A stretch of 64,000 nt of DNA from NCBI GenBank assembly GCA_009787405.1, contig WRGA01000125.1, forward strand, positions 35,109-99,108. Direction: 5' to 3'. Source of the DNA: Candidatus Azobacteroides sp. (GTDB taxonomy: Bacteria > Bacteroidota > Bacteroidia > Bacteroidales > WRGA01). Below the pieces are notes generated by a model that was not told the origin of the DNA, did not search any database, and saw only the letters and a list, made by a program, of their open reading frames with translations. Of the stretch, positions 1-64,000 are shown piece after piece (the first letter of the stretch is position 1; each line of letters begins with the position of its first letter). A program made the position numbers and the translations under genes.

Positions 1-753
1 GAACTGTCAGACGGCAGCCGGCAAGTGTTGTCGAATGCCATCGAATTGCCGCAGGTGAAAAGCTACTTCGCACTGCAACCCATGGTCATGCCGGAAAATA
101 TCTACCTGATCGGAAATGTTGTCGGCTGGAATTGGGATGCTGCAACTCAAATGGTACCCGTCTGGGGAACGGAAGGTAAATTCTGGGTGATGCAATATCT
201 GGGAAAAACAGACGGTAACAATGCCGAAATTAAATTTAATACGGCAAAAGCGTGGGACGGCAACGATTTCGGCATGAAAACCGCCGATATTGACGATGCT
301 TCCGGAACGTTGGCCGGTATTTCGGGCGATGATAATATTGTGATCGGAAATCCGGGCTGGTATATCGTAGTGGTAACGACCGAAATTTCAGGACGTGATT
401 ATATTTACCACGTACAGTTCCTCGAACCGAAGGTTTACTTGTTCGGACGTGTATGGAGTGAGGCCGGAATATTTAGCGCCGGCGACGATAATCTGTTTAC
501 AGTGCCCGACATTTCATTAGGTGCTGATGCAGATTTTGTATCGCCTGCATTTGCCAGAAGTGTAAGCACAGACGAAGACGGAGTTCGTGCGTGTGTTGTT
601 ATCAGCGGCGAAGATTGGTGGCATACCGAATTTATGGTATTCGACGGCAAATTGGAATACCGGGGAACAGGTGGTGACCAAACAAGAGTATCCGGAAACG
701 CCGGTCAAAAATTGTACATCAACTTCACGAAGGGAACAGGTAAAATTGAATAA
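1..753 (+). CDS. SusE/SusF-like outer-membrane starch-binding protein, C-terminal part (5' truncated by window edge)
   Basis: Reading frame open from base 1; repeated 'IYLIGNVVGWNWD...' and 'VYLFGRVW' SusE/F-type modules; lies upstream of a second SusE/F-like lipoprotein and GH13/GH97 enzymes. Confidence 0.75.
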   Translation, partial: ELSDGSRQVLSNAIELPQVKSYFALQPMVMPENIYLIGNVVGWNWDAATQMVPVWGTEGKFWVMQYLGKTDGNNAEIKFNTAKAWDGNDFGMKTADIDDASGTLAGISGDDNIVIGNPGWYIVVVTTEISGRDYIYHVQFLEPKVYLFGRVWSEAGIFSAGDDNLFTVPDISLGADADFVSPAFARSVSTDEDGVRACVVISGEDWWHTEFMVFDGKLEYRGTGGDQTRVSGNAGQKLYINFTKGTGKIE

Positions 754-763
754 AAAAATCCGG

Positions 764-789
764 GCATAAGGGTAGAAATGCCCTTATGC
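764..789 (+). other. Intergenic hairpin GCATAAGGG-N8-CCCTTATGC between two SusE/F-like genes
   Basis: Perfect 9-bp inverted repeat; downstream sequence is AT-rich without a clean T-tract, so a weak terminator or mRNA-processing element. Confidence 0.5.
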
Positions 790-819
790 TTATTTATTAA
801 AAATAAAATTCGATAAACA

Positions 820-2271
820 ATGAAAAAAATATATTTCTTTTTAGCAACGCTCCTGGTAGCCGGTTTTTCTGCATGTTCGGACGAGGTGGGTCTTAATGTG
901 ACTCCTCCGCAATCGTATCCGCAAGAAGCTCCGCAGGTGATTGAAGGTTTTACCGTAGCTCCCGGCGATGATTTCAAATCGGACTCACCTTTGGTGCTGA
1001 CAGAGGAAGAACAAGTATTTCAAGTGGCAAAAGTAACGGCTACGCCGGTTATGGCGGAAGGCGCAACGGTAATGTTCAGAACCGAAATTTCCGATACTCC
1101 GGATTTCGGGAATGTGGTAGCATTACCCGTTACAAGCGCCGATAACGCAGCAACAACGCTCTCGTCCGATTTAAGCGAAGCCGTGAAAACGTTATTTAAC
1201 TCGAAAGCTCCCGATGAACATACTATTTATCTGAGGAATTATATTTACATTCTGGACGGAACTTCGGCCTCCTTGATTTCCTCTATGCCGGCTGTGTTCG
1301 GAGCTTACAATGTTACGCCTTATTCAAATGTCATCATTGAATCGGCTTACTATCTGATCGGCGATGTAAACGGTTGGAGTTTCGACAATCTATCGGATAA
1401 CTACAAATTCTATCACAGCGATAAGGATGTGTATGACGATCCCGTTTTTACCATTACGGTTCAAATGGCGGCAAACTCTAATTTCAAAATCGTTCCGCAA
1501 TCAAGCAAAGATTCAGGTGATTGGGGCGGAGTGCTTGGCAATCCTGAAAACGGCAATACTGACTTAGAAGGAGTATTGGTGGCAGGTAACGATGCCGGAG
1601 CGATGCTTGTGGAAGAAGAAGGTTGGGTGAAAATTACCATCAACATGTTGGAATCTACCTATACCATCGAGTTATTGGGCAATCCGTTACGACAACTGTA
1701 TGTTCCCGGTGCTCATCAAAGTACGGTATGGGATCCTCCTACCGCACCCATTGTATTTTCACCTGATCTGGATTGGAAATTCGACGGGTATGTGTATATG
1801 AAAGCCGGAAATGAATTTAAGTTTACCTCCGCTCCCAATTGGACCGGCATCAATTACGGTAATGGCGGAGACGGCGGTGAGCTTTCTATTGACGGTGGCG
1901 CCGGAAATTTAAGTGTTTCCGCAGACGGATTTTACCGCCTGACAGTTGATTTGTCGAAAGAACCGTACACCTATACGGCTACAGCCACTGAGTGGGGATT
2001 GATCGGAGACGCAACGTCCGGAGGCTGGGATGCTTCTACGTCAATGGAATTGAACACGGCAACGGGTGAATGGACCGTTACGACTGATTTAGCAGGAGGA
2101 AAAGCATTCAAATTCCGTGCAAACAATGGTTGGGATATTAATCTCGGCGGCGACGTAAACAATTTAACGTACAACGGAGACAATATTCCGGTTGCTTCAA
2201 GCGGTACTTACCTGATTACATTGAAATTAGGTGATCCCAAGGCTTACACGTGTACGATCGTTAAACAATAA
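820..2271 (+). CDS. SusE/SusF-like outer-membrane lipoprotein with starch-binding-like repeats
   Basis: Lipoprotein signal MKKIYFFLATLLVAGFSAC; SusE-type N-terminal region followed by 'YYLIGDVNGW' and 'WGLIGDATSGGWD' modules. Confidence 0.85.
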   Translation: MKKIYFFLATLLVAGFSACSDEVGLNVTPPQSYPQEAPQVIEGFTVAPGDDFKSDSPLVLTEEEQVFQVAKVTATPVMAEGATVMFRTEISDTPDFGNVVALPVTSADNAATTLSSDLSEAVKTLFNSKAPDEHTIYLRNYIYILDGTSASLISSMPAVFGAYNVTPYSNVIIESAYYLIGDVNGWSFDNLSDNYKFYHSDKDVYDDPVFTITVQMAANSNFKIVPQSSKDSGDWGGVLGNPENGNTDLEGVLVAGNDAGAMLVEEEGWVKITINMLESTYTIELLGNPLRQLYVPGAHQSTVWDPPTAPIVFSPDLDWKFDGYVYMKAGNEFKFTSAPNWTGINYGNGGDGGELSIDGGAGNLSVSADGFYRLTVDLSKEPYTYTATATEWGLIGDATSGGWDASTSMELNTATGEWTVTTDLAGGKAFKFRANNGWDINLGGDVNNLTYNGDNIPVASSGTYLITLKLGDPKAYTCTIVKQ

Positions 2272-2293
2272 ATCGATATCGGTTTTTCTATAG

Positions 2294-2324
2294 AAAAAGG
2301 CCGTCCGAACGGACGGCCTTTTTT
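2294..2324 (+). terminator. Strong intrinsic terminator between SusE/F-like gene and GH13 gene
   Basis: AAAAAGGCCGTCC-GAAC-GGACGGCCTTTTTT, perfect GC-rich stem plus T-tract. Confidence 0.85.
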
Positions 2325-2358
2325 AAATTAAACAAACAATAAATTCATTCTCTTAATC

Positions 2359-6404
<4,046 letters not shown>

Positions 6405-6514
6405 GAGGTTTCAGGAATTATATAAGATGAACAATCCCGATAAATAAAAGCAGATGCTTGATATTTATCGGGATTTTATGATGTCCTCCCGGCTTATAAA
6501 ATTATTCCGGTTTC

Positions 6515-6733
6515 TTATTTCCTGTCATTTCTCGTTTTACTCCGAAACCGGTTCCGCCATGTCTGCACCACCCACAACAAAATAATGGCGGCCAACGTGA
6601 CTCCGATGATAATATAATACTCCGTAAAATCGCCTTTTTCCGCGTATTTCGGATAAGCGAGATAAGATATGACACCCAGATAGATTAACAATCCGACCAC
6701 CATGATATTTTTCTTTTTAAATTTTCCCGGCAT
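6515..6733 (-). CDS. Small two-TM membrane protein, hypothetical
   Basis: 72 aa with two hydrophobic segments and a basic C-terminus. Confidence 0.6.
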   Translation of the reverse strand: MPGKFKKKNIMVVGLLIYLGVISYLAYPKYAEKGDFTEYYIIIGVTLAAIILLWVVQTWRNRFRSKTRNDRK

Positions 6734-6778
6734 AATCGCTTCAGGTTAAGGGATAAAATAATCGGTGATTTTCCTCAA

Positions 6779-6902
6779 TAAGTACCAAGCAAGAATTTAA
6801 TATCTGCTATTTTAAACGCAAAGATACAAAGCCACACAAAAGATTTTAAACTTCGCGTCTTTCCGTCTTTGTGACTTGGCATTTAAAATGCGACATACTT
6901 AA
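6779..6902 (+). repeat. Dispersed palindromic intergenic element, copy A
   Basis: TAAGTACC...AGAATTTAATATCTGCTATTTTAAACGC...TTTAAACTTCGCGTCTTTCCGTCTTTGTGACTTGGCATTTAAAATGCGACATACTTA; matches copies B-E. Confidence 0.8.
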
Positions 6903-6924
6903 TAGGGTTTGTTGTGTGGTATGA

Positions 6925-8535
6925 TTATTCTTTTTTCCCCGACAGCAACATCGAATATGCCTTGGAATCACTGATGATTTCAAACGCTTTTTGCAACGGC
7001 TTGTTTTCGGAATTGATCACTTTGTAATATTCGTTTTGATCGAACAAATCACGCGCCACCAAAGATTTGATCTGCAATTCGATCAACGGCCTCGATTTCC
7101 GGTATTGTTCTTCGTCATACTTGACTTTATCTTCTTCTCCCGTTTTGATCATTTCCTGCAACATCTCATCGGTTACTGTAAATTCCTTATTAAACTTATT
7201 AAAATCAGGATATTTTTGTTTGAGAACGGTTCCGTTATTTTCAAAATAATTGATGACAAAACGATTTAAAGCACCTCGTGCAACCAAATTCCGATGAAAA
7301 TCGGTATAGCGGGTTGTGTCCATCGGTACAAAAATATCAGGCATGATTCCGCCGCCGCCATATACCGTCCGACCATACCGCAAAGTCTTGTATTTCAATG
7401 AGTCGGGAAAATGAATGCTGTCGGCGCTGACCATTTCCCCATGTTTAAACCGGTCGGTCAGATCTCTCTGATATTGCTCTTCGCCTCCATTATAAGGTTT
7501 TTGAATGCATCTTCCGGAAGGGGTGTAATACCGTGCAACGGTCAACCTCATCATAGAACCGTCAGGGAAAGGAATCGGACGTTGCACCAATCCTTTTCCG
7601 AAGGTTCTCCGGCCTATAACCACGGCTCTGTCCCAATCCTGCAAAGCTCCCGTGACAATTTCACTTGCCGATGCAGAGCCTTCATCAACCAACACAATCA
7701 AATTTTCTTTTTCAAAATCTCCTTTATCCGTTGCATTAATCGTTTGTTTTCCCTGATGAACGCCCTCTGTATATACAATCAGTTGTCCTCCTCCCAAAAA
7801 CTCATCGGCAATATCGGTCGCGGCATTCATGTATCCGCCGCCGTTACCCTGCAAATCGAAAATCAGGTTCTTCATCCCCTGAGCCTGTAATTTTTTGAGT
7901 GCCGTTAAAAATTCATCGTGAGAAGTGGATGCAAAACGATTCAGTTTAATGTAACCGGTTTCTTTATTAATCATATACGAAGCATCCAAACTGTAAATAG
8001 GTATTTTATCGCGGATAATTTTAAAGTCGATCAAATCGCTGATGCCTCTGCGCAATACTTTTACATTGGCGACAGTTCCTTTTTTCCCTCTCAAGCGCCT
8101 CATGACGTCGGTGTTGCTCATATTTACACCGGCAATGGTTGAATCATTGACCGAGACAATACGATCTCCCGCCCTGATTCCGACTTTCTCCGAAGGTCCT
8201 CCGGGAATGGTCGACACCACAAAAAGCGTATCTTTGAGCATGTTGAATTGAATTCCGATTCCGTCGAAATTACCTTGAAGCGGTTCATTCAATTCTTTGG
8301 CTTCTTTTGCCGTCATGTAATCGGAATGCGGATCCAGATTTTGCAATAAGGAGACAATGGCTTCTTCGACCAGCGTATTCTGATTTAATGTGTCGACATA
8401 CAAATTCTCGATGGCATATACGGCGTAGCTCAATTTGGATGCCGCATCATTCATTTTTAAAAACGGCCCTTGAGCAAATCCTGTTGTTGTAAAAATAATT
8501 ATACAAAAAATGGTAAATGCGATTTTATTTTTCAT
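6925..8535 (-). CDS. S41 family C-terminal processing peptidase
   Basis: PDZ 'GIGIQFNMLKDTLFVVSTIPGGPSEKVGIRAGDRIVSVND'; catalytic 'VLVDEGSASASEIVTGALQDWDRAVVIGRRTFGKGLVQ'. Confidence 0.93.
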   Translation of the reverse strand: MKNKIAFTIFCIIIFTTTGFAQGPFLKMNDAASKLSYAVYAIENLYVDTLNQNTLVEEAIVSLLQNLDPHSDYMTAKEAKELNEPLQGNFDGIGIQFNMLKDTLFVVSTIPGGPSEKVGIRAGDRIVSVNDSTIAGVNMSNTDVMRRLRGKKGTVANVKVLRRGISDLIDFKIIRDKIPIYSLDASYMINKETGYIKLNRFASTSHDEFLTALKKLQAQGMKNLIFDLQGNGGGYMNAATDIADEFLGGGQLIVYTEGVHQGKQTINATDKGDFEKENLIVLVDEGSASASEIVTGALQDWDRAVVIGRRTFGKGLVQRPIPFPDGSMMRLTVARYYTPSGRCIQKPYNGGEEQYQRDLTDRFKHGEMVSADSIHFPDSLKYKTLRYGRTVYGGGGIMPDIFVPMDTTRYTDFHRNLVARGALNRFVINYFENNGTVLKQKYPDFNKFNKEFTVTDEMLQEMIKTGEEDKVKYDEEQYRKSRPLIELQIKSLVARDLFDQNEYYKVINSENKPLQKAFEIISDSKAYSMLLSGKKE

Positions 8536-8562
8536 ACGTCAATGTTTTATTATTTTTTCCTC

Positions 8563-9666
8563 TTATTTTACCTCCACCCGTTTTGTCGGAGCCATATTCC
8601 GGTTTCTGAGTTCCACCTGCCGCACGACTTCTTCGGCCAAACGAATAAATGCTTTTCCGGTTATCGAATTTTCATTCAACGCAACCGGAGTTCCGGTATC
8701 TCCGCCTTCACAAATGCTTTGCACAACCGGTATTTGACCCAATAACGGAATCTGTAATTCTTCGGACAACCGTTTTGCTCCTTCCTTTCCGAAAATATAA
8801 TATTTGTTTTCGGGGAGTTCGGCCGGAGTAAACCAGGCCATGTTTTCTATCAATCCTAAAACGGGAACATTTATTTTATCGCTCCGGAACATCGAAATTC
8901 CTTTACGGGCATCGGCCAATGCTACTTCCTGCGGTGTGCTTACGATAATTGCTCCCGTTACGGCCAACGTTTGCACCAGTGTCAAATGAATATCGCTTGT
9001 TCCGGGAGGAAGATCAAGCAAAAAATAATCCAAATCACCCCAGTCAGCATCCGCAATCAGCTGCCTCAAGGCATTGCTCGCCATTCCGCCGCGCCATACG
9101 GTCGCATTGTTTTTATCGACAAAAAAACCCATCGACAATAATTTGACGCCGTATTTTTCTTCCGGAATAATCAAGTCTCGCCCTTCCCGGTTTTCCAAAA
9201 CGGGACGAGCATCTTCCATGCCGAACATCTTGGGTACTGAAGGTCCGAAAATATCTGCGTCCAAAAGTCCCGCACGATAACCGAGTTTCGCCAGAGCAAC
9301 CACCAAATTAGCCGAAACAGTCGATTTTCCGACCCCGCCCTTCCCCGACGAAACAGCTATGATATTTTTCACCCGGGGCAATAATTTTTCCGGTTCGGGA
9401 TGAGTGATTTGCCGGGTATGCACCGTTATATTCCCCTGTATTTCGACATCATTCCCCACATATATGAGAATCGCCGATTCCGCTGCTTTTACCACCGATT
9501 TGATAAACGGATCGGTCGCTTTTTCGAATGTCATCGAAAAGCTCACTTTTTTTCCGTCGATACGAATGTCATCATCCACCATTCCCGACTCCACTATATT
9601 TTTTCCGGTGCCGGGATATCTTACTTTCGATAATGCATCCAATATTAACTTGGGATAAAGACTCAT
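8563..9666 (-). CDS. Mrp/NBP35 family P-loop ATPase (Fe-S cluster carrier)
   Basis: DUF59-like N-terminus; Walker A 'SSGKGGVGKSTVSANL'; 'LLDADIFGPSVPKM'; start set at MSLYPKLILDALSKV. Confidence 0.92.
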   Translation of the reverse strand: MSLYPKLILDALSKVRYPGTGKNIVESGMVDDDIRIDGKKVSFSMTFEKATDPFIKSVVKAAESAILIYVGNDVEIQGNITVHTRQITHPEPEKLLPRVKNIIAVSSGKGGVGKSTVSANLVVALAKLGYRAGLLDADIFGPSVPKMFGMEDARPVLENREGRDLIIPEEKYGVKLLSMGFFVDKNNATVWRGGMASNALRQLIADADWGDLDYFLLDLPPGTSDIHLTLVQTLAVTGAIIVSTPQEVALADARKGISMFRSDKINVPVLGLIENMAWFTPAELPENKYYIFGKEGAKRLSEELQIPLLGQIPVVQSICEGGDTGTPVALNENSITGKAFIRLAEEVVRQVELRNRNMAPTKRVEVK

Positions 9667-9691
9667 CGTTATGTTTTCTCTCATTAACAAA

Positions 9692-10447
9692 TCAACTTCC
9701 GAACAGTTCATTCAATCGGCCTCTGTGATAGCTTCGATAAATATCGTGAGGAATTTCAATATCCGGCTCTTTGATTTCCGCTTTTTCCTTGACGACAAAC
9801 TTAAGATACTTGATATTCAAACCCCGTTCTCTCCATTGCTTTTCATAAAAAGTCTGAATGGATAAAATATCATCGGCCACATTCGAATGATATAAATCAT
9901 CGGTATCGGCTAAAACCGGAAAATCGTTTAATTTTATCATTTCCCAAGTATAAGCATACAGAAAATTACTGTCTGTCTTCAAATGAATGATTCCCTCCGG
10001 AAGCAGAAATTTCCGATACAATCGCAAAAAACGACTCGAAGTCAACCGCTTGCCGACCTTTCGCATCTGAGGATCGGGGAAAGTCAACCATATTTCGGCG
10101 ACTTCTCCGGGGCCGAAAAAATGATCAATCAGTTCTATTTGCGTCCGAATGAAAGCAACATTCGTCAATCCTTTTTCCGACGATTGTTTTGCTCCGGTCC
10201 ACATTCTGGCCCCTTTGATATCGACTCCTATAAAATTTTTATCGGGAAACAATTCTGCAAGTCCCACGGTATATTCTCCTTTTCCGCATCCGAGTTCCAG
10301 CACGATGGGATGATCATTCTTAAAAAATGCATCATTCCAATTTGCCTTCAATTCGAATCCTTTTTCTTTCAATACCGAAAACGGATATTGAAACACATGC
10401 GGATAAAAAGACATGTCGCTGAATTTCTGCAACTTATTTTTCCCCAT
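9692..10447 (-). CDS. trmB: tRNA (guanine-N7-)-methyltransferase TrmB
   Basis: '[34 protein letters not shown]', '[13 protein letters not shown]'; start chosen at MGKNKLQKF. Confidence 0.92.
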
Positions 10448-10464
10448 GACTTGTGTTACCGATT

Positions 10465-12225
10465 CTATTGACAATAATTATCGAACCCGTATCCCGGCTG
10501 TTGATCACAAACATTGAATATATTCAGATTCGAAGGGTTTAACAACGATTCCGGTACTGATCCGGTCAATCGGTTTCCTTCCAGATACAAGAATTTCAAT
10601 GATTTCATGCCGCCCAATTCGGACGGAATGCTCCCCGTCAAATTATTATTCGACAAATTCAATGTCATCAAGACATTCAAATTGCCCAATTCAGGCGGAA
10701 TATTTCCGGATAATTGATTGTTTCCGGCAGGAAAATCCTCCAATTTGGAAAGATTGCCCAGTTCGGACGGAACAGGCCCGGTCAATTGATTGTCATTAAT
10801 CGAAAAATACGTCAACTCGGTTAATTTACCTAAAGTCGAAGGGATGGAGCCCGTCAATTGATTATTATCCAAATATAATTGAAGCAAACCGGTTAAATTT
10901 CCCAATGATTCGGGAATGGATCCCGACAACCGGTTTTCTTCTATTTCCAAAACCGTCAAACCGGTCAGATTGCCTATTTGTTCAGGAATGGCGCCGGTTA
11001 ACGCATTAGAGTACAATTTCAATTCTTTTAATGCCTTCAGATTTCCCAATCTGGTCGGGATACTTCCGGATAATTGATTGTTATTCAAATACAAATATTG
11101 CAACTTCGCCAAATTACCGATGGCGTCAAGTATGTTTCCCGACAAGCCATTATCGCTTAAAGACAAATATTCCAAATTCGATAACGAACTTAAATCCGGA
11201 ATGCTTCCGATGAACTTATTATTCGACAAATTCAATCTTTTCAATGATAAAATACTTTTTGCAACGAAAGGAATATTTCCTTCGTATAAATTGCCGCTTA
11301 AGGATAACTCTTCTAAATTGGTCAATCCGGAAAATTCCGACGGAATATTGCCCGACAATTTGTTTCCGATCAGAGAAAGCACTTTCAAATAGGTCAAATT
11401 TGATATTTCCGACGGAAGTTCCCCCTGCAAATTACCGTTGTTCAGGCTTAATCCGATTACACGTCCGTTCGACACCGTAACTCCCTTCCATGCGGTGATG
11501 GGATCGGTCAACGCCCATCGCTTATCAGATGTCCAGTTGCTTCCGCCCAATGTATTGTAAACTTTTACCAAAACAGTACTGTCCGCTCCTCTTTCCAAAT
11601 TTGAACTTTCGGCTTGTGTAATCACCAAATCGGTATAAACATTGCCGCCTACCTGCTTGAATCGAACAGTTCCCGTTCGTTGTGTGTAAGAATTGGTTAC
11701 AATTCTCAATGAACAATAATTCGCTCCGGAAGAAATGGTCGGCAAAATAATCCAACCGTTATCGGACGAAACTTCCCAATCGCCGACATTGGAAGCGACC
11801 ATAACATTTAATGTAGCGCTTGCCGCTGCAATCGATGCGGTGTTCCGGGATAATGCAATCATCGGAACGGTTCCGGTTTGAAGAATTTTTATGGTATCTT
11901 GCCCCGCAGCTCCTTTCAATGCTATATACGCCGATCTGGGTGACGTAGACGTATTTGCGGTAACTGTTACCGTCATGGTTGTACTTTCATTTTTGCTCGA
12001 AGATGGAGAAATCGTACACCAAGGTTCGCTATTCGAAGCTTTCCAATTGTCCGTGGAATATACCAGGACTGTTTGGCTGCTGTCTCTTTGCGAAAATGTC
12101 AATCTTACGGGACTTACCGAAAAGGATTTTACCTCATCGTCTTTGCTGCATCCGATAAGGACGGATAAGCCGATTAATGAACCGATGGTATAAAAAAGAA
12201 AGGATTTTTTGAAATGTATTATCAT
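10465..12225 (-). CDS. BACON-domain, leucine-rich-repeat lipoprotein (plant-type LRR consensus)
   Basis: Lipobox 'LSVLIGC'; two BACON-like modules; about 12 repeats of L(T/S)GSIPxxLGNLxxLxxLxLxxNxL. Confidence 0.85.
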
Positions 12226-12456
12226 ATAGTCTATTGTTTCTTTGTTACAAAACAAAACGATTTTTAATCGTATGATCCGATTTTTATAGAGGTACCCCTC
12301 TACTGAAAGTAATTTTTCAAATGTTACGCAAATGTAATAAATTAACCTAAATGGTATTCGGTCATTTTTATTTTATATAAAATAAACCATGTTTAAGGAC
12401 TGTTTTGGAAGAAATCATCAAAGAATGTATAAAGTAAATGACTTTTACATACGAAT

Positions 12457-12518
12457 AAAAAAACCGACCTTATTCTCAATCATTCATTCGAACGGATTGA
12501 AAATGCCGTCGGTTTTTT
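12457..12518 (-). terminator. Intrinsic terminator downstream of porZ
   Basis: AAAAAAACCGAC...GTCGGTTTTTT inverted repeat; T-tract on minus strand. Confidence 0.6.
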
Positions 12519-12534
12519 ACACGCAAATGTCTGC

Positions 12535-14796
12535 TTATTTTATCATCATGATCTTGCTTATGACACTTTGACTGCCATCATTGTTTGTCGCCCAAACAAG
12601 GTAAATCCCGGTGCTCACTCTTTCCCCTGATTTATATTTTCCGCTCCAGCTGAATTGTCCGCCCTGAGATTGTCCTTCGTAAATCAAATTACCGCTTATG
12701 TCCGTTATTTTTACCGTTGAATTTTCGATTAACCCGGTCACGGATATTATACCGGTATAGTCCGGTTTCACCGGATTCGGATATACATATACATTTGAAT
12801 AATCGGGTTTCCCTTCGATGGCATCCCCTTTGTATGAAATAATTCCTGCATCCGTTCCGATAAATACTTCTCCGGTGTTGGGATTGATTGCCAATGACAT
12901 AATTTTATTCGAAAGCAGCGGACTGTTTTCTTTGGTAAAATGATGTATTGTTTGCAATCCGTCTGCACTGACTAAATAAAGGCCGCTACTTGCCGTTCCC
13001 AACCATTTCCGGTTTCCTCCGTCGACAGCAATGACATTGATCACTTCACTATCCAGTAAATAATCGGCCAAATTGGTTCCGTCATTTCTGGGAATTTTTA
13101 TTCTTGTACAAGTAAAATTAGGGCTATATACTATACTCGGATCATTCTTTACATTATTAAATACAATCGGCCCTCTATCTGTTGCTACCCAGATATTTCC
13201 GATCCTATCTTCTGCCATGTAATTATAATCCTTTGAATCGAGAGTCAATCCATCTTGATCCGAAAAATTTAAAAACCATTTGTATTTTTGAACTTCAAAA
13301 TTATCATTATCATCAAAAATCAAAATACCTTTTCCCGAACCATAATTTCCGATAATCCATTTTTGCCCGAATGAAGTAATTCTAAAACAAGGAAACTCTC
13401 GTTGAGCCACTTCCGCAAAATACAAATGCTTGTAAGCATTATCTTTCGTCAAAACTTTTATAATATTAAATGTTTGATTATTAAGCATATACAAATTGTA
13501 GTATTTATCGTAAATTATAGCTGTGATCCAAACAATACCATTAACATTTGCCTCTGTCAATCCGTCTTTAAAATACTGCTTTTCAAGATTTCCATTCCGA
13601 TATTCTAATAATCCGTTCGCATAAGTACCTATAAAAAGATGATTGTAATCTCGAGGATCAACCACTACATCCAATACTTCATTAAAAGGAATCTTTATAT
13701 TACTCCAAGAAGTTCCGTCATATTCCATAAGGTAGCCGGGAGTATTCGAAGCATAAGCTCTTCGTCCTCCGCTGGGCACATACAATTTACTATAATCCGG
13801 AGAAAATATCAATTCCGGAGCATTGTTCAAAATAGGGCCATTGGGTTTAATATTACTCAATATTTTTTCACCGGTATTTTTCACACAAACCAACCCTTCG
13901 CTTCCGGATGCCACCCAATAGGAATTATTATCGGAAGAAACAGCCGCAGAAGCAGTCGTAAGTCCGGCTATCGTCTCCAATGACAATGTCGTAGTATAGG
14001 AATATACCGAAGACGGCGCAGTAACCAACATGCGACCATTGGAAACTGACAACGCTTTGACATTGCTGACTTTAAGATACAATGACCATGCAGAATTCAA
14101 GTATTGATAGATTCCGTTTGATCCATTTAATAAATATATTCCACCTTGATATTCAACTAATTGAGTTCCTATCGGAGATCCGGGAATCAAATTCCAGTTT
14201 TGATAATCCAACAAATTGTCCGTTAAATTCGCTTTATAAACACCTGCCGATGTAGATGCAAATATTTCCGTATCCGTAATGGCAACTCCATAAACAGGAA
14301 GAGCGACATCGTCTTTTTTGATGGTGTATGTAGCCGGTATTTGATATTTGTTCACATCGACAACAACAACACCTATACCTGTCGACAAATAAGCCAGCGT
14401 CCCTTTGAAATACACATCATAAATTGTTTTGTCTCCCGTCATGACTTTATTCATGAAATCCGGAACATTAACCACCCCATTGTTCAACATCAAATCAATA
14501 TTGGCGTCACTGTAGCCGATAAACAAAAGGTTATTCTCTTTACTGTAAGAAATTTTTACAATATTATTGTCATTTAATCCCGTCAACTTGGAATAGGCCC
14601 TGAGTTCTCCTCCGCTTTTATCGTAAGAAAATAAAGCGCCGTTGGCAAAACCGAATACCAAATTAGGACTTTCCGCCACTTGAGTCACCGATGAATAAGC
14701 AAGATGAGTTCTCCACTCCCCCACCGCCATTTGTGTATAAGCAGTAAATGTAGTTGCAATAACTCCCGATATTATTAAAGATACAATTTTTCTCAT
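12535..14796 (-). CDS. porZ: Type IX secretion system protein PorZ (beta-propeller plus C-terminal sorting-like domain)
   Basis: '[36 protein letters not shown]' N-terminus; propeller repeats; '[18 protein letters not shown]...[27 protein letters not shown]' CTD. Confidence 0.85.
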
Positions 14797-15377
14797 GGAT
14801 TTAATTTTTTTATAAATGTTATCAGTTTTTGGGCTGCACGAGCTCTATGACTTATTTGATTTTTTATCTCTAATTCCATTTCCGCAAATGTCAGATCACA
14901 ATCCGCCGCTTTAAAAATCGGATCATAACCGAAACCGGACATTCCTCTTTTTTCCCGGATGATTTCTCCATCCACTTTCCCTTCAAACAAATATTCTTTT
15001 CCGTCGATAATCAATGCGATAACCGTCCTGAAACAGGCCTTCCGGTTTTTCACACCGGATAACTCATTCAACACTTTATTCATATTGGCTTCGGGATTTT
15101 TTTCAACTCCGGCATAACGCGCCGAATAAACTCCCGGAGCATTATTCAATGCTTCAATTTCCAACCCCGTATCATCGGCAAAGCAGTCTTTTCCGAATTT
15201 CCGGTAGATATAACGAGCTTTCATCAACGCATTTTCTTCCAACGTTTCTCCTGTTTCGGGAATATCCTCAAAACATCCTATTTCATTTAACGTTTGAACT
15301 TCGAATTTGTTGTCTGACAGTTGGATAATTTCTTCCAATTTATGCCGGTTGTTCGTGGCAAATACAAATTTTCTCAT
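14793..15377 (-). CDS. rdgB: Non-canonical purine NTP pyrophosphatase (RdgB/HAM1)
   Basis: '[14 protein letters not shown]', '[23 protein letters not shown]', 'GFGYDPIF'. Confidence 0.94.
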
Positions 15378-15448
15378 CCGTGGTAAAAGTATAAAATCTT
15401 ATTCATTTTCAGACAGAATATGACCTTTTTTCACATTTTTACAGCTTT

Positions 15449-16327
15449 TTAGGCTTTAATTTTGTCAAATCCTTTGCCATATACTCCTATTACCGAACTT
15501 TGAGAAATAAATGCATCAGGATCGATTTGTTTTACCAAATGAAATATTCTGACCGATTCACTCTTTTTTGCCATTACGATGATGACTTTAACCGGCTGCT
15601 TTGAATACCATCCCATGCCGTCAACCACCGTTACTCCTCTGTTTACGTCTTTATTGATTTGATCGGCGATTTCTTTGTATTTACCCGAAAAAATAAAAAA
15701 TTGCACCGACTGACGAACTCCGTTTACCACTAAATCCACCGTATAGGTCGAAATAAGCATCACCACCAACCCGTATACGATTTTTTCTATGCTGTGAAAA
15801 AGCAAATAGGAAGAACTGATGATTATGACGTCGCAATACAAAATGGCTCTGCCGAGTGTGATATTTTTATATTTATTGATAATGGCCGCAACAATATCCG
15901 TTCCTCCCGAACTTCCGTTTGCGGTAAAAACGATGCCGATTCCCGTGCCGCACAAAATTCCTCCGATTACACACGCCATAAATGCCTCTTCCGTTACGAA
16001 CGGAACGGTGATGAAATGTTGAAAAACGGACAGAAACAAGGTCAAAACGGCAACGCCGTAAATCGTTCTGATGCTGAACCGGAAGCCCAACACTTTTATG
16101 GCTGCTACGAGGAGTACCAAATTAATGCTTAAAAAGGTAATCCACATCGGAACGCCCGATTTATAATACACCAAAGCACCGATTCCGCTGATGCCTCCGC
16201 TCGTTATTTTATGAGGAAGTAAAAAAGCGGTCCATCCCAATGCATACAAAGACAATCCGAAGGTGATAACCACGTAATCTTTGATCGCTCGCGCTTTTTT
16301 GGACGTATATTTCTTTTCGATATACAT
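15449..16327 (-). CDS. YitT family membrane protein
   Basis: 'ALGWTAFLLPHKITSGGISGIGALVYYKSG', 'GSSGGTDIVAAII', C-terminal DUF2179-like region. Confidence 0.9.
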   Translation of the reverse strand: MYIEKKYTSKKARAIKDYVVITFGLSLYALGWTAFLLPHKITSGGISGIGALVYYKSGVPMWITFLSINLVLLVAAIKVLGFRFSIRTIYGVAVLTLFLSVFQHFITVPFVTEEAFMACVIGGILCGTGIGIVFTANGSSGGTDIVAAIINKYKNITLGRAILYCDVIIISSSYLLFHSIEKIVYGLVVMLISTYTVDLVVNGVRQSVQFFIFSGKYKEIADQINKDVNRGVTVVDGMGWYSKQPVKVIIVMAKKSESVRIFHLVKQIDPDAFISQSSVIGVYGKGFDKIKA

Positions 16328-16347
16328 GCAAATGGAAAAACTGCCGG

Positions 16348-17196
16348 TTAAAAGTTATATATATCCATGTTAATATGTTCGGCTTTTACCTGCTCTTTTA
16401 AAAATATCGACGTCATTTCGGCAAATTTATCGGGAGACTCTGATGTGTAAAATCGTGTATTTGAATTTTTGGTACATTTTTCATCCATCTCCGGATGTCG
16501 TTTCAAATAATCGGCCAGACTTTCTGCCACGTATTCTCCTTGAAAAAGCAGTTTTACCCGTTCGGGAATATATTCCTTTATCTTATTGATTAATAACGGA
16601 TAATGGGTACATCCCAATATCAATAAATCGATAAGAGCATCTTCTTTTAAAATTTTGTCCAGATATTTCTTCACAAAGTAATCGGCGCCCCCACCGGAAT
16701 ATTCGTTATTCTCAATGATCGGCACCCACATCGGACAAGCTTGTGAGGCCACGGATATTTCCGGAAACAATTTATGTATTTCTATGGTATAAGACCCGGA
16801 ACTGACCGTTCCTTCCGTCCCTAATATTCCGATATGTTTCGTTTGCGTTAAACGATCGACGGATTCAACGGTAGGACGAATAATTCCGAGAACCCTGCGT
16901 TCGGGATCCCACCCCGGCAGATCTTTCTGCTGTATCGTTCTCAACGCTTTTGCCGAAGCTGTATTACATGCCAATATCACTAACCGGCAGCCTTCAACGA
17001 ATAATCTCAGCACAGCCTGCCGCGTAAATTCATATACGACATCGAAAGATCGGGAGCCGTAAGGTGACCGGGCATTATCGCCCAAATAAATAAAATCATA
17101 CTGCGGCAAAATTTCTTTGATTTTGCCGTAAATGGTCAATCCTCCGTAACCGGAGTCGAAAATACCTATCGGGCCGGGTGTTTTTGGCAGATGCAT
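16348..17196 (-). CDS. murI: Glutamate racemase
   Basis: 'PIGIFDSGYGGLTIY', 'YLGDNARSPYGSRS', 'LACNTASAKALR', 'LILGCTHYPLL'. Confidence 0.95.
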   Translation of the reverse strand: MHLPKTPGPIGIFDSGYGGLTIYGKIKEILPQYDFIYLGDNARSPYGSRSFDVVYEFTRQAVLRLFVEGCRLVILACNTASAKALRTIQQKDLPGWDPERRVLGIIRPTVESVDRLTQTKHIGILGTEGTVSSGSYTIEIHKLFPEISVASQACPMWVPIIENNEYSGGGADYFVKKYLDKILKEDALIDLLILGCTHYPLLINKIKEYIPERVKLLFQGEYVAESLADYLKRHPEMDEKCTKNSNTRFYTSESPDKFAEMTSIFLKEQVKAEHINMDIYNF

Positions 17197-17272
17197 ATCT
17201 GATTTGAACGCAAAAATACAAAAAAGGATGGATTTGCATCCACCCTCTTAATTCTTTTTATGTATCCCGGTG

Positions 17273-17779
17273 TTACTTAATGCCTAACTTTGCCTTTATC
17301 ATGGAAGAAACATCCGTCATTTTTGTCGGAGACAAATATAATGCGGCATTGACATCGATAATGGATGTATAGCCGTTTTCGTCGCCCACAGCCTTAATGG
17401 CGTTTTTTATTTTTTCTTCGATCGGCTGCATTAATTGCACTTGCAATTTTTGCATGTCCTGACGCGCAACGTCGTAGAAATTCTGAGTCCGTTGATCCAA
17501 TTCATTGATTTCTTTCATCCGCATCGCCTTAATACTTTCCGACATCGAGTCTTGCTCTTGTTGAAATGCCGTAAACTTCTTATTCAGCTCATCCCGCATG
17601 TTATTCAGCTCTGTTTCAAGCTTACTTGTTTCCGCATCAAGTTTATTTTGAGCTTCCACCCTTTCCGGCATCGCCTGCAAAATATCAGCCGTATTGAGAT
17701 ATCCGAACTTATCTTGCGAAAATGAACTGAATGAACATGTAAAAGCTATTACAAGAACAACTAAAACCTTTTTTAACAT
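17273..17779 (-). CDS. OmpH/Skp family periplasmic chaperone
   Basis: Signal peptide, 'KFGYLNTADILQAMPE', coiled-coil body. Confidence 0.9.
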   Translation of the reverse strand: MLKKVLVVLVIAFTCSFSSFSQDKFGYLNTADILQAMPERVEAQNKLDAETSKLETELNNMRDELNKKFTAFQQEQDSMSESIKAMRMKEINELDQRTQNFYDVARQDMQKLQVQLMQPIEEKIKNAIKAVGDENGYTSIIDVNAALYLSPTKMTDVSSMIKAKLGIK

Positions 17780-17835
17780 ATACTAAAATTTAAAATGATT
17801 GATACTCGACTGATTTTTTTTGCAAAATTAAGGAT

Positions 17836-18351
17836 TTATTTTGAATATCCTAATTTTGCGAGAATTTCATTGCTGATATCAATTCTCGGAGATGCAAAAA
17901 TGATATTTGCCGAAGATGCCCTGTCCATTACCATTTGGTATCCTTTTTCTTCGGAGACCTGTTTTACGGCATTATAAATTTCTTCCTGTATGGGTTTCAT
18001 CAAACTTTCCCGCTTCTTATACAATTCTCCGTCCTGCCCGAAATATTTCCGTTTCAAATCGTTTGCCGCTTTTTCTTTGGCTACAATCTCGTCTTCTCTC
18101 TTTTTTTTCATGTCTTCGGATAAAAAAACCACTTCCGATTGATAGCTTTTATACATGTTTTGTGCATCCTGAAATTGTTTTTCCACTTCCACCTGCCATT
18201 TTTTCGAGATCTGGTTCAATTGCTCATTGGCCATTTCATACGCCGGAATATTCTTTAGAATATATTCCATGTCGATCAAAGCAAACTTTTGCGCTTTTCC
18301 CGAAGCGCAAAATGCGATTGCCGCTATGGTTATCAATACTATCTTTTTCAT
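17836..18351 (-). CDS. OmpH/Skp family periplasmic chaperone (second copy)
   Basis: 'KFALIDMEYILKNIPAYEMANEQLNQISKKWQ', coiled-coil; tandem with the other OmpH and bamA. Confidence 0.9.
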   Translation of the reverse strand: MKKIVLITIAAIAFCASGKAQKFALIDMEYILKNIPAYEMANEQLNQISKKWQVEVEKQFQDAQNMYKSYQSEVVFLSEDMKKKREDEIVAKEKAANDLKRKYFGQDGELYKKRESLMKPIQEEIYNAVKQVSEEKGYQMVMDRASSANIIFASPRIDISNEILAKLGYSK

Positions 18352-18385
18352 AATGTTATAATATAATTCTATTTTGGTTAATCAA

Positions 18386-20959
18386 TCAAAATTCTTGTCC
18401 GAGCACAAAATGAAGCTGGCTCCCGCCGTAATCTCTCGTATTTCCGATCTTGTCGAATCCGTAAGCCCAATCAAGTCCCATCAATCCGATCATCGGAAGC
18501 ATGATCCGTATTCCCACTCCCGCCGAGCGTTTAATATCCATCGGGTTGAATCGATTTACATCATACCAGGCATTTCCGCCTTCAACAAATGCTAATGCGT
18601 AAATGGTGGACGTCGGCTGTAACATCAACGGGTATCGAAGTTCCAACACCATCCGGGTATATGCCGAGGCCTGACCTCCCAAAGAACCGTCCTGATACCC
18701 GCGCAATGCAACGGTTTCGGTTGCATACATGCTGCCGGTTCCCGACATTCCCGAACCTCCCACATTAAATGTTTCAAACGGCGATTTTTTGTATTTATTA
18801 AAATATCCGACCAATCCGAAATCCGCTCTCGTCATTAAAACCAGCTTTTCATTAGGCGTCAGCGGCGTAAACGTTTTCGAATCAAATTTCCACTTATGAT
18901 ATTCGATCCACTTATATTTACGCTCCGTATATTCGTTCGCCATGGCGGCATAATCCTTTCCGTCCCAAAGAGAAAAAGGCGGCGTTATATTGAGAGACAA
19001 CGAGAAAATAGATCCTCTACGGGTATAAATAGGCTGGTCCGTTGAATTCCGGGTCAAATTTATACGTAAACTCAAATTGTTGCAATTTCCGTTTTGGACA
19101 ATAAAATAATCCCAGTTTTTCATCCGGTATTGCTGATACGAAATTTCTCCGTATATCGTAAAATAATCATCAGGCCAGTTCAATCGTTTTCCCAACCCGA
19201 CCGATGCCCCGAGCACTTGAAATGAGGTGTTGGGATCGGCATAAGCATATATGGACGTATTGTCATAATCATTACCGCTGTACAAGTAGTTGTAATAATT
19301 GTTGGCATAAGTGCTGCTTATGCTTGTCTGCCGGGAATAAAACGCGCCCACAGAAAATGTGTTCGGACGTTTTCCTCCGAACCACGGTTCCATAAAAGAA
19401 ATACTGTACGATTGATAATAACGGCCGTTGGTTTGTCCGCTTATACTCAAAGATTGTCCGTCTCCCTGCGGAAGAATGCCTCTCCGGTTTTCTGTATTAA
19501 ACATATTTCTTATGGAAAAGTTGGTAAATCGAAACCCTAATTTTCCCACCAAGCCGGTTTGTCCCCAACCCAACGAAAATTCAACCTGATCGTTGGCTTT
19601 CGACTCGAGTTTATAGGCGATGTCCACTGTTCCATCTTCATAATTCGGATGAACATCGGGATTCAAGTTTTCCGGATTGAAATGTCCCATTTGAGCAATT
19701 TCCCGTAAAGAACGGATCAAATCTTCCTTGCTGAACAATGCTCCGGGTTTTGTCCGCAATTCACGGCGGATAACGTGCTCGAACAAACGATCATTCCCCT
19801 GAATATCCACTTTATTGATGGTTGCCTGCGCTCCTTCAAAGATCCGGAATTCCAGATCCACCGAATCATTTTCAACATTCACCTCCACCGGATCCACCCT
19901 GAAAAACAAATATCCGTTATTCATGTACACATTGGCTACTGCGTCATCATCGGACGTAAGCCGTTCTTCCATCTTCTTCTGATTATATACATCGCCGGCG
20001 TTCATCGACAATACCTGATTCAACCAATCCGAAGGATAAAGCGTATTCCCCACCCACTGAATGTTGCGGATATGATACAAATCTCCTTCGTCTACCGTCA
20101 GGTAAACATCAACCGTTTTATCATCGTATCGGGCTATACTGTCATGGGTGATCTGTGCATCTCGATACCCCATTTCATTGTATTTACTGATAATCAAATC
20201 TTTATCTTTATCAAATTCTTGTGCCACAAATTTTTTGGTACGAAAAAGGTTTCTAAATTTGCCTTTTTCATTCGTTTTCTTCATGACCCTCTTTAATTTT
20301 CCGTCGGATAAAGCCACATTGCCGTCGATGTATATTTTATGAACTTTTATTTTTTCTTTTTTATCGACATAAATATCAACAATATCCTGATTCTCCAGCG
20401 TATTATCGGCTTTTTGAACAATCGTCACATCCGCATCGCGAAATCCTTTTTCATCAAAATAACGTTTGATATATGTTTTGGCTCTGTCGACAATATTGGG
20501 AGTAATCTGATTTCCGACCACCAATCCCAATCGGGCTCCCAAATCTTCGCGTTCACTTTTCTTCATTCCGTGGTAATTAATTTGAGAAATACGGGGACGC
20601 TGTTTCAAATCGATTTGCAGCCAAATCTTATCGCCGTCGATTTTGGTTGCCGATATTTTCACATCCGAGAAAAGCCCGTGCCTCCAAAAACGTTTGATTG
20701 CCGTCGATATTTCGTCTCCTCCGGGAATGGTTACTTCTTCGCCGACGGAAAGGCCCGACAATCCGATCACGATAAAATCATCATAATTGGAAGCTCCCGA
20801 TACTTTAATATCGGCGATGGTATATGTTTTGGGTGTAGCTGAATAAGAAATAACGGGAAGATTTTCCGATGCAACAGAATCTTTATTCATTTCCTGAGAA
20901 AAAGAAGTCAAAATCGAAAATAAAATACCTGCAAAAGCAAGTGTCGTTTTTTTATACAT
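18386..20959 (-). CDS. bamA: Outer membrane protein assembly factor BamA
   Basis: POTRA repeats, C-terminal Omp85 barrel 'ALAFVEGGNAWYDVNRFNPMDIKRSAGVGIRIMLPMIGLMGLDWAYGFDK'. Confidence 0.94.
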   Translation of the reverse strand: MYKKTTLAFAGILFSILTSFSQEMNKDSVASENLPVISYSATPKTYTIADIKVSGASNYDDFIVIGLSGLSVGEEVTIPGGDEISTAIKRFWRHGLFSDVKISATKIDGDKIWLQIDLKQRPRISQINYHGMKKSEREDLGARLGLVVGNQITPNIVDRAKTYIKRYFDEKGFRDADVTIVQKADNTLENQDIVDIYVDKKEKIKVHKIYIDGNVALSDGKLKRVMKKTNEKGKFRNLFRTKKFVAQEFDKDKDLIISKYNEMGYRDAQITHDSIARYDDKTVDVYLTVDEGDLYHIRNIQWVGNTLYPSDWLNQVLSMNAGDVYNQKKMEERLTSDDDAVANVYMNNGYLFFRVDPVEVNVENDSVDLEFRIFEGAQATINKVDIQGNDRLFEHVIRRELRTKPGALFSKEDLIRSLREIAQMGHFNPENLNPDVHPNYEDGTVDIAYKLESKANDQVEFSLGWGQTGLVGKLGFRFTNFSIRNMFNTENRRGILPQGDGQSLSISGQTNGRYYQSYSISFMEPWFGGKRPNTFSVGAFYSRQTSISSTYANNYYNYLYSGNDYDNTSIYAYADPNTSFQVLGASVGLGKRLNWPDDYFTIYGEISYQQYRMKNWDYFIVQNGNCNNLSLRINLTRNSTDQPIYTRRGSIFSLSLNITPPFSLWDGKDYAAMANEYTERKYKWIEYHKWKFDSKTFTPLTPNEKLVLMTRADFGLVGYFNKYKKSPFETFNVGGSGMSGTGSMYATETVALRGYQDGSLGGQASAYTRMVLELRYPLMLQPTSTIYALAFVEGGNAWYDVNRFNPMDIKRSAGVGIRIMLPMIGLMGLDWAYGFDKIGNTRDYGGSQLHFVLGQEF

Positions 20960-21006
20960 AATTATATTAAATCGTCTTTTAATCGATCGTTTTATTCCGG
21001 CCGAAA

Positions 21007-21744
21007 TCAAAGCTGTTCGCTCGTTTTTCCGAATCGGCGCTCCCGCAACTGATAGTCGGATATCGCTTTATACAAATCTTCCTTTCCGAAATCGGGCCAA
21101 TAGGTTTCGGTAAAATACAGCTCGGAATAAGATAACTGCCACATCAAAAAATTGCTGATGCGAAGTTCTCCTCCCGTTCTGATCAATAAATCCGGATCCG
21201 GAATCCCTTTGGTGGTCAAATGTTCGGATACGACCTCTTCATTGATGTCTTCAATGTTCATGTCATTCCCTTTCACCGCTGCGGCAATTTGTTTCACCGC
21301 TTCTACGATCTCGCTTTTGGAAGAATAACTCAATGCCAGCACAAGCGTCAACCCGGTATTGCAGGAAGTCTGTTTCATGCAATTTTCCAAACGCAAACGC
21401 GGTTCCTCGGGCAAACGATTTTTATCCCCGATCGTCAATAGCCGGATATTATTTTTCATTAAATCCGGCAATTCTCTTTCGATGGCCCAAACCATTATTT
21501 TCATTAACGCATCAATCTCTTGCCGGGGCCGATTCCAATTCTCAACGGAAAATGTATACAGCGTCAAATAAGAAACTTTTAAATCAGAGGCCGCTTCGGT
21601 TACCAAACGCACGGCATCGACGCCTTTTTGATGTCCGGCGCTTCTGTCGAGGCCCCGACTTTTTGCCCAACGTCCGTTTCCGTCCATTATAATGGCTATA
21701 TGACGAGGAATCCGCTTTATGTTCACATTTTCTTTATACGACAT
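21007..21744 (-). CDS. uppS: Isoprenyl (undecaprenyl diphosphate) synthase
   Basis: 'HIAIIMDGNGRWAKSRGLDRSAGHQKG', 'TLYTFSVENWNRP', 'DLLIRTGGELRISNFLMWQLSYSELYF'. Confidence 0.95.
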   Translation of the reverse strand: MSYKENVNIKRIPRHIAIIMDGNGRWAKSRGLDRSAGHQKGVDAVRLVTEAASDLKVSYLTLYTFSVENWNRPRQEIDALMKIMVWAIERELPDLMKNNIRLLTIGDKNRLPEEPRLRLENCMKQTSCNTGLTLVLALSYSSKSEIVEAVKQIAAAVKGNDMNIEDINEEVVSEHLTTKGIPDPDLLIRTGGELRISNFLMWQLSYSELYFTETYWPDFGKEDLYKAISDYQLRERRFGKTSEQL

Positions 21745-21846
21745 ATCTGTTTGACCGTTATCAAGTTTATCATCCGGTTCCGGTTATTCTTGTCCGAATC
21801 AATCCTTTATTTTCCATCCGGCATTACCGGATCTTATTTTCCGTTT

Positions 21847-22572
21847 TTACCGGCAAAACCCTCCGCAAGTATAAAAATCATAGGTGACAAAAATAAAGGT
21901 AAAATTATACCAATCTTTATTTTTAAAGGTCGAACTTTTAATCCCGTAAGGATCGTCCAATGAAAAATCGGGATTCTTGCTCGTCACATCCAAATTATCC
22001 TGCAATGTTTTCCGGAACGAAAATTCAAGTCCGACATTCCATCGATGTTTAATTTTATATTTTATCCCCACCCCAAAAGGAATATTCATCCCGAAAAAAC
22101 TGCCGTTATCGCCGGGTGAAGGAGAAAAAGTCATCCCCACTCCCGCTGACACATACGGAGACCATCTTTGCGTATCCAGATATTTAAATTCGTCACTGTA
22201 ATTAAAAAAATTAAATTCAATCTGAACTCCCAAATCAAACAGATTTCGGCTGAAACTCACTTGAGTGTTGCCCGGAAAAACATTCGGATACCCTTGAGTA
22301 TCCCCGGTTATCCCGGCCATCGCCAGATTTGCTTTTACGGCATAACGAAAATTATAATTATACCTGAAAACTCCTCCGAATGTTTCCCTTATACCATGAT
22401 ACATCGAGCGGTTGGCTTCACCCAGATAAAAGGAGGTTCCGAGCATTCCTCCTATTTCATACCGGTATGATTGCGCAAACAAAAAACTTAACGGAAAAAA
22501 CAATAATAATCCTGTTGTCTGTATTTTTTTTATCCCGGAAAATACCATTTCGATCGTCTGTTTATGAGTCAA
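21847..22572 (-). CDS. porG: DUF6089-like outer-membrane beta-barrel, PorG-type T9SS component
   Basis: 'YRYEIGGMLGTSFYLGEANRSMYHGIRETFGGVFRYNYNFRYAVKANL'; neighbour of uppS-bamA as recalled for P. gingivalis PorG. Confidence 0.75.
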   Translation of the reverse strand: MTHKQTIEMVFSGIKKIQTTGLLLFFPLSFLFAQSYRYEIGGMLGTSFYLGEANRSMYHGIRETFGGVFRYNYNFRYAVKANLAMAGITGDTQGYPNVFPGNTQVSFSRNLFDLGVQIEFNFFNYSDEFKYLDTQRWSPYVSAGVGMTFSPSPGDNGSFFGMNIPFGVGIKYKIKHRWNVGLEFSFRKTLQDNLDVTSKNPDFSLDDPYGIKSSTFKNKDWYNFTFIFVTYDFYTCGGFCR

Positions 22573-22628
22573 TACAAAAAGAACGTTCCGGATTGTCCAA
22601 AATTATATCCTTCCGGTTAATTTTTATT

Positions 22629-22777
22629 TAAGTATGCCGCAAAACCGGTTTATATTTTAAACGCTATGCCGCAAAGACGGCAAGATGCGATGTTTAAATT
22701 CTTTGTGACTTTGTGCCTTTGCATCTTCGCGTTTTAAAATAGTTAGCTATTAAATTCTGCCTTGTATTGTACTTACT
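22629..22777 (-). repeat. Dispersed palindromic intergenic element, copy B
   Basis: Reverse complement matches copies A/D: CAGAATTTAATAG...TATTTTAAAACGCGAAGATGCAAAG...GCGGCATACTTA. Confidence 0.8.
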
Positions 22778-24116
22778 TAAATCCCAATTTATTCAAAAAG
22801 CCCGACCACACATCGTCAATCCAGGTTGTTCCCCCGTTCGTACCTCCGAACAACATGATTCTGTTGTCGGCGTTTACACACGCCGAGGCATAAGCACGCG
22901 GTGAATACAAATCTGTTATCGCATTCAATGTATCGGCTTTTTGCCATGTCACGCCGCCGGTAACCGAAACATACATGTCGTCGGTGTAGGTTCCGCTATC
23001 GTCTTTTCCTCCTATCAAATAATATTTACCGGCATAATAAATCACAACGGCTCCTTCTTTTCCGGCAAAATTCGTTGCTTTTTCGTCGGCCAATTGCACC
23101 CAATTCAATCCGTCGGATGTTCGCCAAGTGGTATTCAAAACCGTTCCCTGAGCGTTTTTTCCGCCGGCGGCAATCAATCCGACATAAGCGGCAGCCGGGT
23201 TATAGTCGGATGCGGCGCCGAAGCCCGACACCGGAAAATTTGCCGGAATCGCATCACGGCTTGTTTGCCACGTACTGACATCGGATGTCACCCCGAAATA
23301 ACAAGTTTCGTCGATACTGATCAGCGCACACAACAACGAGGGCGACGTTTTGGTTTCGGGAATGCTTCCGATAAATGTTTTCACCGGCGCGGAAGAAGAA
23401 ACTTCCGTCCAACGTCCGGCATTTACCGATTGATACACGACTCCGGATGTTCCGGCAAGATACACGGCTCCCTTATAAATCACCATCGAACTTAAATCGG
23501 CATCAAAAGGAAATCCCGACAATGTCTGCTCCGTCCATGTGCTTCCGGATGCAGAAGAATACAGGACGAAACTTCCGTTTATTTCGGCAAAGGTATAATA
23601 AATCCCGTTAAACAGGATTGTCTTTTGAAAAGATACCGGCCTGTTCAATGCCTTATCGGTCAATTGTGTCCATGAAATCCGGCCGCCTTCCTGCCGGTGA
23701 ATGTTCAATTGCGCCGTGTAAGTCTTTTTATTGATTCCGTCGCGGGAATAAACAATCAATTTTACCGGTTGAGTAAAATTGACGGAATCCGAAGGTGTCC
23801 AATTGATCGTATCACCGGTCGCACCCGGTATCATCATGATGCCGGCGGCCGCATTGGTCGTAACGGAACAAAGCGCTTTCGTCAATTTTGTTCCGTAAGG
23901 CAATGAATCGATATTATATATTAATCCGTTTAAATGATCAATGGTAAACGATACACCGGCCAACACCGGTACAGAATCGGTCGACATCGAAAATGAATAA
24001 ATTTGTGCATCAGAACCGGCAACGCCGGAAGTATCCGTGTTATCATCGCTCAAACAGGACATAAAGCCCAGCAACTGAATAAAAGACAGGATGGATAACA
24101 ATGCTTTTAACTTCAT
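22773..24116 (-). CDS. DUF6242-like lipoprotein with Kelch/propeller-like repeats
   Basis: Lipobox 'LLGFMSC'; 'AQIYSFSMSTDSVPVLAGVSFTIDHLNGLIYNIDSLPYGT'; repeated WTExxL segments. Confidence 0.75.
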   Translation of the reverse strand: MKLKALLSILSFIQLLGFMSCLSDDNTDTSGVAGSDAQIYSFSMSTDSVPVLAGVSFTIDHLNGLIYNIDSLPYGTKLTKALCSVTTNAAAGIMMIPGATGDTINWTPSDSVNFTQPVKLIVYSRDGINKKTYTAQLNIHRQEGGRISWTQLTDKALNRPVSFQKTILFNGIYYTFAEINGSFVLYSSASGSTWTEQTLSGFPFDADLSSMVIYKGAVYLAGTSGVVYQSVNAGRWTEVSSSAPVKTFIGSIPETKTSPSLLCALISIDETCYFGVTSDVSTWQTSRDAIPANFPVSGFGAASDYNPAAAYVGLIAAGGKNAQGTVLNTTWRTSDGLNWVQLADEKATNFAGKEGAVVIYYAGKYYLIGGKDDSGTYTDDMYVSVTGGVTWQKADTLNAITDLYSPRAYASACVNADNRIMLFGGTNGGTTWIDDVWSGFLNKLGFK

Positions 24117-24187
24117 TTATCTCAAATTTACAAAATGAGTTGCAAATGTAAAAAAAAAAAAACTCCGGGAGTCATCAACCCATAGTT

Positions 24188-25279
24188 TTATGAAAAATTA
24201 GAGATTGATCTGTATTGAGATGAGCTTTTCATCGGGAATCCGTTATTTTTTATCGAAACCAGTGATGAATCCCCGTATTTTTCGATGCTCATGACTTCTC
24301 CGTATAGAACAGGCGCCTGAATGCCGCCTCCGAATGTTTTGCCGGCAATTTCAATACGCGCCTCATCCCAAATTCCGGCATCGATAAAAGCCTCCAACAA
24401 TGTCCTTCCGCCTTCTACCAGAAGGGATTGAATGTTTCGTTTATATAACTCGCACAAGATTTGGGGGATGATATTCCGTGAAAAATCCAGACAAACGTAT
24501 TCGACATTTTTCCGTACCGGTGTGTCGTTCTTTGCGGTAAACACTATGGTTTCGGTTTCTCCATTCAACAATGCGGCCTGCTCCGGGACACGCAGTTGCC
24601 GGTCGATGAAAATCCGGACGGGATTCCGTCCTTCCCACAAACGCACCGTCAGCGAGGGATTGTCTTTGATCGCGGTATTGGTGCCGACCATAATTCCGCC
24701 CACTTGAGACCGAAATTTATGGAGTTTTATTTGTGTGATCTCATTGGAGATTACCGCCGCCGGTTCTTTCTCGTAATCGCGGATGACGTCGATATAGCCG
24801 TCTTTGGTTTGCGCCCATTTCAGTACGACGTAAGGTCGTTGCCCGGTATGAAAGGTAATGAAGCGATTGTTTATTTTCCGGCATTCTTCTTCCAATACAC
24901 CGACGCTGACTTGTACGCCCGATTCCCGCAACATCCGGATGCCGCGTCCCGCCACTTCGGCAAAAGGATCTTGAATGCCGATCACCACCCGCGGTATTTG
25001 TTTCCTGATGATTAATTCGGCACAAGGCGGCGTTTTTCCGTAATGTGAACAGGGTTCGAGACTGACATACAAGGTGGAATCTTTCAATAATTCCCGTTTT
25101 TTGACCGATGCAACGGCATTTACTTCGGCATGGGCCCGGCCCGAAACGGAGTGAAATCCTTCTCCTATGATTTTATCTTCATATACAATAACCGCACCGA
25201 CAACCGGATTCGGTATCGCATTCGACCGTCCGTTGACCGCCAATTGCAAACAGCGCTTCATGTATTTTTCATCAAACAT
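24188..25279 (-). CDS. ribD: Bifunctional diaminohydroxyphosphoribosylaminopyrimidine deaminase / reductase
   Basis: 'HAEVNAV', 'TLYVSLEPCSHYGKTPPCAELI', reductase domain 'LLVEGGRTLLEAF'. Confidence 0.95.
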   Translation of the reverse strand: MFDEKYMKRCLQLAVNGRSNAIPNPVVGAVIVYEDKIIGEGFHSVSGRAHAEVNAVASVKKRELLKDSTLYVSLEPCSHYGKTPPCAELIIRKQIPRVVIGIQDPFAEVAGRGIRMLRESGVQVSVGVLEEECRKINNRFITFHTGQRPYVVLKWAQTKDGYIDVIRDYEKEPAAVISNEITQIKLHKFRSQVGGIMVGTNTAIKDNPSLTVRLWEGRNPVRIFIDRQLRVPEQAALLNGETETIVFTAKNDTPVRKNVEYVCLDFSRNIIPQILCELYKRNIQSLLVEGGRTLLEAFIDAGIWDEARIEIAGKTFGGGIQAPVLYGEVMSIEKYGDSSLVSIKNNGFPMKSSSQYRSISNFS

Positions 25280-25338
25280 TTATGAATTTACAATTTGACG
25301 ATTGACAAATTTTAATGTTATTTCTTTCGGGTTTGCAT

Positions 25339-25366
25339 GTAGAGACATGGCATGCCGCGTCTCTAC
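25339..25366. repeat. REP-like palindrome GTAGAGACATGGCATGCCGCGTCTCTAC
   Basis: 28-nt near-palindrome, 12/14 positions complementary. Confidence 0.75.
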
Positions 25367-25443
25367 GGCGGTATCCTCGTAAATCCCGTTAATTCATTTG
25401 ACTCGCGCTGATCCGATTTATCTGAGCCCGCATAAGCAGATGG

Positions 25444-25602
25444 TAAAAACCTTATTTTCCGGAAATTTCCTCAGTAGCTCCTGTGTTGCCCTTTAACTCG
25501 CCCTTATTCCCTTATTGGCCATGATTTAACAAGAAGAGAATAAGGACAAGTGGGGTATAGATTGCCCGGCTACTAAGCTTGCTTTTTAGAATAAGGTTTT
25601 TA
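25444..25602. repeat. Long imperfect inverted repeat (~75-bp arms), MITE-like
   Basis: Outer arms TAAAAACCTTATT / AATAAGGTTTTTA perfect; inner matches AGTAGC/GCTACT and AACTCGCCCTTATTCCCTTATTG / CAAGAAGAGAATAAGGACAAGTG. Confidence 0.7.
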
Positions 25603-25603
25603 T

Positions 25604-25749
25604 CTTAAAGCATATTGAAAGAAATCGTTTATATTTTAAACGCCAAGTCACAAAGACAGAAAGACGCGAAGTTTAAATTCTTTGTGACTTTATGTCTTTG
25701 TATCTTCACATTTAAAATAGCAGCTACTAAATTCTGCCGGGTACTTACT
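25604..25749 (-). repeat. Dispersed palindromic intergenic element, copy C
   Basis: TTTATATTTTAAACGCCAAGTCACAAAGACAGAAAGACGCGAAGTTTAAATTCTTTGTGACTTTATGTCTTTGTATCTTCACATTTAAAATAGCAGCTACTAAATTCTGCC; reverse complement aligns with copy A. Confidence 0.85.
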
Positions 25750-25790
25750 CCCCCACCCCACCTTTAACTCTTAATTCTTAACTCTTAACT

Positions 25791-26678
25791 TCAAAGCGTT
25801 CCGCTTCGGGCGATTACGTCTGCGTTTATTTTTTTCACCAATCCTTGAAGAACGGTTCCCGGACCGATTTCGATAAATTCGGATGCTCCGTCGGCTATCA
25901 TGTTTTGAACACTTTGCGTCCAACGAACGGGTGACGTCAACTGTGCGATCAGATTGGCTTTGATGGTCTCCGGATCCGTTTCGGGACGGGCATTTACATT
26001 TTGATAAACGGGACAAACCGGTTGTTTGAACGTGGTTTTTTTGATCGCTTCGGCCAATTCTTCTTCCGCCGGTTTCATCAACGGAGAATGAAATGCGCCG
26101 CCCACCTTCAGTTTCAGCGCTCGTTTTGCGCCGGCTGCCGATAATTTTTCGCAAGCGATGTCTATTCCTTTTTCCGAACCGGAAATAACGATCTGGCCGG
26201 GACAGTTGTAATTGGCGGGTACCACGACTTCATCTATGGAAGCGCAAATTTCTTCCACTTTTTCATCGGGTAAATTCAATACGGCCGCCATCGTCGAAGG
26301 GGTGGCTTCGCATGCTTTTTGCATGGCGCGGGCGCGGGCGGAAACCAATTTTAACCCGTCTTCAAATGACAAAGCGTCTGCCGCAACCAATGCCGAAAAT
26401 TCGCCTAAGGAATGTCCCGCCACCATATCCGGCCGGAATGCGTCGCCCATGGCTTTCGCCAAAATGACGGAGTGCAAAAAAATGGCCGGCTGAGTGACTT
26501 TGGTTTGCCGGAGATCTTCATCCGTTCCGTCAAAGATTAAATCGGTGATCCGGAATCCGAGTATATCGTTTGCTTTTTCAAACAATTCTTTCGCCTGCGG
26601 TACAGTATCATACAAATCTTTCCCCATACCGACGAACTGTGCTCCTTGTCCGGGAAATACATACGCTTTTTTGCTCAT
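25791..26678 (-). CDS. fabD: Malonyl-CoA:ACP transacylase
   Basis: 'AYVFPGQGAQFVGMGKDLYD', 'VAGHSLGEFSALVAADAL'; start at MSKKAYVFPGQG. Confidence 0.95.
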   Translation of the reverse strand: MSKKAYVFPGQGAQFVGMGKDLYDTVPQAKELFEKANDILGFRITDLIFDGTDEDLRQTKVTQPAIFLHSVILAKAMGDAFRPDMVAGHSLGEFSALVAADALSFEDGLKLVSARARAMQKACEATPSTMAAVLNLPDEKVEEICASIDEVVVPANYNCPGQIVISGSEKGIDIACEKLSAAGAKRALKLKVGGAFHSPLMKPAEEELAEAIKKTTFKQPVCPVYQNVNARPETDPETIKANLIAQLTSPVRWTQSVQNMIADGASEFIEIGPGTVLQGLVKKINADVIARSGTL

Positions 26679-26706
26679 CTTATTTTTTTGAATTAAAAAC
26701 CGGGTG

Positions 26707-26714
26707 CAAAGGTA
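26707..26714 (-). promoter_or_regulatory. Bacteroidetes -7 element upstream of fabD
   Basis: TACCTTTG on minus strand, ~30 nt upstream of the start codon. Confidence 0.5.
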
Positions 26715-26727
26715 GTAAAAATAAAAC

Positions 26728-26762
26728 AAAGAGGCTGCCTCCTTTCGAGGCAGCCTCTTTTA
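26728..26762 (-). terminator. Bidirectional-looking intrinsic terminator downstream of susD-like gene
   Basis: AAAGAGGCTGCCTC-CTTTC-GAGGCAGCCTCTTT. Confidence 0.8.
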
Positions 26763-26799
26763 GTTTGTCCGGTATTTGTAAAAATGATGATGATTAAAG

Positions 26800-28353
26800 T
26801 TATCGTGTTCCACCGGCCCACCAAACTTTTTCGGTATAGACATATTGTCCCTTGTCGCCGTAAGCCTCTTTTACATTCAAATTAGCCGAAACATCAGAAG
26901 TTCCATATGAATACCTTAATGGAAATTTCGTACTATTCAGAGGATTATCTAATTGAATGAAGGATGCTTCTCCCAATGCTTGAAGACGGCGGTAGTCATT
27001 GTAAACTTCCAAAACTTCTCCGTTGGCACCATACAATCCGAGGTATTTTTGAATCATTGTTTCTCGCAACGGATTAGCGTCAAACAACGGTTTTACCGAA
27101 TCATCGAAATAATCTTCGGCTACTTGCGGATCATCTAACGTTGTCTCAGCTTCAATACCTCCGTAATTCAATAATAAAGGAGAATTAACGGCTGCATGAA
27201 TAGAATTGGCCAAGTTAGCAAAAGCAGCGGTTATTGCTTCCTTAAGAGCAACTTCGGCGTCACTTATTCTATTTAAACGACATAAAGCTTCCGCTTCGAT
27301 AAATTTAAGTTCATGATAACTGATTAAGTGTGTCGGAGCAGTTTGAGCTCCTACAATAACAGACATGTCATAATGATCCTGCAACTCTATCGGGTTTCCG
27401 TTAGGAGCTGCATTTATTTCGGCAGGATCCGTAATTTGTTCCCAATCGGGAATCATATATAATTCTGCGGCTCTCGGATCGTTACGGCTCACCAATTTAT
27501 TCAAGAAACTTTGACTTGCCCCCAAATAATCCCTATCTGCATAAAGCGAGAAATAAGGATTGGATGCATTGGCTCCGTCATACAAATTATATTTTAATTC
27601 CTCGTCGGGAGATGCAAAAGACTTGGAAATATACGTTAAAATATTATTCAAATCTTGTGTTCTATTCGCGCTTCGATAAAGCAACCGCATTGTGTATCGC
27701 GCTTTTAATGCATAAGCTGCTTTAATCCAAGAATTACTCGATCCTTTATAAATGACATCTTGATTTCCCAATGTATTGTCTGCGCCCTGCAAATTCGAAA
27801 TTGCCTCATCCAAATAGCTCATGACATCTTTATAAATATCTTCTTGTTTATCCAATTTAGGCTGTTTGGTCAAATTAAGATCGCCGGCTTCGGAAAACGG
27901 AGTATCACCGAATAAATCCGTCAATACCGCTGCATTATAAGCCAACATGATTTGTGCCACTCCGAGGGTACTTTTTTTCTCTGTCTCACTACCACCTTCC
28001 GAACATTTCGAAATGACAATTTTTGCATTTTGAATATTGGTATATGCAGCATTCCACTGGTTATTATAGGTACTCGAACTTGAGGGGCTCACATTACGAA
28101 TTTCAGCGCTGTACATTTGACCAAAGACCCCTACTTCATGTTCGATGTACATAGACGCATAAAATGATAAATCCGCACCGACCACATTAAATGCCGTGGA
28201 TGTCAATATCTCGGTAACAATAAATTTAGCATCGACATCTTGAGGATGATTTTTATCTTCATTAATCTTATCCATCTTATCTTCCGTGCAAGATACGATG
28301 AAAAAAGAAAACAGAACGAACGATAAACCCAATAAAAAACTATATTTTTTCAT
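26800..28353 (-). CDS. SusD/RagB-like outer-membrane lipoprotein (SusD-like_2 type)
   Basis: Lipobox 'FFIVSC'; 'MLAYNAAVLTDLFGDTPFSEAGD'; next to SusC-like gene. Confidence 0.9.
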   Translation of the reverse strand: MKKYSFLLGLSFVLFSFFIVSCTEDKMDKINEDKNHPQDVDAKFIVTEILTSTAFNVVGADLSFYASMYIEHEVGVFGQMYSAEIRNVSPSSSSTYNNQWNAAYTNIQNAKIVISKCSEGGSETEKKSTLGVAQIMLAYNAAVLTDLFGDTPFSEAGDLNLTKQPKLDKQEDIYKDVMSYLDEAISNLQGADNTLGNQDVIYKGSSNSWIKAAYALKARYTMRLLYRSANRTQDLNNILTYISKSFASPDEELKYNLYDGANASNPYFSLYADRDYLGASQSFLNKLVSRNDPRAAELYMIPDWEQITDPAEINAAPNGNPIELQDHYDMSVIVGAQTAPTHLISYHELKFIEAEALCRLNRISDAEVALKEAITAAFANLANSIHAAVNSPLLLNYGGIEAETTLDDPQVAEDYFDDSVKPLFDANPLRETMIQKYLGLYGANGEVLEVYNDYRRLQALGEASFIQLDNPLNSTKFPLRYSYGTSDVSANLNVKEAYGDKGQYVYTEKVWWAGGTR

Positions 28354-28367
28354 ACTTTTAATCGATT

Positions 28368-31300
28368 TTAAAATTTAACTGTAAGTCCTAACCCATAACT
28401 TGATGTCTGAGGTAATGAAAAACGCTCAAAAGCGCCGCTCATATTATCATTTCCTTGGCTTGACTCCGGATCAAGATAAGGATAATTCGTCCAAATTAAG
28501 ATGTTACGGGCAAATGCACTGGCGGTCAGTTCAAGCCATGATCTTTTAAACACCGGATAAGATACCGATAGCTCTCTCATTTTAATAAATGAATTTTTGA
28601 AAATAAATGATTCGTCAATGTCATTAATTCTTGTATAATATTTTTGATGTGCATTAGCTCCTTGAACTACTATATCATTCGTAACATATTCGGGATTTTC
28701 GTCTGTTCCGATATTTTTCACCCCGTTTACAATCAAAGGAGTTTCACGGTTTTCCGTATTTTTCCCCACACCATAATAGTCTAACATCTGGGCAGTCCCC
28801 CCATACATGTGACCGCCTTGTTTCCATTCAAATACAGCATTGAGCGTGAATTTAAATAATTTTAACGTTGTATTGGCACCCAATATAAAGTCGGGGGATA
28901 CTGAACCTATCACTTTATCTTCTCCGGCCATTGGTAACCCGTCCTCATCTACAACAATACGACCTTTATTATCCCTCAAATAAGAAGCACCGTATATTAC
29001 CGGAAATTTATCTCCGATCCCTGCGCGAACTTGAGGAATAACAAATCCTCCCAAATATATGCTTTCTACGCCGGGAGCCAGTTCGTCAACATAATTATCC
29101 ACTTTACTCCAATTAAAGCCTAAAGACCAATCTACGTTTTTCGTTCTCACCGGATTAACGGTCAACGTTATTTCATGTGAATTGGTATGAATTTTACCAC
29201 CGTTGGTTCTTAAATACCAAGAGCCTGTCGACCCTGCCAAAGGCACGTCAAAGATTTGATCCTTCACATTCTGCCGGGAATAGGTGTAGCTCAATGTAAT
29301 CAAATTACGGAAAAAATTAACATCAAAGCCTAATTCATACGACTTCGTATTTTGAGGTTTCATATCCCGATCATAAACCACTACGTAAGGAGTAAATGCA
29401 CTCACCCCATTAACCGGATAAACAATCGGAGCATCAGCCCAAAGGCCGCCGTCATAGTTAGGTTTCACAAAAAAGTTTGCATAATAATTTCCGGCCTGGC
29501 CGACATGTGCGTAGGATGCACGAAGTTTCGCATAATTCAATACATCCAAACCTTTCAATCCGTCCAATTCCGTCAAAATGAACCCTAAAGACACCGACGG
29601 ATAGAAGAAACTCCGATGACCTCTCGGCATAGTGGATACATAATCCTGGCGACCGGTCGCATTCAAATAAAGCATGTTTTTATAATCAAAAGACAAACTG
29701 CCGAAAAATCCGACTGTTCTTTCACTGTCTTGACTTTCATCACTCTCCTGCGTTACGGTATTATTGAGATGATTCCATCCGGGAAAGTTGTATTGTTTCC
29801 CGTACTGGCGATAATATTTGAAATTCTCTTGATTAACTTCATTTCCCAAAATTGCATTAAAGCTGCAATCTTCATTAATTTTCCAATCATAGGTGGCCGT
29901 CAACAATGAATTGAAAACATTTTTGGTCACCCCGGTATTTTGAATCTCTCCGGTCTTTCCTGAATGCCCGTAAGCCCAAATATCTTGATAATGTGTCGTA
30001 TAAGTATCGTCACCTATCTGGTATTTCACATTAAGTTTATGATTTTCTGCCAATTGGGTAAAATAATTTGCATATATATTACCGTAAAAACGATTCGTTT
30101 TTTCGGTAAACTTTTCATTCTGAACCAGCCAAGGTGCATAATCAAATCCGCTAATAGCTCGATATGCGTTTTGGCTATAGGGATCGTCGGCATACGACGC
30201 TGGAATTCCCATCAAGTCATAAGAAACAGGAGCCCCGTAAACAGTGGCTACCACTCCGTCATTGGCCGTAGGCATCTTTTTAATGGAAGTATTAATATAA
30301 GTGCCGATAAAGCCGGATTTCCAATGATCATCGAGTTTCGTTTCCGCACCGATCTTACCAAGGTAGCGATCCATTCCGGTAGTCGGAATGATACCCGTTT
30401 GATGGGTATTTCCGAGAGAAACCGAATAAGTTGTATTGTCAGTGGCTTGACTAACATTTAATGAATTATTGTAAGTAAACCCTGTATTAAAAAAAGCTTT
30501 GATATTATCATAGGTTTGAGGACGCACCCATGGATCTAATCCCGCATTTTCCCTTTGCGGTACATAATACATTCCCGGATGTCCGTTATTGTTTCCTCCA
30601 TATGTCGGGTCATTCGGCAAATCGCTGATCTTCGGGCCCCAAGAAGATGATGTGACCGGTGCAAAAACAGCTTGACCACGTCCGGAGTTATAAGTTCCTT
30701 GTGCATAAGTTTGTTGCAAGTCGGGATAGCGGGATATCACATCCCAACCCACATTCGTATTGTATGTAACCTGTGGTTTTCCTTTGGCTAAACCCTTCCC
30801 GCTTTTTGTCGTAATAACAATCACCCCGTTAGATGCTCTGATCCCATACAAAGCGGCAGCAGCTTGTCCTTTCAATATAGATATGGATTCAATGTCATTC
30901 GGATCAATATCTACCCCTCTGTTCGCATAATCGGGACCGACGACTCCTCCGTTTCCGAATTCACCATAGTCAGAGGTAAGATCCGCAGTGGAAGCCACCG
31001 GCATACCATCAATCACATACAAAGGTGTATTACTCTCGGTAAATGACCGCGCTCCACGAATAATTATTTGAGAAGATGCTCCCGGCATACCACTGGACGA
31101 TTTGATATCGATACCGGAGGTTTTTCCTTGTAAAGCTCCCGCCAAACTGGAATTCGCAGCTTGCGTCAACTCATCAGAATTCACCGTTTGTTGAGCATAT
31201 CCGAGTGCCTTTTTTTCACGAGTAATTCCCATTGCTGTTACAACAACTTCATCCAGATCTCTAGCCGAACTTTGCAACACTACTTTCAAATTACTTCCGA

Positions 31301-31547
31301 CAGCCACTTCTTTACTGATCATTCCGATGTAATTAACAACCAACGTATGATTGCCGGCCGGAACATTTATATTAAAATGTCCGTTTACATCGGTTACCGT
31401 ACCGACAGAGGTGTTTTTCACCAATACCGATGCCCCGATAACAGGGTCTCCGTTCTCATCTACAACTGTTCCACTCGAACCGGTTTGGGCATTCGCCCAT
31501 ACCCAACCGAATAGAAAGAAGGCTGATAGTATTACAAATTTTTTCAT
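28368..31547 (-). CDS. SusC/RagA-like TonB-linked outer-membrane transporter
   Basis: Carboxypeptidase-like regulatory domain 'GTVVDENGDPVIGASVLVKNTSVGTVTDVNGHF', plug 'LDEVVVTAMGITREKKALGYA', 'ILKGQAAAALYGIRASNGVIVITTKSG'. Confidence 0.95.
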   Translation of the reverse strand: MKKFVILSAFFLFGWVWANAQTGSSGTVVDENGDPVIGASVLVKNTSVGTVTDVNGHFNINVPAGNHTLVVNYIGMISKEVAVGSNLKVVLQSSARDLDEVVVTAMGITREKKALGYAQQTVNSDELTQAANSSLAGALQGKTSGIDIKSSSGMPGASSQIIIRGARSFTESNTPLYVIDGMPVASTADLTSDYGEFGNGGVVGPDYANRGVDIDPNDIESISILKGQAAAALYGIRASNGVIVITTKSGKGLAKGKPQVTYNTNVGWDVISRYPDLQQTYAQGTYNSGRGQAVFAPVTSSSWGPKISDLPNDPTYGGNNNGHPGMYYVPQRENAGLDPWVRPQTYDNIKAFFNTGFTYNNSLNVSQATDNTTYSVSLGNTHQTGIIPTTGMDRYLGKIGAETKLDDHWKSGFIGTYINTSIKKMPTANDGVVATVYGAPVSYDLMGIPASYADDPYSQNAYRAISGFDYAPWLVQNEKFTEKTNRFYGNIYANYFTQLAENHKLNVKYQIGDDTYTTHYQDIWAYGHSGKTGEIQNTGVTKNVFNSLLTATYDWKINEDCSFNAILGNEVNQENFKYYRQYGKQYNFPGWNHLNNTVTQESDESQDSERTVGFFGSLSFDYKNMLYLNATGRQDYVSTMPRGHRSFFYPSVSLGFILTELDGLKGLDVLNYAKLRASYAHVGQAGNYYANFFVKPNYDGGLWADAPIVYPVNGVSAFTPYVVVYDRDMKPQNTKSYELGFDVNFFRNLITLSYTYSRQNVKDQIFDVPLAGSTGSWYLRTNGGKIHTNSHEITLTVNPVRTKNVDWSLGFNWSKVDNYVDELAPGVESIYLGGFVIPQVRAGIGDKFPVIYGASYLRDNKGRIVVDEDGLPMAGEDKVIGSVSPDFILGANTTLKLFKFTLNAVFEWKQGGHMYGGTAQMLDYYGVGKNTENRETPLIVNGVKNIGTDENPEYVTNDIVVQGANAHQKYYTRINDIDESFIFKNSFIKMRELSVSYPVFKRSWLELTASAFARNILIWTNYPYLDPESSQGNDNMSGAFERFSLPQTSSYGLGLTVKF

Positions 31548-31924
31548 AAATTTGACTAAAAATTAACTAATGATTACTATTTACTATAAACTCTTTACAC
31601 AAATGTAACAATATTCTGCAAAACAACATGATAATATCGGCTGTTTTTGATAAATACCTCACAATTTGTAAGCAAAACGCCCATTTTACAGCACATTGTA
31701 CGAATACTTTCTCACACCCGAAAAATACCTGAAAATAAATTAACAATTTAATAATCAATCAATTAACGATATGCATTTCGGATATTCCGAATATTAAAAA
31801 ATGCAAACAAATTAAATCGAAAAGAGGAATATATATCTTTTTTAACTTCATTTTCTAATAAAATGACATTGATCATCAAATTTCAAATGAATAGATTTCC
31901 GGCATTTTTTTTACAATAACTTTG

Positions 31925-31980
31925 AAACGAGTAGACGAGTTTCGGGTGCCACAAAGCCGGACTCATTTACTTGTCTTTTA
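31925..31980 (+). repeat. Second dispersed intergenic motif, copy 1
   Basis: AACGAGTAGACGAGTTTCGGGTGCCACAAAGCCGGACTCATTTACTTGTCTTTTA; aligns with the reverse complement of 42891-42966. Confidence 0.5.
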
Positions 31981-32124
31981 TCCTCATTCCGGCTGTTCTG
32001 TGGATTTCTTTGTGGAAGAGGAAGGTTGTTTTGAAAAATGACTTTTAAGAAATGTATCCGGCTAACTATCAAATCAATAAAAATACGACTGAATTTTAAT
32101 CGGTCAATAGTGAAAGATTTTGAG

Positions 32125-32132
32125 TATCTTTG
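32125..32132 (+). promoter_or_regulatory. Bacteroidetes -7 element upstream of lgt
   Basis: TATCTTTG; no clear -33 partner seen. Confidence 0.4.
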
Positions 32133-32242
32133 CCACACAATATTCCGGTACGTGAAATCTGCATGAATTTAATCTCGAAACAACATTTTGCCGGGTCATC
32201 TGATTTGTAAATCGTAAATTGTCAACTTGTAAATAATATTTT

Positions 32243-33106
32243 ATGCTTTCTTATATTACCTGGACTGCCGATCCGGCCATACTCTCTGTTTTCGGGCGCG
32301 AAATCCGCTGGTACGGACTGTTCTTTGCCATCGGTTTTTTAATCGGGTATAAGATGATCGAATACATGTTCAAAAAAGAACAAGTTCCGCCGGCCTGGGC
32401 CGATAAATTATTTATTTACGTCATCATTGCAACCGTTATCGGTTCTCGTTTGGGGCATTGTCTTTTTTACGACTTTGAATCGTACATAAGAAATCCGATC
32501 GAAATCTTTAAAATATGGAAGGGAGGATTGGCCAGCCACGGCGGAACGATCGGGGTCATTATCGGCGTATGGCTGTATTCCCGCAATGTGACGAAACGAA
32601 GCATGTTGTGGACATTGGATCGGCTGGTGGTTCCTACGGCATTGGTCGCTTCGCTTATCCGTCTGGGGAATCTGATGAATCACGAAATCTATGGTTATCC
32701 GACCGATGTTCCCTGGGCTTTCAAATTTATTACCAACATTCACGAATATCAAACGGGAGCGCCGCCGATTTTTTCGGAACCGTCCCATCCCACTCAAATA
32801 TATGAAGCTTCGGTTTATTTTTTAACTTTTATTTTATTGGTATATTTATATTTTAAAACCGGCGCCAAAGAAAGATCAGGATTGATTTTCGGCATTTTCC
32901 TGACGCTGGTGTTCCTCTCCCGTTTTTTTATCGAATTTATCAAACTCGATCAGGAAGCATTCGAAGAAGGAATGATTCTCAACATGGGACAATTGTTGAG
33001 CATTCCGTTTATCATCGCCGGTATTTATTTTATGTGTCGCGGACTGACAAATAAAGCCGGAACGGCGACTCCTCCAAAGACTGCTCCGGGAAGTAAAAAG
33101 AAATAG
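32243..33106 (+). CDS. lgt: Prolipoprotein diacylglyceryl transferase
   Basis: 'IRWYGLFFAIGFLIGY', 'GGLASHGGTIGVIIG', 'RLGNLMNHEIYG', 'HPTQIYEA'. Confidence 0.95.
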   Translation: MLSYITWTADPAILSVFGREIRWYGLFFAIGFLIGYKMIEYMFKKEQVPPAWADKLFIYVIIATVIGSRLGHCLFYDFESYIRNPIEIFKIWKGGLASHGGTIGVIIGVWLYSRNVTKRSMLWTLDRLVVPTALVASLIRLGNLMNHEIYGYPTDVPWAFKFITNIHEYQTGAPPIFSEPSHPTQIYEASVYFLTFILLVYLYFKTGAKERSGLIFGIFLTLVFLSRFFIEFIKLDQEAFEEGMILNMGQLLSIPFIIAGIYFMCRGLTNKAGTATPPKTAPGSKKK

Positions 33107-33128
33107 TCGTTCATTTATAAATCGGTCA

Positions 33129-34316
33129 ATGTTTAAACCTGTCTCCATATCCGATCATATTTATTATGTGGGTGTCAATGATCGCACCAAGCATTTATTC
33201 GAAGCATTATGGCCGTTGCCGTCGGGTGTATCGTACAATTCTTACCTCATCGACGACGAGAAAGTGGTACTGATCGATACCGTCGATATTTGTTATTCGG
33301 ACATTTTCTTCAAAAAAATCGATCGGATATTAAGCGGTCGTTCCATCGATTATCTGATCATTAATCACATGGAACCCGACCATTCCGGATCGTTGCGTTT
33401 GTTGAAAAAGCTTTATCCCGGCATTCAAATCATCGGAAATAAAAAAACGTTCGAAATGGTAAAAGGTTTTTACGATGTCGACGGGCCTTTTCATGAAGTG
33501 AAAGACGGCGATGAATTGTCGTCGGGAAAACATACTTTGCGTTTCTATATGACCCCGATGGTGCATTGGCCCGAAACTATGATGACGTATGAAATTTCGA
33601 CCGAAACACTTTTTTCGGGAGATGCCTTCGGTTCGTTCGGCGCCCTCAACGGCGCTGTCATGGATAAAGATTTCAATGCCGATCCGTATTGGGACGAAAT
33701 GTACCGGTATTATGCCGACATCGTGGGAAAATACGGATCGCCGGTGCAAAAAGCGCTTCAAAAATTATCGGCTGTTCCCGTTAAAACGATCTGTTCCACA
33801 CACGGACCTGTATGGCAGGAGCATATCCCGCAGGTTATTTCGGTTTACGACAAACTCAGCCGTTATGAAGGGGAACCGGGTGTCGTGATCGCTTACGGGA
33901 GCATGTACGGCAACACCGAACAAACGGCCGAAGTCATTGCAAGCGAATTATCCGCTTGCGGCGTAAGGGATATTGTAATGCACAATGTGAGCAAAACCCA
34001 TCTCTCTTACATCATCAAAGACATATTCAAATACAACGGGATCCTTGTCGGCAGCCCGACCTACAGCAATGAATTGTTTCCCGGCATTCAATCGTTGCTG
34101 GATAAAATCGAGACGCGCGACATCAAAAATCGTTATTTCGGCTGTTTCGGATCGTTTGCATGGGCAGGTGCGGCAGTAAAACGCATGTCGCTTTTCGCAA
34201 AACACGTCGGGTGGGAAATGGTAGGCATCCCCGTGGAGCAGAAATTCACCCTGACGCCTGACAAATATGATGAATGTGTGGCATTGGCTCAAGCCATGGC
34301 GAAAAAAATTTTATGA
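33129..34316 (+). CDS. FprA family A-type flavoprotein (flavodiiron)
   Basis: Metallo-beta-lactamase-like 'LIINHMEPDHSGSL'; flavodoxin domain 'VIAYGSMYGNTEQTAEVIA'. Confidence 0.93.
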   Translation: MFKPVSISDHIYYVGVNDRTKHLFEALWPLPSGVSYNSYLIDDEKVVLIDTVDICYSDIFFKKIDRILSGRSIDYLIINHMEPDHSGSLRLLKKLYPGIQIIGNKKTFEMVKGFYDVDGPFHEVKDGDELSSGKHTLRFYMTPMVHWPETMMTYEISTETLFSGDAFGSFGALNGAVMDKDFNADPYWDEMYRYYADIVGKYGSPVQKALQKLSAVPVKTICSTHGPVWQEHIPQVISVYDKLSRYEGEPGVVIAYGSMYGNTEQTAEVIASELSACGVRDIVMHNVSKTHLSYIIKDIFKYNGILVGSPTYSNELFPGIQSLLDKIETRDIKNRYFGCFGSFAWAGAAVKRMSLFAKHVGWEMVGIPVEQKFTLTPDKYDECVALAQAMAKKIL

Positions 34317-35335
34317 ACGATATTTACATTCTCGGGATCGAATCATCGTGCGACGATACTTCCGCTGCCGTCATTAAAAATGATCTGTTGCTGTCGAATG
34401 TCATTGCCAATCAGGAAATCCATCAAAAATACGGGGGAGTCGTTCCCGAACTGGCATCGCGGGCGCATCAGCAGAATATTATTCCCGTGGTTCACGAAGC
34501 ATTGACCCGTGCGGGAATAACCAAAGACGACTTGAACGCCGTCGCCTTTACGAGAGGTCCCGGATTAATGGGTTCTTTGCTTGTCGGGACTTCTTTTGCC
34601 AAAGGATTGGCCTTGTCGCTGCAAATTCCGATGATTGACGTGAATCATTTACAGGCGCATGTCTTGGCGCATTTTATCCGGCAAAACGAAACGGATGCGC
34701 ATCAACCGGAATTTCCGTTTCTCTGCCTGTTGGTTTCGGGCGGCAATTCCCAGATTATATTGGTGGAAGCCCCCGATAAGATGAAAGTTATCGGGCAAAC
34801 CATCGATGACGCCGCGGGAGAAGCTTTCGACAAATGTGCGAAGGTGATGGGGTTGCCTTATCCCGGAGGGCCGGTGATCGACCGTTTGGCCAAAGAAGGA
34901 AATCCGGATGCTTTTAAATTCAGCAAACCGCAAATCGCAGGATATAATTACAGTTTCAGCGGCCTGAAAACTTCATTTTTATATTTATTGAAAAACCGGT
35001 TAAAAGAAGACGCTCAATTTATCGATGCACACAAAAATGATTTGTGCGCATCGCTGCAAGCCACCATTATAGATATTTTGATGAACAAACTGCGAAAAGC
35101 CGCCGATGATTTAAACATCAATCAGGTGGCCATTGCAGGAGGCGTATCGGCCAACTCGGCTTTGCGTAAAGCCTTTATCGATTACGGAGAAAAACATTTC
35201 CGGAAAATTTATATTCCGCCTTTCTCCTTCACGACCGACAATGCCGCCATGGTCGCCATCACCGGTTACTTCAAATATCTGAAAAAAGAATTTTGTCCGT
35301 TGGATGCCACAGCTTTCGCCAGGGTGGAAATATAG
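34313..35335 (+). CDS. tsaD: tRNA N6-adenosine threonylcarbamoyltransferase TsaD
   Basis: 'ILGIESSCDDTSAAVI', 'GPGLMGSLLVG', 'HLQAHVLAHF', 'AGGVSANSALR'; ATGA overlap with the preceding gene. Confidence 0.95.
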   Translation: MNDIYILGIESSCDDTSAAVIKNDLLLSNVIANQEIHQKYGGVVPELASRAHQQNIIPVVHEALTRAGITKDDLNAVAFTRGPGLMGSLLVGTSFAKGLALSLQIPMIDVNHLQAHVLAHFIRQNETDAHQPEFPFLCLLVSGGNSQIILVEAPDKMKVIGQTIDDAAGEAFDKCAKVMGLPYPGGPVIDRLAKEGNPDAFKFSKPQIAGYNYSFSGLKTSFLYLLKNRLKEDAQFIDAHKNDLCASLQATIIDILMNKLRKAADDLNINQVAIAGGVSANSALRKAFIDYGEKHFRKIYIPPFSFTTDNAAMVAITGYFKYLKKEFCPLDATAFARVEI

Positions 35336-35387
35336 TCCGACCGGGATAACATGCTCCTTTTAACCCTCATCGTGTCGGCACTTTCAA

Positions 35388-35430
35388 TAAAAAAACCGCC
35401 TGAAAGAATATTCTTTCAGGCGGTTTTTTA
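35388..35430 (+). terminator. Intrinsic terminator downstream of tsaD
   Basis: AAAAAACCGCCTGAAAGAAT-ATTCTTTCAGGCGGTTTTTT perfect 14-bp inverted repeat with flanking A/T tracts. Confidence 0.85.
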
Positions 35431-35522
35431 TTAGATCAAATCTTTCCGTCGATTATCCCCGATAATCCTCGGATAAAGATTTGATCTACGAACATAATAA
35501 ATTCCAATCTTCCGAAATCGTA

Positions 35523-35951
35523 TTATTCTTCCGAAGCAGTTTCTTCAGTAGAAACAGCTTCTTCACTATCTTCCGATTTCTCAGCCTTTTCATTGTTACC
35601 CTGAATCATTTGCATGGTTTTAGCCAAGTCTTTCAACACTTTATTCAATTCAGAGGTAACACTGTCGATTCGTTTTTGAATTTTTCCTTTGATGAAGAAA
35701 GGTACGGAGTAGTCATCAATATGCGGATCACGAACGCTGGAAAAGACTTTTCCGTCTTTTTCCAAATCGTCAAACCAATAAGAAATGGGCACTGCCAACA
35801 CTTCTGACACTCTTTCCAACACTTCCACCTTCATCGATCTGTTACGAATCATTTGATGCAGGCCTTGTTCCGTAATATTAATTCTACGGCAGAAATCTTT
35901 TATCACGATTCCCCTTTTTTCCAGTTCCGGTTTAATTTTATCGTAATTCAT
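35523..35951 (-). CDS. XRE-type helix-turn-helix regulator with acidic C-terminal tail
   Basis: 'IVIKDFCRRINITEQGLHQMIRNRSMKVEVLERVSEVLAVPISYWFDD'; tail 'NNEKAEKSEDSEEAVSTEETASEE'. Confidence 0.85.
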   Translation of the reverse strand: MNYDKIKPELEKRGIVIKDFCRRINITEQGLHQMIRNRSMKVEVLERVSEVLAVPISYWFDDLEKDGKVFSSVRDPHIDDYSVPFFIKGKIQKRIDSVTSELNKVLKDLAKTMQMIQGNNEKAEKSEDSEEAVSTEETASEE

Positions 35952-36920
35952 AAATATAAAATATATAAAGGATAAATAAATAAAAATATTTCAACTCACT
36001 CAAACCTCCGAGAGCGCTTCACTCTCATCATAAAAAACACATAAAGATTACACCCTTAAGTTTCCTTTTTCAGGATTTTACCTTTTAATAATAAAATAAC
36101 ACTTCGGACACCATTTCGTTCATTTCGAACATTAATATTTTTTATAAAAAGCATAAAGATAAAAAACTTTGAATAGTTGTCTTATATAGGTTTTCTTTCT
36201 TTTTCTTTGTCCAATCGCATCCTTTTTTCAACATTTAAACAGATATTTATACCTGTAATGTATAATCGAAATATATTGTAAGTACGATTAAAAGGGATTC
36301 TTCTTAAATATGTCAATTAACATTAACTAATTTTAACCCAAAAAACCTCAAAAAATCACAAAGATAAAATAAAGTCCACATGAATTCAAAGAATCGTCTT
36401 TTTAAAATTACGCCGTCAAAACTCTTACAATAACGGATACAAATATAGTACTATTTATATGTTAAAAAAAATCTATCCAAATAATTCATATTTTTTAACT
36501 AAAATAAGTGCCTTTTATAAGAATTTTACCTTATACATACTCTAATCATCAGTAAATTTTTGAATCAATACCGGTTGCAGCGTCGAAAACTCAACTTGAA
36601 AATATTGTACAGATTATTTTATTTCTTATTTTTACATCACCATATTCTTTAAAAAAAAACCGAATAATTTGGTTTTTACACAATCGACTTATTGCCGGAA
36701 TAATCCGGGACAATGATTATTCATTCCATATTCCGGTAAATTATACAATCCTATTTTTTTAAGATCAATAAAAAATCCGCACAACTTACGACGGCAATCT
36801 ATTTTGCCCTAAAATCCTGTATTCTGATTGATGCAAACAATATAAAATTTGCTTGTTCAAGCGGCTGAAAATAACCCGGAATAAATACGGCCGGATAAAA
36901 CCTTTTTACGAACACTTTGT

Positions 36921-36928
36921 TATCTTTG
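36921..36928 (+). promoter_or_regulatory. Bacteroidetes -7 element
   Basis: TATCTTTG 28 nt upstream of ATG at 36957; -33 element not clear. Confidence 0.45.
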
Positions 36929-36956
36929 CAGAACCGAACCTCCATAAAACCGAAAA

Positions 36957-37682
36957 ATGAACAGTAAGAACGAAGACATTTTAAAGAGATTTCATGAGTC
37001 ATTGGAAAACATGAAGGGCAATATCCATATCATCGAGTCTCAAATTGATGTCGATATTCAAATGAAATTTTACTCCTATTCAAACAATTTGAAAGAAGAG
37101 AGCAATCATGCCGATTTGGAAAGGGAGGAAGAATTACTGTTCTCTCCCGAAACATCGTTAGAAGAAAAAAAACACAGCTTGGCCATGATCTCGAACATTC
37201 CCGATGTCAAGGCTTTCCGGCTGATCGAAAAATATACCGCCGAATCCGACCCGGAGCTGAAGGATTGGGGCGCATTATCCCTTTTAAAGTCAAGAATAAC
37301 CTTGGAAACCGACCTTTCGGATGAAAAGCAAATGGTTATATCGACAGGATTGGGAGGAAAAGACAACAAATTACGCTTTTTCATCCTCATTCTTTCCGAA
37401 GGAAAAGAGGCTTTTTCCGATTTTCAAAAAAAGACCATTCAAAAGGAATTTTCGTATTTCCTTGAAAAATCAGACTGTGAAACAGAGGAATTCGTCATTC
37501 GTGATAATTATTTTACATTATTGATTCTTGTTCCCATCATGGCCGATTTACAAGAAATCTTCGACGCTCCGCTGAATGAATGCAATCAATACGGCAATTT
37601 TCTGAACAGGGATTATATCATTACTAATGTCAGAAAAATTCCGACGGAAGAAATCAACGAATTATTGACTAAAATGAAATAA
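36957..37682 (+). CDS. Hypothetical protein with HEAT-like helical middle segment
   Basis: 241-aa complete ORF with promoter motif upstream; 'SLEEKKHSLAMISNIPDVKAFRLIEKYTAESDPELKDWGALSLLKSRITLE' resembles a HEAT unit. Confidence 0.65.
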   Translation: MNSKNEDILKRFHESLENMKGNIHIIESQIDVDIQMKFYSYSNNLKEESNHADLEREEELLFSPETSLEEKKHSLAMISNIPDVKAFRLIEKYTAESDPELKDWGALSLLKSRITLETDLSDEKQMVISTGLGGKDNKLRFFILILSEGKEAFSDFQKKTIQKEFSYFLEKSDCETEEFVIRDNYFTLLILVPIMADLQEIFDAPLNECNQYGNFLNRDYIITNVRKIPTEEINELLTKMK

Positions 37683-37723
37683 GGATTCTATTCATTGAAG
37701 AAAATATATACAAGCATCGATCA

Positions 37724-38386
37724 ATGATCGCACCTAATAAATATATCATCATTTTCTCGGTTGTTTTCTTCACGGCTAATTCCGGAACTTCCGGTGCACA
37801 ATCTATTCGTACCATCGACAGAGATATTTTGGAAAGCATCAACGGCATAGACAATCCGATTATCAACGGGTACAGCAGTGTGATGTCGACAAGTGCGGTG
37901 ATTTTGTCGATCGGTCTGCCGGCTTCCATGCTTATATACGGAGGTTACACCGGCGACAATGAAATGGTGCATCAATCCGTAACCATAGGCGCAAGCGTTG
38001 CGACAAGCGTCTTGATTTCTTATTTTCTTAAAAATAAATTTGACCGGGCGCGCCCTTATCAAAGATATCCGTCCAATATAGATGCCAGAACAACAGAAAA
38101 TTCTTATTCTTTTCCTTCCTCTCATTCTTCGGTAGCCTTTGCTTTGGCAACATCTGTCAGCATGGAACATTCTCAATGGTATGTGATTGCCCCGGCTTAT
38201 TTTTGGGCGGCATCGGTCGGTTTCTCCCGGATACAAATGGGAGTGCATTATCCGTCGGACGTGGTTGCCGGTGCAATTCTCGGCACCGGTTCGGCTTTTT
38301 TCTGTCATGAGCTGAATAATTGGTTGTTTCCCGTTCAAAAAAAGAAACCGGATGTTTCGTGGGTGAATTTTGTATATGAACGGTAA
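37724..38386 (+). CDS. PAP2 superfamily membrane phosphatase
   Basis: 'KFDRARPYQRYP', 'SFPSSHSSVAFALA', 'SRIQMGVHYPSDVVAG'. Confidence 0.9.
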   Translation: MIAPNKYIIIFSVVFFTANSGTSGAQSIRTIDRDILESINGIDNPIINGYSSVMSTSAVILSIGLPASMLIYGGYTGDNEMVHQSVTIGASVATSVLISYFLKNKFDRARPYQRYPSNIDARTTENSYSFPSSHSSVAFALATSVSMEHSQWYVIAPAYFWAASVGFSRIQMGVHYPSDVVAGAILGTGSAFFCHELNNWLFPVQKKKPDVSWVNFVYER

Positions 38387-38419
38387 TCACCGGCGACACG
38401 ACACAAATAACGACCTGAA

Positions 38420-38454
38420 TTTGTTCCCGGAGTCATAAAATCTCAATATCTTTG
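38420..38454 (+). promoter_or_regulatory. Bacteroidetes -33/-7 promoter of purL
   Basis: TTTG-N23-TATCTTTG, 43 nt upstream of ATG; spacing slightly long. Confidence 0.5.
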
Positions 38455-38496
38455 CACCTTCTTACTTTGCACTCTCTTTAAACGAAATTCAACAAC

Positions 38497-41400
38497 ATGA
38501 TTTCTTTTTTTAAAACTTCCCGACAAAGCATCATCGCCGTAGAATCACATCCGAAATTTTCGCAAGAAGATGAAAACAAGCTGATCTGGCTTTTCAGTGA
38601 AGCAATTCCTCTCAAGGACAGCGAAATAAACGGTTGGTTTATCGGCCCCCGCAAAGAGATGATTACCCCGTGGGCGACCAATGCCGTCGAAATAACGCAA
38701 AATATGGGAATCGCGGGAATTTCCCGAATCGAAGAATATTTCCCGACCGACAACGAAAACGCCGAACACGACACAATGCTTCAACGCATGTATCCGGAAT
38801 TGAACCAAAACCTGTTTACCGGCAACAAGCACCCGAATCCGATTCTTTATATCGACGACATCGCCGCCTACAATGAGCAAGAAGGATTGGCATTGAGCAA
38901 AGGCGAGATCGATTATCTGAATGAGGTCAGCAAAAAAATAAACCGCAAACTCACCGACAGCGAAGTATTCGGTTTTTCCCAAGTCAATTCGGAACACTGC
39001 CGTCATAAAATATTCAACGGAACATTTATCATCGACGGAGAAGAAAAAGAAAGTTCGTTGTTCAAACTCATCAAAAAAACATCGGAAGAAAATCCGAATA
39101 AATTAGTTTCGGCCTATAAAGACAATGTCGCTTTCAATGAAGGCCCGATTGTAGAACAATTTGCGCCGAAAAGCAACGAGACTTCCGATTATTTCGAAAC
39201 CAAAGACATTAAAACGGTCATTTCCCTGAAAGCCGAAACCCATAATTTTCCGACAACGGTGGAACCGTTCAACGGCGCGGCAACCGGAACCGGCGGAGAA
39301 ATCAGGGACCGTCTGGGAGGAGGAAAAGCGGGTTTGCCGATTGCCGGAACCGCCGTTTACATGACCTCTTACGCCCGAACCCGAAAGGGCAGAAAATGGG
39401 AAGAGTCCATGCCTGAACGTAAATGGCTGTATCAAACACCCGAACAAATATTGATCAAAGCATCCAACGGCGCTTCCGATTTCGGAAATAAATTCGGACA
39501 ACCGCTTATCTGCGGCTCTGTCCTGACTTTCGAACATGCCGAGAATGATAAGAAATTCGCATACGACAAGGTTATCATGTTGGCAGGCGGCGTCGGATCC
39601 GGCACCATGCGGGACAGTTTGAAGGGAACACCCGTACCGGGAGAAAAAATTGTGGTCTTGGGCGGCGACAATTACCGCATCGGGATGGGCGGCGGCGCCG
39701 TTTCATCGGTCGACACAGGGCAATACGACAATACCATCGAGTTGAATGCCGTGCAACGTGCCAATCCGGAAATGCAAAAACGGGTATCCAATGTTATCCG
39801 GGCATTAGCGGAAAGCGAAAATAATCCGATTATTTCGATTCATGATCACGGAGCCGGCGGCCACTTAAATTGTTTGTCGGAATTAATCGAATCGACGGGA
39901 GGAAAAATAGACATGAGCAAGCTGCCCGTCGGAGACCCGACTCTTTCGGCCAAAGAAATCATCGGCAATGAAAGTCAGGAACGAATGGGATTGTTGCTCA
40001 AAAAAGAAGACCTCAATCATGTGCAAAAAATAGCGGAACGCGAACGCGCACCGATGTATGTCGTCGGTGAAACGACCGGAGACATGCGATTCGTATTCGA
40101 ACAAAAAGACGGACAAAAGCCCATCGACCTGAAACTCGATGATATGTTCGGAAACCCTCCGCGCACCATAATGGAAGATAAAACGGTTGAAGAAACATTC
40201 CTCAATCCGGAATATGACATTTCAAAGATAAACGAATACCTCGAAAATGTGCTTCAATTGGAAGCCGTAGCTTGTAAGGACTGGCTGACGAACAAGGTCG
40301 ACCGGTCGGTGACGGGAAAAGTGGCCCGCCAACAATGCCAGGGAGAAATACAGCTTCCGCTGAGCGATTGCGGTGTCGTTGCTCTCGATTATCACGGAAA
40401 AGCAGGCATCGCAACATCCATCGGTCACGCTCCTCAAGCGGCATTGTCCGATCCGGCCAAAGGTTCTGTTTTGTCCGTTGCGGAAGCATTGACCAACATC
40501 GTGTTTGCTCCGTTGTCCGAACGATTATCCTCTGTATCACTTTCCGCCAATTGGATGTGGCCCTGTCGTAACGAAGGCGAAGACGCCCGTTTATACAAAG
40601 CAGTGGAAGCATTAAGCGATTTTTGTTGCCGGCTGGGCATCAATGTCCCCACAGGAAAAGACAGTTTATCGATGACTCAAAAATACGGAAACGAAAAGGT
40701 ATTTTCTCCCGGAACTGTTATTGTTTCTGCCGGAGGAGAAGTTTCCGACATTAAAAAAGTTGTTTCTCCCGTGTTGGTAAACGATGCGGGAACAGCTGTT
40801 TATTACATCGACTTTTCGTTCGACAAACTACAACTCGGCGGTTCGGCTTTTGCGCAGTCGCTGAATGCAATCGGGAATGAAGTTCCGACCGTCCGGTATC
40901 CGGAATATTTTGTCGACGCTTTCAACACCATTCAAGAACTGATCGAAAAAAATCTGATCTTATCGGGCCACGATATTTCAGCCGGAGGAATGATCACCAC
41001 CTTGCTCGAAATGTGTTTTGCCAATGAAAAGGGCGGATTGAACATCAAATTGGATTCCATTGACGAGAAAGATCCGGTCAAAATACTTTTCAGCGAAAAT
41101 CCGGGAGTGATTATTCAGGTAAAAGAAAAAAGCGCCGTCGAAAAAATATTGAGTGACAACGGCGTCGGATTTGCAAAAATCGGCGTTCCGTGTAAAGAAC
41201 GCCGGCTTTCGGTAACAAAAGACGGAACGACTTATCCATTCGATATTGACCGGTTGAGGGATGTGTGGTTTTATTCTTCTTATTTGCCCGACCGGAAACA
41301 AAGCGGCGAAGTCTGCGCCAAAGATCGTTTTGAGAATTATAAACGCCAGCCGATCCGACCGGCATTCAATCCGGATTTTACGGGAAAATTAAGTTCTTAC

Positions 41401-42183
41401 GGACTTCCCGAAAAACGCACCGGAAAATCAGGAATCAATGCCGCCATCATCCGCGAAAAAGGTGTAAACGGCGACCGGGAAATGGCGTATTCGCTTTACT
41501 TGGCGGGATTTGACGTCAAAGATGTGCATATGACCGACTTGACTTCGGGACGGGAAACGCTTGATGACATCAACATGGTGGTTTATTGCGGCGGATTCTC
41601 CAATTCCGATGTGCCGGGTTCGGCTAAAGGTTGGGCCGGCGGATTTTTATACAACGAAAAAGCCAAAGCGGCATTAGATAAATTTTACGCACGCCCCGAT
41701 ACATTGAGTCTGGGAGTCTGCAACGGATGTCAATTGATGATGGAACTGGAGTTGATTTGTCCCGAAGACGATAAACATCCGAAAATGTTGCATAACGATT
41801 CGCATAAATTCGAATCCCAATTCGTGGGAGTAACCATTCCTCAAAATCGATCCGTCATGCTCGGCTCATTGTCGGGAAGCAATTTGGGAATTTGGGTTTC
41901 TCATGGCGAAGGTAAATTTTCTTTTCCGAAACCGATTGGCGAATACCACGTGATTGCACACTATGCCTACCCTGACTATCCCGCCAATCCGAACGGTTCT
42001 CCGTCGGCAGTTGCGGGAATTTGTTCCAAAGACGGCCGCCATCTGTCCATCATGCCGCATTTGGAACGGTCGATATTCCCTTGGCAATGGGCATATTACC
42101 CTGTCGAAAGAAAGAACAACGACCAAGTCAGTCCGTGGATTGAAGCCTTTGTCAATGCAAGGAAATGGATCGAAAAAAGTTAA
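38497..42183 (+). CDS. purL: Phosphoribosylformylglycinamidine synthase, single-chain
   Basis: 1228 aa; 'SQVNSEHCRHKIFNG', 'LKAETHNFPTTVEPFNGAATGTGGEIRD', C-terminal glutaminase 'LGVCNGCQLM'. Confidence 0.96.
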   Translation: MISFFKTSRQSIIAVESHPKFSQEDENKLIWLFSEAIPLKDSEINGWFIGPRKEMITPWATNAVEITQNMGIAGISRIEEYFPTDNENAEHDTMLQRMYPELNQNLFTGNKHPNPILYIDDIAAYNEQEGLALSKGEIDYLNEVSKKINRKLTDSEVFGFSQVNSEHCRHKIFNGTFIIDGEEKESSLFKLIKKTSEENPNKLVSAYKDNVAFNEGPIVEQFAPKSNETSDYFETKDIKTVISLKAETHNFPTTVEPFNGAATGTGGEIRDRLGGGKAGLPIAGTAVYMTSYARTRKGRKWEESMPERKWLYQTPEQILIKASNGASDFGNKFGQPLICGSVLTFEHAENDKKFAYDKVIMLAGGVGSGTMRDSLKGTPVPGEKIVVLGGDNYRIGMGGGAVSSVDTGQYDNTIELNAVQRANPEMQKRVSNVIRALAESENNPIISIHDHGAGGHLNCLSELIESTGGKIDMSKLPVGDPTLSAKEIIGNESQERMGLLLKKEDLNHVQKIAERERAPMYVVGETTGDMRFVFEQKDGQKPIDLKLDDMFGNPPRTIMEDKTVEETFLNPEYDISKINEYLENVLQLEAVACKDWLTNKVDRSVTGKVARQQCQGEIQLPLSDCGVVALDYHGKAGIATSIGHAPQAALSDPAKGSVLSVAEALTNIVFAPLSERLSSVSLSANWMWPCRNEGEDARLYKAVEALSDFCCRLGINVPTGKDSLSMTQKYGNEKVFSPGTVIVSAGGEVSDIKKVVSPVLVNDAGTAVYYIDFSFDKLQLGGSAFAQSLNAIGNEVPTVRYPEYFVDAFNTIQELIEKNLILSGHDISAGGMITTLLEMCFANEKGGLNIKLDSIDEKDPVKILFSENPGVIIQVKEKSAVEKILSDNGVGFAKIGVPCKERRLSVTKDGTTYPFDIDRLRDVWFYSSYLPDRKQSGEVCAKDRFENYKRQPIRPAFNPDFTGKLSSYGLPEKRTGKSGINAAIIREKGVNGDREMAYSLYLAGFDVKDVHMTDLTSGRETLDDINMVVYCGGFSNSDVPGSAKGWAGGFLYNEKAKAALDKFYARPDTLSLGVCNGCQLMMELELICPEDDKHPKMLHNDSHKFESQFVGVTIPQNRSVMLGSLSGSNLGIWVSHGEGKFSFPKPIGEYHVIAHYAYPDYPANPNGSPSAVAGICSKDGRHLSIMPHLERSIFPWQWAYYPVERKNNDQVSPWIEAFVNARKWIEKS

Positions 42184-42318
42184 GAGTTAGGAGTTGGATG
42201 GTGGAATTATGATTATCAAGCTTTTTATTATTCCGATTCCGACCCAAACGTAGAGGGTGAGTGGTACACGAAACGTTTTGCAGATTGGCGGCAGGCTTGT
42301 GCCAAATACCTCCGTTAA
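42184..42318 (+). pseudogene. Possible gene remnant downstream of, and in frame with, the purL stop
   Basis: ELGVGWWNYDYQAFYYSDSDPNVEGEWYTKRFADWRQACAKYLR*: protein-like W/Y/D-rich peptide with no start codon of its own. Confidence 0.3.
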
Positions 42319-42419
42319 GCGTCGGCATTTCATCTGCTATATACAGGTACTTTTTGCAATAAGATTTTCTTTTGCTTCCGTATCATGTCGAAAAATGAGG
42401 CCGACTATTTGACAGGTAT

Positions 42420-42518
42420 CTAATTCTTTACAGTCGCCACAAATATCAAAAACATTCCGTTTGAACGCATTTGCGTCAAATATATGATAATATTGGTATC
42501 TATCAAAATTAACTCCAT
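42420..42518 (-). pseudogene. Truncated VapC/PIN-domain toxin remnant
   Basis: MELILIDTNIIIYLTQMRSNGMFLIFVATVKN*: first 13 residues match the PIN N-terminus (IDTNIIIY) and overlap the 3' end of the antitoxin ORF, but the ORF stops after 32 codons. Confidence 0.55.
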
Positions 42519-42739
42519 TCATCTCTAATACGTCTTTGATAATCAACGGGGTCAATAATATCTGAAAATATATTTTTTGACCGCATAGCGTCTAATGCTT
42601 TTTGCACAGCCTCCACATTTCCACCCCCCGGCTTGTTAATATCAATGGTGACATTCTGTACAAAACGAATGTTTTTTAACCATTCTACCAACATGAATGC
42701 TTGGTCGGCTTGCTCAACAGTTACAGAAATCGTATTCAT
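42509..42739 (-). CDS. VapB/Phd-like small antitoxin candidate
   Basis: 76 aa ending '...DYQRRIRDEWS'; overlaps the start of the PIN-like remnant in classic TA order. Confidence 0.55.
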   Translation of the reverse strand: MNTISVTVEQADQAFMLVEWLKNIRFVQNVTIDINKPGGGNVEAVQKALDAMRSKNIFSDIIDPVDYQRRIRDEWS

Positions 42740-42890
42740 GTTCTTTCTATTAATTTGAATTTTTTATTTTTAACTACACACAAGGATAACCCATTTTTCC
42801 ATAAAATTTGTATTGAAATTATTATTTTGTTATTTTTTCTTTTCGCGACTTATTCTATACGCTGCCCCCACGCTGTCGCCCACTTGCGCT

Positions 42891-42966
42891 TAACAGACAA
42901 ATAGACAAGGTCGACTTTGTGACGTTCGAAACTTGTCAACTTGGTTTATTGTCTACTCGTTAATTT
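42891..42966 (-). repeat. Second dispersed intergenic motif, copy 2
   Basis: Reverse complement AACGAGTAGAC...AAGTTTCGAACGTCACAAAGTCGACCTTGTCTATTTGTCTG aligns with 31925-31980. Confidence 0.5.
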
Positions 42967-42988
42967 GACGGGCTGTACGACAACAAAA

Positions 42989-43291
42989 CTACCGTTTCAG
43001 CAGTCTATTGACCAACGAATATGCCGTGCGGTAACCCGAATACAGGATGGGAACCCATCCTCCTTTTTTGGAAGAAACCAAAAATCCGATAAAATTGACG
43101 GCTATATTCATGATGTCAAACGGTTTTTTAATCCGCGCCCAATCTTCCGACAATCGAATCTCCTGTTGATCGATACGGTATCTCAACAGGGTTTTTTCAT
43201 GCAGTACGGCATCGATATTGTTCAAATCCCGATACCTTTTATACTCCGGATTTCGTATCCTTTGATTATATTGTTTCATTTGGGTCATCAA
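42989..43291 (-). CDS. Hypothetical protein, downstream member of YtxH/holin-like cluster
   Basis: 100 aa, complete ORF overlapping the upstream gene. Confidence 0.6.
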   Translation of the reverse strand: MMTQMKQYNQRIRNPEYKRYRDLNNIDAVLHEKTLLRYRIDQQEIRLSEDWARIKKPFDIMNIAVNFIGFLVSSKKGGWVPILYSGYRTAYSLVNRLLKR

Positions 43292-43634
43292 ATAAAATTT
43301 TACTGAGTTGTTTTACAAGGGGGTTAACAAATATATTTTTTCTGAAAAAATATAAAAAAGCGCTGATCAATAAATAAATTCCTCCCACGCATAAAAAAGC
43401 ACCTACTTTGCTGTTCCAAATTTCGGACAACTCATAAGCCAATGCCAGAGAAAAGTAAACCAACATGATTACCAACAGCATCAAAGATACCATGATGATT
43501 AACAATAATGCAATGATTTTCGACAGTTTTTCCAGCAAATTCAGGCAAAGCAAATCATAATGCATGTATGCATATTCTTTCAAATCATTCAGCGATTTGA
43601 TGTATTTTCCTTCTTTTTTATTCTCCATACTCAT
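43266..43634 (-). CDS. Phage-holin-family (DUF1469-like) membrane protein
   Basis: Two TM segments, 'LNDLKEYAYMHYDLLCLNLLEKLSKIIALLLIIMVSLMLLVIMLVYFSLALAYELSEI'. Confidence 0.75.
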   Translation of the reverse strand: MSMENKKEGKYIKSLNDLKEYAYMHYDLLCLNLLEKLSKIIALLLIIMVSLMLLVIMLVYFSLALAYELSEIWNSKVGAFLCVGGIYLLISAFLYFFRKNIFVNPLVKQLSKILFDDPNETI

Positions 43635-43671
43635 CTTTATTCATCAAGCATAAATCAGTCATTAAAAAACA

Positions 43672-43706
43672 CATAAAGCCATAAAAGCTGTTTTTATGGC
43701 TTTATG
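43672..43706 (-). terminator. Hairpin/terminator between ytxH-like and holin-like genes
   Basis: CATAAAGCCATAAAA-GCTGT-TTTTATGGCTTTATG, followed by TGTTTTTTAATG on minus strand. Confidence 0.6.
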
Positions 43707-43757
43707 CCTTGCTACACAACCGGGTGCAAGAAAAAACATCTTTCCGGCAAGAATAGA

Positions 43758-43994
43758 TTATGCCTGCGTTGCATCCGCCGACTTGTGAAATCCTTCTTTT
43801 GCCTTCGTTTGAATTTTTTCGATCAGATCATTGATGGTATCGCCCGTGTATTCGGCTCCCTCTTTCACTTTATCCGAAATTTTCTTTCTGGTTTCGGTTC
43901 CCTTTTCCGGAGCATACAGTAACGCAATAGCGGCACCCGCTACTGCTCCTCCCAAAAATGCCAATAAACAATTCGCTGTTTTCATAATTTTCAA
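43758..43994 (-). CDS. YtxH domain-containing protein
   Basis: 'CLLAFLGGAVAGAAIALLYAPEKGTETRKKISDKVKEGAE'. Confidence 0.88.
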   Translation of the reverse strand: MKIMKTANCLLAFLGGAVAGAAIALLYAPEKGTETRKKISDKVKEGAEYTGDTINDLIEKIQTKAKEGFHKSADATQA

Positions 43995-44158
43995 CTGTTT
44001 TTATTATTATTTAAAAAATCATTCCCATAAAGGTAAACATTTTCCGCCGATAATGGTTTAATATTTCCGAACATTTATCATAATATTAAGAAATATTAGA
44101 AAAACAAGACAACCAAGTGCGTAACGACACCTCCGAACAGAACCGGCAACCACCTGTT

Positions 44159-47100
44159 TTACCGCGATAAAGCAAACCTCATGGCAAATCCGAAATTCGT
44201 CGTGGTAATCGGATAAGACGTCGACGAAACCAACGGTTTATTCATTTGCCGGTCGAAAAATGCTCTGATGGTCAACGCCTTACTGAAATTATAATCGGCT
44301 GAAATTTTAATTAAAAAGCTTTCGGTACCACTCACCGCTTCCGAATAATTTTCTTCGACTTTATGAATAATCGACTCTATCCGGCTGTAAGAAATGTCGC
44401 CCCGCACATTCAAATCATGATTCACCGCTTTAGAATCTCTCATTTTCAGCACGTTGTTGAAGTTGATGATTTTATATCCGATACCCAGCACAATCTCGTT
44501 CTTCAATGCTTCGATCAATTGATTGGCCGACATATTCAGATTCAACGTGCGGGTATTCCGATACTCGCCCGTGCAACTGACATTATTTTTGAACGTGACG
44601 GTTATCCCCAGCAACGGAGCAAAAGATTCGGTAATGCTCACCGAAGCAATATCATACTGAAAAGACGGAACCGGTGATTTGGTCTGCACATCCGGCACGA
44701 ATCCGAGTTCGTTTCCTTCCTCAATTCCGATCCAGCTTTGATACGTTTGATAAGAACCCACGCTGTATGTACAGCGATAGGCATGATTCAACACCACCGA
44801 TTTCAACCGGTCTTTGATCCAACCGATCTGAGAAAGACCGTCATAACTGATCCGCCAGTTCGGCAACATACTCGCCAACGAAGGAAAAGCCGTCAGCTTA
44901 ATCGTATTCGGATCGCCTGTGGCATAGGCCGATAAAAAGGCTGGAATCAACACTTCAGGTGAATTTCTGTCGATTTTTCCGGTTGCTTCACTGTACGGAT
45001 TTCCGCTGTACCCGGGAAATCCGGTCGGATAAGCAATACCTGAATTATAGATGGCTTGAAGCCGGTCGGCAATAATATCCCGATTGACCAAAAATTGTCT
45101 GAAAGCCTTGGTTTCAAATCCTTCTTCCCTTTTCGGCATCCGGAATGCAGACTTCAAGGCAATGGTCGTCATCGTGAAATTTCCGCCTTTGGATTCCGGC
45201 ATCCCGTCATACATGTACTGCACTTGGGTATATTTACTGTCATTCCAGCGGGCATTCAAATCGATTTTCAATCCTCTGACCGGTTCGATCAAAGCCGTCG
45301 CCGAAAAATCTTTATTGACATTGGTCACGGCAGGATTGATATTGGTCGAATCCGTCGACAACCAACCTCTCCCGTACGCATCATGAATATAATCGTATCC
45401 GTCGACAAGCCCGAAAGCAAATTTCCAACCCGGAGCGGATCCGTTCGAATTACCCTGTCCGGTCCAATCGCCGATGTCCGGCAAAAATCCGGGAATCTGG
45501 GTCGAATTTGTTTCCTTGTAAGAGAGCGAAAATCTTCTGATCATCATCAATCCGCGGGCCGCATACTGAGCGGTTCTGTACCAGGATGATTCGCCGGGAT
45601 CAGGCCCTTCGACGATATTCACTTTCAATGAAATACTGTCGTGGTTTTGAATCCGGATGGTTTTATTGTCTAATCTTTTATATTTCAACGAATAAACCGT
45701 ATTGTCTTGCCGGTAAGCTTTCACCCGGATATTTTTCGTATTCAGGTTGTGCGTCACGACAACCGCCGAATCTTTAAGCAACTGTACCTGTGTATCGAAT
45801 TTCTTCTTGACGGGAGGACGTTTCGGCGGCTGATTTTTATTGGTTGTCCGCTGTTGAGAGGAGGAAGAGTTGAACTTCCGGTTTACCTCTTTCAAAAACG
45901 AAGACTTATTGTAAAGTCCTTCCAAATTGAAATTACCATCCAACTGATACGTCATTTCATTGGCAATCGTATTCCCCATAATGGTTTCATCATCAATGTA
46001 AGCGCCTTTGTCCCAGGTATATCGTGCATTATACTTGGCAGTGGAGCTGATCCAGTCCAATATCGGAATCACCCCGAAAGGCAGCGAATACGACGCATCA
46101 AACGTCTGTGCATACGACAACGGAGTTCCCATATCCCGTATACTTTGCCAAACGGCATCTTTCCATTCCCGGTATTCATCGGGATAAAGTTCTTTGTTCA
46201 CGACCACATTCGGTGTTTCAATCTTTGCCCTTGTCGTATTGTCGAATGAAAATTGCAAAGAACGGCTCAAATTCCACCGGATATTAAATCCTCTGTTCCA
46301 ATAAAATTCCTCTCTGAAAGCAATCGGCACATTTTCATAAGATCCTCCCGGATTACTCATATCCCGAAGCTGTATTTCGTAATAATTGCGCGTAATATCC
46401 GAAACAAAGCCAAAACTGTTGGGTACATAATTAAAATTCATCGCCTGAATCGGTTTGAAAAACGGCGACTTATTCTTGCTTTTCGCAAAAGGTTCCAATG
46501 GTTTCACCGCCGACGAATACGCATATGTCATGTTCAGCCGGTAATCTTTCGTCGTTTCCCAGGCCGTGGTCGGATCTTGCCGTCTGTTGATGTTTTGCGA
46601 GTATCCGAACGAAAAGTTGGACGGATCGTAAGGCATCGGATTTTTACTTTTTATATCGACTTTCACGCCGGATAAACTGAAGCTGCTGTTGGTGACTTTC
46701 TGCTGCGCAAAAGCTTTGATGGAATCTTTTTCGGTTTTATCGGCGGCGGCATCCAAGGCGTCTTTCAACAAAATATCGCCGTCCAACGGGTTATATTTCG
46801 GACTGTTTACCTGTTCGGAATACGAATAATAAAACGGCGCCGAGATTTTGGCCTGTTTCGGAAGGAAACGACCCAAGTTCAACGATGCGGCGATATTATA
46901 CATATGATAATCGTCCAGCCGCCTTTCGCTTACGCTTTCCTCTATCCCGCCGAATCCGGTTGTTTCGATTTGTCCGCCCAAATTCACGCTTCCCAAATCG
47001 GACAGCATCACATTTAAATTTCCTTTAGCCGCCCAACCGCCGCTTTCATTAAAATCGGTCAGCCGGAGTTCGTTTACCCATACTTCCACTGATTTGGCGC

Positions 47101-50100
47101 TATTGGAATTGTTACGGACTCCGATCATGATGGTTTTTATTTCCGATAAGGAAGGATTTCCCATCACCGTTATTTTATTCCGCGGATTATCGGAATCATA
47201 TTTATAATAAGGAGTATAAAAGGTTACTTTGGATCCTGCTTTTCTCTTTTCGGTATTCCGTTCGAGTTTGAGATCCGTGAATTTTTCAAAGAAAATATCC
47301 ACCATATTTTCGTTCGGCCAAACAGCCAGCCGGTCTGAAGGAATATCCGAATTATAATCAATACGCGGAGGGGTAAGATTCAACGGAACTTCATATTCAT
47401 AATAGTTGCTTTTATAATCGGATCCCATCCGGATAAATACCGCCACTTGCCCGTCAGTCAAAGGTTGAGTCGTTTCATTGATAAATTTTTCGGCATGGGC
47501 AAACATTTGCAACCGCTTGTACTGACGCATATCGAACCCGGTATTTCGATATACCGCACGCGCATCTCCGGCCGACAAATTTTCGAGCCGAAGCGACAAC
47601 GCTTGTTCATTGTTTTGCCGAAGTTGCGGCTGGCTCGGATCCAAAATCCGCGACACACCCGGAGGCAATATATAATTCACCGGACTTCTCGATCCGTTTT
47701 CTTCGATATTCACGGAAGAAACGGAAAGCGATGCGGTAGTCGACGGTTTCAGGTTCGGGTTATTCAAATCCTGTTCATATTTCCGCCATTCGCCGCGCAC
47801 AAACTCAAAGGTCCCGAAACGCAATATGGTCGTATCGGTAAATTGAGTCATAAACATCCGCATAAAACGGATTGATTTAAAATCGTTGATGGTACCTTGT
47901 TGGCCGGCATTATTTTGTTGAACCGGAATTTTAAACTGATACCAGCTTACCGTTGCTTCTTGTCCGTTTCTCAAACGAACCGTCGCGTCCCGTTTATCGA
48001 CAACATAATTTTTTCCGACCACTAACGAATCGGGACTGATTCCGACCCGATATTCATAAAAACGTTCGGACTCGCTCAAGGTCATATCTTCATTTATATC
48101 TTCAAAATCGGGAGCCGTGCGGGCAGCTGTAGACCAACCGAGCGAATTATCGTTTAAATTGACGGAATTTCCTTCGGTTCCGTTATACCATTTATAGCGT
48201 TCGAGAATGTTTTTTTGATCCAGGTCGTAATCTGCGCCGCGATAGTGGTGGTACAAATCACCCGAAGGGGAATTAAACGGAGAAAACGGATCTTGTTCCA
48301 TTTGAGCGACAACCGCCGGAGAAAGTCTCTGCCTTAAATTCTGTAAATATTGTGCATAAACGGGATACGTCTTTTCCTCTTCGGCTGACAATCCGTTGAG
48401 TCCGACATCCTGTATTTTAATATCCGCTTGAGCATCAAACGCATAAACCAACGCCTGACGTTTAGGAACATATCCCCAGATGGATTTGTCCAAAGTGGCG
48501 GTGTCGGCCGTAATTCCGTTCTCGTAAAATTTCTTTCCATCTTTCAACACATCTTCCGAAATATCTCCTAAATCGAAGAATAAATATCCGCCTTTGGAGT
48601 CCGGTTTGTAAATAAACGGATCCATCAGCCAAAACTCGATGTATTCAAAATTATTTTTCTCGAAGTCGGTATATGCAGATAAAATCTTCCGCATGATTCC
48701 GCCCCAACGAGTTTCGGGATACAATAAGAATCCGCTTTGAGGATCGACAGATGTCGCATCCAAGTTATACGGCCCGCGTTCTTTCGGATAATAGGCCAAA
48801 TTGAAAACGGGAATCGTCGTCGCTTCATTGTAAAGCGTCTGTCTGTCGGGGAAAAGTTCCGATTGGAAAACTTCTCTGACATAATGATTCGATAATTGAT
48901 TCAAATCATTTTTGATATGAGAAGGAGTAATGGAAGAATTCCGGTTGGTAAACATCTGATCGATGGTGTACCATGCCAACAACGCCCGGTTTTTCCCGTA
49001 TTGAATGCTGTCCGACAAATAATCTTTCCCGAAACGCAACGACGGCGTGGAAGCCAAGCTCCATTCGTAAGGACTCATCAAAGACCACCCGGTTTGAGTC
49101 GATTCAAAATCATCAATATATGAATAATCAATACCGCCGGCATGTCCGGGAAGCAATTGGGCAAATTCGGCGTTAAATGTGATTTGAGAAGGCTGTGTGG
49201 CCTCCACAAACGGCAATTTGTCGATCCAATTGGTCAACGTCTGCGATTTGGTACGGTAAGACATGTTCAATCCCCAAAGCGTATTGTTCACCGACTCGTC
49301 ACCCATCGTCACTTTCGTGGTCAACGGTTTTTCGCTCAAATTCATGATGGTGCCGCCGATGCTGAAATCTTCCGAGAAATCGTAACTCAAGTTCAATCCC
49401 AATAATGTTTTACGCTGCTGATTAAATAACGACTGGCTTTCATACGTCGCGTTGATCGGTGTTCCGGAACCTAAAATACTCTGATTGATGATGGTTACTT
49501 CCCCCATCACATAATTAACGGTATAGTCGGTTCCTTCCGTCAGTGTCACACCTCCGGCGGTAACCCTCACCGACCCGCGCGGAATATTCGTTCCGTTCAA
49601 CTGAATCACGTTGCTCGAACTCCCTTTGTATTCTCCTTGAAGTTTGAATTTATTTCGTTCGGCAATTTGTTTGGCAATCGTCATTGTCGAATCATACAAT
49701 TCCGGAAATACATATTTATCGGCGATGGCGTCATTATTGATTGCGTTACGTAATCCTTTTCCGAATGGTTGAGTCGACGGAAAAATAATACGTCCGTTTT
49801 GAGAAATAACGGTAAATCCTTCCACATAATCAAAAAAACCGTCAGGATTGGGATTTTGTTGCGTATCCAACCGGTCAAGTCCGGCAAGGCGGAGCCATAA
49901 GGTGTTCTTTTTGCCGTCGACCGTTTCAGGAATATAATTCAAGTATACGCCGGCGGTATCGCTCTGATACATGATGTTCATCGCAAAACGATCTTTTTGA
50001 ATCTGATAAGCGCCCAACGAGTAAATGTTTTTCATCATCAGCTTCCACGTAGGAAAAGACGGGGATAAATTCGTATTTTTCACCAATTTCAAGAAAAGGG

Positions 50101-51622
50101 CGTTTTGAGGAGCAATGTTATCGGACGAAAATTCACCGACTTGATAAACTTTTCCGGCATAGGTGTATTCATACGCTACGGCAAGTACTTCATCAGGCTG
50201 TAATGCGGCATTCAACGAAATATATCCCAACTGATTGTTGATGGTATACTCCGATTCGGTCAGTTTCCTTGCATTTTCTATTTTTTCATAATCCCGGCCG
50301 GAAACCATTTGATCCGGATAAACAGAGGTAAAGATTTGTGTTACCTGACTGATGTCCCGTAACCCCGCATTATTGACCATTGCTGCGTATAAATCATTGG
50401 ATTCATTTACCGGTTGCGAACCGAATCCGATAGAAGGACTCCATATCGAATTAGAAATACTGTCATGTTCGGCCAAGTCGGCAAAAGCCACGATGTTTCG
50501 CGGCTGATCAAAATTAGAGCGTTTATTGGTTACCCAAACCTCGATTCGTTTAATCTGCATCCCCGACTCAATTTTCGGAAGCTTCTTGATCCAACTGTCA
50601 TAATTTGCATAAAAAAATTGGGAAAGAAAAAAGTGCCGGTTTTCGTCGTAGTCGGTGACATTGATTTCATACGGAGTCATTTGGGCGCCGCGATCCATTT
50701 TTACGGATTGCGATTGAGACTGCTGTTGAGAAGCCAATGCACTGACTTTCAATTTTCCGAATTGCAAATCGGCCTTGATTCCGAACAAAGCCGCCCCGCC
50801 TTTCACCAATGAGTTGGTGGTGGTCATGCTGACATTTCCGGCTTCCAAATGCTTGATGATTTCATCCTCTTTCCCGTCGTATTTCAATTTGATTTGTTGT
50901 TGGTCGAAATCAAATGTGGCGTCGGTATTGTAATTCATCCCGAAATTCAATTTATCGCCGACGGTGGCATTGACATTCATTTGAACGACCTCGTCAAATT
51001 TGAAATTCGTGCGGCTCCTGTTTTTTTGAGCAGCCGTCGGATTATCCAAATTCCGGTGTTGAAATCCGAACGATATTTCCGCAAAACCCTGTGTTTTAAC
51101 TTGTACGCCACCCGGCCCGAACAGTTTGTCCAACGGCCCCAACTCGAATGACATATCCGTAATCGAAAAAGGTGTTTTTCTTTTTTTACTCGCGTCGGGA
51201 GAAGACTCTTCATCACGGCTGCGCCAATAATCGCGCATCGACTCCCGCAAACTGTATTCCTGATATTCATCGGGAGTAAGCATAAACGGCGTTCCGACTT
51301 CCATATCCCCCACTTTGGTACGCATGATGTAATTTCCCGACGCCGGATCATATTCGATGACTGTTTTTATATTTTCGGGATTTTCCAGATCGACGGGATG
51401 CGTTTGGTTCAAATCTTCATACGACTCGATGGTCGGTTTGGTCACCGGATAACGCATTTTCACCGTATCCTTGGGAGCAGGAGAAGGCGGCGGTTGTAAT
51501 TCTCCGGGAGCGGGAATAAAAGCCGCTTCCCCAAACATTGCCGGAGTACCTGCAAATGCAGAATAAATAATCCCGCAAATGCACGCTATTATAACCGATA
51601 TGAATAGATTCTGTTTTCTCAA
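44159..51622 (-). CDS. sprA: Type IX secretion translocon protein SprA/Sov
   Basis: 2487 aa; 'GFAEISFGFQHRNLDNPTAAQKNRSRTNFKFDEVVQMNVNATVGDKLNFGMNYNTDATFDFDQQQIKLKYDGKEDEIIKHLEAGNVSM' typical of SprA; adjacent to ruvA. Confidence 0.95.
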   Translation of the reverse strand: MRKQNLFISVIIACICGIIYSAFAGTPAMFGEAAFIPAPGELQPPPSPAPKDTVKMRYPVTKPTIESYEDLNQTHPVDLENPENIKTVIEYDPASGNYIMRTKVGDMEVGTPFMLTPDEYQEYSLRESMRDYWRSRDEESSPDASKKRKTPFSITDMSFELGPLDKLFGPGGVQVKTQGFAEISFGFQHRNLDNPTAAQKNRSRTNFKFDEVVQMNVNATVGDKLNFGMNYNTDATFDFDQQQIKLKYDGKEDEIIKHLEAGNVSMTTTNSLVKGGAALFGIKADLQFGKLKVSALASQQQSQSQSVKMDRGAQMTPYEINVTDYDENRHFFLSQFFYANYDSWIKKLPKIESGMQIKRIEVWVTNKRSNFDQPRNIVAFADLAEHDSISNSIWSPSIGFGSQPVNESNDLYAAMVNNAGLRDISQVTQIFTSVYPDQMVSGRDYEKIENARKLTESEYTINNQLGYISLNAALQPDEVLAVAYEYTYAGKVYQVGEFSSDNIAPQNALFLKLVKNTNLSPSFPTWKLMMKNIYSLGAYQIQKDRFAMNIMYQSDTAGVYLNYIPETVDGKKNTLWLRLAGLDRLDTQQNPNPDGFFDYVEGFTVISQNGRIIFPSTQPFGKGLRNAINNDAIADKYVFPELYDSTMTIAKQIAERNKFKLQGEYKGSSSNVIQLNGTNIPRGSVRVTAGGVTLTEGTDYTVNYVMGEVTIINQSILGSGTPINATYESQSLFNQQRKTLLGLNLSYDFSEDFSIGGTIMNLSEKPLTTKVTMGDESVNNTLWGLNMSYRTKSQTLTNWIDKLPFVEATQPSQITFNAEFAQLLPGHAGGIDYSYIDDFESTQTGWSLMSPYEWSLASTPSLRFGKDYLSDSIQYGKNRALLAWYTIDQMFTNRNSSITPSHIKNDLNQLSNHYVREVFQSELFPDRQTLYNEATTIPVFNLAYYPKERGPYNLDATSVDPQSGFLLYPETRWGGIMRKILSAYTDFEKNNFEYIEFWLMDPFIYKPDSKGGYLFFDLGDISEDVLKDGKKFYENGITADTATLDKSIWGYVPKRQALVYAFDAQADIKIQDVGLNGLSAEEEKTYPVYAQYLQNLRQRLSPAVVAQMEQDPFSPFNSPSGDLYHHYRGADYDLDQKNILERYKWYNGTEGNSVNLNDNSLGWSTAARTAPDFEDINEDMTLSESERFYEYRVGISPDSLVVGKNYVVDKRDATVRLRNGQEATVSWYQFKIPVQQNNAGQQGTINDFKSIRFMRMFMTQFTDTTILRFGTFEFVRGEWRKYEQDLNNPNLKPSTTASLSVSSVNIEENGSRSPVNYILPPGVSRILDPSQPQLRQNNEQALSLRLENLSAGDARAVYRNTGFDMRQYKRLQMFAHAEKFINETTQPLTDGQVAVFIRMGSDYKSNYYEYEVPLNLTPPRIDYNSDIPSDRLAVWPNENMVDIFFEKFTDLKLERNTEKRKAGSKVTFYTPYYKYDSDNPRNKITVMGNPSLSEIKTIMIGVRNNSNSAKSVEVWVNELRLTDFNESGGWAAKGNLNVMLSDLGSVNLGGQIETTGFGGIEESVSERRLDDYHMYNIAASLNLGRFLPKQAKISAPFYYSYSEQVNSPKYNPLDGDILLKDALDAAADKTEKDSIKAFAQQKVTNSSFSLSGVKVDIKSKNPMPYDPSNFSFGYSQNINRRQDPTTAWETTKDYRLNMTYAYSSAVKPLEPFAKSKNKSPFFKPIQAMNFNYVPNSFGFVSDITRNYYEIQLRDMSNPGGSYENVPIAFREEFYWNRGFNIRWNLSRSLQFSFDNTTRAKIETPNVVVNKELYPDEYREWKDAVWQSIRDMGTPLSYAQTFDASYSLPFGVIPILDWISSTAKYNARYTWDKGAYIDDETIMGNTIANEMTYQLDGNFNLEGLYNKSSFLKEVNRKFNSSSSQQRTTNKNQPPKRPPVKKKFDTQVQLLKDSAVVVTHNLNTKNIRVKAYRQDNTVYSLKYKRLDNKTIRIQNHDSISLKVNIVEGPDPGESSWYRTAQYAARGLMMIRRFSLSYKETNSTQIPGFLPDIGDWTGQGNSNGSAPGWKFAFGLVDGYDYIHDAYGRGWLSTDSTNINPAVTNVNKDFSATALIEPVRGLKIDLNARWNDSKYTQVQYMYDGMPESKGGNFTMTTIALKSAFRMPKREEGFETKAFRQFLVNRDIIADRLQAIYNSGIAYPTGFPGYSGNPYSEATGKIDRNSPEVLIPAFLSAYATGDPNTIKLTAFPSLASMLPNWRISYDGLSQIGWIKDRLKSVVLNHAYRCTYSVGSYQTYQSWIGIEEGNELGFVPDVQTKSPVPSFQYDIASVSITESFAPLLGITVTFKNNVSCTGEYRNTRTLNLNMSANQLIEALKNEIVLGIGYKIINFNNVLKMRDSKAVNHDLNVRGDISYSRIESIIHKVEENYSEAVSGTESFLIKISADYNFSKALTIRAFFDRQMNKPLVSSTSYPITTTNFGFAMRFALSR

Positions 51623-51640
51623 AGCAACAACCGAACTCTT

Positions 51641-52225
51641 TTATAATATTTTCAATGCATTTTTGATGACTTGCTCCACCGTCAGCCGGGGCATCTCCTT
51701 CAATATTTTGGCAATTACTTTTTGAGAGGAAGCCTGAGTAAAACCAAGCATCACCAAGGCTGCCAACGCTTCTTCCGCCACTTGATTGTTTTGGGAAAGC
51801 AGCAAATCGGAAGAGATGGTGTCCGGACAATTGACTTTATCTTTCAAATCAACGATGATTCGCTGGGCTGTTTTGGCGCCGATTCCTTTTACGGCTTTCA
51901 AGACATTCAAATTTTCGGAAACAATGGCCGATTCAATTTCATTCACCGTAAGCGACGACAAAATCATCCGTGCCGTACTTGCACCCACTCCCGAAACACT
52001 GATCAACTGCATAAATAAATTCCGTTCGTGTTTGCCTTCGAATCCGAACAATGTAAACGCATCTTCTCTGACAGCCTCATAGACATATAATTTACATTCT
52101 TTTTTTCCGGAAATGGCAGTATAAGTGTTCAATGAAATATGTAAAAAATAACCGATGCCGCTGTTCTCAATCACCGCACCGGCCGGAGTAAGCTCAACAA
52201 CTTCACCCTTAATATACTCTATCAC
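51641..52225 (-). CDS. ruvA: Holliday junction branch migration protein RuvA
   Basis: 'MIEYIKGEVVELTPAGAVIENSGIGYFLHIS', 'LISVSGVGASTARMILS', 'VKGIGAKTAQRIIVDLKDKV'. Confidence 0.94.
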   Translation of the reverse strand: MIEYIKGEVVELTPAGAVIENSGIGYFLHISLNTYTAISGKKECKLYVYEAVREDAFTLFGFEGKHERNLFMQLISVSGVGASTARMILSSLTVNEIESAIVSENLNVLKAVKGIGAKTAQRIIVDLKDKVNCPDTISSDLLLSQNNQVAEEALAALVMLGFTQASSQKVIAKILKEMPRLTVEQVIKNALKIL

Positions 52226-52374
52226 AAGCTTCTATTATTAAATTAAATTTACTTTGACTCGCAAAAATAAATAATTCAATCGACAATCAGCGCATATTAA
52301 GACCCGCATGTTTCTAAAAACGGTATTTTTTTCAAAAACGTACATTTTTCAAGTTAAAAATTAAATATCAATGC

Positions 52375-53424
52375 TCAATTCTTTATTTTATCGGGTATCG
52401 TTATTTCACCGACCAAAGAACAGTCCATGTATTGGCGCACCTGTATCGGAGTCATATTGCGGCCCAGCAAAAACATCAATTTGGTTACGGCAGCCTCCGT
52501 CGTGCTGTCGTATCCGCTGACTACACCGGCTTCCGATAACCGCTGTCCTGTTTCATAACGTTGCATTTCCACACTGCCGGACGCACATTGAGACACATTG
52601 ACGATCACAATGCCCCGATTGACGGCGTTTTTCAACAGCTTCAAAAACCAGGTTTTGGTGGGAGCATTTCCCGATCCGAATGTTTCCATGACCACCGCTT
52701 TTAAATCGGGAATGTCGAGTATGGCTTTCACCGTTTCCCGGGTAATTCCGGGAAACAGTTTCAGCACCACGACATGACGATCCGGCAGAAAATGTGGGTT
52801 GAGCGGTTTTCTTTCCGGCGGACGAATCAATGCCGAATTGTACTGAATATGAATGCCGGCACGGGCCAATACCGGATAATTGAACGACCGAAAAGCATTG
52901 AAATAATCAGCATTTATTTTCGTCGTCCTGTTGGCTCGCATCAAATGATTTTCGAAAAAGATGCACACTTCCGGAACAACCGGCAATCCGTTTTCTTTGG
53001 CTGCGGCAATTTCAAGGGCGGTCATCAGATTTTCCTTTCCGTCTGTCCGGAGCATTCCGATAGGCAGCTGAGAACCCGTAAAAATAACCGGTTTCGATAA
53101 ATTTTCAAGCATAAAACTCAATGCCGACGCGGTATAAGCCATGGTATCCGTTCCGTGCAAGACGACAAAACCGTCGTATTTGTAATAATTATCAGAAATG
53201 ATGCTGACCAATTCGCACCAGTCTTCGGGTGTAATTTCGGAAGAATCGCACGGCGGCGAAAACTGTACGGTCGAAATTTTATAATTGAACCGCTTCAATT
53301 CAGGTACATTTTTTTCCAATTGATTAAAATTGAATGTCTCGAGAACTCCCGTTTCCGGATTCTCGACCATTCCGATGGTTCCTCCCGTATAAATCAACAA
53401 TATGGATGTTTCGCTTATGTTCAT
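52375..53424 (-). CDS. Type I L-asparaginase
   Basis: 'ILLIYTGGTIGMVENPETG', 'FVVLHGTDTMAYTASALSFML'. Confidence 0.93.
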   Translation of the reverse strand: MNISETSILLIYTGGTIGMVENPETGVLETFNFNQLEKNVPELKRFNYKISTVQFSPPCDSSEITPEDWCELVSIISDNYYKYDGFVVLHGTDTMAYTASALSFMLENLSKPVIFTGSQLPIGMLRTDGKENLMTALEIAAAKENGLPVVPEVCIFFENHLMRANRTTKINADYFNAFRSFNYPVLARAGIHIQYNSALIRPPERKPLNPHFLPDRHVVVLKLFPGITRETVKAILDIPDLKAVVMETFGSGNAPTKTWFLKLLKNAVNRGIVIVNVSQCASGSVEMQRYETGQRLSEAGVVSGYDSTTEAAVTKLMFLLGRNMTPIQVRQYMDCSLVGEITIPDKIKN

Positions 53425-54557
53425 ACGCGATTCCTGATTGAATTAAAAATGACTTGTGCCGCTTTACGCGCCGCACCGGGAGGGCCGAGTTTCCGGATCA
53501 CTTCCTCGTAACCATCGAGCATTTTTTTCCGGAACGGTTCATTTTCGATGATATTTGAAAGTTCCCGGCGAAGATTTTCGGTGGTGAGCAGATGTGCCGG
53601 AAGCTCCTTGACCACTTCCCGACCCGCAATCAAATTCACCAAAGAAATAAATTCGACATGCAAAATTGCTCTGAGCAGTAAATAAGTCAATTTTCCGCCG
53701 CCTGTATAATAACAAACAACTTGGGGAACTTTCAACAACGCTGTTTCCAGCGTGGCCGTTCCGGATGTCACCAAAGCTGCATCCGCCTGTTGAATCAGCC
53801 GGTACGTTTGCCCGAAAACAACGGGAGTATCCCGAATATCTTTCACTGTTTGATAAAATTCGGGAGCAATGCCCGGCGCTCCCGCAATGACCGGCCGATA
53901 CCCGGCAAAACTTCCGGCCGATTCCAACATGACGGGAAGATTCTTGGAAATTTCATGTTTCCGGCTGCCGGGCAACAACGCAATAATCGGTTTATCCGCC
54001 AACCGGTTTTCGGCAATATAATGCCCGAATGTTTCATTTTTATACTCCCTTTCCGCAATCTCGTCAACCGTCGGATTTCCCACATAATCAACCACATAAT
54101 CACGCTTTTTGTAAAAATCCGTTTCAAACGGGAGAATACACAACATGTTATCCACATATTTCTTAATGCTTTTAATGCGGTATTCTTTCCACGCCCATAT
54201 TTTGGGAGAAATATAATAATGTACCGGTAAATGCAAAACGGTCTTTACATACTTCGCCATTTTTAAATTGAAGCCGGGATAATCGATCAGAATAACCACG
54301 TCGGGCATATACTTTTTAATGTCCTCTTTGCACCGGCTCATGTTCTTGAAAATCGTCCGAAGATTCATCAAAACAGGAATAAAACCCATGAACGCCGTAT
54401 CTTTGTAATGGTTCACCAAGGTACCGCCTTGCGCCGCCATCAAATCACCTCCGAAAAAACGGAAATCGACATTCCGGTCGATCTCTTTCAATGCCGCCAT
54501 CAAGCGTGATGCATGCAAATCTCCGGATGCTTCGCCGGCTATCAAATAATAACGCAT
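53421..54557 (-). CDS. lpxB: Lipid-A-disaccharide synthase
   Basis: 'YYLIAGEASGDLHASRLM', 'RFFGGDLMAAQGG', 'ALLPGSRKHEI'; 4-nt overlap with the asparaginase gene. Confidence 0.94.
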   Translation of the reverse strand: MRYYLIAGEASGDLHASRLMAALKEIDRNVDFRFFGGDLMAAQGGTLVNHYKDTAFMGFIPVLMNLRTIFKNMSRCKEDIKKYMPDVVILIDYPGFNLKMAKYVKTVLHLPVHYYISPKIWAWKEYRIKSIKKYVDNMLCILPFETDFYKKRDYVVDYVGNPTVDEIAEREYKNETFGHYIAENRLADKPIIALLPGSRKHEISKNLPVMLESAGSFAGYRPVIAGAPGIAPEFYQTVKDIRDTPVVFGQTYRLIQQADAALVTSGTATLETALLKVPQVVCYYTGGGKLTYLLLRAILHVEFISLVNLIAGREVVKELPAHLLTTENLRRELSNIIENEPFRKKMLDGYEEVIRKLGPPGAARKAAQVIFNSIRNRV

Positions 54558-54727
54558 GTTAATTTACGATTGGACAAATTACAAATTAAAATTTTCTGCA
54601 CCGATTATCCGGAACCGGGAGTATTTATTGCATAATGTATTTCCGGGATTCGCACAAAACAAAAACACAAAGGTACGAAGAAGTTCTTTATCCCTTTGTG
54701 TTTTCCCGGATGAACGCTACAAGATTA

Positions 54728-54860
54728 TAAGTAACCGGCAGAATTTAATTTAAATTATTTCAACCGCAAAAATGCAAAGACAAAAAGTCGCAAAGAATTT
54801 AAACTTTGCGTCTTTACGACTTGATGTTTAAAATATAAATTATTTTTTGCGACATACTTA
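54728..54860 (+). repeat. Dispersed palindromic intergenic element, copy D
   Basis: TAAGTAACCGGCAGAATTTAATTTAAATTATTTCAACCGCAAAAATGCAAAGACAAAAAGTCGCAAAGAATTTAAACTTTGCGTCTTTACGACTTGATGTTTAAAATATAAATTATTTTTTGCGACATACTTA. Confidence 0.85.
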
Positions 54861-54871
54861 TCCAAAAAACG

Positions 54872-54905
54872 ACATATGTGTCTATGATAGCGGTTTTTCG
54901 CCCCG
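54872..54905 (+). repeat. Left imperfect direct repeat flanking the GNAT module
   Basis: ACATATGTGTCTATGATAGCGGTTTTTCGCCCCG vs right copy GCATATGCATCTATGACAGTGGTTTTCACTCCCT. Confidence 0.55.
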
Positions 54906-54920
54906 AAAAGCTCTTCGGCA

Positions 54921-54952
54921 TATTGAGTTGCCCGGAATTTTTCGTATCTTTA
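54921..54952 (+). promoter_or_regulatory. Promoter of the small ORF / GNAT operon
   Basis: TATTG-N19-TATCTTTA, ~30 nt upstream of ATG at 54983. Confidence 0.55.
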
Positions 54953-54982
54953 CGAAGTTAAAATTAAAAAACGAAGGACATT

Positions 54983-55144
54983 ATGGCATTAGAAATAAAA
55001 TCGCCTCCTGTGTTAAAGGGGCAAGCAGCCCGTGACTTTTATAAAAGGTGGGCGCAAGCAACTGAAAGCAAAAGCAAAGAAGAAGCGCAGGAAAGCATGC
55101 GTCGATGGCGGGCTTTTTTTGCTAAACAAAAACAATCTTTATAA
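54983..55144 (+). CDS. 53-aa putative antitoxin (absent from the supplied ORF track because <60 aa)
   Basis: MALEIKSPPVLKGQAARDFYKRWAQATESKSKEEAQESMRRWRAFFAKQKQSL; stop TAA overlaps the ATG of the GNAT gene (TAATG). Confidence 0.7.
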   Translation: MALEIKSPPVLKGQAARDFYKRWAQATESKSKEEAQESMRRWRAFFAKQKQSL

Positions 55145-55734
55145 TGATTGATTTGGAAAGAGATTGCGAAATGATTGTTCTTTCGGAAGAACAGAGCATT
55201 TCGAATTTCGATTGTGGCAACGATGATTTGAATGATTTTTTCAACCACGATGCTCTCCAATACAGGCGTCAAATGCTGTCTCAAACATGCTTTTTCCGTC
55301 ATAAAAGTGGAGGGGCTGTTGTCTGTGCATTTTCCTATTCGGCAAGCAGCATCAAAACCGCCGATTTGCCCGGCAGTCGGCGCAAAAAGGTAAAAGAATA
55401 TGTTCCAAAAGAAAAATCGTTGAAATCTTATCCCGCCATTCTTATTGGTCGTTTAGGAGTTGCAACAAAATTTAGCGGACAAGGTGTAGGTTCGCAGTTA
55501 ATAGAAGCTATCAAGAACTTTTGTCTTATCAATTTTCCCGATTTTGTCCGTTTTCTTTTAGTGGACGCATATAATGAGCCTATCGTACTCGGATTTTATC
55601 AAAAAAATGACTTTGCAGTAGTTTTTTCGACTGAAAAACAAGAAAAAGAAGCCTATCGGCAGTCGCCTTCCGAATCCTTGCAAACGAGATATATGTTTTA
55701 CGATATGATGCAGTGGCGAAATAAGATGACTTAG
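55144..55734 (+). CDS. GNAT family N-acetyltransferase, TacT/AtaT toxin-like
   Basis: 'ISNFDCGNDDLNDFFNHDALQYRRQMLSQTCFF' and 'ILIGRLGVATKFSGQGVGSQLIEAIKNF' match the GNAT-toxin layout. Confidence 0.8.
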   Translation: MIDLERDCEMIVLSEEQSISNFDCGNDDLNDFFNHDALQYRRQMLSQTCFFRHKSGGAVVCAFSYSASSIKTADLPGSRRKKVKEYVPKEKSLKSYPAILIGRLGVATKFSGQGVGSQLIEAIKNFCLINFPDFVRFLLVDAYNEPIVLGFYQKNDFAVVFSTEKQEKEAYRQSPSESLQTRYMFYDMMQWRNKMT

Positions 55735-55760
55735 CCGGTTATTCCTATCCTACGAATGAA

Positions 55761-55800
55761 AGCGTGTAACCCAATCAAAAAGTGGTTACACGCTTTTTTT
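55761..55800 (+). terminator. Intrinsic terminator of the GNAT operon
   Basis: AGCGTGTAACC-CAATCAAAAAGT-GGTTACACGCTTTTTTT. Confidence 0.8.
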
Positions 55801-55826
55801 GTGCTTAAAAAGTTTATGCCATAACC

Positions 55827-55873
55827 GCATATGCAGGTTTTTTCTTATCCGACATTCAAATACCTGCATATGC
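55827..55873. repeat. Inverted repeat GCATATGCAGGT ... ACCTGCATATGC
   Basis: 12-bp perfect arms, 23-nt spacer; right arm overlaps the right direct repeat. Confidence 0.7.
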
Positions 55874-55900
55874 ATCTATGACAGTGGTTTTCACTCCCTA
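55867..55900 (+). repeat. Right imperfect direct repeat flanking the GNAT module
   Basis: GCATATGCATCTATGACAGTGGTTTTCACTCCCT; compare 54872-54905. Confidence 0.55.
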
Positions 55901-56024
55901 ATTTTATAACATCGATTAATAATTACGAATTAAAATGGCAAATTAAATATTAAAAAAATGGAACGAGCAAATTTCAAAAATACCGTAGGGGCATACCCTT
56001 ATGTCACCCTGTAATGTACAATTT

Positions 56025-57071
56025 TTATGCACAATAATTTTGAAAAACTTTGGTGATTCCCGCTTCCAATGAAATTTTAGGGGTCCAGCCTAATGAATAT
56101 AGTTTGGAACTGTCCATCAATTTTCTCGGCGTTCCATCGGGTTTTGTCGAATCCCAAACGATCTCGCCTTCGAATCCCACAATCTTTTTTACCAGATAAG
56201 CCAACTCTTTGATCGACAAGTCTTCGCCACAACCGATATTGACATGGGGGATGTTCGAATCCGGCGCATCGTATGTCTGCATCAAATATACGCAAGCATC
56301 CGCCATATCTTCCACATTCAAAAATTCGCGCAACGGGGAACCGGTTCCCCACAAGGTGACGGTATTATTCGAAATACCGTATTTTGCCAAAATATTCCCT
56401 ATTTCGACATCCGTATTTTTTCCGGAAACACCTTCCACCGGTCTTTTATCCAAATCTTCGCGAATGGCGTTCCAATCGCTTTTCCGTAAACATTCGGCCA
56501 AATACATCTTACGAATCAATGCCGGAAGCACATGACTTTTTTCCAAATCATAATTATCGTTCTTTCCGTATAAATTCGTAGGCATCACCGATATAAAATT
56601 GCATCCGTATTGGGCATGATAGGCTTCGCACATCTTTATTCCCGCAATTTTGGCAATGGCATACGGTTCGTTGGTCGGTTCCAATTCTCCCGTCAACAAA
56701 TATTCCTCCTTGATGGGTTGCGGAGCCAATCGGGGATAAATACAAGACGAACCCAAAAACAACAATTTTTTCACACGGTTTTGATACGCCGCATGAATAA
56801 CATTATTCTGGATCATCAGATTTTCATAAATAAATTGAGCACGATACGTATTATTCGCCACAATACCGCCGACTTTCGCCGCAGCCAAAACCACATATTC
56901 GGGTTTTTCGTCCGCAAAAAATCGGGTTACACTTTCCTGATCGATCAAGTTCAGTTCCGGATAATTACGGGTCAACAAATTCGTATAGCCTTGACTTTGC
57001 AAGTTACGACAAATGGCAGAACCAACCATTCCGATATGCCCTGCCACATATATTTTTGCATTTTTTTTCAT
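56025..57071 (-). CDS. fcl: GDP-L-fucose synthase
   Basis: 'IYVAGHIGMVGSAICRNLQSQGY', 'LFLGSSCIYPRLAPQPIKEEYLLTGELEPTNEPYAIAKIAG'. Confidence 0.94.
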   Translation of the reverse strand: MKKNAKIYVAGHIGMVGSAICRNLQSQGYTNLLTRNYPELNLIDQESVTRFFADEKPEYVVLAAAKVGGIVANNTYRAQFIYENLMIQNNVIHAAYQNRVKKLLFLGSSCIYPRLAPQPIKEEYLLTGELEPTNEPYAIAKIAGIKMCEAYHAQYGCNFISVMPTNLYGKNDNYDLEKSHVLPALIRKMYLAECLRKSDWNAIREDLDKRPVEGVSGKNTDVEIGNILAKYGISNNTVTLWGTGSPLREFLNVEDMADACVYLMQTYDAPDSNIPHVNIGCGEDLSIKELAYLVKKIVGFEGEIVWDSTKPDGTPRKLMDSSKLYSLGWTPKISLEAGITKVFQNYCA

Positions 57072-57072
57072 C

Positions 57073-58224
57073 TTATTCGAAATAATTCATTATTCGATAA
57101 CCTCCTGACCTTAAATAAGATTCCCTTTTCATCAATTTGATGTCACCCGTCATCATGTCGGTCACCAATCCGGGCAAATCATATTCAGGGTTCCATCCCA
57201 AAACCGATTTCGATTTGGTGGGATCTCCGATCAATAATTCAACCTCCGTCGGTCTGAAATATTGAGGATCAACAGCTACCACAACTTTATCTTTTTTCGT
57301 TGACATGGCGGACAAATATTCCCCTCCGACTTTTTCCTTAAACACTTTTTCATCGATGGAAGCAATATACCCCCTTTCATCCGCCCCTTCACCTTTAAAC
57401 GCAATTTCCACCCCGCCTTCGGCAAAGGCCATTTTCACAAAATCGCGCACTTCAGTTGTTATTCCGGTAGCGATCACATAATCGGAAGGAACATCCTGTT
57501 GCAGAATCAAATACATTGCTTTCACGTAATCTTTGGCATGTCCCCAGTCTCTGCGGGCAGACAAATTACCGAGATATATTTTTTCTTGCATACCGAGCAT
57601 AATACGGCTCACGGCGCGGGTAATTTTACGTGTCACAAACGTTTCCCCGCGAACGGGTGACTCATGGTTGAACAAAATACCGTTGCTTGCATGCATTTTA
57701 TAAGCTTCGCGATAATTTACGGTAATCCAGTAAGCATACAATTTTGCCACAGCATACGGACTACGCGGATAAAACGGGGTGGTTTCCTTTTGAGGAACCT
57801 CCTGCACCAATCCGTAAAGTTCGGACGTAGAAGCCTGATAAATACGTGACTTGCCGCTCAATCCCAATAACCGTACAGCTTCCAGAATACGCAATGTACC
57901 GATCCCGTCGGCATTGGCGGTATATTCGGGCGTATCGAAACTGACCTTTACATGGCTCATGGCTGCCAGGTTATAAATTTCATCCGGTTGAGTTTCCTGA
58001 ATGATTCTTGTAATATTCAAAGAATCGGTCAAATCCCCGTAATGCAAAATCAAATTACGATTTTCCGTATGAGGATCTTGATACAAATGGTCGATACGAT
58101 CGGTATTAAACGACGAAGAACGACGTTTCAATCCATGGACAACATAGTCTTTTTTCAACAAATATTCGGTCAGATACGCACCGTCTTGTCCTGTTACTCC
58201 CGTGATTAACGCTACTTTTGACAT
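57073..58224 (-). CDS. gmd: GDP-mannose 4,6-dehydratase
   Basis: '[48 protein letters not shown]'. Confidence 0.95.
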
Positions 58225-58230
58225 ATTTTT

Positions 58231-58575
58231 TTATTTAGGTTCTATTTCTATCATTAAAAAATTCTTGGGAATTTTTTGTCCTTCTGTTACATGAATTGCT
58301 TTCACAACTCCCGTAATTGGAGATACCACACGATTCAACATTTTCATGGCGTCATGAATCATCAATAATTCGCCTTCTTTTACTTTTTGTTTCGGCTTAA
58401 CCTTCAATTTGATCACTGTACCCGGCAAAAAAGATTTTACATATCCGGGATTGAACTGCTCCCATTTTTGCCTTGCCAAATATTTATTGGTCAATTTTGT
58501 TTTGTATTTTCGGGCGGTGACGATAAAATCGACAAATTCCTGATTCCCGTTTTGATTTTCATTTTGTTTATCCAT
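58231..58575 (-). CDS. Biotin/lipoyl attachment (biotin carboxyl carrier) protein
   Basis: 'MIHDAMKMLNRVVSPITGVVKAIHVTEGQKI' biotinyl-Lys motif AMKM. Confidence 0.9.
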   Translation of the reverse strand: MDKQNENQNGNQEFVDFIVTARKYKTKLTNKYLARQKWEQFNPGYVKSFLPGTVIKLKVKPKQKVKEGELLMIHDAMKMLNRVVSPITGVVKAIHVTEGQKIPKNFLMIEIEPK

Positions 58576-58627
58576 CCTGATTCAATGTTTTTAAAGATAC
58601 AACATAATATTTAGATACAACAAAAGA

Positions 58628-60175
58628 TTAAAACGGAGGAATACCGTGCTTTTTCTCCGGACGTGTTTCTTCCTTGTTTTTGGACACATCCAATGCATGA
58701 AGCAACAAATTGCGTGTTTCCGAAGGTTCAATCACGGAATCGATATATCCTTTGGATGCGGCTACATACGGATTCGCAAATTTCTCGATGTATTCTTTCA
58801 CTTTTTCCTGACGCACCTTATTCGGATCTTCCGCCTCCATGATTTCTTTACGGAAAATGATATTGGCGGCGCCTTCCGGTCCCATGACGGCAATTTCCGC
58901 CGAAGGCCAGGCAAACATAAAGTCGGCGCCCAAATGACGGGAATTCATGGCAATATATCCGCCGCCATAAGCTTTACGCAAGATAACGGTGATTTTGGGA
59001 ACGGTTGCTTCGGAATAAGCATACAATACTTTTGCTCCGTGACGAATCACCCCCGCATGTTCCTGATCCACTCCGGGCAAATATCCGGGCATATCTTCGA
59101 ACGTAATGATCGGAATGTTAAACGAATCGCAAAAACGAATGAAACGGGCGGCTTTATCCGAACTGTCGCAATCCAACACTCCGGCCAGCACCATCGGTTG
59201 ATTGGCGACTAAGCCCACGGTCTCGCCGTTCATTCGTCCGAAACCGATGATAATATTGGCGGCAAACAACTCCTGTACTTCAAAAAAGTCTGAATTATCG
59301 ACAACGGCCCGAATAACATCACGTACATCATACGGTTCTTTTGCTTCGGAAGGAATAATATCGTCGATTTTTTTCTTGAAAGTCGGTTTTTTCGGTTCAA
59401 TTTTTTTGGCCTTTTGCGTATTGTTACAAGGAATGAACGAAATCAGTTTTTTGATCTGTTCGAAACATTCGGCCTCGCTTTGAGCATAAAAATGAGCATT
59501 ACCGGTAATTTCGGCATGTACGCGGGCGCCGCCCAAATCTTCCATCGAAATATCTTCTCCCAAAACGGTTTTAATCACATTCGGACCGGTGATGAACATT
59601 TTCGAAATATTTTCCACCACAAAAACAAAATCGGTCAACGCGGGAGAATAAACCGCACCGCCGGCGCAAGGGCCCAAAATAACCGAAATCTGAGGAATAA
59701 CCCCCGAAGCAATGGTATTGCGATAAAAAATCTCACCATATCCGGCCAATGCACTGACTCCTTCCTGAATACGTGCCCCGCCCGAATCGTTAATCCCGAT
59801 GATCGGCATTTTCATTTTCAGGGCATGATCCATGATTTTGGTAATTTTACGGGCATGCATCAACCCCAAAGAGCCACCCGCAACGGTAAAATCCTGAGCG
59901 TAAATACACACCGGCGCTCCGAAAATGGTTCCGGTTCCGGTAATCACACCGTCTCCGTACAAAACCTTTTTATCCATTCCGAAATCGCGTACCCCATGTT
60001 CCACAAACAAATCATATTCATGGAAAGAATCTTTATCGAGCAATTGAACGATCCGTTGGCGGGCCGTAAGTTTACCCATTGCCACCTGTTTTTCGATGGC
60101 CTCTTCACCTCCGCCTAATTCGACGATGACCTTTTTCTCGCGCAAAGCAAGAATATTTTTCTTTAAAGAAGTCAT
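58628..60175 (-). CDS. Acyl-CoA carboxylase beta (carboxyltransferase) subunit, methylmalonyl/propionyl-CoA type
   Basis: 'KLTARQRIVQLLDKDSFHEYDLFVEH', 'GGARIQEGVSALAGYGEIFYRNT', 'RKAYGGGYIAMNSRHLGADFMFAWPSAEIAVMGPEGAANIIF'. Confidence 0.94.
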   Translation of the reverse strand: MTSLKKNILALREKKVIVELGGGEEAIEKQVAMGKLTARQRIVQLLDKDSFHEYDLFVEHGVRDFGMDKKVLYGDGVITGTGTIFGAPVCIYAQDFTVAGGSLGLMHARKITKIMDHALKMKMPIIGINDSGGARIQEGVSALAGYGEIFYRNTIASGVIPQISVILGPCAGGAVYSPALTDFVFVVENISKMFITGPNVIKTVLGEDISMEDLGGARVHAEITGNAHFYAQSEAECFEQIKKLISFIPCNNTQKAKKIEPKKPTFKKKIDDIIPSEAKEPYDVRDVIRAVVDNSDFFEVQELFAANIIIGFGRMNGETVGLVANQPMVLAGVLDCDSSDKAARFIRFCDSFNIPIITFEDMPGYLPGVDQEHAGVIRHGAKVLYAYSEATVPKITVILRKAYGGGYIAMNSRHLGADFMFAWPSAEIAVMGPEGAANIIFRKEIMEAEDPNKVRQEKVKEYIEKFANPYVAASKGYIDSVIEPSETRNLLLHALDVSKNKEETRPEKKHGIPPF

Positions 60176-60240
60176 AGTTTTTGTCAGTGTTTATTTATAT
60201 GTATAGAAATTAAAAAAGTATCAAAAACATTCCGACAATG

Positions 60241-60287
60241 AAGCCGAAACCCCGGATTGACTGTTCAATCTCCGGATTTCGGCTTCA
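60241..60287 (-). terminator. Hairpin downstream of def
   Basis: GAAGCCGAAA..CCGGA-TTGA...TCAA-TCCGG.TTTCGGCTTC; no strong T-tract. Confidence 0.5.
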
Positions 60288-60291
60288 TCGG

Positions 60292-60846
60292 TTATTTTAC
60301 ACTTTTAGTCCGATAATCACAATTGATCTTACCGGCTATTAAATTATTCAATTTTCCTTTAATCATTTGTTTTCTGATCGGAGAAATACGATCAATGAAA
60401 AGTTTTCCGTCCAAATGATCCATTTCATGCTGAATGACTCGGGACTTGTACCCTTCAAACACTTCTTCGTACGGAACAAAATTTTCATCCATATATTTCA
60501 ACCGGACACGAGAAGAACGTTTTACATTTTCATGGATCCCGGGTAAACTCAAACATCCTTCTTCCCGGATAACCTCTTCGCCCGATAATTCGATAACATG
60601 GGCATTAATAAAGATCTTTTTAAATCCCTTCACTTCCGGTATATTTTCGGAAAGCGCATCCAAATCGATCACCAACACCCGGATACTCAATCCGGTTTGC
60701 GGAGCTGCCAATCCGACACCGTCGGCATTATACATGGTTTCATACATATTTTTGATCAGTGCGGATAACCCGGGATAATCCGAATCAATATCCTCGGCTA
60801 CTTTTCTTAAAACAGGATGACCATATAGATATACAGGCAATATCAT
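60292..60846 (-). CDS. def: Peptide deformylase
   Basis: '[19 protein letters not shown]', '[10 protein letters not shown]', '[17 protein letters not shown]'. Confidence 0.95.
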
Positions 60847-60882
60847 TATTCAGTTTAAATTTTCAATTTACTCGTCAAATAT

Positions 60883-61305
60883 TCATTTCTGAAAACGGCT
60901 GCTTTCCAGATAAGTCTGTAAAATAATGACAGCGCTCACTTCATCCACCAAAGCCTTATCTTGACGTTTTTTCTTTTTCACTCCCCCTTCCAAAATTGCT
61001 TGATGCGCCAATTTCGAGGTAAACCGTTCATCTACATATTCTACTGGAATAAGGGGAAACATTTCTTTCAATTTATGGACAAATGGTTCAATCAACCGCG
61101 CATTTTCCGAAGGTTGAAAATTCATTTGACGCGGATAACCCACAATAAACAAATCAACCGGTTCTTTTTCGACATATCTTTTCAAAAAGTCTGATAATTC
61201 GGATGTGGGAACGGTTGTCACTCCGTTTGCGGTGATTCGCAACACATCGGTCGCCGCAATGCCGGTTCGTTTTTTTCCGTAATCGATCGAAACAATCCTA
61301 CCCAT
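60883..61305 (-). CDS. ruvX: Holliday junction resolvase RuvX/YqgF
   Basis: 'RIVSIDYGKKRTGIAATD', 'VEYVDERFTSKLA', 'DEVSAVIILQTYLE'. Confidence 0.92.
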   Translation of the reverse strand: MGRIVSIDYGKKRTGIAATDVLRITANGVTTVPTSELSDFLKRYVEKEPVDLFIVGYPRQMNFQPSENARLIEPFVHKLKEMFPLIPVEYVDERFTSKLAHQAILEGGVKKKKRQDKALVDEVSAVIILQTYLESSRFQK

Positions 61306-61317
61306 AAATTCAGCCTG

Positions 61318-61325
61318 CAAAGATA
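61318..61325 (-). promoter_or_regulatory. -7 element of ruvX
   Basis: TATCTTTG on minus strand 13 nt upstream of the chosen ATG. Confidence 0.5.
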
Positions 61326-61356
61326 CTAATAACAATTTAATTAACCATAAAAAAGG

Positions 61357-61401
61357 AAAAGGTAAAAGGGTTGAACACCTGTTTGCCGCCTTTTACCTTT
61401 T
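61357..61401 (-). terminator. Hairpin downstream of FKBP gene
   Basis: AAAAGGTAAAAGG ... CCTTTTACCTTTT inverted repeat, 13-bp arms. Confidence 0.55.
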
Positions 61402-61421
61402 ACTCTTTATCATTTATTTTT

Positions 61422-61967
61422 TCAGTATGAACAGCCGTCGCCGCAACTTCCTCCGTTGCAATTATTGCACCCTCCGCCTTGAGGATTCAACGCAAATTGA
61501 ATTTCTTCTTCGGCGGCATCGCGTACTACTTCCACTTTTCCTGAAAAATGGAGTTCTTCGCCGGCTAACGGATGATTAAAATCCATCACCACTACATCAT
61601 CGACAACGGATACAACCGTGCCTGTCAAACGATCGCCGTCGGAATCCATCATCGGAATCACAGCATCTTCATATACTTTTTCATCATCGAACACGCCGTC
61701 GATTTCAAACAATTCTTTCGGCAAATCGATCACCTTGCCGTCATCATATTTGCCGTAAGCTTCTTCCGCAGGAATCTTAAAATCAAACAAATCGCCGACG
61801 CTCAAACCCGATAAGTTTTTTTCAAAGGCATCCAACATCAATCCGGTTCCGGAAATATACGTCATCGGTTGATCAGGTACGGTTTCTTCAATAAGATCAC
61901 GCTCTGCGCCTTCGCCGACATACAGTTGATACGATACTGCAACAAATTTATAGGGGGAAATTTTCAT
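61422..61967 (-). CDS. SlyD-like FKBP-type peptidyl-prolyl isomerase with Cys-rich tail
   Basis: 'YISGTGLMLDAFEKNLSGLSVGDLFDFKIPAEEAYGKYDDGKVIDLPKELF'; tail 'GGGCNNCNGGSCGDGCSY'. Confidence 0.92.
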   Translation of the reverse strand: MKISPYKFVAVSYQLYVGEGAERDLIEETVPDQPMTYISGTGLMLDAFEKNLSGLSVGDLFDFKIPAEEAYGKYDDGKVIDLPKELFEIDGVFDDEKVYEDAVIPMMDSDGDRLTGTVVSVVDDVVVMDFNHPLAGEELHFSGKVEVVRDAAEEEIQFALNPQGGGCNNCNGGSCGDGCSY

Positions 61968-62024
61968 TTTATCCGATTTTAAAATTTATACTCCGGGATT
62001 TATGCAAACAGCTTTTTTGCCCCG

Positions 62025-62032
62025 CAAAGGTA
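62025..62032 (-). promoter_or_regulatory. -7 element of FKBP gene
   Basis: TACCTTTG on minus strand. Confidence 0.5.
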
Positions 62033-62230
62033 ATGCTTTTTTACGGAATGGCAACCGGAGTAGATCGGGTGGAAAATGTATAGTGAATAGAAAATGATAA
62101 CATTCAAAGTATTCGGTTAATAACATTTCTTATCTTACAAGTTCATTTTCCGGGCCGTCTATTTTTGCATTGAAAATAAGAGACCGGTTAAAATTCAAAT
62201 CAAGTCCTATTTGTGCAATTTATTGCCAAT

Positions 62231-62270
62231 TAAGTATGCCGTAAAACCGAATTATATTTTAAACGCCGAC
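62231..62270 (-). repeat. Dispersed palindromic intergenic element, truncated copy E
   Basis: TAAGTATGCCGTAAAACCGAATTATATTTTAAACGCCGAC matches the left end of copy B (TAAGTATGCCGCAAAACCGGTTTATATTTTAAACGC). Confidence 0.7.
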
Positions 62271-62308
62271 TCGTCTTCTTGCTTACCGTGCTCCATTTTC
62301 CCGTCAGC

Positions 62309-63751
62309 TTATTCGTTTTTTCGTTGAACGACCGAATGTTTTATGCCATATGTAAAGTAGATGACAAATCCCGTCGCAGTCCAAACAATCAGCCGCAACC
62401 AAGTGCTCCACGGCAGCGAAATCATTTGCAGAAAGCAGATGCCTGCGCCGAGTAAGGGAACCAGAGGTACAAGCGGTGTTTTAAAAGGTCTCTCCAGATC
62501 GGGACGGGTTTTTCGCAAAATAATGACGGAAATGCATACAATGGTGAAAGCTAAAAGGGTGCCGATCGAAACCAGTTCGCTGAGAACATGCAACGGAAAC
62601 AATCCCGCAAACAAACCGGTGACGACACATGCAAATATAGTGGCGTTTTGAGGTACCCGATGCTTTTTATGCACTTTCGAGAAAATTTTAGGCAGCAACC
62701 CGTCTTTGGAGATGGCGTAATAAATTCGCGATTGTCCCATCATCATGACCAAAATGACGGAACTGAGTCCGGCAATGGCTCCGAGTTTGATGAACGGGCT
62801 TAACCACGACAATCCTTCTCCGGTACGGTCGATGGCCAATGCGATGGGAGCGGGTACATTCAGTTCTTTGTAATTGACGATGCCGGTGAGCACGGCGGTT
62901 ACCGAAACGTACAAAATGGCGCAAATGATCAGTGAAACCAAGATGCCTTTCGGCATGTCTTTTTGTGGATTACGAGCTTCTTGCGCAGCAGTTGATAATG
63001 CATCGAATCCGAGGTACGCATAAAAAACGACGCCGGCTCCCCGAAGAATTCCGCTCCATCCGTATTCACCGAATTTTCCGGTATTTTGCGGAATGTACGG
63101 ATGCCAATTTCCCGTATCGATAAAAGACAGTCCGAATCCGATGAATAACAAAATCACTCCTACTTTAATGACAACAATGACATTGTTGATGAGTGCGGAT
63201 TGTTTGATACCGCCGATCAGAAGGGCCGAAATAACGGCAATGATAAATACTGCCGGAAAATTGATGAGGCTTCCCGTCCAGATCCACCGGTTATTGACGT
63301 GATCGAAGGCGGCTTGTGCGATTGATGTCGGCAGATGAATGTTCCAGCCGTCAAGCAGACTGGTCATGTAGCCCGACCATCCCACGGCTACGCTTGAGCA
63401 GGCAAACAAGTATTCGAGAATTAACGTCCAGCCGATAAACCAAGCCGGCATTTCGCCTGTTGTGGTATAACTGTAAGAATAAACACTCCCGGCCACCGGC
63501 ATCATCGCCGCAAATTCGGCGTAGCATAAGCCGGCCATCACACAGCCGAAAGCCGAAATCAGAAAAGAAAAAGTCAGCGCAGGGCCGGCATATAATGAGG
63601 CGGCTTGTCCTGTAATGACGAAAATGCCCGTTCCCACGATGGCGCCGATTCCCAGTGTTATCAAATTGCTCGCGGAAAGGCTGCGTTTGAGGTCTCCGGA
63701 AGGATAAAGAGAGGATGTGATATCTTTTTTCTTGAAATATTTGCTCGTCAT
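62309..63751 (-). CDS. APC family amino acid permease
   Basis: 'LKRSLSASNLITLGIGAIVGTGIFVITGQAASLYAGPALTFSFLISAFGC'; multiple TMs; start chosen at MTSKYFKKKDI. Confidence 0.92.
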   Translation of the reverse strand: MTSKYFKKKDITSSLYPSGDLKRSLSASNLITLGIGAIVGTGIFVITGQAASLYAGPALTFSFLISAFGCVMAGLCYAEFAAMMPVAGSVYSYSYTTTGEMPAWFIGWTLILEYLFACSSVAVGWSGYMTSLLDGWNIHLPTSIAQAAFDHVNNRWIWTGSLINFPAVFIIAVISALLIGGIKQSALINNVIVVIKVGVILLFIGFGLSFIDTGNWHPYIPQNTGKFGEYGWSGILRGAGVVFYAYLGFDALSTAAQEARNPQKDMPKGILVSLIICAILYVSVTAVLTGIVNYKELNVPAPIALAIDRTGEGLSWLSPFIKLGAIAGLSSVILVMMMGQSRIYYAISKDGLLPKIFSKVHKKHRVPQNATIFACVVTGLFAGLFPLHVLSELVSIGTLLAFTIVCISVIILRKTRPDLERPFKTPLVPLVPLLGAGICFLQMISLPWSTWLRLIVWTATGFVIYFTYGIKHSVVQRKNE

Positions 63752-63831
63752 AGATAAAAATTTATACAAATGTACAGAAAATAATGTATTACTTCGCCTT
63801 ATTGCGTTTTTTTCAGGAAAAGCATTTATTT

Positions 63832-63864
63832 TATTGGTGAATTTATATAAATGTATTACCTTTG
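63832..63864 (+). promoter_or_regulatory. Promoter of tRNA-Met
   Basis: TATTG-N20-TACCTTTG, 16 nt before the tRNA 5' end. Confidence 0.55.
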
Positions 63865-63880
63865 CCCCGCTCAAATGCAG

Positions 63881-63954
63881 GGCGAGATAGCTCAGATGGT
63901 TAGAGCGCATGATTCATAATCATGAGGTCGGGGGTTCAATCCCCCCTCTCGCTA
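63881..63954 (+). tRNA. tRNA-Met(CAT), elongator-type
   Basis: Cloverleaf GGCGAGA...TCTCGCT; anticodon arm CATGA-TTCATAA-TCATG; T-arm CGGGGGTTCAATCCCCCC. Confidence 0.93.
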
Positions 63955-63961
63955 CACCCTT

Positions 63962-63995
63962 AAAACGCCGACGGGACGCTCCGGAGGCGTTTTTT
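63962..63995 (+). terminator. Intrinsic terminator after tRNA
   Basis: AAAACGCC ... GGCGTTTTTT inverted repeat. Confidence 0.65.
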
Positions 63996-64000
63996 AATGC

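What the first reader, a model, noticed from the sequence alone, without database searches (positions are those of the whole stretch)
54862..55900. GNAT-toxin-like module with an unannotated 53-aa partner, bracketed by imperfect direct repeats
Seen: a promoter-like TATTG-N19-TATCTTTA precedes a 53-aa ORF (MALEIKSPPVLKGQAARDFYKRWAQ...KQKQSL) that overlaps the next ATG as TAATG. The next gene encodes a protein with the TacT/AtaT-style GNAT layout, followed by a strong terminator. Both sides carry the imperfect repeat CATATG[TC][GA]TCTATGA[TC]AG[CT]GGTTTT. Known GNAT toxins (TacT, AtaT, KacT) usually pair with RHH/DUF1778 antitoxins. This partner is too short for an RHH domain plus a neutralising tail and is basic and helical. 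Inference: a self-contained, possibly mobile TA-like cassette with a non-RHH antitoxin.
Basis: partly seen in the sequence, partly recalled or inferred. Interest (0 to 1): 0.6.

Follow-up and report, generated by a model that had tools for sequence, protein, structure and literature searches.

The report
GNAT toxin-like gene with RHH-less partner
A pair of adjacent bacterial genes looks like a poison-and-antidote system in which a tRNA-acetylating-toxin-like enzyme is paired not with the usual DNA-binding antidote but with a conserved, roughly 50-residue protein that no family database names.

Summary
The 53-aa ORF is real and belongs to an unnamed family (MAxPIKxTPVLxGxxAxxF, about 50-60 aa). 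It lies directly upstream of a distinct clade of AtaT/TacT-like GNATs. I found 54 loci with readable pairs in Bacteroidota genomes and viral contigs, plus two named plasmids; one genome carries five pairs. Partner and GNAT clade co-occur almost perfectly. No intact GNAT of this clade lacks the partner, seven damaged GNATs keep an intact one, and the sister GNATs carry DUF1778 (TacA) RHH antitoxins instead. A tree needs a single partner switch (support 100). The catalytic Tyr is kept in 53 of 54.
Best reading: a type II-like GNAT toxin-antitoxin module whose antitoxin has no DNA-binding domain. It may be a free-standing version of TacA's toxin-binding tail; profile comparison favours this only weakly. 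A 2022 study noted such unexplained 'divergent short ORFs' before GNATs; here they form one family.
The module is an insertion: a same-genus genome has lpxB and fcl adjacent, without module or repeat. The flanking repeats are real but are not a simple target duplication. The right copy belongs to an 85-94-bp block that recurs only beside another module copy in this genome. Toxicity and neutralisation remain untested.

The parts
54921..54952 (+). Bacteroidota-type promoter: TATTG, 19 nt, TATCTTTA
   Evidence: read; the matching TAnnTTTG element is found upstream of the partner in 43 of 54 related loci against 4.5 expected
54983..55144 (+). 53-aa partner, predicted antitoxin; family motif MAxPIKxTPVLxGxxAxxF
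   Evidence: ORF; conserved upstream of this GNAT clade; purifying selection where dS is not saturated, dN/dS 0.12-0.41; no Pfam/NCBIfam/PADLOC/PDB match
55144..55734 (+). 196-aa GNAT acetyltransferase, predicted AtaT/TacT-like toxin; ATG overlaps the partner stop (TAATG); catalytic-Tyr equivalent Y152 at 55597-55599
   Evidence: phmmer hits to AtaT/TacT3/KacT at E 3e-8 to 3e-5; Tyr in 53/54 and 32/32 aligned relatives; the model of a homologue matches GNAT toxins first
55759..55800 (+). intrinsic terminator
   Evidence: 13-bp perfect inverted repeat plus T run; -23.6 kcal/mol, z -6.65
54873..54897 (+). left flanking repeat, 25 nt
55867..55891 (+). right flanking repeat, 25 nt
55851..55932 (+). 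longer repeat block holding the right repeat; recurs (81%) only just upstream of the second module copy in this genome, C107:7146-7230

Best explanation
This is a two-gene toxin-antitoxin module of the GNAT kind. The downstream gene encodes an AtaT/TacT-like acetyltransferase that, unrestrained, would acetylate the alpha-amino group of charged tRNAs and stop translation (inferred from family). The upstream 53-aa protein, made first from the same promoter and translationally coupled (TAATG), binds and blocks the enzyme. Unlike TacA/AtaR antitoxins it has no ribbon-helix-helix domain, so it should neutralise without repressing its own operon. It is predicted as an extended N-terminal stretch plus two helices, and may be the equivalent of TacA's C-terminal toxin-wrapping tail standing alone. 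Shown here: operon anatomy, conservation, obligate pairing, clade structure, fold family, insertion. Inferred: toxicity, tRNA target, neutralisation, lack of autorepression, relation to the TacA tail.
For: GNAT hits AtaT/TacT3/KacT-type PDB entries (names). The model of the homologous pair (pLDDT 91.8) has GNAT toxins as its first 38 PDB matches. Catalytic Tyr conserved. In 396 Bacteroidota genomes the partner profile finds 10 loci, all beside the 10 GNATs of this clade, plus one spurious weak hit inside a 1165-aa ORF. In all fetched loci, GNATs of this clade have the partner and lower-scoring GNATs have a DUF1778 RHH upstream. One partner switch on the tree, support 100. Partner-GNAT spacing -35 to +16 nt. 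Asymmetric decay: seven damaged GNATs keep an intact partner, no intact GNAT lacks one. Partner and GNAT distances correlate, Mantel r 0.59, permutation maximum 0.15. Partner varies faster than GNAT where both could be measured. Patchy, multi-copy, on phages and plasmids. Insertion relative to a same-genus genome.
Against: No member has been tested for toxicity or neutralisation. Some GNATs of the clade lack the full QxxGxG acetyl-CoA loop (e.g. L004, L015), so some may be inactive. The TacA-tail link is statistically weak (P about 0.006; 1/150 shuffles; 0.02-0.7 across subsets). The gain in AlphaFold confidence of the partner with the GNAT over the partner alone is modest, its first ten residues are less confident, and no coordinates or inter-chain error were available.
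Confidence: 0.72

Rival explanations
1. The GNAT is a non-toxic modifying enzyme and the short protein is its activator, adaptor or chaperone, in a mobile accessory operon.
For: Bikmetov et al. 2022 (PMC9177977) note that GNATs outside the DUF1778 clade may have evolved other functions; the partner has no DNA-binding domain and toxicity is untested.
Against: Intact partners persist beside broken GNATs, but no intact GNAT lacks the partner, which fits an antidote better than an activator. Partner-first order, fast partner evolution and phage/plasmid carriage are TA-like.
Confidence: 0.17
2. The short protein is the substrate: the GNAT acetylates it (a lysine, or the amino group of the almost invariant Ala2) to make a signal or a modified peptide.
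For: Ala2 in 52 of 54 partners; GNATs often acetylate alpha-amino groups.
Against: No invariant lysine; no export, protease or leader-processing gene recurs beside the modules that were listed; closest relatives by sequence and fold are tRNA-acetylating toxins.
Confidence: 0.06
3. The short ORF is a regulatory leader peptide or spurious ORF.
For: It is short and has no family match.
Against: Protein-level conservation across 54 loci with invariant Pro and Phe, and dN/dS 0.12-0.41 in unsaturated pairs.
Confidence: 0.02

Closest known systems
GNAT-DUF1778 type II TA systems (AtaRT, TacAT, KacAT, ItaRT)
   Same: homologous GNAT with conserved catalytic Tyr; antitoxin gene first; tight operon; multiple copies; presence on mobile elements
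   Different: partner is 49-69 aa with no RHH/TacA1 (PF08681) match; GNATs form a separate clade with a diagnostic YPAV segment and a longer C-terminus (TRLMYFDL)
GNAT-DUF4065 TA (VcaAT; Bikmetov et al. 2022, PMC9177977)
   Same: GNAT toxin with a substituted antitoxin
   Different: antitoxin there is a DUF4065 protein and the GNAT lies inside the 'true TA clade'
TA-like GNAT loci with 'divergent short ORFs' outside the true TA clade (PMC9177977)
   Same: GNAT related to the toxins, preceded by a short ORF without a DNA-binding domain; probably the same loci or their relatives
   Different: that work called the ORFs divergent and left them unassigned; here they align as one family with fixed motif and pairing
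phrog_16712 and phrog_13585 (unknown function)
   Same: match 17 and 11 of 33 partners
   Different: no function or pairing recorded there

Membership tests
GNAT-DUF1778 (AtaRT/TacAT) type II TA | toxin is a GNAT related to AtaT/TacT | tested here: met
GNAT-DUF1778 (AtaRT/TacAT) type II TA | partner is a DUF1778/TacA1 RHH DNA-binding antitoxin | tested here: not met
   0 of 33 partners match PF08681 or any RHH family, while 15 of 15 tested sister-clade partners do
GNAT-DUF1778 (AtaRT/TacAT) type II TA | partner holds a TacA-like C-terminal toxin-neutralising segment | tested here: inconclusive
   hhalign puts partner 7-49 on DUF1778 54-94, P 0.006 but probability 6%; shuffle controls 1/150 to 44/60 by subset; PDB holds a 46-residue AtaR tail bound to AtaT
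type II toxin-antitoxin system | two adjacent co-directional small genes, antitoxin first, overlapping or nearly so | tested here: met
   gap -35 to +16 nt in 54 loci; promoter element mapped upstream of the partner
type II toxin-antitoxin system | toxin gene depends on its partner gene | tested here: met
   no intact GNAT of the clade without partner; seven damaged GNATs with intact partner
type II toxin-antitoxin system | toxin stops growth; partner neutralises it by direct binding | not testable with these tools
   needs expression and binding assays
type II toxin-antitoxin system | antitoxin or complex represses its own operon through a DNA-binding domain | tested here: inconclusive
   no DNA-binding domain found by Pfam, NCBIfam or PDB profile search; DNA binding itself untested
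GNAT-DUF4065 TA | partner is DUF4065 | tested here: not met
   no DUF4065 match in 33 partners

The most novel reading that the evidence does not exclude
A widespread class of GNAT toxin-antitoxin systems works with a free-standing, roughly 50-residue neutralising peptide instead of a DNA-binding antitoxin. It would be the toxin-wrapping tail of TacA/AtaR without its RHH head, so neutralisation is uncoupled from autorepression and conditional cooperativity.
Probability: 0.4. Interest if true: 0.7.

Novelty: new variant of a known kind. Interest (0 to 1): 0.6.

Why it matters
A 2022 survey left GNATs outside the DUF1778 clade with 'yet unidentified antitoxins'. This work gives a concrete candidate family with a motif, obligate pairing, a single switch on the tree and a structural guess, so the question becomes one co-expression experiment. 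If neutralisation works without a DNA-binding head, the module separates toxin control from operon control, which most type II systems fuse. The family is recurrent in Bacteroidota, including gut species and their phages and plasmids, yet its short gene is annotated only as a hypothetical protein and is easily missed.

Tried and rejected
Repeats as a target-site duplication: rejected, the same-genus empty site has no copy. Repeats as att sites: not supported, because the right copy lies in a contiguous block that sits outside the window's module but between rsmI and the module at C107. Partner as RHH, Xre or DUF4065: no match. Basic charge as a family trait: rejected. B. fragilis cfiA-element GNAT-XAT (PMC9138018, PMC9472255) as the same system: not established; those authors pair GNAT with a second acetyltransferase. 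Foldseek of the partner alone: no useful hit.

Full report
What is there. Between lpxB (53421-54557, minus strand) and the GDP-fucose synthase gene fcl (56025-57071, minus strand) lies a small plus-strand operon. A promoter-like TATTG-N19-TATCTTTA (54921-54952) is followed by a 53-codon ORF (54983-55144), whose stop overlaps the ATG of a 196-codon ORF (55144-55734). A strong hairpin terminator with a T run closes it (55759-55800; -23.6 kcal/mol, z -6.65). A 25-nt imperfect repeat (21/25) stands on each side at 54873 and 55867. These are the only two copies in the 2.79-Mb genome within three mismatches.

The large protein. By sequence it matches solved GNAT toxins first: AtaT at 3e-8, TacT3 at 1e-7, KacT near 2e-5 (entry names). 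The tyrosine that acts as general acid in GNAT toxins (Y139 in AtaT2, PMC7470980) is Y152 here; it is kept in 53 of 54 relatives with a short partner and in 32 of 32 with an RHH partner. An AlphaFold model of a homologous pair (L061; mean pLDDT 91.8) has only GNAT toxins (AtaT, KacT, TacT, GmvT and similar) among its first 38 PDB matches.

The small protein. On its own it matches nothing, but relatives showed at once that it is conserved. Fifty-four partners share M54 A52 I/V P54 L52 G51 A52 F54 in the pattern MAxPIKxTPVLxGxxAxxF, with a variable, mostly helical second half and 49-69 residues in all. Where synonymous sites are not saturated dN/dS is 0.12-0.41, higher than for the paired GNAT in the pairs where both could be measured. 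Thirty-three members scanned against Pfam, NCBIfam and PADLOC, and their profile against the PDB, gave no family; PHROGs has two unnamed groups.

Pairing. In 396 Bacteroidota genomes the partner profile found ten loci in four genomes, each beside one of the ten GNATs that score above 90 bits with the GNAT profile, plus one weak false hit inside a 1165-aa ORF. All other AtaT-like GNATs score below 70 bits. A sample of 393 genomes of the window's order, viral contigs and the earlier loci gave the same split: GNATs of this clade have the short partner within -35 to +16 nt, and GNATs at 77 bits or less have an RHH protein, apart from one contig-end fragment and one broken GNAT. Fifteen of those RHH proteins were checked in Pfam and all are TacA1/PF08681; the rest were judged by eye. 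On a tree of 86 GNATs the partner type changes once, on a branch with SH-aLRT 100. Distances of partners and GNATs correlate (r 0.59; best of 2000 permutations 0.15). Damage is one-sided: seven loci have a broken GNAT with an intact partner ORF (L102, L108, L075, L077, L098, L117, L085), three have both damaged or the partner not found (L016, L118, L082), and no intact GNAT lacks the partner. L085 lies near a contig end and is the least certain.

Distribution and mobility. The window genome has three copies (C125, C107 and C103, the last with a truncated GNAT) and G407 has five. Named carriers are Bacteroides phage BS-TP1, with the pair between terminase and integrase genes, a Segatella copri DSM 18205 plasmid (WP_006848196/WP_006848195) and a record labelled Parabacteroides distasonis plasmid, near a site-specific integrase (WP_004295314/WP_004295313). 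In a same-genus genome (G001) fcl and lpxB are neighbours with a 92-bp spacer that holds a hairpin like the one at 54662-54704 but neither module nor repeat. The window module is thus an insertion relative to that genome, or a loss there. The right repeat belongs to a block at 55851-55932 that is 81% identical to C107:7146-7230, immediately upstream of the second module, with no other strong copy in this genome or its two congeners. By my estimate, random placement that close to a module has a chance of order 3e-4. The association is real, but its mechanism is open.

Mechanism. The anatomy fits a type II-like module: antitoxin first, overlap, one promoter, one terminator. I propose that the short protein binds the GNAT directly. 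Modelled in one chain with the GNAT (stop read as Gly), its residues 11-49 reach pLDDT 82-92 against 69-87 alone, while residues 1-10 drop. This is weak support, since neither coordinates nor inter-domain errors were available. Profile comparison lays partner residues 7-49 on DUF1778 positions 54-94, the tail that holds the toxin: the PDB has a 46-residue AtaR tail bound to AtaT. The score beats 149 of 150 column shuffles with the full set, but subsets range from 1/60 to 44/60 although nearly all choose the same diagonal. I treat 'TacA tail without its RHH head' as a lead, not a result.

Prior knowledge. DUF1778 is the standard partner, and a DUF4065 group is known. [quoted passage not shown] Searches of the open-access library found no later description; subscription journals and preprints were not searchable. 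Verdict: a new variant of a known kind, with strong genomic evidence and no wet-lab evidence yet.

Noticed in passing
window 54724-54861: Roughly 135-bp palindromic intergenic repeat with about 40 further copies (74-90% identity) across the genome, MITE- or REP-like; not part of the module.
   Followed up: partly
L012 / L102 (G000:C103:6391-6911): Third module copy in the same genome: intact partner ORF but GNAT lacking its first half.
   Followed up: yes
L016 (phage scaffold MT836071): Partner and GNAT start are joined in one frame by a deletion, with the GNAT broken further on; a natural partner-toxin fusion remnant or assembly error.
   Followed up: no
L219 (Vibrio phage Ch457 ORF14e-ORF14d): GNAT of this kind in a Vibrio phage with a short upstream ORF (MAIKSSAFGRTELSGKDAARFIVHMN...) that loosely resembles the partner motif, hinting that the family reaches beyond Bacteroidota.
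   Followed up: no
partner position 2 in 54 loci: Ala2 is almost invariant (52/54), mostly GCA but with all four Ala codons seen; after Met removal the free Ala amino group could mimic the aminoacyl-tRNA substrate.
   Followed up: no
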